Below are positions 1-25,261 of a DNA stretch of 25,261 nucleotides, piece by piece. Each line of letters opens with the position of its first letter. The first letter of the stretch is position 1. The stretch is from a virus. The position numbers and the translations under genes are program-made. The stretch is taken from IMG/VR virus record IMGVR_UViG_3300025127_000249, positions 1-25,261 of that record; one strand, written 5' to 3'. The notes under the pieces are model-generated. The model ran no database searches. It was not told the DNA's origin and worked only from the letters and a program-made list of their open reading frames with translations.

Positions 1-251
1 AAATGCACCATTGCGGTGACCCACTGTGGTGATTTGATTGCGGCCAGCCTCCGATACTGTGCTTGCTGGACCACCTTAAAAACATAACAACCTTTTAGAG
101 CGTAGCAGTCATAACATACTGAGCCCGGGACCGCTTGGAGCTTGCCGCCTGTCTTGCATTCTTTAGCAGGTAAACCTATCGACCATCCAGGCATCTTGCT
201 AGGCTTGCTTAGACTGCCGCCTATTATTTTTAATGCTTCTTTGGTTTGCAT
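1..251 (-). CDS. GP88-like phage protein, N-terminal part (runs off the window)
   Basis: This leftward reading frame is open for 83 codons from the ATG at 249-251 to the window edge, so the C-terminus is missing. Upstream on the minus strand, AAAGGA gives a ribosome-binding site close to the ATG. The protein shows the pattern K-M-P-G-W-S-I-G-L-P-A near residue 20, then four or more cysteines, including V-C-Y-D-C-Y-A-L-K-G-C-Y near residues 46-57. I recognise this layout from the phage 'gene product 88' family (named from mycobacteriophages), whose function is unknown; the clustered cysteines suggest metal binding, which is inference. Its first bases overlap the end of the small gene at 230-394. 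It belongs to a leftward unit divergent from the rest of the window. Family assignment is from memory of the motif. Confidence 0.75.
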   Translation of the reverse strand, partial: MQTKEALKIIGGSLSKPSKMPGWSIGLPAKECKTGGKLQAVPGSVCYDCYALKGCYVFKVVQQAQYRRLAAIKSPQWVTAMVH

Positions 252-394
252 ATATCCTTTATAATCCTATATTGTTGTCTTGTCAAGCTTGCCGCTTGAC
301 GCTTGCAGCTTGCCGCTTCTTTCTTGTAGCCATTGGCCACGAGCCAGCGCCAGTGATTTATTAAAATCACTGGGCTCTCAATCCTTCTACTCAT
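230..394 (-). CDS. Small hypothetical protein (54 aa) containing the CAAGC repeats
   Basis: A 54-codon leftward frame starts at the ATG at 392-394, which overlaps the TAG of the gene at 387-485, and ends inside the start of the GP88-like gene. The product has an N-terminal half with H-W-R-W-L-V-A-N-G-Y-K-K and a second half rich in Ala, Ser, Lys and Gln (K-E-A-A-S-C-K-R-Q-A-A-S). The second half is encoded by the CAAGC-type DNA repeats at 281-318. The start has no convincing Shine-Dalgarno sequence, so translation would rely on coupling to the upstream small gene. The tight overlap on both sides and the Trp-rich motif argue for a real gene; the repeat-derived half argues for caution. Function unknown. 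Confidence 0.5.
   Translation of the reverse strand: MSRRIESPVILINHWRWLVANGYKKEAASCKRQAASLTRQQYRIIKDICKPKKH
258..286 (-). promoter_or_regulatory. Possible internal promoter before the GP88-like gene
   Basis: On the minus strand TTGACA (286-281) and TATAAA (263-258) are separated by exactly 17 bases. Initiation would fall at or next to the ATG at 251, giving a leaderless or nearly leaderless message. The TATAAA also overlaps the ribosome-binding region, so the match could be coincidental. Confidence 0.35.
281..299. repeat. CAAGC-type repeat, copy 1
   Basis: A 19-base element matches the copy at 529-547 at 18 of 19 positions. It reads TCAAGCGGCAAGCTTGACA on the minus strand. Further partial units (CAAGC spaced by two or three bases) continue to about 318. 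Both copies precede a shared 17-base element (255-271 and 492-508) that contains a possible ribosome-binding site. Confidence 0.7.
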
Positions 395-485
395 TTAATT
401 TTTTCATTCTTTCCATGTCCTGTTTCACCAGCCGCAGGATCTCTTCTAGAGCGTCTGCTATTCTTTTTAAATTATCATTGTCCAT
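387..485 (-). CDS. Very small charged helical protein (32 aa)
   Basis: A 32-codon leftward frame opens with the ATG at 483-485, preceded by a near-perfect Shine-Dalgarno sequence (AAAGGAGG) seven bases upstream. The product is entirely made of charged and aliphatic residues with heptad-like spacing (R-I-A-D-A-L-E-E-I-L-R-L-V), so it should form a single amphipathic or coiled-coil helix. A sigma70-like promoter lies just upstream (506-534). The stop overlaps the start of the next small leftward gene. I do not recognise a family. The strong ribosome-binding site is the main support. Confidence 0.6.
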   Translation of the reverse strand: MDNDNLKRIADALEEILRLVKQDMERMKKLNE

Positions 486-505
486 CTTTCCTCCTTTATA
501 ATCCT

Positions 506-534
506 ATACTAACACAGTCCGGACCAGCTGTCAA
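506..534 (-). promoter_or_regulatory. Sigma70-like promoter for the leftward genes
   Basis: On the minus strand TTGACA (534-529) is followed by a 17-base spacer and TAGTAT (511-506). Transcription would start a few bases before the AAAGGAGG ribosome-binding site of the 32-aa gene. The -35 box is the end of the CAAGC repeat copy at 529-547. Not tested experimentally. Confidence 0.55.
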
Positions 535-547
535 GCTTGCTGCTTGA
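529..547. repeat. CAAGC-type repeat, copy 2
   Basis: This is the second copy of the 19-base element at 281-299, differing at one base. Additional CAAGC units extend to about 554. Its TTGACA end forms the -35 box of the leftward promoter at 506-534. Confidence 0.7.
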
Positions 548-554
548 AGCTTGC

Positions 555-587
555 GGGCTTTGGGTTGTTCTAGTTCAGCCAAAGCCC
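555..587. repeat. Inverted repeat, 9-bp perfect stem
   Basis: GGGCTTTGG at 555-563 pairs perfectly with CCAAAGCCC at 579-587 around a 15-base loop. No T-run follows on either strand, so it is not a canonical terminator. Confidence 0.6.
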
Positions 588-622
588 TAACCAGTGCAGG
601 TCCCAGGGTCCGATTTTCTACA

Positions 623-688
623 CTGATCCCAGGTCCTATCACTTCCGGCCTTCTAGAATATCCGTGCTTTAATAGGACCAGGGATCAG
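623..688. repeat. Long inverted repeat, 17-base arms with one mismatch
   Basis: CTGATCCCAGGTCCTAT (623-639) is complementary to ATAGGACCAGGGATCAG (672-688) at 16 of 17 positions, with an A-A mismatch in the middle, around a 32-base loop. It is the strongest secondary structure in the window and lies in a gene-free region. It could be an RNA structure, a protein-binding site or a replication element. Confidence 0.65.
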
Positions 689-806
689 TTCTAGTTGTGA
701 AAGATAAGGGTGACAGCCCTTTAAACACACAACCAGAAGTTGTCCCAACAAATTAGAAACGAGTTAGAGATAAAACTTAACTAATTTGATAAATTATATA
801 TAATCC

Positions 807-835
807 TTGACAATCCTAATGTCAAGTGATAATTT
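807..835 (+). promoter_or_regulatory. Sigma70-like promoter for the rightward accessory genes
   Basis: TTGACA (807-812), a 17-base spacer and TAATTT (830-835) lie about 35 bases before the start of the gene at 869. An alternative -10, GATAAT at 828-833, would leave only 15 bases. The -35 box sits inside the inverted repeat CTTGACA-N7-TGTCAAG (806-826), which could be an operator. Confidence 0.5.
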
Positions 836-868
836 TAAATTATGCAAAATAAAACAGAAAGAGGTAGC

Positions 869-1810
869 ATGACTAAAGAAAAAAGAATAACACTTAACTC
901 TGAAAAGAGAAAAGTGATTGCAGATCAATTTCAATCTTTTTACGAAGATAAAGTAAAAGATAAATTGATACAAGCAAAAGAACAATACGACTTAATGAGA
1001 GAAAAAGCAAAAGTTGCGATTGAAAAAGTTGTAAGGTTTCATCAACCACAGGAAGATGTTGATACAATAAGATCAATGATCAAAAAATACAATAGTGCAG
1101 GTGGCGAATTGTATGAAGATAATTGTTTTTATGTTCAACACCCAATTACTAAAGTTGATGATCAGGGCAAAGAGTATATCTCGCAAGATGAAGTCCACGT
1201 TAGATTTGACATGGGTAGAAACTTTGCAAGAGCATATTATCGAGATGAATTAAAATCAAAAGGTTTAAATCCTGATTTTAAATTGTCTATTGATAATGAC
1301 TACTCAAAAAGAAATCCAAAGTATTACAATGATGAGAGTGCAGTTAATACTTATTTGGGTTTTAGTAATTCATCTAACGAAGATCAATCTATACAAAAAC
1401 CAGTTGATAAGTGGAAAAATGATTTTCAGCTTTGGACTATTGGAACATCTTATTGTCATTCAAGACAATTTAAAGTTGATGAAAATACATTAAACTTTTT
1501 TAAGATGTATAGATCAAGTGCCGACAATGTAATTAAAGAACATGAACAAATGTATTCTTATGTTGAGGGCAAAATGAAAACTTTAAGATTAGGTTTAAAA
1601 TCTTACAGGTACTTTGACCAAGCAAAAGCACTTGCAGATAAAGTTGGAGTTGTTTTAAATGAAACAATGTTGAATGAAAGTTCTAGTTTAGCTTTATCAA
1701 TTTATAGTCCAGAAAATTTGGCTAGTCTTTTGGAAGATAAAGAGGTCTTAACTAGAGATCAAAAGATCGCTATTGCAAGACAACAAATGCAACAAAATAG
1801 TTTAAATTAA
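869..1810 (+). CDS. Hypothetical phage protein (313 aa)
   Basis: I choose the ATG at 869 because GAGG lies six bases upstream; an in-frame ATG at 842 would lengthen the protein by nine residues but lacks a ribosome-binding site. The product is soluble, strongly charged and has no signal peptide or membrane segment. The first 60 residues look helical and rich in Lys, Glu and Gln. The middle (about 80-210) has mixed aromatic and charged residues, and the C-terminal hundred residues return to helix. I do not recognise a family. It is the first rightward gene after a putative promoter, so it is plausibly expressed early. Its codon choice is strongly A/T-ending like its neighbours. Confidence 0.75.
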   Translation: MTKEKRITLNSEKRKVIADQFQSFYEDKVKDKLIQAKEQYDLMREKAKVAIEKVVRFHQPQEDVDTIRSMIKKYNSAGGELYEDNCFYVQHPITKVDDQGKEYISQDEVHVRFDMGRNFARAYYRDELKSKGLNPDFKLSIDNDYSKRNPKYYNDESAVNTYLGFSNSSNEDQSIQKPVDKWKNDFQLWTIGTSYCHSRQFKVDENTLNFFKMYRSSADNVIKEHEQMYSYVEGKMKTLRLGLKSYRYFDQAKALADKVGVVLNETMLNESSSLALSIYSPENLASLLEDKEVLTRDQKIAIARQQMQQNSLN

Positions 1811-1813
1811 CTA

Positions 1814-1848
1814 TTGACAATAATGGGACTATCCTATAGGGTAGTCCC
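1814..1848 (+). promoter_or_regulatory. Promoter-like box overlapping a 10-bp hairpin
   Basis: TTGACA at 1814-1819 lies just upstream of a hairpin in which GGGACTATCC (1825-1834) pairs with GGGTAGTCCC (1839-1848) across a TATA loop, with one G-T pair. The loop and right arm read TATAGGG. Either the hairpin ends or attenuates transcription of the 313-aa gene (no T-run follows), or the region is a promoter for the genes from 1867. I cannot separate the two. Confidence 0.4.
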
Positions 1849-1866
1849 AGAAAGAGAGAAAGAAAT

Positions 1867-2052
1867 ATGACTAAAACATTTTACATAACTTATTATGCAA
1901 ACAAGCATAAGAAACACATAACAAGACGTGGCAAACATGATGAGAAGTCCAGATTTGGAGTTTCTAAAAATGGAGTTGCTTATTATGTTTACTATGACCT
2001 AGACGCACATGGTTATAGAACAGCAAACACAACATGGAAAGTGAGGCACTAA
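1867..2052 (+). CDS. Small hypothetical basic protein (61 aa)
   Basis: A 61-residue protein starts after a purine-rich stretch (GAGAGAAAGAAAT) that is only a weak ribosome-binding site. It is basic and rich in Tyr, His and Lys, with K-H-K-K-H-I-T-R-R-G-K-H near residues 14-25 and a tyrosine-rich centre (V-A-Y-Y-V-Y-Y-D). No cysteine pairs or membrane segment are present. Its stop overlaps the start of the next gene by one base (TAATG), suggesting translational coupling. Family and function unknown. Confidence 0.6.
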   Translation: MTKTFYITYYANKHKKHITRRGKHDEKSRFGVSKNGVAYYVYYDLDAHGYRTANTTWKVRH

Positions 2053-2207
2053 TGATTGATTGGAATATAGTTTTATATATTGGATTAGTTTTAATTGTTT
2101 TTGGTTTCGGACTTTGGTTATTCTCTGAGATGAAAATTAGAGAGATTGACAGAAAAATGGCTGAGAACCAAAGGTTCATTGACGCAATATTGAGGGCAAA
2201 GAAATGA
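2052..2207 (+). CDS. Small single-pass membrane protein (51 aa)
   Basis: This short frame begins in a TAATG overlap with the preceding gene and ends in an ATGA overlap with the next. Residues about 5-24 form one hydrophobic segment (I-V-L-Y-I-G-L-V-L-I-V-F-G-F-G-L-W-L-F) followed by a charged helix containing M-K-I-R-E-I-D-R-K-M. That suggests a membrane anchor with a short cytoplasmic tail. It could be a small inner-membrane protein acting in takeover, superinfection exclusion or lysis timing, but nothing specific supports any of these. The coupled overlaps on both sides support it as a gene. Confidence 0.6.
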   Translation: MIDWNIVLYIGLVLIVFGFGLWLFSEMKIREIDRKMAENQRFIDAILRAKK

Positions 2208-2524
2208 GCGACTATCGTTGGTGTCATGGTCCAAAGTGCCATACAAATAAAACACAGGATAGAATAAGAGGTGTCAAAGGTTCAAAGGTTTTGAGGACCA
2301 GAAAGATTCCTCAAACTCATTGGAATTCAAATACTCAATGGAGTCATTTTTGTAGTAATGGTTGTTGGAATGATTTTGCGTTTACACATTGGGAAGAATT
2401 TATCAGACTACACCCAAGGACCGAGGCTTTAGAAACTCCGATTGAGGTAACGAAAGAAACTTATGATAGTCCATATTGGGGCAAACAAACCAGAACAGAA
2501 ATAAAAAAAGTTGACAATGCTTGA
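2204..2524 (+). CDS. Zinc-ribbon-like small protein (106 aa)
   Basis: The start overlaps the previous stop (ATGA). Cys7-x4-Cys12 near the N-terminus and Cys50-x3-Cys54 later make two knuckle-like pairs spaced about 38 residues apart, with several histidines between and around them. This could bind one zinc ion, which is inference from spacing. The rest is rich in Trp, Thr and Lys, with no membrane segment. Its end overlaps the next gene by eight bases. I do not know a named family; DNA or RNA binding is plausible but unsupported. Confidence 0.65.
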   Translation: MSDYRWCHGPKCHTNKTQDRIRGVKGSKVLRTRKIPQTHWNSNTQWSHFCSNGCWNDFAFTHWEEFIRLHPRTEALETPIEVTKETYDSPYWGKQTRTEIKKVDNA

Positions 2525-2852
2525 CTTATCCCATATGATCCTAGGTATGACGAAAGATATAAACACAAAAGCATCTGAGTTTAAAATCATTGAAGATAAA
2601 AAAGATGAGCCAAAATACAAAGAGGTTTCAAAATTTGTAGGTGGCATGGTTGAGTGTATTACTTTTCCAAATGGTGATCTTTTATTAATAAATGAAGAGG
2701 GCAAGTTAATTAACTTACCTTTAAACCCAGAGGCAACTGCATTGTGGCGTGCAACATTTGACAATGATAATTATATTACAGGTCGTAAAGACTTTGTTGT
2801 TGGCCCTGCAATCTTGATCAAGAAAGCTGCACTAAAATACTGGGCAGCATAA
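2517..2852 (+). CDS. DUF3846-like protein (111 aa)
   Basis: The ATG at 2517 lies inside the end of the preceding gene; a TTG two codons earlier and in-frame ATGs at 2535 and 2547 are alternative starts, and none has a strong ribosome-binding site. The core motif, about residues 40-95, reads V-G-G-M-V-E, then G-D-L-L-L-I-N-E-E-G-K-L, then L-N-P-E-A-T-A-L-W and V-V-G-P-A-I-L-I. This matches the pattern I know from the DUF3846 family, common in phages and plasmids and of unknown function. It is the last gene before the hairpin at 2861. Confidence 0.7.
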   Translation: MLDLSHMILGMTKDINTKASEFKIIEDKKDEPKYKEVSKFVGGMVECITFPNGDLLLINEEGKLINLPLNPEATALWRATFDNDNYITGRKDFVVGPAILIKKAALKYWAA

Positions 2853-2860
2853 CTCTCTCA

Positions 2861-2882
2861 GCCAGGCGCTAACGCGCCTGGC
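2861..2882 (+). terminator. Perfect GC-rich hairpin ending the accessory block
   Basis: GCCAGGCGC (2861-2869) and GCGCCTGGC (2874-2882) form a perfect 9-bp stem with a TAAC loop, nine bases after the stop at 2852. No T-run follows directly, so it may be factor-dependent or an RNA-stabilising structure rather than a classical intrinsic terminator. Confidence 0.55.
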
Positions 2883-2994
2883 ATAGTGGTCCCAGAGCCA
2901 TTACAATTTTCCAGATCTTTTTATATATAAAATTAGTTACGTAAAAAAGGGGTCCCTGTATGTGGGGTTATATGCTAGGTTTTTTAAATAAATA

Positions 2995-3003
2995 TGCTAT
3001 AAA
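2995..3003 (+). promoter_or_regulatory. Possible extended -10 promoter for the terminase operon
   Basis: TGCTATAAA has the extended -10 form (TGN followed by a TATAAA hexamer) and lies 17 bases before the terminase ATG. No recognisable -35 box is seen. The predicted leader would be only about ten bases. The gap 2883-3020 also holds two GGTCCC-type words but no gene. Confidence 0.3.
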
Positions 3004-3020
3004 TACTTTATGGGACTCCT

Positions 3021-4499
3021 ATGAACCTAGACAAAGAAAAATTAAAAAATTTAGATAAGTTGCCGCCTGACATAAAGAGACAGTTTGCTCTCTATATGAA
3101 TCAATGGAAAGAAAAGAAAAAGGAGTCTCAGATAGCAACTAATTTTATGGATTTTGTAAAACATGTTTGGCCCGATTTTATTGAAGGGTCCCATCATAAG
3201 ATTGTAGCAGATAAATTTAATAAATTAGCTAGTGGTAAGATTAAGAGATTAATTATTAATATGCCTCCTAGACATACAAAGTCTGAGTTTGCTAGTTTCC
3301 TGTTGCCTGCTTGGATGGTTGGAAAAAACCCGAAGCTAAAGATAATTCAATCTACTAACACAACAGAACTATCAGTAAGGTTTGGTCGTAAAGCAAAACA
3401 ACTTATGGACTCTATAGAATACAAACAAGTATTTAAAACAAGACTTAGAGAAGATAGTCAAGCTGCTGGTAAATGGGAAACAGAACAGGGCGGTGAGTAT
3501 TATGCTGCCGGTGTTGGATCAGCTATCACTGGAAGGGGTGCCGATCTATTAATTATTGATGACCCGCATACTGAACAAGATGCAATGAATGCACAAGCAT
3601 TGGAAAGAACTTTTGAATGGTATACATCAGGACCACGTCAACGTCTTCAGCCCGGTGGATCTATTGTATTGGTTATGACACGATGGAATGAAAAAGATTT
3701 AACAGGGCGTCTTATCAAAATGCAACAGGAACCAAAGGCAGACAAATGGGAGGTAATAGAGTTCCCTGCGATTATGCCATCAGGTAAACCCCTGTGGCCT
3801 GAATACTGGAAAAAAGAAGATTTAGAATCAGTTAAGGCTTCTATTCCAATGTCAAAATGGAATTCACAATATATGCAGAATCCAACTGCAGAAGAGGGAT
3901 CTTTAATTAAACGTGAATGGTGGCAAGACTGGGAAGATGATATACCACCTATTGAACACGTCATACAATCTTACGATACAGCTTTTATGAAAAAAACTTC
4001 AGCAGACTATAGTGCTATTACTACTTGGGGTGTGTTTACTCCAAACGAAGATTCAGGTCATCATTTAATATTACTAGATGCTATGAAAGGGCGTTATGAG
4101 TTTCCTGAGCTAAGGCGTATTGCAATGGAACAATATGGTTATTGGAATCCTGAAACTGTTATAATCGAGAGTAAGGCATCAGGGCTCCCACTAACTTATG
4201 AGTTGCGTAAAATGGGGATACCTGTTATAAATTTCTCACCTAGTAAAGGCAACGATAAGCACACTAGGGTTAACGCAGTTTCTCCGCTGTTTGAATCGGG
4301 GAGAATATGGGCGCCCAAAAATATGGAGTTTGCGCAGGAAGTGATAGAGGAATGTGCTGCTTTTCCTTTCGGAGATCACGATGACTTGGTAGATTCTATG
4401 ACACAAGCAGTTATGAGATTTAGGCAAGGTGGCTTTGTAGAACACCCCGAAGACTACAAGGATGAACCTTTACCAAAACCTAAAAGGACATATTACTGA
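3021..4499 (+). CDS. terL: Terminase large subunit (TerL)
   Basis: The 492-residue protein is the ATPase-nuclease that cuts and translocates phage DNA into the prohead through the portal. The ATPase half shows a Walker-A-like loop M-P-P-R-H-T-K-S at residues 81-88, a Walker B D-L-L-I-I-D-D-P-H at 175-183 and the coupling segment M-T-R-W-N-E at 219-224. The nuclease half shows the acidic residues expected for an RNase H-like fold: Asp319 in Q-S-Y-D-T, Glu383 in I-I-E-S-K and the D-H-D-D-L-V-D cluster at 452-458. Length is normal. No Shine-Dalgarno sequence precedes the start, yet no better start exists near the N-terminus. No small terminase gene was recognised in the window. The gene overlaps the next by one base. 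Confidence 0.95.
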   Translation: MNLDKEKLKNLDKLPPDIKRQFALYMNQWKEKKKESQIATNFMDFVKHVWPDFIEGSHHKIVADKFNKLASGKIKRLIINMPPRHTKSEFASFLLPAWMVGKNPKLKIIQSTNTTELSVRFGRKAKQLMDSIEYKQVFKTRLREDSQAAGKWETEQGGEYYAAGVGSAITGRGADLLIIDDPHTEQDAMNAQALERTFEWYTSGPRQRLQPGGSIVLVMTRWNEKDLTGRLIKMQQEPKADKWEVIEFPAIMPSGKPLWPEYWKKEDLESVKASIPMSKWNSQYMQNPTAEEGSLIKREWWQDWEDDIPPIEHVIQSYDTAFMKKTSADYSAITTWGVFTPNEDSGHHLILLDAMKGRYEFPELRRIAMEQYGYWNPETVIIESKASGLPLTYELRKMGIPVINFSPSKGNDKHTRVNAVSPLFESGRIWAPKNMEFAQEVIEECAAFPFGDHDDLVDSMTQAVMRFRQGGFVEHPEDYKDEPLPKPKRTYY

Positions 4500-5389
4500 T
4501 GGGAAAATTTGGAATAGAATTATTAAAAAAAGTTTTTGGCTCAAAATTTGTACAAAAGATTCTTGGTACAAGAACCAATGTCGAAAAACTTCCGATTAAA
4601 AACGATCCGCGAAAAATTATGTATGATGCAACTAAACTTGCAGATGACACTGCAGCTTTAATGTTGGCTAAAGAAAAATTAAAAGAGATAGCTCCATATA
4701 TTGCTCGAATGAATGACTCCGAAGCAAAAATGTATGAGACTAATTTAAAAGCTGTATTAATGGCAGAGAACAAATTAGAGGGTATTGAACAAGTAGCTAA
4801 AGGAGAGGTTGTTGATATTAAAACCGGTGCAAAGATGGATGACAAAGGAATTATGACTCTTAAAGAAAGCGCTGGACAAGAAGAACCACCAGGAACTTTG
4901 ATGGGAAATTTAGAAACAAAAATAAATCAACTTAGAGCAGAAAACAAAACTTTAGATGATATGATGAGTGAAGATCCAATTAAATCTTTTGAAGAGTTTG
5001 TATTGAAAAATCCAAAAAGACCCGGAGGTCCTTTAGATCCTGTCGTAGGGGTTACAAGAACAATCGCTAGAAAAATACTAGATAAAAATAATATTAAAAT
5101 TGATAGAAGAGAAGATCCAATAGATATATTCATGGATAATTTTGGAATTGAAATGGCAACAGACATTAAAGCTTTTGCAGATGATTTAGTTGAATCCGAA
5201 CAAATGGGACGTAATTTAAAACCATTAGATGAATTAATGCAACAAGAAGGTTTATTTGATCTTAAACCAGGTAAAGATCGTTCACAAGGATTGACTGATG
5301 ATGATGTGAAAAAAATATTAGAAGATGATACTACTCCCCCAAGAGATGACAAAGCAGATGGTGGCTTATCTTATTTAATGGGGATGTAA
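4499..5389 (+). CDS. Hypothetical protein between terminase and portal (296 aa)
   Basis: The start overlaps the terminase stop (TGATG). The protein is highly charged and mostly helical, with an N-terminal K-F-G-I-E-L-L-K-K-V-F segment, helices rich in Lys and Glu through about residue 160, and an acidic C-terminal third. It ends with A-D-G-G-L-S-Y-L-M-G-M. Related A-D-G/G-G motifs are found in the next protein, and I remember similar short Gly-Gly motifs in uncultured marine phage proteins. There is no signal peptide, and a small-terminase role is not supported by any helix-turn-helix I can point to. Position suggests a packaging or internal virion role. Confidence 0.8.
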   Translation: MGKFGIELLKKVFGSKFVQKILGTRTNVEKLPIKNDPRKIMYDATKLADDTAALMLAKEKLKEIAPYIARMNDSEAKMYETNLKAVLMAENKLEGIEQVAKGEVVDIKTGAKMDDKGIMTLKESAGQEEPPGTLMGNLETKINQLRAENKTLDDMMSEDPIKSFEEFVLKNPKRPGGPLDPVVGVTRTIARKILDKNNIKIDRREDPIDIFMDNFGIEMATDIKAFADDLVESEQMGRNLKPLDELMQQEGLFDLKPGKDRSQGLTDDDVKKILEDDTTPPRDDKADGGLSYLMGM

Positions 5390-8300
5390 TGAAGATAGGT
5401 GAATATGAACAGATGATGTCCTATCTAACGCGTCCTGCGTTTGAAGATGGAACACCGTTACCAAAAAAGAAACCATACACAATAGAAAATTTTAAAAGCA
5501 AAGTAGATTTATATTTACAAGGAATGTTAGGTACATCTAACAAAGAGTATTTTAGAGACCTAATAATTGCTGAATATGACAAAGCTAAAGAAGCAGGTGT
5601 TGACACGAAAGCTGGTTTAGAGTTTATAAAAGAAAAAAGAAAGATGTATGATACTCTTATAGACGAAGGTCGAAGGCAAGGTGAGCCTGCACAACTTGGA
5701 CCAGCCTATGGAGTAGAAAGAATGGATTTTAAAAGAGGAACTCCATTAGGTTTTAAACGTCCAGAAAAACTTACGTTTGATGATCTTAACAAAGACGGTG
5801 AGTTTGAAAAATTTTTTAAAGAATATTTAGAAAAAAAATCTAAAGTGCAAGTAGCTGGTAGAGCAAGAGAAACTAAACTTTGGCCTATTATGGCAGAAGC
5901 TTTAAAAACTGTTCCTGCAAATGCTTCTGTAAAAGAAAAATATAATGCTATAAAAAATTTTGATAAAAGAGATTCTGAGTATGGTTATACTAAAAGTAAA
6001 ACAGATCATAAAGTAAGCAGAAGATTAACAGCTGCTATTAACGCTTCTTTTGAAGATTCTAAAAAAGGAATTAATAAAATTAATATACAACAATTAGCTG
6101 ATGAAATCCCTGCTTATTCTTACAAAAGTCTTCAAGCTATTTTTGGAAATGCAAAAAGAGATGCTTCAAAAATAAAAGGTCAAGATAAAGCATCAAGAAA
6201 TAAAAGAAATTTAATATTAAATGCAAAAGCTTTTGTAAAAAGATTAAAAGATTTAGGACTTGTAATTACTCAAGGAGATACTGAACAAAGAACAAGAGCT
6301 GGAACAGGAGCAGGTAAAGCATATTTATTTGAGCCATTAAGTGAAGAACTAAAAACTAAATTAAAAGAAATTAAACCTTTAAGAGCATCAGATGTTCCGT
6401 ACGATGAACAAGCTTTACGAAAATTGGTTGCTGCTTATTCTAGAGCATCTGAAGACTATAAAAAATTTGGTTTTAGTAAATCTGGATATGCTTTAGATCA
6501 AGCAGCAAATGCTTTAAATGAAGCATTAATAGAACAGTTTACAACTGGTGTGCCAGAATCAAATAGAAATATTTCTGCATTTAACGATGCTATGACAGAT
6601 CAAGATGTTAAAGATTTAAGAAAATTTATAAATGATAATCCAAAAATTAAAAATATACTTTCAATTCAGTTTGATCCTACAGGAAAAAATGGAACTTATT
6701 TTAAATCTAGAAATATAGATGATTTATCAGGTGGTCAAATATTAAGAGATATATTAGTCGAGAAGGATCACGTGTTCCCAATTAATCAAATAAAAGTTTT
6801 AGAAAAACCAACAAAGACTTCAATGGGTGTATTAGAGGGAGGAGCTTTATCAGAATCACCTTTTAATAAAGTTTTAACTACTAGTCATTTTAATAATTCT
6901 TTAAGAAATAAAATTCAAGGATATCTGAACTCAAAAACTTTAAATAAAGATGCTATCAAACAAATTAATAATACTTTGAATGGACTCGATATGACTATTT
7001 ACCATGATGGTAAATATTATGGTGGTAGAATTAAACCTAGTATTCTAAAACAAATGAATGCATTAGGATACAATGAAATAGATATTTCTAATGATGTTGT
7101 TAAAAATATTAAAGAACAAGATTTAGCTATCAAAGATTTAAAATCTAAAAAATTTTCTGACTTATCAATTACTAAAGCTATAAAGAATTCAAGGTTTGCT
7201 TTACCTTTTGTTCTAGGAACTGGTGCATATAATTTAGGAGAAGATGTTTTAAAAGAAACAGGCTTAGTAGATAAAACTTATGAACAAGTTGCTAGTGCTG
7301 ATGGTGCTCCTATTGTAGAAGAAGGATTTACAACTGGAGAAAAAGCATTTTTAGGAGGAGCTGGTGCAGCTACTGGTGCAGCCGTTTTTCCAAAAGTAAG
7401 ATCAGTATACGGAAAACTTTTAAAACCTGTTCTTAAAACTTTAGCTCCTATTGGAACTCCATTGGGAGTATTAGGTGTAGAATCTTATTTGCAAGCAAAA
7501 GATAAAGAAAGTTCTATAGGTGAAAGATTAACAAATCCTTTAACGTATGCTGGTTTACCGTTAGCAACTTTAGGAGGAGAAGTAGTTAAAAACAAAACTT
7601 TGCAAACTATTTTAAACTTAGGATTACCTCAAAAAATTATAAGAATGGGAACACCAGTAGGTTTAGCTAGTATGGCTGTTTCTAGTTTAGTAGGCGCTGC
7701 AATGGATGCTCAAAAAGAATACGATGCAATGACTCCTCATCAACAACAATTGTTTAGAGAAGAACAAGAAAAATTTGCACAAGACTTTGATGACATGGAA
7801 AATTTAAAGTACGCATCTGGCGGCCGTGCTGGTTTTGCAGATGGACCTATGGATCCTAAAAGAAGAACTTTATTAAAAATATTAGGAGGTATAATGTCAT
7901 TACCTGTTGTAGCAAAATATTTTCAATTAGCTGAACCTTTAGCTCCTGTTGCAAAAAAAGCATTTACAATTGTTGAAAAGTTAAAAAATACAACAACTGA
8001 AATGCCTAGTTGGTTTCCTTCTTTTATAGATAAATTTAGAAAAGAGGGAAAAGCAGAACCTATTTTTGAAACAAAAAGAGTAGATAACCCAGAACCTCCC
8101 TATGGTTATAATGTAGAAAAAACAGATAATGTTATTGGAACTACTTATACCAATGATAATGTTCCAGGTGTTAAAGTAGAAGATTATGATGGTCAAATTT
8201 CTGTTCAATGGGAAAATGAATATTCACAACCAATATCTATGGAATACACAGCTCCTAATGTAAAAGGGCCTAATATGGAAAGAGTAGATAAATATATGTA

Positions 8301-8568
8301 TGAAGGTCCGGATATGGAAATAAAACCTAAAGGAGATTTTTCAGCTGTAGATGCTAGAGCGTATGCAACTGATCCAGATGGAGGATATGATGTAGAAGCT
8401 GAAGTTGTTGGTAAAATAGACGATATGTTTGAAGGAACTTCTCGTACGATGGAAGAGTATGCTACTGGTAAGCCAGTTAAAAAATTGTCTAGTGGAGAAG
8501 AACAGTTAATTCAAGCTGAAGTGAGAGCAGAATCAATGGCAGATGCTGCAAAGGATCTAGATGATTAA
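5389..8568 (+). CDS. Large hypothetical virion-associated protein (1059 aa) with HNH-like motif
   Basis: The start overlaps the previous stop (TAATG). This is the largest protein in the window. Residues 131-139 (D-D-L-N-K-D-G-E-F) resemble a degenerate EF-hand loop. Residues 458-464 (E-K-D-H-V-F-P) followed by 492-508 (F-N-K-V-L-T-T-S-H-F-N-N-S-L-R-N-K) resemble the D-H-x-x-P / N / N-K arrangement of HNH nucleases of the DUF1524 type. Residues about 600-780 hold several Gly/Ala/Leu-rich segments that might touch membranes. At 809-845 a Gly-Gly-Arg-Ala-Gly-Phe-Ala-Asp-Gly linker leads into K-R-R-T-L-L-K and a hydrophobic stretch that looks Tat-like. Size and position between terminase and portal suggest an injected or internal virion protein; this is inference, and no lysozyme domain is seen. 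Confidence 0.75.
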   Translation: MKIGEYEQMMSYLTRPAFEDGTPLPKKKPYTIENFKSKVDLYLQGMLGTSNKEYFRDLIIAEYDKAKEAGVDTKAGLEFIKEKRKMYDTLIDEGRRQGEPAQLGPAYGVERMDFKRGTPLGFKRPEKLTFDDLNKDGEFEKFFKEYLEKKSKVQVAGRARETKLWPIMAEALKTVPANASVKEKYNAIKNFDKRDSEYGYTKSKTDHKVSRRLTAAINASFEDSKKGINKINIQQLADEIPAYSYKSLQAIFGNAKRDASKIKGQDKASRNKRNLILNAKAFVKRLKDLGLVITQGDTEQRTRAGTGAGKAYLFEPLSEELKTKLKEIKPLRASDVPYDEQALRKLVAAYSRASEDYKKFGFSKSGYALDQAANALNEALIEQFTTGVPESNRNISAFNDAMTDQDVKDLRKFINDNPKIKNILSIQFDPTGKNGTYFKSRNIDDLSGGQILRDILVEKDHVFPINQIKVLEKPTKTSMGVLEGGALSESPFNKVLTTSHFNNSLRNKIQGYLNSKTLNKDAIKQINNTLNGLDMTIYHDGKYYGGRIKPSILKQMNALGYNEIDISNDVVKNIKEQDLAIKDLKSKKFSDLSITKAIKNSRFALPFVLGTGAYNLGEDVLKETGLVDKTYEQVASADGAPIVEEGFTTGEKAFLGGAGAATGAAVFPKVRSVYGKLLKPVLKTLAPIGTPLGVLGVESYLQAKDKESSIGERLTNPLTYAGLPLATLGGEVVKNKTLQTILNLGLPQKIIRMGTPVGLASMAVSSLVGAAMDAQKEYDAMTPHQQQLFREEQEKFAQDFDDMENLKYASGGRAGFADGPMDPKRRTLLKILGGIMSLPVVAKYFQLAEPLAPVAKKAFTIVEKLKNTTTEMPSWFPSFIDKFRKEGKAEPIFETKRVDNPEPPYGYNVEKTDNVIGTTYTNDNVPGVKVEDYDGQISVQWENEYSQPISMEYTAPNVKGPNMERVDKYMYEGPDMEIKPKGDFSAVDARAYATDPDGGYDVEAEVVGKIDDMFEGTSRTMEEYATGKPVKKLSSGEEQLIQAEVRAESMADAAKDLDD

Positions 8569-8704
8569 AGGTAAAAAAAGTGGACCACCACCTAAAAAAG
8601 GACCAAGCTCACAAGGCTTGAATATTAATTATAATACTGTTAAAACAGTTAAATTGGAGAAAACAAATGGCAGACATAGACAAAGCTCTACCAAACGAGC
8701 CTAG
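8561..8704 (+). CDS. Tiny basic protein overlapping the portal start (47 aa)
   Basis: A 47-codon frame starts at the ATG at 8561, overlapping the end of the 1059-aa gene by eight bases. AAAGGA lies seven bases upstream. It continues 38 bases into the portal gene in another frame before a TAG. The product begins M-I-K-G-K-K-S-G-P-P-P-K-K-G-P and ends with a basic tail. I recall similar Pro/Gly/Lys-rich short proteins next to portals in uncultured marine phages, which raises confidence, but function is unknown. Without it a 98-base gap would separate the two large genes. Confidence 0.55.
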   Translation: MIKGKKSGPPPKKGPSSQGLNINYNTVKTVKLEKTNGRHRQSSTKRA

Positions 8705-11159
8705 AAAAACAATTAGTGTCCCGGGGGAAGAAGAAATCCAAGAAGAACTTGAACAACAAGTAGAGGAAGAAGCTTCTGCACCAGGCCCTGTTGAAACTGT
8801 AGAAAATGAAGATGGATCAGTTGATATTAACTTTGATCCAAACGCGGCATCACCTGAAGGTGGTGACGATCATTATGCAAACTTAGCAGATTTTTTACCT
8901 GATGAAGTATTAGCATCTTTATCATCTGAGCTTAATTCTAAATACATGGATTATTCTATGTCGAGAAAAGATTGGGAAAAATCTTATACACAAGGTTTAG
9001 ATTTATTAGGATTTAAATATGATAATAGAACAGAACCGTTTCAAGGAGCTTCAGGTGCAACACACCCAGTGTTAGCAGAAGCAGTAACACAATTTCAAGC
9101 TTTAGCTTACAAAGAATTATTACCAGCAGATGGACCGGTAAGAACACAAATTTTAGGAATACAAACTCCAGAAAAAGTTCAACAAGCAACTCGAGTAAAA
9201 GATTTCATGAATTATCAAATCATGGATAAAATGAAAGAGTATGAACCAGAGTTTGATTCTATGTTATTCCATTTACCTCTGTCAGGATCAACTTTTAAAA
9301 AAGTTTATTATGACGAAGTGGAAGGTCGAGCTGTATCAAAGTTCGTACCTGCAGATGATCTGATTGTCCCGTACACAGCTACCTCATTAGATGATGCGGA
9401 GGCAGTCATTCATCGAATAAAAATTTCAGAGAATGATTTAAGAAAACAACAAGTTGCTGGTTTCTATAGAGATATAGAACTTGGTAAACCTCAAGATAAA
9501 GAATCAGATGTTGATAAAAAAGAAAGAGAGTTAGAAGGAGTTAGAAAAACAAAAGATGAAGATGTCTATACTCTTTTAGAATGTCACGTTAATTTAGATT
9601 TAGAAGGATTTGAGGACACAGATCAAGCTGGAGAACCTTCAGGAATTAAACTTCCATACATAGTAACATTAGAAGAAGGATCTAGAGAAATATTGTCAAT
9701 CAAAAGAAATTATGAAATTGGTGATCCAAAGAAAAACAAAGTTCAATATTTTGTTCATTTTAAATTTTTACCAGGTTTAGGTTTCTATGGTTTCGGTCTA
9801 ATCCACATGATAGGTGGACTGTCTAGAACAGCGACCGCAGCTTTAAGACAGTTGTTGGACGCTGGAACTTTGTCCAACCTGCCAGCTGGATTCAAGATGC
9901 GTGGTATTAGAATTAGAGACGACGCACAATCTATTCAACCAGGAGAGTTTAGAGATGTTGATGCTCCTGGTGGTAATCTAAGAGATTCATTTATGATGCT
10001 TCCTTTCAAAGAACCATCAGCAACATTATTACAATTAATGGGTGTTGTGGTTAATGCTGGTCAAAGATTTGCATCAATTGCTGATCTACAAGTTGGAGAT
10101 GGTAATCAACAAGCAGCTGTTGGAACAACCGTTGCTCTTCTTGAAAGAGGATCAAGAACTATGTCAGCAATACACAAAAGAATTTATTCAGCCCTTAAAA
10201 ACGAATTTCAATTAATGGCTAGAGTATTCAAGTTATATCTACCAGCGGAATATCCGTACGACGTAGTTGGGGGTCAAAGAATGATTAAACAACAAGACTT
10301 TGATGATCGGGTAGATATCTTGCCAGTTGCTGACCCTAACATCTTTTCACAGACTCAGCGTATTTCCCTCGCGCAAACAGAGTTGCAGCTGGCAACATCA
10401 AATCCACAAATGCATAATCTATATCAAGCGTATAGAAATATGTATGAAGCTTTAGGTGTAAAAAATATTGATTCAGTATTGGTAAAACCAATGCAACCAT
10501 CACCAAAAGATCCTGCTTTAGAACATATCGATGCATTAGCGGGTAGACCATTTCAAGCTTTTCCAGGTCAAGACCATAGAGCTCACATGACAGCTCACTT
10601 AAATTTTATGGCAACGAACATGGCTAGAAATAATCCAATGGTAATGGCTAGTTTAGAAAAAAATATTTTTGAACACATTAGTTTAATGGCTCAAGAGCAG
10701 ATAGAATTGGAGTTTAGACAAGAATTATCTCAATTACAGCAGTTAGTACAACTTGCACAAGCTAATCCACAGATGCAACAACAAGCAAAACAGCTAAGTC
10801 AACAGATAGAAGCTAGAAAAGCAGTGTTAATAGCAGAAATGATGGAAGAATTTATGCAAGAAGAGAAGAAAATTACTTCACAATTTGATAATGACCCTAT
10901 TGCTAAGCTAAGATCAAGAGAATTAGACCTTAGAGCAATGGAAAATGAACGAAAAGAACGTGAAGGTAAGCAAAGAATGGATCTTGATAAGATGAGAGCA
11001 ATGATGAATCAACAAAATCAAGACGAAAAACTTGAACAAAACGAAAAATTGGCTAATCTAAGAGCAGATACATCAATTCAGAAGACAGTTTTGAGTAAAA
11101 CTCTTCCAAGTTCTGATCAAATGATGCCAAATATCGAAATTATGAGAAAAGGAGACTAA
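8667..11159 (+). CDS. Portal protein
   Basis: GGAG lies upstream of the ATG. The 830-residue protein is a portal, the dodecameric ring through which DNA enters and leaves the capsid. An acidic, variable N-terminus (about 1-70) is followed by the body. Diagnostic-looking segments include the region around residues 205-230 (G-S-T-F-K-K-V-Y-Y-D-E, then F-V-P-A-D-D-L-I-V-P-Y) and F-Y-R-D-I-E-L-G. The C-terminal 130-150 residues are a Gln-rich coiled coil (from about 680) of the kind seen in long-barrel portals of short-tailed phages. The length fits the large portals of that group. Identification also rests on position after the terminase and before scaffold and capsid. Start is unambiguous. Confidence 0.85.
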   Translation: MADIDKALPNEPRKTISVPGEEEIQEELEQQVEEEASAPGPVETVENEDGSVDINFDPNAASPEGGDDHYANLADFLPDEVLASLSSELNSKYMDYSMSRKDWEKSYTQGLDLLGFKYDNRTEPFQGASGATHPVLAEAVTQFQALAYKELLPADGPVRTQILGIQTPEKVQQATRVKDFMNYQIMDKMKEYEPEFDSMLFHLPLSGSTFKKVYYDEVEGRAVSKFVPADDLIVPYTATSLDDAEAVIHRIKISENDLRKQQVAGFYRDIELGKPQDKESDVDKKERELEGVRKTKDEDVYTLLECHVNLDLEGFEDTDQAGEPSGIKLPYIVTLEEGSREILSIKRNYEIGDPKKNKVQYFVHFKFLPGLGFYGFGLIHMIGGLSRTATAALRQLLDAGTLSNLPAGFKMRGIRIRDDAQSIQPGEFRDVDAPGGNLRDSFMMLPFKEPSATLLQLMGVVVNAGQRFASIADLQVGDGNQQAAVGTTVALLERGSRTMSAIHKRIYSALKNEFQLMARVFKLYLPAEYPYDVVGGQRMIKQQDFDDRVDILPVADPNIFSQTQRISLAQTELQLATSNPQMHNLYQAYRNMYEALGVKNIDSVLVKPMQPSPKDPALEHIDALAGRPFQAFPGQDHRAHMTAHLNFMATNMARNNPMVMASLEKNIFEHISLMAQEQIELEFRQELSQLQQLVQLAQANPQMQQQAKQLSQQIEARKAVLIAEMMEEFMQEEKKITSQFDNDPIAKLRSRELDLRAMENERKEREGKQRMDLDKMRAMMNQQNQDEKLEQNEKLANLRADTSIQKTVLSKTLPSSDQMMPNIEIMRKGD

Positions 11160-11162
11160 TTT

Positions 11163-11549
11163 ATGTGGTTATCAGCAATAAAATTAGCAGTTTCTGCAGG
11201 AAGTAAAATTTATGCTAATAAACAGCGTACAAAAATGGCAATGTCTGATGCACAATTGATGCATGCAGAGCGTATGGCCAAAGGTGAGGAGCAATACCAG
11301 GGAAAATTGTTAGAAGCCCGTCAATCAGACTGGAAGGACGAGGCAGTTTTGATAATTCTCAGTTTGCCCGTGTTGGTGCTTGCATATGCAGTCATATCAG
11401 ATGACCCATCTGCAATGGATAAGGTAAAATTGTTCTTCGAGATGTTCTCGCAGCTCCCTTCATGGTTCACAAATCTTTGGATCCTTGTCGTGGCGTCGAT
11501 TTATGGTATAAAGGGAACACAAATATTTAGAAACGGAGGAAAAAAATAA
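11163..11549 (+). CDS. Membrane protein with two helices, holin-like (128 aa)
   Basis: AGGAG stands eight bases before the ATG. The first 55 residues are basic and amphipathic (I-Y-A-N-K-Q-R-T-K, then an E-A-R-Q-S-D-W-K-D-E segment). Two hydrophobic segments follow at about residues 61-78 (V-L-I-I-L-S-L-P-V-L-V-L-A-Y-A-V) and 104-118 (L-W-I-L-V-V-A-S-I-Y-G), and the tail is lysine-rich. The arrangement allows a holin or an inner-membrane channel, but no endolysin gene lies nearby to support a lysis cassette. A virion-associated membrane protein is the alternative. The stop overlaps the next start (TAATG). Confidence 0.7.
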   Translation: MWLSAIKLAVSAGSKIYANKQRTKMAMSDAQLMHAERMAKGEEQYQGKLLEARQSDWKDEAVLIILSLPVLVLAYAVISDDPSAMDKVKLFFEMFSQLPSWFTNLWILVVASIYGIKGTQIFRNGGKK

Positions 11550-11725
11550 TGGCTGGACCAAGTAAATTCGGAAAAGCAATGTTTGAAAAAAAGAAAAAAA
11601 CATTTGCAAAAGAAAAAATGACATCTGATGACGCTTACAGAATAGGAGCTAAAAAAGGTGGCAAGATGAATGCAGGATTAAAAGCATATCTTGCTAAAAA
11701 GAAAAAGAAGAAGGGTAAAAAATAA
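11549..11725 (+). CDS. Tiny lysine-rich protein (58 aa)
   Basis: GGAGG lies nine bases before an ATG that overlaps the previous TAA. The 58-residue product contains lysine in about a third of positions, with runs of four to six lysines at residues 14-17 and near the C-terminus. A short non-basic centre (T-S-D-D-A-Y-R-I-G-A) separates the two basic parts. Extreme charge suggests nucleic-acid contact, which is inference. It opens the chain of small basic genes and ends in a one-base overlap with the next. Too short for the usual cutoffs of gene callers, so it may be missed in automatic annotation. Confidence 0.7.
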   Translation: MAGPSKFGKAMFEKKKKTFAKEKMTSDDAYRIGAKKGGKMNAGLKAYLAKKKKKKGKK

Positions 11726-11889
11726 TGAGACAGTATTATAAAAAAGGTTCATTTCCTGATTTAAATAAAGATGGTAAAATTACCAAAGCTGATATCTTAA
11801 TGGGTAGAGGTGTAATTGGTAAAAAGAAAAAAAAGAAAAAAATGAAAACAGCTAAATCACCAATGGCTAAACAAGTGAGGCAATCATAA
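11725..11889 (+). CDS. Tiny protein with MRQYY leader and EF-hand-like loop (54 aa)
   Basis: The ATG overlaps the preceding TAA. The protein starts M-R-Q-Y-Y-K-K-G, a leader also found at 12373 and 13051. Residues 12-23 read D-L-N-K-D-G-K-I-T-K-A-D, which has acidic or amide side chains at loop positions 1, 3, 5 and 12, Gly at 6 and Ile at 8, the canonical EF-hand pattern. A single EF-hand would need pairing with another copy, for example by dimerising. The C-terminal half is a lysine tract. It may bind calcium; no partner is identified. The last base of the stop begins the next ATG. Confidence 0.7.
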   Translation: MRQYYKKGSFPDLNKDGKITKADILMGRGVIGKKKKKKKMKTAKSPMAKQVRQS

Positions 11890-12080
11890 TGGCTAAACTT
11901 TGTCCTAGAGGAAAAGCAGCAGCGAAGCGAAAATTTAAGGTATACCCTTCGGCCTACGCGAATATGTATGCTTCTGCAGTTTGCTCTGGTAAAGTTACAC
12001 CAGGTGGTAAAAAGAAAAGAAAGAAAGCTGCAAATGGTGGTTTAATGACAATGGATAACTATTACAAAGGAGTAGTATAA
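11889..12080 (+). CDS. Small basic protein with paired cysteines (63 aa)
   Basis: Starts in a TAATG overlap. The central segment K-R-K-F-K-V-Y-P-S-A-Y-A-N-M-Y-A-S is a pattern I recognise from marine and cyanobacterial phage small proteins of unknown function. Cys5 and Cys32 flank it. A basic stretch (G-G-K-K-K-R-K-K) follows, then N-G-G-L-M and the C-terminus D-N-Y-Y-K-G-V-V. The codons for Y-Y-K-G contain AAAGGAG, which serves as the ribosome-binding site of the next gene. Function unknown; probably a late, virion-related protein given the operon. Confidence 0.75.
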   Translation: MAKLCPRGKAAAKRKFKVYPSAYANMYASAVCSGKVTPGGKKKRKKAANGGLMTMDNYYKGVV

Positions 12081-12373
12081 TGGCAAAAGTAGCAGGACTA
12101 GAAAAATCTCTAAAAGACAAAGCTAAAAAAGAATCTGAAGCTTTAAGATTTAAGTTTGCAAAAACTGATTCACAAAAAAAGTTTCTTAGAGACAACCCAA
12201 ATGTAAAAACTGCATCTGAGATGGAAAAACTAATTGCAGATAAAAAATCTGCATCGCAATCTCAAAGCAGAATGAACCTTAGAGGTGGATCTATGAGATC
12301 TATGTATAAATCAGGTGGTTGTGCACAAATTAAAGGTTTTGGAAAAGCTAGAAGACCAAAGAAAAAAAAATAA
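12080..12373 (+). CDS. Small basic protein with C-terminal GFGKARR tail (97 aa)
   Basis: The start overlaps the previous stop and is preceded by AAAGGAG. The N-terminal two thirds form a charged helix (E-K-S-L-K-D-K-A-K-K-E-S-E-A). The C-terminal third has S-M-R-S-M-Y-K-S-G-G-C-A-Q-I-K-G-F-G-K-A-R-R followed by lysines. I remember tails with G-x-G-K-A-R-R in small proteins of uncultured marine phages, but know no function. A structured short tail on a helical body could be an interaction peptide. It ends in a TAATG overlap with the DUF5872-like gene. Confidence 0.7.
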   Translation: MAKVAGLEKSLKDKAKKESEALRFKFAKTDSQKKFLRDNPNVKTASEMEKLIADKKSASQSQSRMNLRGGSMRSMYKSGGCAQIKGFGKARRPKKKK

Positions 12374-12741
12374 TGAGAGCATATTACTCAAAAGGAGGAC
12401 TTAGAGAATGGGTCAAACAAAATTGGGTCGATATTGCGAACAAGCGAAAAGATGGCTCATACCCAAAGTGTGGGCGAAGTGGTGGAGAAAAAAGAAAAAA
12501 TTATCCAAAATGCGTGCCTATTGCAAAAGCAAGAGCGATGAGCAAAGGGCAGCGTGCGGGTGCCGTAAGGAGAAAACAAGCGAAAGCAAATACTGGTCCG
12601 ACACCGAGTAGAGCTGCAACATTTGCAAAAAGAAAAAAAGCAATGAATGGCGGTTACATTGGCCCAGCAATTAAATCTGATTACGCAGGAAAAATTTTAA
12701 GTAATCCTTCTTATGAAAAATATTACAAAGGAATGATATAA
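12373..12741 (+). CDS. DUF5872-like basic protein (122 aa)
   Basis: Begins in a TAATG overlap with M-R-A-Y-Y-S-K-G, the leader shared with 11725 and 13051. The next 70 residues (L-R-E-W-V-K-Q-N-W-V-D-I-A, then C-G-R-S-G-G, then Y-P-K-C-V-P-I-A-K-A) match my memory of the DUF5872 family, found in phages, algae viruses and some bacteria, function unknown. Two cysteines sit about 14 residues apart. Basic linker and T-F-A-K-R-K-K follow, then a non-basic tail ending E-K-Y-Y-K-G-M-I. The central part is visibly richer in G and C than its neighbours. An out-of-frame ORF (12408-12611) lies inside. Confidence 0.75.
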   Translation: MRAYYSKGGLREWVKQNWVDIANKRKDGSYPKCGRSGGEKRKNYPKCVPIAKARAMSKGQRAGAVRRKQAKANTGPTPSRAATFAKRKKAMNGGYIGPAIKSDYAGKILSNPSYEKYYKGMI

Positions 12742-13049
12742 TGGCAGGTGGCAGTTCATTTATAAGTGATCAAAATTTTACAACTCTGACAGCTGATGGT
12801 CAGGTAAAAACTTTTTCCGGGGGATCTACAAATATAGGTCCTTGTAGAATTACGTATATTCAAGCAACAGGTATAACTAATTTAAAATTATATGATGCAG
12901 CTACTGCATCTGGTAATATTGTTTTTGAATCTACATTTGGTTCAGAAGGTTTAGATATAATGATTCCAGGTAGTGGTATTAGATTTAGAAATACTGTTTT
13001 TGCAGATATAACTGGATCAGGATCTGTAACACTTGGATACACAGGCTAA
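12741..13049 (+). CDS. Small beta-rich virion-like protein (102 aa)
   Basis: Starts in a TAATG overlap with AAAGGA nine bases upstream. Unlike its neighbours it is not basic; it is rich in Gly, Thr, Ser and Ile, with alternating hydrophobic residues (R-I-T-Y-I-Q-A-T, L-K-L-Y-D-A, D-I-M-I-P-G-S-G-I-R-F) typical of beta sandwiches. The closing segment (V-F-A-D-I-T-G-S-G-S-V-T-L-G-Y) resembles that of the 89-aa protein at 18720, so the two may be distant relatives. A decoration or minor capsid role is plausible. It is the only non-basic member within the small-gene chain. Confidence 0.7.
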   Translation: MAGGSSFISDQNFTTLTADGQVKTFSGGSTNIGPCRITYIQATGITNLKLYDAATASGNIVFESTFGSEGLDIMIPGSGIRFRNTVFADITGSGSVTLGYTG

Positions 13050-13050
13050 T

Positions 13051-13344
13051 ATGAGACAGTATTATTCAAAAGGCACAATGCCTGCAAGAAACAAAAAGAA
13101 TTTTAGACCCACAAAAAGTGGAGCTGGAATGACAAGAGCTGGAGTTAAAGCTTATAGAAGACTTAACCCTGGTTCTAAATTAAAAACAGCCGTGACTGGT
13201 AAAGTGAAGCCAGGATCAAAAGCTGCTAAACGTAGAAAATCATACTGCGCAAGATCACTAGGTCAGCTCAAAAGAGCTTCAGCAAAAACACGTAACGATC
13301 CTAACTCACGTATCCGTCAGGCAAGAAGAAGATGGAAATGTTAA
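13051..13344 (+). CDS. DUF6321-like basic protein with MRQYY leader (97 aa)
   Basis: I take the ATG at 13051, one base after the previous stop, rather than an upstream in-frame ATG at 13033 that would read through the preceding gene. The protein starts M-R-Q-Y-Y-S-K-G and continues with G-M-T-R-A-G-V-K-A-Y-R-R-L-N-P-G-S-K-L, then A-K-R-R-K-S-Y-C-A-R-S and a closing R-Q-A-R-R-R-W-K-C. This pattern resembles the DUF6321 family of phage proteins, as I remember it, of unknown function. It is very basic with two cysteines. Nucleic-acid binding or a late virion role is inferred from charge and position. Confidence 0.7.
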   Translation: MRQYYSKGTMPARNKKNFRPTKSGAGMTRAGVKAYRRLNPGSKLKTAVTGKVKPGSKAAKRRKSYCARSLGQLKRASAKTRNDPNSRIRQARRRWKC

Positions 13345-13345
13345 T

Positions 13346-13474
13346 ATGAAAAAACTAAACAAAGTAGCTAAAGCTTTAGGCAAAGCTTCCAAGTTACATA
13401 AAAGACAATCAAATATTATTAAGAAACATATTAAGGAGATGAAACGTGGCGGATCCAAAAAAAGGAACAGGTAA
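13346..13474 (+). CDS. Tiny basic helical protein (42 aa)
   Basis: A 42-codon frame starts one base after the preceding stop and overlaps the next gene by 29 bases in another frame. The product (K-K-L-N-K-V-A-K-A-L-G-K-A-S-K-L-H-K-R-Q) is an amphipathic basic helix ending K-R-G-G-S-K-K-R-N-R. There is no clear Shine-Dalgarno sequence, so coupling to the upstream gene is likely. Two arguments support it: it fills a 100-base gap exactly, and short helical proteins of this style are familiar next to the following gene in related phages. Function unknown. Confidence 0.55.
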   Translation: MKKLNKVAKALGKASKLHKRQSNIIKKHIKEMKRGGSKKRNR

Positions 13475-13718
13475 AAAACCAAAAGGTTCAGGCAGGAGGC
13501 TTTATACGGATGAGAATCCTAAAGATACTGTTAGTATTAAGTTTGCGACTCCTACTGACGCTCGTAAAACTGTTGCAAAAGTTAAAAAGATATCTAAACC
13601 GTTTGCAAGAAAAATCCAGATTCTAACTGTTGGAGAACAGCGTGCCAAAGTTATGGGTAAATCAAAAGTCGCTGCTATATTTAAGAAGGGAAAGGAATCT
13701 ATAAGAAATGCTAGATAG
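13446..13718 (+). CDS. Small basic protein, GTG start (90 aa)
   Basis: The start is a GTG at 13446 with AAGGAG eight bases upstream, inside the end of the previous tiny gene. The product opens A-D-P-K-K-G-T-G-K-K-P-K-G-S-G-R-R-L-Y-T-D-E-N-P, a stretch I recognise from small phage proteins of unknown function. A mixed segment (V-S-I-K-F-A-T-P-T-D) and a basic helix follow. The Gly/Lys/Pro-rich N-terminus is probably disordered. No cysteines or membrane segments. It overlaps the next gene by 11 bases. Confidence 0.75.
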   Translation: MADPKKGTGKKPKGSGRRLYTDENPKDTVSIKFATPTDARKTVAKVKKISKPFARKIQILTVGEQRAKVMGKSKVAAIFKKGKESIRNAR

Positions 13719-13863
13719 ATTAGTATATACATTTTTACATTTTATAATGAAATACGCAGGCACATTGAATGCATGGGCTTGGCGTAAACATGTAAAAATA
13801 ATTGAAAGTAAAAGACAGAAAGAAGATGAAGAATACTTAAAGGAACTAAAGAATAAATTATAG
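13708..13863 (+). CDS. Tiny protein with hydrophobic N-terminus and charged tail (51 aa)
   Basis: This 51-codon frame overlaps the end of the previous gene by 11 bases; AAGGAA lies about ten bases upstream of its ATG. Residues 3-26 are aromatic and aliphatic (L-V-Y-T-F-L-H-F-I-M-K-Y-A-G-T) and could associate with membranes, though a charged residue interrupts. The second half is a highly charged helix (E-S-K-R-Q-K-E-D-E-E-Y-L-K-E-L-K). I know no family. It is supported by spacing and by its ribosome-binding site. Confidence 0.55.
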   Translation: MLDRLVYTFLHFIMKYAGTLNAWAWRKHVKIIESKRQKEDEEYLKELKNKL

Positions 13864-13871
13864 GAGGAAAG

Positions 13872-14120
13872 ATGGATCCAATAAACGTAATATATAAAAT
13901 ACAAAGGCTTATAAAAGAACAGTATCAAGCAATCGGAGAAACAATGATCTCTGGAGGTGTTGACAATATGGAAAAATATAAGTATCTAATGGGACAGGCA
14001 CATGCCTATTTTAAATTATCACAGGAAATCTCTACCCTGCTAAAACAAGATGAAAAGGAGCAAACAGATGAACAAAAACCAGACCTCACAAACGTCGTCA
14101 AGTTCGACACCAAAAATTAA
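13872..14120 (+). CDS. Small hypothetical helical protein (82 aa)
   Basis: AGGAGG lies four bases before the ATG. The product is acidic to neutral and helical, with N-V-I-Y-K-I-Q-R-L-I-K-E-Q-Y at the N-terminus and a segment M-G-Q-A-H-A-Y-F-K-L-S-Q-E-I-S-T-L-L in the middle. The C-terminal 25 residues (D-E-K-E-Q-T-D-E-Q-K-P-D) are charged and overlap the start of the GroES-like gene by 53 bases. The pattern of a small helical protein placed before capsid assembly genes is common in phages, but I do not recognise a family. Confidence 0.7.
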   Translation: MDPINVIYKIQRLIKEQYQAIGETMISGGVDNMEKYKYLMGQAHAYFKLSQEISTLLKQDEKEQTDEQKPDLTNVVKFDTKN

Positions 14121-14529
14121 ATTAGCACTACAAGAAAAATATAACGAAGAAAATAAAAAAGAAGTAGAAGGCTACGAACGTTTAAAAACAAAAGAGTCAG
14201 ATAAATTACCAAAACCAACTGGATGGAGAATATTAATTTTACCATTTAAGATGCCTGAAAAAACTAGAGGCGGATTATATCTTGGACAAGAAACAATTGA
14301 GAGACAACAAGTTGGTTCTACATGTGGACTTGTTTTAGAAATGGGACCACATTGTTATGATAAAGAAAAATTTCCAGAGGGCCCTTGGTGCAAAAAGGGT
14401 GACTGGGTGATCTTTGCACGTTATGCAGGATCACGAATACAAATTGACGGGGGCGAAGTTAGATTGCTAAATGACGATGAAGTATTAGCTACAATCGAAA
14501 AACCCGAAGATATACTTCATCAATACTAA
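14068..14529 (+). CDS. GroES-like co-chaperonin (Cpn10 fold), 153 aa
   Basis: I place the start at 14068, preceded by AAGGAG, rather than at an in-frame ATG at 14050. After a 45-residue polar extension the protein follows GroES: P-T-G-W-R-I-L-I-L-P-F at 50-60, a mobile-loop-like stretch P-E-K-T-R-G-G-L-Y-L-G at 63-73, C-G-L-V-L-E-M-G at 86-93, C-K-K-G-D-W-V-I-F at 108-116 and N-D-D-E-V-L-A-T-I-E at 135-144. Family knowledge: such phage proteins (T4 gp31 is the model) cap host GroEL and enlarge its chamber for capsid protein folding. The G-G-L-Y-L tripeptide region matches the GroEL-binding G-G-I-V-L of GroES. It directly precedes scaffold and capsid genes, fitting that job. The N-terminal extension and an insertion at 95-107 are unusual for GroES. 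Confidence 0.85.
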   Translation: MNKNQTSQTSSSSTPKIKLALQEKYNEENKKEVEGYERLKTKESDKLPKPTGWRILILPFKMPEKTRGGLYLGQETIERQQVGSTCGLVLEMGPHCYDKEKFPEGPWCKKGDWVIFARYAGSRIQIDGGEVRLLNDDEVLATIEKPEDILHQY

Positions 14530-14547
14530 ACATAGAAGGAGTAAACT

Positions 14548-15555
14548 ATGCAAGAAGACCAAAAAACAGTAGATATCGATACTTCAGGTCCAGCAATGGA
14601 TGTTGATATCCCTGAAGAAAAAGATCAAGCAGAGATCGAACAGACAGAAGTAAAAGAAGAATCGTCTATTAGACCTGTAGCTGATGAAAAAACACCTGAA
14701 GATAAAACTTATGAAAACGAACGTGAGATTAAGTTAGATAATAAAAAAGAAGAGAAAGAAACTAAAGAAGAGAAAGATGAATTAAAAGATTACTCAGATG
14801 GAGTACAAAGAAGAATAGCTAAACTAACTAAGAAATGGCGAGAAGCTGAGAGACAAAAAGAAGAGGCAGTTAAATATGCTGAATCTGTAATAGCAGATAA
14901 TAAAAAATTAGATGCTAAAGTTTCTAAACTTGAACCAGGATACTTACAATCTACAGAAGATAGTATTGTGTCAGGAGTACAAGCAGCACAAGCTAAACTT
15001 GCAGCAGCTAGAGAAGCAAATGATTTGAAAGCTGAAGCAGAAGCTTTAACTGCAATATCTGAGCTTGGTTATAAAAAAGCTAAACTTGAGGAAACTAAAC
15101 TCGCTCAAGCTGAGTATGAAAAAACTAAAAAAGAAAAAAAACCAGAGATTAACCTTGAAAGAAGGCAAGCTTCTCAAGGATCACCAGATCCTAAAGCAGA
15201 GCAATGGGCTAGTAAAAATGCTTGGTTTGGACAAGATACCGCCATGACTTATACAGCTTTTGACCTACATAAGAAGCTTACCGAGGAAGAAGGTTATGAT
15301 CCTTTAAGTGATGAGTATTATTCTGAAATAGATAAAAGAATAAGACTTGAATTCCCGCACAAATTTGCTAATAATGCAGACAATAGGGAAGTTTCGACCA
15401 AACCTGTGCAAACAGTAGCTTCAGCGAAGCGAAGCACAAATACTGGTCGCAAAAACACTGTGAGACTCACTTCATCACAGGTAGCAATCGCTAAGAAACT
15501 AGGAGTGCCACTTGAAGAATATGCGAAACAATTAAAAATCACGAAGGAGGCGTAA
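14548..15555 (+). CDS. Capsid scaffolding protein (335 aa)
   Basis: AAGGAG precedes the ATG. The N-terminal 90 residues are disordered-looking and very acidic (runs of Glu and Lys). Residues about 85-200 form a long coiled coil (V-Q-R-R-I-A-K-L-T-K-K-W-R-E-A-E-R-Q-K), with Ala-rich helices after it. The C-terminal part contains a more globular W-A-S-K-N-A-W-F-G segment (near 220-235) and a basic tail with V-R-L-T-S-S-Q-V-A-I-A-K-K-L-G. Acidic, helical composition and position just before the head genes fit a scaffold that directs prohead assembly and is then expelled or degraded. No prohead protease gene is visible in the window. Confidence 0.8.
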   Translation: MQEDQKTVDIDTSGPAMDVDIPEEKDQAEIEQTEVKEESSIRPVADEKTPEDKTYENEREIKLDNKKEEKETKEEKDELKDYSDGVQRRIAKLTKKWREAERQKEEAVKYAESVIADNKKLDAKVSKLEPGYLQSTEDSIVSGVQAAQAKLAAAREANDLKAEAEALTAISELGYKKAKLEETKLAQAEYEKTKKEKKPEINLERRQASQGSPDPKAEQWASKNAWFGQDTAMTYTAFDLHKKLTEEEGYDPLSDEYYSEIDKRIRLEFPHKFANNADNREVSTKPVQTVASAKRSTNTGRKNTVRLTSSQVAIAKKLGVPLEEYAKQLKITKEA

Positions 15556-15559
15556 GCAT

Positions 15560-16024
15560 ATGAATAATGATAATAAACGAGCATCCCGTGCGAGTCAGAC
15601 TAGAGAAAAAGAATCTCAACAAAAACAAGTCTGGACTCCCCCGTCATCTTTAGATGCACCCCCTGCACCGACAGGATTTCAGCACAGATGGATAAGAGCT
15701 GAAAGTTTAGGATTCCAAGACACAAAAAATGTGGCTGGAAGAATAAGATCCGGATACGAATTAGTTAGAGCTGATGAATATCCAGATTCAGACTTTCCAA
15801 TTGTTGAAGACGGTAAATACAAGGGAGTGATCGGAGTTGGTGGCCTATTGCTGGCTAGGGTACCGGAAGAGATCGCAAAGCAAAGATCTGAATACTATGT
15901 TAATCAACATGGTGAAAAGGTAAAAGCGGTAGACAACGATCTTATGAAGGAACAGCACCCAAGTATGCCTATTAATGTTGATAGGCAGACACGTGTAACC
16001 TTCGGTGGCTCAAAGAAATCCTAA
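15560..16024 (+). CDS. Conserved head-associated protein between scaffold and decoration genes (154 aa)
   Basis: GGAGG stands nine bases before the ATG. The N-terminal 40 residues are polar and Pro/Gln/Ser-rich. The body begins with F-Q-H-R-W-I-R-A-E-S-L-G and continues with V-A-G-R-I-R-S-G-Y-E-L-V-R-A-D-E-Y, then I-G-V-G-G-L-L-L-A-R-V-P-E-E-I-A. I recall related proteins lying between scaffold and major capsid genes in other phages of this type, always without known function. An assembly or minor capsid role is inferred from position. No cysteines or membrane segments. Confidence 0.75.
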   Translation: MNNDNKRASRASQTREKESQQKQVWTPPSSLDAPPAPTGFQHRWIRAESLGFQDTKNVAGRIRSGYELVRADEYPDSDFPIVEDGKYKGVIGVGGLLLARVPEEIAKQRSEYYVNQHGEKVKAVDNDLMKEQHPSMPINVDRQTRVTFGGSKKS

Positions 16025-16081
16025 AAAGAATTCTTAAACCATCAAGGATAAACTAAAAATGTCTTTAAGGAGGACAATACT

Positions 16082-16651
16082 ATGGCAAACAAAGACGCAG
16101 CCTTTGGATTAAGATCCATTGGTAAAGTAGGTCAGAACAGAGACAACCAAGGTTTATCCGAGTACAACATTGCGGCATCTTCAGCTGCGATCTTTCAAAA
16201 TGATCCAGTTGAAATGGCAACTACAGGTTTTATTACTGTAGCTGCAGCAGGCGATGTTTTATTAGGAACCCTTAATGGTGTTTTCTTCACTGACGCATCA
16301 ACAAGTAAACCAACGTTTGCGAACCATCTGAAAGCAAGTAACACTGCTTCAGATATCGTTGGCTTTGTGTGTGACGACCCTTATGAAAGATTTGAAATAC
16401 AATCTAATAAGGCGAGTGGTTCAACACAAGCTGAAGTTGGAATGGTAGCTGACATTGTATACGCGGCTGGATCAACTCATGACTTCGTTTCAGGAGTAGA
16501 ATTGGATGATTCAACTAAAGCAACGAATACTGGTCAGTTGAAAATAATAGGTGTTTCAAAAGATCCTGATAATAATGAACTTGCTTCAGCTAATGTGAAC
16601 TGGGTTGTTACTATCAACGAACACTTCTTGAAACAAGTAGCCGGAATATAA
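16082..16651 (+). CDS. Decoration-like capsid protein (189 aa)
   Basis: AAGGAGG precedes the ATG. The protein is rich in Ala, Ser, Thr, Gly and Val with alternating hydrophobic residues, and lacks long helices. Segments such as G-L-R-S-I-G-K-V near the start, D-P-V-E-M-A-T-T-G-F and F-V-C-D-D-P-Y-E-R-F-E-I-Q near the middle give it the look of a beta-rich capsid surface protein. It is immediately upstream of the major capsid gene with a short spacer, the usual place for a decoration or stabilising protein. Assignment is from composition and context. Confidence 0.75.
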   Translation: MANKDAAFGLRSIGKVGQNRDNQGLSEYNIAASSAAIFQNDPVEMATTGFITVAAAGDVLLGTLNGVFFTDASTSKPTFANHLKASNTASDIVGFVCDDPYERFEIQSNKASGSTQAEVGMVADIVYAAGSTHDFVSGVELDDSTKATNTGQLKIIGVSKDPDNNELASANVNWVVTINEHFLKQVAGI

Positions 16652-16662
16652 GGAGGATAATT

Positions 16663-17565
16663 ATGGCGATAAGTAGAGGACAATTAGTCAAAGAACTCGA
16701 GCCGGGATTAAATGCCTTATTCGGTTTAGAGTATAAACGTTATGAGAATCAGCATGCGGAAATATACACTACTGAATCTTCAGACAGAGCGTTTGAAGAA
16801 GAAGTTATGTTATCAGGTTTTGCTCAAGCTCAAGTTAAGCCAGAAGGAAGTGGAGTAACTTTTGACAATGCTCAAGAGACTTTCACTGCAAGATATACAC
16901 ACGAAACTGTGGCTCTTGCCTTCGCAATAACTGAAGAAGCTATTGAGGACAACTTGTATGACAGACTTGCTAGTAGATATACAAAAGCATTAGCTAGATC
17001 TATGGCAAACACAAAACAAGTGAAAGCTGTTAATCCATTAATTCAAGGATTCAGCACTTTCAAAGCTGGGGACGGAAGCAATTTATTTGCATCTAACCAC
17101 CCAACTGTTTCAGGTACTGTATCTAACACTTTAGCTACAGCGGCTGACTTGAATGAAACTTCACTAGAGCAATCAATGATCGACATTGCTGCAATGACAG
17201 ACGAAAGAGGTCTAAAAATTGCTGCAAGAGGATTAAAAATGATTATTCCTAGTGAGCTTCAGTTCACTGCTGAGAGATTAATGAAATCTCAAGGTAGAGT
17301 TGGAACAGCTGATAATGATATCAATGCACTTGCTTCTATGGGAATGTTACCTCAAGGTTATAGAGTTAACAATTTCTTAACTGATCCAGATGCATTCTAC
17401 ATCATTACTGATGTGCCAAACGGAATGAAATACTTCGAAAGAGCAGGAATTAAAACTGCTATGGAAGGTGATTTCGATACTGGTAACGTAAGATACAAAG
17501 CTAGAGAAAGATACTCATTTGGAGTATCTGACTTCAGAGGTATCTTTGCATCACCAGGTGCTTAA
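16663..17565 (+). CDS. Major capsid protein, Mu gpT-like (HK97-fold)
   Basis: A strong ribosome-binding site (AAGGAGG) lies before the ATG. The 300-residue protein has the features of Mu-like gpT major head subunits: an N-terminal L-F-G-L-E-Y-K-R-Y-E-N, then T-E-S-S-D-R-A-F-E-E-E near residue 37, F-T-A-R-Y-T-H-E-T-V-A-L-A-F-A-I-T-E-E near 72-90 followed by a helical spine (L-A-R-S-M-A-N-T), and a C-terminal domain with G-L-K-M-I-I-P-S-E-L-Q and R-Y-S-F-G-V-S-D-F-R-G-I. The HK97 fold is inferred from family. It lacks an obvious cleaved N-terminal delta domain. It is followed by a perfect terminator, fitting high expression. Confidence 0.88.
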   Translation: MAISRGQLVKELEPGLNALFGLEYKRYENQHAEIYTTESSDRAFEEEVMLSGFAQAQVKPEGSGVTFDNAQETFTARYTHETVALAFAITEEAIEDNLYDRLASRYTKALARSMANTKQVKAVNPLIQGFSTFKAGDGSNLFASNHPTVSGTVSNTLATAADLNETSLEQSMIDIAAMTDERGLKIAARGLKMIIPSELQFTAERLMKSQGRVGTADNDINALASMGMLPQGYRVNNFLTDPDAFYIITDVPNGMKYFERAGIKTAMEGDFDTGNVRYKARERYSFGVSDFRGIFASPGA

Positions 17566-17577
17566 TAATTAAAAATC

Positions 17578-17606
17578 TGAGGCGGGACACAATCCCGCCT
17601 CATTTT
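17578..17606 (+). terminator. Intrinsic terminator after the major capsid gene
   Basis: TGAGGCGGGA (17578-17587) and TCCCGCCTCA (17593-17602) form a perfect 10-bp stem with a CACAA loop, followed by TTTT (17603-17606). It lies twelve bases after the capsid stop. Confidence 0.85.
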
Positions 17607-17623
17607 GAATATAGAAAGGTACA

Positions 17624-17902
17624 ATGCAACCAAAGACATTCAGAATTCAAATATTTGCATATCAAAAACATGCAGATTTTAATATAACCTGCCTCGATGG
17701 CCCACTAGATATTGAAAATGCTATAGTTGACAAACTAGGAAAAAATGATATAAAGTGGGAAGATCTCGGAGAGATGCACGATCCGAGAGTTAAAAGAATA
17801 ACCTATGAGGAGGTTATCGATGGAAAAAATGATGCAACACTTAAACGACCTTTACACGAAGAAAAAAGGTCTGGATCTACAGTGGGAGCAAGAGCATCTT
17901 AA
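17624..17902 (+). CDS. Small hypothetical protein after the capsid gene (92 aa)
   Basis: GAAAGG lies six bases upstream of the ATG, just past the terminator. The protein has a beta-looking N-terminus (T-F-R-I-Q-I-F-A-Y-Q-K-H-A-D-F-N-I-T), then D-I-E-N-A-I-V-D-K-L-G, W-E-D-L-G and R-V-K-R-I-T-Y-E-E-V. The last 28 residues, which are polar, overlap the next gene by 83 bases in another frame. I do not recognise a family. Position between head and adaptor genes suggests a head or connector accessory role. Confidence 0.65.
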   Translation: MQPKTFRIQIFAYQKHADFNITCLDGPLDIENAIVDKLGKNDIKWEDLGEMHDPRVKRITYEEVIDGKNDATLKRPLHEEKRSGSTVGARAS

Positions 17903-18047
17903 AGAGGGTAGATATACTCTCAATATGGTTAAAATAGACCGACAAGTTAGAGAAGTCTTAAGCCATATAAAATTAGCAGAGGCTAAAAAAGAGCATCTTG
18001 CTAATAAAATTGAAGACGCTGCTCCACAAGTTTCAGTAGCTACTTAA
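17820..18047 (+). CDS. Small coiled-coil-like protein (75 aa)
   Basis: I choose the ATG at 17820 because AGGAGG lies six bases before it; an in-frame ATG at 17805 lies upstream of that site. The protein is helical and charged (M-M-Q-H-L-N-D-L-Y-T-K-K-K-G-L-D-L-Q-W-E), with Q-V-R-E-V-L-S-H-I-K-L-A-E-A-K-K-E-H in the second half, suggesting one coiled coil. The first 83 bases overlap the upstream gene. No family recognised. Confidence 0.65.
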   Translation: MEKMMQHLNDLYTKKKGLDLQWEQEHLKEGRYTLNMVKIDRQVREVLSHIKLAEAKKEHLANKIEDAAPQVSVAT

Positions 18048-18095
18048 TAAAAAGCTACATCGTTGGAAAAAATCCACTCCACATTTAAGGCTCTC

Positions 18096-18124
18096 TTGCA
18101 CTCTATTAAAATCTAGTATATAAA
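18096..18124 (+). promoter_or_regulatory. Sigma70-like promoter
   Basis: TTGCAC (18096-18101), a 17-base spacer and TATAAA (18119-18124) precede the gene at 18210 by about 85 bases. It restarts transcription after the capsid terminator and shortly before a leader hairpin. Confidence 0.55.
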
Positions 18125-18147
18125 TTTATCACTATACAATTATTTAA

Positions 18148-18188
18148 GAACGTAGACGAGTATAGTCGACGGCCTAGAGACTACGTTC
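18148..18188 (+). promoter_or_regulatory. Leader hairpin in the 5' UTR of the 18210 gene
   Basis: GAACGTAG (18148-18155) pairs perfectly with CTACGTTC (18181-18188) around a 25-base loop. TAGTC (18163-18167) inside the loop could instead pair with GACTA (18179-18183), so two folds compete. The ribosome-binding site (AGGAGG) follows ten bases after. It may protect or regulate the message. Confidence 0.45.
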
Positions 18189-18209
18189 GGAAACTAGGAG
18201 GATAATACT

Positions 18210-18671
18210 ATGGCATCAACTACATTTTCGGGACCGATTAAAGCGGGAACGATTAAAGAAACAACTGGAACTACTTTAGGTTCCAATATCAAAAACACAG
18301 GACAAGTTGTGATGGCTCAAACTTTTGCAGTAAGTTTAGCAGGTGGAGCAGTTGCAGCAGCAGTTCAAGATGTTGTGATTCCTGCAAAATCACAAATCGT
18401 AGATTGTGTGATTGATTTCATAACTGCAGCAAACACTAGTACAAACATTAGTGTTGGTGATACTGTTGGAGGTGCATCAACAATTTTGAACACGTTTGCA
18501 AGTGGAACTACAGCTGGTAGAAAGTACCCAACAACTGAAGCAGGTGCTGCTTTAGCTTGGGAAGATGTTGGAGACGCAGACATCAGATTAACTTTCACAA
18601 GTTCAGCTTCTACAAACGCAGGTGAAGTTAGAATCACTATTTTGTACCAACAAAATACTGATTTAGGTTAA
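18210..18671 (+). CDS. Beta-rich virion-like protein (153 aa)
   Basis: AGGAGGATAATACT precedes the ATG, a strong site for high expression. The protein is almost free of charge and rich in Ala, Thr, Gly, Val and Ser. It has M-A-Q-T-F-A-V-S-L-A-G-G near residue 35, V-V-I-P-A-K-S-Q-I-V-D near 55, and a C-terminal R-I-T-I-L-Y-Q-Q. Own promoter, leader hairpin and flanking terminators indicate it is made separately and probably in quantity. A decoration, head fibre or minor tail role is possible. No family name is known to me. Confidence 0.75.
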   Translation: MASTTFSGPIKAGTIKETTGTTLGSNIKNTGQVVMAQTFAVSLAGGAVAAAVQDVVIPAKSQIVDCVIDFITAANTSTNISVGDTVGGASTILNTFASGTTAGRKYPTTEAGAALAWEDVGDADIRLTFTSSASTNAGEVRITILYQQNTDLG

Positions 18672-18681
18672 TAAATAATTA

Positions 18682-18710
18682 ATGTGGGGCTTTGGCCCCA
18701 CATAATTTTT
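18682..18710 (+). terminator. Intrinsic terminator after the 153-aa gene
   Basis: ATGTGGGGC (18682-18690) and GCCCCACAT (18695-18703) form a perfect 9-bp stem with a TTTG loop, followed by AATTTTT. The next ribosome-binding site (GGAG) begins immediately after, so some readthrough must supply the next genes. Confidence 0.85.
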
Positions 18711-18719
18711 GGAGAAAAA

Positions 18720-18989
18720 ATGAAATCAGATGTAAGAGCAGTTAGAAAAACAACAACAGGTTCTGTATTTGCAGGAAGAACTAGATTAAGAGGAATTATT
18801 TTAGCCTCAACAGGTTCTGCAGGTTCAGTTACTTTACAAGACGGAAACTCAGTAACACAATTTCAAGTAGATGTTCCAGCAGGAGATGTATTTGCATATA
18901 ATCTTGCAGAAGATGGAATTGTATTTGAAGGTGGTATGACTGTTTCTGCTATATCAGCTGCAACGGTAACAGTTATTATAGATAAGTAG
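18720..18989 (+). CDS. Small beta-rich virion-like protein (89 aa)
   Basis: The start at 18720 has GGAG eight bases upstream and directly follows the terminator; an in-frame ATG at 18684 lies inside the terminator stem. The product has a short basic N-terminus (K-S-D-V-R-A-V-R-K-T-T-T), then G-R-T-R-L-R-G-I-I-L-A-S and a repeated A/V/T/S beta pattern with G-D-V-F-A-Y-N-L and G-G-M-T-V-S-A-I-S. It resembles the 102-aa protein at 12741 in size and composition. A capsid or tail surface protein is plausible. Confidence 0.65.
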   Translation: MKSDVRAVRKTTTGSVFAGRTRLRGIILASTGSAGSVTLQDGNSVTQFQVDVPAGDVFAYNLAEDGIVFEGGMTVSAISAATVTVIIDK

Positions 18990-18997
18990 GAGGTTAA

Positions 18998-19726
18998 ATG
19001 GCTAACACTACCTCTGGCACAACAGTTTTTGAAAAAGGTTTTTCTATCTCTGATATTGTTGAAGAAGCATATGAGAGAATAGGAATTCAAGGTGTTTCTG
19101 GATATCAATTAAAGTCTGCAAGAAGATCTTTAAATATATTATTCCAGGAATGGGCTAACAGAGGATTACATTATTGGGAAGTTGCAAACAATAATATTAC
19201 ACTTGTTGCAGATCAAGCAACATATACTATGTTTAGATCAACAAGTGATGGAACTTCAAGTGCGACTGCAGTTTACGGCGTAGACGATGTTTTGGAAGCT
19301 TCTTTTAGAAATTCATCTAATGTAGATACACCACTTACAAAAATTAATAGATCAGCATATCAAGCGCTATCAAATAAAACATCAACAGGACAACCTTCAC
19401 AATTTTTTGTACAAAGATTTATAGATAGAGTTACAATTACTTTATATTTAACACCAGGCACTAGCGAAGCTGGTAAATTTATTAATTATTATTACGTAAA
19501 AAGAATTCAAGATGCAGGTGCATATAGTAATGATGCAGATGTACCATACCGATTTGTGCCATGTATGATAGCTGGTCTTGCATATTATTTATCACAAAAA
19601 TATGCTCCAGGTAGAATACAACCAATGAAATTATTATACGAAGATGAATTAACTAGAGCTCTGCAAGAAGATGGATCTTCTTCAAGTTCATACATAACCC
19701 CTAAAACTTACTATCCAAATTTATAA
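18998..19726 (+). CDS. Head-tail adaptor, P22 gp4-like (242 aa)
   Basis: AGGAGG precedes the ATG. The N-terminal 55 residues (I-S-D-I-V-E-E-A-Y-E-R-I-G, then S-A-R-R-S-L-N-I-L-F-Q-E-W-A-N-R-G) match my picture of the P22 gp4 class of tail accessory factors, which bind under the portal ring. The middle holds beta segments and a Y-Y-Y-V-K-R-I-Q-D-A-G motif, and the C-terminal helix starts P-Y-R-F-V-P-C-M-I-A-G-L-A-Y-Y-L-S-Q-K-Y-A. Lytic activity seen in P22 gp4 is not claimed. It is coupled by TAATG to the next gene. Confidence 0.8.
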   Translation: MANTTSGTTVFEKGFSISDIVEEAYERIGIQGVSGYQLKSARRSLNILFQEWANRGLHYWEVANNNITLVADQATYTMFRSTSDGTSSATAVYGVDDVLEASFRNSSNVDTPLTKINRSAYQALSNKTSTGQPSQFFVQRFIDRVTITLYLTPGTSEAGKFINYYYVKRIQDAGAYSNDADVPYRFVPCMIAGLAYYLSQKYAPGRIQPMKLLYEDELTRALQEDGSSSSSYITPKTYYPNL

Positions 19727-20223
19727 TGTCTAATTTAGCAAAAGGAAAATACGCAAAAGCAATATCAGATAGATCTGGTATGGAATTTCCATATAAAGAA
19801 ATGGTAAAAGAATGGAATGGATCTTTTGTACATGTATCAGAGTTTGAAACAAAACAGCCACAATTAAATCCTGTAAGATTTCCAGGTGATCCACAAGGAT
19901 TATCTGATGCAAGACCTGCAAGAACGGAACCCGCAACTCAAAACTTATTAAATTCAAATCCATTTAGTTTAGTTTCTAGTTCACAAATTGTTACGGTCAC
20001 AGAACAAAATCATGGAAGAGCATCAAATGATGTAGTAAGATTTAGAAATGTAGAAGGAAGTCCAGGAGGATTAGCTTTTACAGTGTTTGAAAATGCTTCA
20101 GGATTTAGTATAACTAAAATTGATAATAATAGTTATAGTTTTAGTTCAGGCTCAAATGCAACTATAACTGAGGAAGCAGGAGGAATAATGGTTACAGCTG
20201 GACCAGTAACTATAACACCATAA
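19726..20223 (+). CDS. Cysteine-less zinc-ribbon relative with C-terminal beta domain (165 aa)
   Basis: The ATG overlaps the previous TAA. Residues 12-46 read A-I-S-D-R-S-G ... Y-K-E-M-V-K-E-W-N-G-S-F-V-H-V-S-E-F-E ... Q-P-Q. I know relatives of this phage protein with C-D-R-C-G near the start and V-C-x-E-C after the Trp-containing helix; here the four expected cysteines are Ser14, Ser17, His36 and Glu39. The C-terminal half (about 75-165) is a beta-rich domain with V-T-V-T-E-Q-N-H-G-R and R-F-R-N-V-E-G. The gene lies between two adaptor genes, so a connector-associated role is likely. It ends in a TAATG overlap. Confidence 0.75.
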   Translation: MSNLAKGKYAKAISDRSGMEFPYKEMVKEWNGSFVHVSEFETKQPQLNPVRFPGDPQGLSDARPARTEPATQNLLNSNPFSLVSSSQIVTVTEQNHGRASNDVVRFRNVEGSPGGLAFTVFENASGFSITKIDNNSYSFSSGSNATITEEAGGIMVTAGPVTITP

Positions 20224-20903
20224 TGGCATATACACTTACAAACTTACAAGATGATATTAGAAATTACACAGAGGTAGACAGCGGTGTATTATCTACAGGT
20301 GTATTAAATACAATTATTAAAAACGCAGAAAACAGAATTTATAGAGAATCTGATTCTGATGATAATAGATTTTATGCTACATCTAATTTAGTTATTGGAA
20401 GTAGGTATGTAACAATACCTTCTGATCTTCGAATTATTAGATATGTACAATTAAAAGATAGTAATAACAAACAAACTTTTTTAGAAAAAAGAGATACAAC
20501 TTTCATGGCGGAGTTTTATGATACACCAGGAACAGCCTCTGGACTCCCTAAATACTACGCTAATTGGGATGCTAATTTTTGGGTAGTGGCTCCTACTCCA
20601 AATGCAGCTTATGAAATTACCCTAGCTTATATTAAACAGCCAACTAGTTTAACAGATTCTTCTGTGAGCTCCACAGGAACATATGTGTCGAATAAATATC
20701 AAGATTTACTTTTGTATGGTTCTCTGGTAGAAGCATATGGATACTTGAAAGGGCCGGCAGATATGTTACAATACTACGAAGCTTCTTTCAGAAGAGCTAT
20801 GCAAACGTATTCTATTGAACAACAAGGTAGAAGACGCCGAGACGAATATCAAGATGGTGCTGTTCGTACTCCTTTAAAATCTGAATCACCATCAAAATAC
20901 TAA
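20223..20903 (+). CDS. Second adaptor/connector protein, SU10-adaptor-like (226 aa)
   Basis: Starts in a TAATG overlap. The N-terminal segment L-T-N-L-Q-D-D-I-R-N-Y-T and the helix I-I-K-N-A-E-N-R-I-Y-R are the pattern of small tail adaptors (SU10 adaptor family, from memory). Beta segments follow, with Y-V-T-I-P-S-D-L-R-I-I-R-Y-V, W-V-V-A-P-T-P-N-A-A-Y-E-I-T-L-A-Y-I and a C-terminal helix L-L-L-Y-G-S-L-V-E-A-Y-G-Y-L-K-G. The extreme C-terminus is basic and disordered. It probably forms the ring below the first adaptor and holds the tail. Confidence 0.78.
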   Translation: MAYTLTNLQDDIRNYTEVDSGVLSTGVLNTIIKNAENRIYRESDSDDNRFYATSNLVIGSRYVTIPSDLRIIRYVQLKDSNNKQTFLEKRDTTFMAEFYDTPGTASGLPKYYANWDANFWVVAPTPNAAYEITLAYIKQPTSLTDSSVSSTGTYVSNKYQDLLLYGSLVEAYGYLKGPADMLQYYEASFRRAMQTYSIEQQGRRRRDEYQDGAVRTPLKSESPSKY

Positions 20904-20914
20904 GGAGATAAAAT

Positions 20915-21346
20915 ATGGCAAATATAGTACCTGACTCTTTTAAAACAGACCTTTTAAAAGGAACTTTCAACTTTGATTCATCAGGCGGAAGTACTTTTAA
21001 ACTTGCACTGTATACGTCACAAGCTAATTTTAGTACTTCAACACCTGCATTTACTACTACTAACGAAGTTTCTTCGTCTGGTACAAATTATACAAGTGGT
21101 GGAAATACTTTAACTAATAATGGTGTGTCGATCGCAAGTAATATTGCATTTATTGATTTTGCAGATTTAACTTTTTCATCTGTAACTTTAACTGCAACAG
21201 GAGCTCTGATTTATAAGGGGACTTCTAATGAAGCGGTATTAGTTTTAGATTTCGGCGGCGCAAAAACTGCAACTAACGGAGATTTCGTTATTCAGTTTCC
21301 AACTGCTGATTCTTCTAATGCAATCATTAGACTTGGAAACGCATAA
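20915..21346 (+). CDS. Tail-associated beta-rich phage protein (143 aa)
   Basis: AAGGAG precedes the ATG. The protein contains F-K-L-A-L-Y-T-S-Q-A-N-F, then T-N-E-V-S-S-S-G-T-N-Y, F-I-D-F-A-D-L-T-F-S-S-V-T, G-A-L-I-Y-K-G-T and V-L-V-L-D-F-G. These are the landmarks of a small structural protein common in marine phage tail regions, as I remember it, with no assigned function. It is free of cysteine and has few charges. It precedes the fibre genes, so an attachment or collar role is plausible. Confidence 0.75.
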   Translation: MANIVPDSFKTDLLKGTFNFDSSGGSTFKLALYTSQANFSTSTPAFTTTNEVSSSGTNYTSGGNTLTNNGVSIASNIAFIDFADLTFSSVTLTATGALIYKGTSNEAVLVLDFGGAKTATNGDFVIQFPTADSSNAIIRLGNA

Positions 21347-21362
21347 TAGATAGGAAACAGTA

Positions 21363-21818
21363 ATGGCATTTGTACTTAATGATAGAGTAAAGGAAACCAG
21401 TACATCTACCGGAACTGGCACAATAAATTTAGCTGGAGCAGAAACAGGCTTCGAAACTTTTGTAGCTGGTGTAGGTAGCACTAACAATACGTTCTACTGT
21501 ATTTCACACGATGGAACTGCACAATTTGAAGTAGGTATCGGAACTGTAACAGACGCAACACCTGATACACTTTCTAGAGATACCGTTATCTCCTCTTCAA
21601 ATTCAGATAACAAAGTGGATTTTACAGCAGGAACTAAAACTGTGTTTTGTACTTATCCTGCAAAAAGAGCTCCATCTGCAAGTATGACAGCAACGACATA
21701 TATTAACACACATTCTTCAACAATTTCTGATGTTCAAACTATGGATTCAGGAGTTTTAGCAGGACCAGTAACAGTATCAAATACCGTTACAGTAACAGGA
21801 ACATTGGTAATATTATAA
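21363..21818 (+). CDS. Fibre-associated phage protein (151 aa)
   Basis: A weak site (GGAAAC) precedes the ATG. The opening L-N-D-R-V-K-E-T-S-T-S-T-G-T-G-T-I-N-L-A-G-A and the later V-G-I-G-T-V, L-S-R-D-T-V-I-S-S-S-N and F-C-T-Y-P-A-K-R-A-P are recognisable from phage proteins that precede fibre genes. The last 40 residues are Thr/Val-rich and probably a beta strand extension. The stop overlaps the next start (TAATG), coupling it to the glycine-rich fibre. It may link fibre to tail. Confidence 0.75.
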   Translation: MAFVLNDRVKETSTSTGTGTINLAGAETGFETFVAGVGSTNNTFYCISHDGTAQFEVGIGTVTDATPDTLSRDTVISSSNSDNKVDFTAGTKTVFCTYPAKRAPSASMTATTYINTHSSTISDVQTMDSGVLAGPVTVSNTVTVTGTLVIL

Positions 21819-23230
21819 TGAGTCAGATAGAAGTAGATAAAGTAATACCACAATCAGGCACTTCAGTTCAAATTGGAGAAAATGGTGATACAGTTACTAT
21901 TCCAGCAGGTGCAACTTTAGATGCATCAAATGCTACAACTACATTACCTTCAACTGTTGTTACAACTACAGGAACACAAACTTTAACAAACAAATCTATT
22001 GCTGCTACTCAATTAACAGGGACAGTTGCTAATGCTAGATTAACTGGTTCAGGTGCAATTACGATCAATGGTGCATCTGTGGCTTTAGGTGGATCAACTA
22101 CAATTGCAACAGGAATTTCTTGGCAGTCTGCAGTTAAAACTGCTAGCTTTACAGCTGCTGCTAATGAAGGATATTATATAAATACTAGTGGTGGTGGCAT
22201 AACACTGACATTACCTGCTTCTCCAAGTAATGGAGATAGAGTAGTATTTATTGATGCTGCTAGAACATTTGACACAGATAATTTAACTATAAATGCTAAT
22301 GGAAATAAATATCAAGGTTTCACATCTCCAGCACCCGTGTATGATATTGTGGGAACAGCAGTAGATATAGTTTATTCGGGATCAACTTATGGTTGGCTTC
22401 CAATAACTGATTCAGCTTCTGTTAATGAAACACCACAAACAGCTACAATTGATTATTTAATTATTGCTGGTGGAGGTGGCGCTGGGAGCACAATTGGAGG
22501 TGGCGGAGGAGCCGGAGGAATGATAACCGCTACTGGAATAACTTTTCAAAAAGGAAATACAATGACTGCAACCGTTGGTTCTGGACAAACGAGTTCAACA
22601 CAAGGGGATACTGGAGGAGTTTCTTCTTTAGCTTCTCCTGGATTACCGGGTGGCACAACAATCTCTACTGTTGGCGGTGGTAATGGTGGTAACCATAATA
22701 CAGGAAACAATGCTGCTGGTACAGACGGAGGGTCTGGCGGAGGCGGAGGAGCCAATGCTAGTTCAGGTACAAATCAGGGTGGTAACGGAACATCTGGTCA
22801 AGGTAATAATGGTGGCTATTCTAATAATGATAATCATGGCGGAGGCGGTGGCGGTAAAGGCGCTGTAGGAGCTAATTCAGCAGGTTCTCCTGCTAATGGT
22901 GGAACTGGTGAAGCAAATTCTATAACAGGTTCTTCTGTATCATATGCTGGTGGAGGTGCTGGTGGTTCAAGACAAGGTATGTCAACGGCATCTGGAGGAA
23001 CTGGCGGCGGAGGAAACGGCGGAAACTATCCTTCAGGAAATGGTGGAAACGGAACTGATGGAAAAGGTGGCGGCGGAGGCGGCCCAAATGGTAATGGTGG
23101 AGATGGCGTTGTTATCATCAAATTACCTACTGCTGATTATACAGGAACAACAACTGGTTCACCAACAGTTACACAATCTGGTTCAAACACAATAATAACA
23201 TTTACAGGAAGTGGAACTTACGTAGGGTAA
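21818..23230 (+). CDS. Glycine-rich tail fibre/adhesin (470 aa)
   Basis: Coupled by TAATG. Residues 1-34 (M-S-Q-I-E-V-D-K-V-I-P-Q-S-G-T-S, then D-T-V-T-I-P-A-G-A-T-L) and 78-96 (G-S-G-A-I-T-I-N-G, A-L-G-G-S-T-T-I) match the start of the fibre at 24128, a shared mounting module. A beta domain follows to about 205. D-Y-L-I-I-A-G-G-G-G opens a Gly-rich region (about 213-435) with many runs of four or more glycines separated by Asn, Ser, Thr and Ala; this is the Gly-rich domain of phage receptor-binding proteins. The end (P-T-V-T-Q-S-G-S-N-T-I-I-T-F) is a beta strand. The Gly-rich part is low in charge and likely forms polyglycine-type strands. Confidence 0.85.
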   Translation: MSQIEVDKVIPQSGTSVQIGENGDTVTIPAGATLDASNATTTLPSTVVTTTGTQTLTNKSIAATQLTGTVANARLTGSGAITINGASVALGGSTTIATGISWQSAVKTASFTAAANEGYYINTSGGGITLTLPASPSNGDRVVFIDAARTFDTDNLTINANGNKYQGFTSPAPVYDIVGTAVDIVYSGSTYGWLPITDSASVNETPQTATIDYLIIAGGGGAGSTIGGGGGAGGMITATGITFQKGNTMTATVGSGQTSSTQGDTGGVSSLASPGLPGGTTISTVGGGNGGNHNTGNNAAGTDGGSGGGGGANASSGTNQGGNGTSGQGNNGGYSNNDNHGGGGGGKGAVGANSAGSPANGGTGEANSITGSSVSYAGGGAGGSRQGMSTASGGTGGGGNGGNYPSGNGGNGTDGKGGGGGGPNGNGGDGVVIIKLPTADYTGTTTGSPTVTQSGSNTIITFTGSGTYVG

Positions 23231-23233
23231 ATT

Positions 23234-23620
23234 ATGGCACATTTTGCAAAATTAGGTATTGGAAATAAAGTAATAAAAGTAGAGGTAGTACACGATGATG
23301 TTGCAACTACTGAAGATGCTGGAGTAGAATTTCTAAGAACACTTCATAATGATCTTTATGGTATTTATAAACAATATTCACCAAGAACAAAAGGTGGAGT
23401 AAATTCTTCAGGTGGCGAACCATTTAGAAAAAATGCTGCATCTATTGGTATGACCTATGATGAAGCAAGAGATGCTTTTATACCAAAGCAACCTTATCCT
23501 GATTGGACATTAAATGAAGATACCTGTCTTTGGGAGGCACCAGTTGCTTATCCTGATGACGGTGAGATATATGAATGGAATTCAACAACTGGCTCATGGG
23601 ATCAAGTCGGTGGAAGTTAA
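23234..23620 (+). CDS. Conserved phage protein with W-x-L-N-E-D motif (128 aa)
   Basis: Begins three bases after the fibre stop, with no clear ribosome-binding site. The motif Y-P-D-W-T-L-N-E-D-T-C-L-W-E-A-P-V-A-Y-P near residues 90-109, preceded by Y-D-E-A-R-D-A-F-I, is one I recognise from cyanophage and marine phage proteins of unknown function. The N-terminus F-A-K-L-G-I-G-N-K-V-I-K-V-E-V-V is beta-rich. It lies inside the fibre cassette and could be a fibre-assembly or virion protein. It is encoded in one of the few stretches with a single cysteine. Confidence 0.78.
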   Translation: MAHFAKLGIGNKVIKVEVVHDDVATTEDAGVEFLRTLHNDLYGIYKQYSPRTKGGVNSSGGEPFRKNAASIGMTYDEARDAFIPKQPYPDWTLNEDTCLWEAPVAYPDDGEIYEWNSTTGSWDQVGGS

Positions 23621-23645
23621 AAAAATAGAATCGGAGATTATAAAA

Positions 23646-24131
23646 ATGAATGTAGCAGAACACAAATTTTATAAAACAGAGCTTCTAGGCTTGATTGATG
23701 AGATGCCAAATAATCCTTTTCAATGGGTTTCAAAATCAGATTGGGACCTACCTAAAAGTTTTGTAAGAAAATATTTAGATCTATTCTATAAAAAAGTAAT
23801 AAGAACTTCCATGAAGAAATTACAAGATTATTATAAAGCAGATGATTGGAGTATATCTAATGGTTGGTTTCAGCAATATAAAAAAGATTCATTTCATCAA
23901 TGGCATAATCATGAAGGTGCAAATTTTACAAATGTTTATTTTTTAGAATTACCAGATTCTAAATTTAAAACAAAAATTAAAGTAGGTGATGAGATAATAG
24001 AGTATGAAGCAAAGGAAGGAGATCTTATATCTTTTCCTGCATATTTATTACATACATCAGAAAAAAACGGAGATGGAAGAAAAACTGTAATAGCTTTTAA
24101 TTCCAATTTTAAATATATAGATAAATTATGA
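23646..24131 (+). CDS. 2OG-Fe(II) oxygenase-like protein (161 aa)
   Basis: I take the ATG at 23646 with GGAG eleven bases upstream; a longer in-frame ORF from 23514 would overlap the previous gene and lacks a site. The fold pattern of phage 2-oxoglutarate/iron oxygenases is visible: W-F-Q-Q-Y-K-K, then W-H-N-H-E-G (His87, His89) and N-V-Y-F-L-E-L-P, then G-D-L-I-S-F-P-A-Y-L-L-H (His136) and R-K-T-V-I-A-F-N (Arg145). His87/His89, His136 and Arg145 would be the iron and 2OG ligands; a clear H-x-D is missing, which lowers confidence. Substrate unknown. It is flanked by fibre genes and overlaps the next by four bases. Confidence 0.7.
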   Translation: MNVAEHKFYKTELLGLIDEMPNNPFQWVSKSDWDLPKSFVRKYLDLFYKKVIRTSMKKLQDYYKADDWSISNGWFQQYKKDSFHQWHNHEGANFTNVYFLELPDSKFKTKIKVGDEIIEYEAKEGDLISFPAYLLHTSEKNGDGRKTVIAFNSNFKYIDKL

Positions 24132-24961
24132 GTGAAGTAAAAGTAAATAAAATAAGTCCAAGATCAGGCACTAATGTGCAATTAGGAGATAGTGGTGATA
24201 CTATAACTGTACCTAGTGGTGCTACTCTTACTTTACCTTCAGCAAATATTGCAAACTCAGCATTACAAGGTTCAGGACAAATTACAATAAATGGTCAAGC
24301 AGTAGCTCTTGGTGGATCGGTAACTATATCTACAATTGCTAGACCAACTTATAACTCAGGTCAAAGTTTTACAATTCCACCAACTACAAATACTTCTATA
24401 ACTATTGCAGGAACTAATTTTCAATCCGTGCCTGTTGTTGAAGCAATAAACTCATCTACAGGTGCAATTACAAGAGCAGTAACTGTATCTTTTACAAGTT
24501 CAACTTCTATTGCAGCCGTATTTAATTTAGCTGCAGCATCGTATTTTATTAGAATTGAAAACAATGATGGTGGTGCAGTTAGATCTACAAATGCAGATTT
24601 AACAGTATCTACTTCACCAACTTGGACCACATCAGCAGGATCATTAGGATCATTTAGTGCAGGAGCAACTATCTCTGGATTGAATGTTCAAGCATCTTCT
24701 GATAGTAATGTAACTATAACTGAAGTAACGTCGGTGTTAACGTCAAATGCAAATACGCCAGCAACGACTATGAATTTAACGTTATCTGGATCTCCAGCAA
24801 GCAGTGCAACTTATGCAATAGGTGGTACAGCACCTTCACCTACAAGTGATCAAGCGTACAACTTTACATTAAGAGCAACTGATGCCGAGGGACAGACTGC
24901 TGATAGAGCATTTAGTATAACAATATCTGTCGGTGCTAATAACTCAGGAAGGTTTAACTAG
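24128..24961 (+). CDS. Ig-like tail fibre protein (277 aa)
   Basis: Starts in an ATGA overlap with the oxygenase. Residues 1-34 (M-S-E-V-K-V-N-K-I-S-P-R-S-G-T-N, D-T-I-T-V-P-S-G-A-T-L) and about 47-67 (G-S-G-Q-I-T-I-N-G, A-L-G-G-S-V-T-I) repeat the mounting module of the fibre at 21818. Then come two Ig-type beta domains: one with T-S-I-T-I-A-G-T-N-F (IPT/TIG-like, about 85-150) and one from W-T-T-S-A-G-S-L-G (about 167-270) ending Y-N-F-T-L-R-A-T-D-A-E-G-Q-T-A-D-R-A-F. Likely a fibre that adheres to host surface. Confidence 0.82.
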   Translation: MSEVKVNKISPRSGTNVQLGDSGDTITVPSGATLTLPSANIANSALQGSGQITINGQAVALGGSVTISTIARPTYNSGQSFTIPPTTNTSITIAGTNFQSVPVVEAINSSTGAITRAVTVSFTSSTSIAAVFNLAAASYFIRIENNDGGAVRSTNADLTVSTSPTWTTSAGSLGSFSAGATISGLNVQASSDSNVTITEVTSVLTSNANTPATTMNLTLSGSPASSATYAIGGTAPSPTSDQAYNFTLRATDAEGQTADRAFSITISVGANNSGRFN

Positions 24962-24970
24962 GATAATATT

Positions 24971-25261
24971 ATGGCAAACAGTTACTTAAGTAAAACTTTT
25001 GGAACACCAACAGATACAAAAAAATATACTATGTCTGTTTGGGTTAAGAGAAGTAAATTAGGTGTTCAACAAAGTATTGCTAGAAGCACAAATGGTAGTG
25101 ATGATAGCCATGTCTTTACTTTTGATTCTGATGATAAATTAAGATGGGATGAATATGGAAGTTCATCCACAATAGGTGTGTTAAAAACTAATAGAATATT
25201 TAGAGATACATCAGCCTGGTATCATGTTGTTTTGTGGTATGACTCAGCTAATGGAACTGCT
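24971..25261 (+). CDS. LamG/concanavalin-like tail spike, N-terminal part (runs off the window)
   Basis: A frame opens at the ATG at 24971, nine bases after the previous stop and preceded by the weak site AGGA. It is uninterrupted for 97 codons to the window edge. The start Y-L-S-K-T-F-G-T-P-T-D-T-K-K-Y-T-M-S-V-W-V-K-R-S and the later F-R-D-T-S-A-W-Y-H-V-V-L-W-Y-D-S-A-N-G are typical of laminin-G/concanavalin-like domains in phage spikes and fibres. It lacks the mounting module of the other fibres, at least at this end. Likely binds carbohydrate; specificity unknown. Confidence 0.75.
   Translation, partial: MANSYLSKTFGTPTDTKKYTMSVWVKRSKLGVQQSIARSTNGSDDSHVFTFDSDDKLRWDEYGSSSTIGVLKTNRIFRDTSAWYHVVLWYDSANGTA

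Follow-up and report, generated by a model that had tools for sequence, protein, structure and literature searches.

Three small genes of a virus from IMG/VR (record IMGVR_UViG_3300025127_000249) begin with nearly the same eight residues and then encode different proteins. Is this leader a label that sends unrelated proteins to one place, a device for translation, or a trace of recombination? The sequence evidence strongly supports a shared tag on unrelated bodies. The tag is probably an address label, and its most likely destination is the virus particle.

Three genes among the head genes share a leader

The window, i.e., the whole stretch of 25,261 nucleotides that was analyzed, encodes a terminase, an SU10-type portal, GroES, a presumed scaffold, and a capsid of the Mu gpT/Phage_capsid_4 type. 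Its genome plan is nearest to those of the Pelagibacter phages HTVC027P and HTVC023P, and the source phage is marine and has relatives among SAR11 phages. About 12 tiny genes, the majority of them encoding strongly basic proteins, lie between the portal and GroES (Table 1). Just behind gene 13051 follows another small basic open reading frame, MKKLNKVAKALGKASKLHKRQSNIIKKHIKEMKRGGSKKRNR (13346-13474), whose counterpart is HTVC027P gp51. The large proteins encoded between terminase and portal (5389-8568 and 4499-5389) carry GGRAGFADGP and end in DGGLSYLMGM, and similar GGR[VIA]G motifs occur in the corresponding large-protein genes of HTVC027P and 023Pt_psg01.

Table 1. Tagged genes of the window, their bordering genes, and associated signals.
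Feature	Coordinates	Strand	Remarks
Portal (SU10-type)	8667..11159	+	Upstream border of the small-gene block
54-aa basic protein, net charge +15, weakly EF-hand/dockerin-like (FPDLNKDGKITKADILMGRG)	11725..11889	+	N-leader MRQYYKKG, 11725-11748
63-aa YPSAYAN (LCPRG) family protein, net charge +14, phrog_27331	11889..12080	+	C-terminal NYYKGVV, 12057-12077
AAAGGAG, K-G codons of the 11889 tail	12066..12072	+	Predicted Shine-Dalgarno sequence of gene 12080 (stop/start overlap TAATG)
97-aa basic protein	12080..12373	+	C-terminal peptide MRSMYKSGGCAQIKGFGKARRPKKKK, 12293-12370
122-aa DUF5872-like protein, net charge +24	12373..12741	+	N-leader MRAYYSKG, 12373-12396; C-terminal module NGGYIGPAIKSDYAGKILSNPSYEKYYKGMI, 12646-12738
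AAAGGA, K-G codons of the 12373 tail	12727..12732	+	Predicted Shine-Dalgarno sequence of gene 12741
97-aa DUF6321 protein, net charge +30	13051..13344	+	N-leader MRQYYSKG, 13051-13074
GroES; kinesin-like presumed scaffold (14548); two head genes; major capsid of the Mu gpT/Phage_capsid_4 type (16663)	14050..17565	+	Downstream border; group marker

A first-pass annotation had reported the leaders of genes 11725, 12373, and 13051 and the identity of the first 15 bases of 11725 and 13051; both observations are exact. When the window's 38 proteins were compared, the three leader genes gave the top three N-terminal similarities (6, 6, and 5 of residues 2 to 8 in common). In composition shuffles the best single pair reached 6/7 in 2 of 2,000, and 0.0003 pairs with at least 6 residues in common were expected. 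The likeness among the three leaders is not due to chance. The 15-base identity adds nothing beyond the peptide, because at this genome's codon usage the probability of identical codons for M-R-Q-Y-Y, given the peptide, is 0.14; it is hence no evidence for DNA copying. A start of gene 13051 at its inner Met (13078, MPARNKK) was considered unlikely, since AAAAGG lies merely 4 nucleotides (nt) ahead and homologues with KGTN instead of KGTM retain the leader.

The tagged bodies belong to different families

The earlier family assignments fared unequally. The 13051 protein matches DUF6321 (PF19846; Pfam E = 1.3e-11, 45.4 bits versus a gathering threshold of 28.5), as had been proposed. The DUF5872 likeness of the 12373 protein holds through relatives (phrog_23735, E = 8e-26) but not through a Pfam match of its own at E ≤ 1; relatives in loci L349 and L376 match PF19197 at about 1e-14, and phrog_23735 links the 12373 protein to L349. 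For the 11725 protein a weak EF-hand likeness is present, but the EF-hand and dockerin matches fall below the Pfam cutoffs (E = 0.0049; 17.5/14.5 bits versus 22.9/25.9). Its homologues have an identical leader in loci L097, L167-L170, and L339, and many others have no leader. The bodies are small and basic, as described, but to say that they diverge completely overstates the case slightly: genes 11725 and 13051 additionally share KG[ST][FM]PxxNK.

An AlphaFold model of the 12373 protein has a mean pLDDT of 59, which is insufficient for a fold search, and residues 1 to 3 and most of 73 to 122 are below 50; the tagged ends are thus predicted to be flexible. Within the same gene, an overlapping open reading frame in the +2 frame (12408-12611) begins after AAAGGAGG at a distance of 9 nt and is open in many homologues. 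As a gene it was rejected: its median length is 60 aa, it is broken after 2 to 4 codons in some homologues, and it is probably an A-rich by-product.

The leader follows the phage group

IMG/VR was searched with a degenerate DNA pattern (TAATG plus M-[RS]-x-Y-Y-x-K-G), for which counts are lower bounds based on the matches listed. At least 161 matches were found in the loci examined, and all 161 are open in frame. They comprise at least 77 unique N termini, which in the matches listed agree at positions left free by the pattern (R2, 76/77; K/S6, 74/77; G/S/T9, 76/77). Proteins of at least eight unrelated families begin with the leader; their bodies are DUF5872-like, DUF6321, phrog_17747-like, phrog_7595-like, YPSAYA, EF-like, KKGLYYYMNRAKKKG, and TKAQKTLPKEL. 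Among the matches listed, net charge is at least +8 in 111 of 112 complete leader proteins (medians, +21 and 89 aa), and the same capsid signature is present in 36 of the 41 leader loci of at least 8 kb. A similar pattern, without TAA and with one more GG, gave 28 scattered matches in 257 Gb of prokaryote genomes. In loci chosen independently of the pattern, the N-terminal motif occurs 45 times, 33 of them at [MVL]R starts and the rest in leader variants or a gp48-like body, and is absent from shuffles; the C-terminal motif occurs 81 times at a C terminus and twice elsewhere.

Homologues with and without the leader were then compared across phages. Bodies of these families carry the strict tag in 167/675 cases in this capsid group versus 0/30 in other phage types, namely, HTVC010P-, Eistla-, and C75C1-like phages and P-SCSP1u/2 (P = 6e-4, with groups assigned by marker hits, sequences that are not independent, and at least one contig, L044, that looks misassigned). 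The tag therefore belongs to the phage and not to the body, and the families do not carry it independently of the phage. Of the 29 large loci of the capsid group, 11 lack a strict YY tag, which makes the tag dispensable unless its role is taken there by looser variants (FSKG, LAKGG, MYGSGG, and DMTxM tails).

The position of the genes also recurs. In the window the small-gene block lies between portal and scaffold, and in a lineage of this capsid group with a higher GC content it lies behind the capsid gene, between capsid and tail tube; it is always among head genes. Loci L376 and L385 of that lineage have up to three genes per genome that start with MRxYYK. Between lineages the block of small basic genes appears to have moved jointly from the portal-GroES to the capsid-tail tube interval (L348, L349, L355, L376, L385, and L413). 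In three isolates the strict motif was counted in 2/98 late and 5/129 early genes, numbers that have no power to show enrichment.

These data bear on the idea that the tag directs early-acting effectors to a host target, such as the nucleoid, ribosome, or RNA polymerase, after synthesis or ejection. The internal proteins of T4 are ejected effectors, and small, basic, diverse bodies would suit takeover proteins. However, the genes belong to the head block and not to an early block, and one tag is used by phages whose GC content differs so widely (0.36 to 0.53) that their hosts probably differ. We consider a host target very improbable.

The peptide is conserved at the N terminus, and the C-terminal copies appear to be doubly constrained

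In the DUF5872-like family, 24 leader DNAs were compared: R, Y, S, and G do not vary (apart from one Y-to-F change), while Arg is encoded by four codons, Tyr by two, and Gly by three; across all families, six Arg and four Gly codons are used in the matches listed. Since codons vary synonymously while residues stay fixed, the peptide is what is kept, and this pattern indicates that selection acts on the leader peptide.

The first-pass annotation had offered a duplicated translation-start cassette as the alternative. In its full form this explanation would make the leader a copied start cassette and the C-terminal tails translated ribosome-binding sites. It has support at the C terminus, where the K-G codons (AARGGN) lie about 8 nt ahead of the overlapping TAATG start of the following gene and where 26 of 26 overlapping DUF5872-like tails score as Shine-Dalgarno sequences. 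For the leader it fails: synonymous sites are free, R2, Y4, and Y5 are unexplained, related peptides occur at C termini, and no start lies at a fixed distance behind K-G (the spacing in 13051 is too short, and 11725 and 12373 have no in-frame start). Even at the C terminus it does not account for Y-Y or for DYYKDIM tails, in which the peptide is kept with AAAGAT and hence with no Shine-Dalgarno signal. As an account of the whole pattern, a translation signal is thus a poor candidate, about as improbable as a host target. The tails nevertheless appear to be under a second constraint, in that their K-G codons make a good Shine-Dalgarno sequence for the next gene. Recurring KG and KGG C termini in such genomes may, in part, be translated ribosome-binding sites.

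Related peptides at C termini are exchanged between bodies

The C-terminal YYKG peptides of 11889 and 12373 had not been seen in the earlier annotation. The 11889 protein ends in ...MDNYYKGVV and the 12373 protein in ...NPSYEKYYKGMI, of the KYYKGMI type. In the DUF5872-like family, the C-terminal tail is missing in 25 of 27 distinct leader-bearing cases, and a YY tail is present in 60 of the 144 others; the window and L340 have both on one protein. On a tree of the DUF5872-like bodies alone, built from few columns, the leader changes 18 times and the tail 38 times, with at least four leader changes on well-supported branches, and cores up to 99% identical bear different ends. Only four phylogenetically independent pairs support a near-exclusion of leader and tail (on average, opposite ends in 2.9 pairs and the same in 0.1; P ~ 0.25), which is thus suggestive only.

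Larger pieces are exchanged as well. A C-terminal module of about 35 residues (M[IV][RK]QAQ..Y.GSYISGDLGGV.VGN.SY.KYYKG) is found on four unrelated bodies: DUF5872-like, HTVC027P gp48 relatives, the VPNCVP body, and one YPSAYA body. The gp48 relatives additionally carry an internal R-x-[YF]-F-S-K-G. A second tail, MRSMY.SGG.CAQIKGFG.ARRP, ends gene 12080 (12293-12370) and is swapped between unrelated bodies (L031, L032, L168, and L169); homologues of 12080 include tail-only matches (residues 67 to 96) on other bodies, the YPSAYAN family among them, and body-only matches (1 to 67). Further tails (DMT[TR]M.V, GLARRKR, and GCGAVM) behave in the same way. A tblastn search of named phages with the C-terminal tail alone gave nothing convincing.

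Together, these results bear out the earlier proposal of a tag on unrelated bodies: leader and tail come and go on near-identical bodies, at least eight families are involved, and the tag tracks the phage group. They could also arise from modular hitchhiking, in which recombination shuffles terminal peptides with little function of their own among neighboring small genes; the tail vocabulary is indeed swapped between bodies, and the genes are neighbors in one block. Against this, the residues remain constant across variation in codons and in GC content (0.36 to 0.53), and the motif is strongly biased to protein ends. Hitchhiking seems improbable to us.

Another possibility is that the peptide is a nucleic acid-binding or condensation "sticker" of aromatic, Gly, and Lys residues, comparable to RGG/YG-rich proteins, which would aid DNA binding or condensation in the cell or head without a protein partner. 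The bodies are highly basic, the ends are predicted to be disordered, looser variants (Y-x-K-G-G, MYGSGG, and GGRVGF) recur, and the terminal position is indifferent. However, a sticker would not need the fixed M-R-x-Y-Y order, yet R2 and S/K are present in 76/77 and 74/77 of the matches listed; nor would it explain why the tag is confined to one capsid group though the same bodies exist elsewhere. We regard a sticker as unlikely, if less so than hitchhiking.

A proposed docking tag for loading basic proteins into the head

The explanation that we favor, held tentatively and at somewhat below even chances, is that M-R-x-Y-Y-[KS]-K-G-[GST] at the N terminus and [KND]YYK[GD] at the C terminus form a portable, flexible docking tag that is read by the procapsid and loads basic proteins into the head. 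Docking behavior is suggested because the ends are predicted to be flexible, the motif is short and terminal, and the bodies vary. Given the location of the genes among head genes and the association of the tag with one capsid type, the best guess for the reader is a head component. In this model, small Lys/Arg-rich proteins from the head block of one podovirus group would carry the tag, a procapsid partner (scaffold, portal, or inner face of the capsid) would read it, and diverse DNA-binding or otherwise basic cargo would enter the head as the internal proteins of T4 do by means of their capsid targeting sequence. One common partner, the procapsid, would read the N- and C-terminal versions; alternatively, the two peptides may be different signals that are merely alike. 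Packaging of the tagged proteins is supported indirectly, by the head-block location, the dependence on capsid group, and the DUF6321 protein in S-CREM2 virions described below. The maturation tag that had also been suggested finds no support here: no prohead protease was matched among the window proteins scanned, the window being a fragment, and the tag can stand at either end. The capsid protein matches PHROG models of capsid/protease fusions, in the capsid portion of the models.

If the model is right, the tag unites eight or more families annotated as "hypothetical" in a single functional set that can be tested. SAR11-type phages are among the ocean's most abundant, and their small genes are mostly unexplained. 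The tag also points to a way in which podoviruses could load cargo, similar to that of T4, and would be a minimal peptide with which to bring proteins into a phage head. A broader claim, that the motif (M-R-x-Y-Y-[KS]-K-G or [KND]YYK[GD]) is a short encapsidation signal independent of protein end and protease, which brings an exchangeable kit of small basic proteins into the head of one podovirus group and of which some C-terminal copies double as ribosome-binding sites, is possible but doubtful.

Comparison with known phages and with T4

HTVC027P, HTVC023P, and 023Pt_psg01 have the genome plan of the window and a homologous capsid. HTVC027P gp50 starts with MRSYYSEGG, and HTVC023P gp52 and gp53 end in KKYYGGMIEI and DYYKDIM, respectively. 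These three phages have one to two strict tags each, in contrast to five in the window, on proteins annotated only as hypothetical.

DUF6321, DUF5872, and YPSAYA proteins of marine phages and fusions of the Syn9 gp114 type have the basic bodies in common with the window; the MRxYYxKG leader was not found on those bodies outside the capsid group tested, and the cyanophage fusions have acidic EEVxxE linkers. In Syn9 gp114 (443 aa), YPSAYA, DUF6321, and a weak DUF5872-like match are fused, with VPNCVP recognized by eye, which suggests that these bodies belong together. Both in this protein (L565:3146-4477) and in S-P4 (L567:2026-3615), repeated EEVxxE linkers separate the fused bodies; they look like possible prohead-protease sites, and a polyprotein is conceivable. 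The C terminus of cyanophage S-CREM2 ORF137 matches DUF6321 in our analysis, and this protein was detected in virions by mass spectrometry (4 unique peptides, 4.1% coverage; PMC10665884, Table 3); it has no tag. No published virion proteome of a tagged phage was found. The P-SCSP1u cryo-electron microscopy paper presents models of portal, capsid, and tail proteins; a mention of the DUF6321 protein was not found there. T4-GC119, "structural" in the S-P4 record versus "hypothetical" in Sullivan 2010, was not used as proof of a virion location.

The T4 capsid targeting sequence is N-terminal only and is removed by the gp21 prohead protease. It is described as the sole conserved part of diverse internal proteins (PMC3012670). 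The window phage resembles T4, with its IPI-IPIII and Alt proteins, in that several small proteins of unrelated families bear a common, conserved tag at one end. It differs in that the tag is 8 residues long and may be N-terminal, C-terminal, or internal, with a leader that is well defined at the N terminus and related YYK[GD] peptides at C termini, and in that encapsidation is here what we infer. By this comparison, the tag is best described as analogous to the T4 capsid targeting sequence and not as a member of it.
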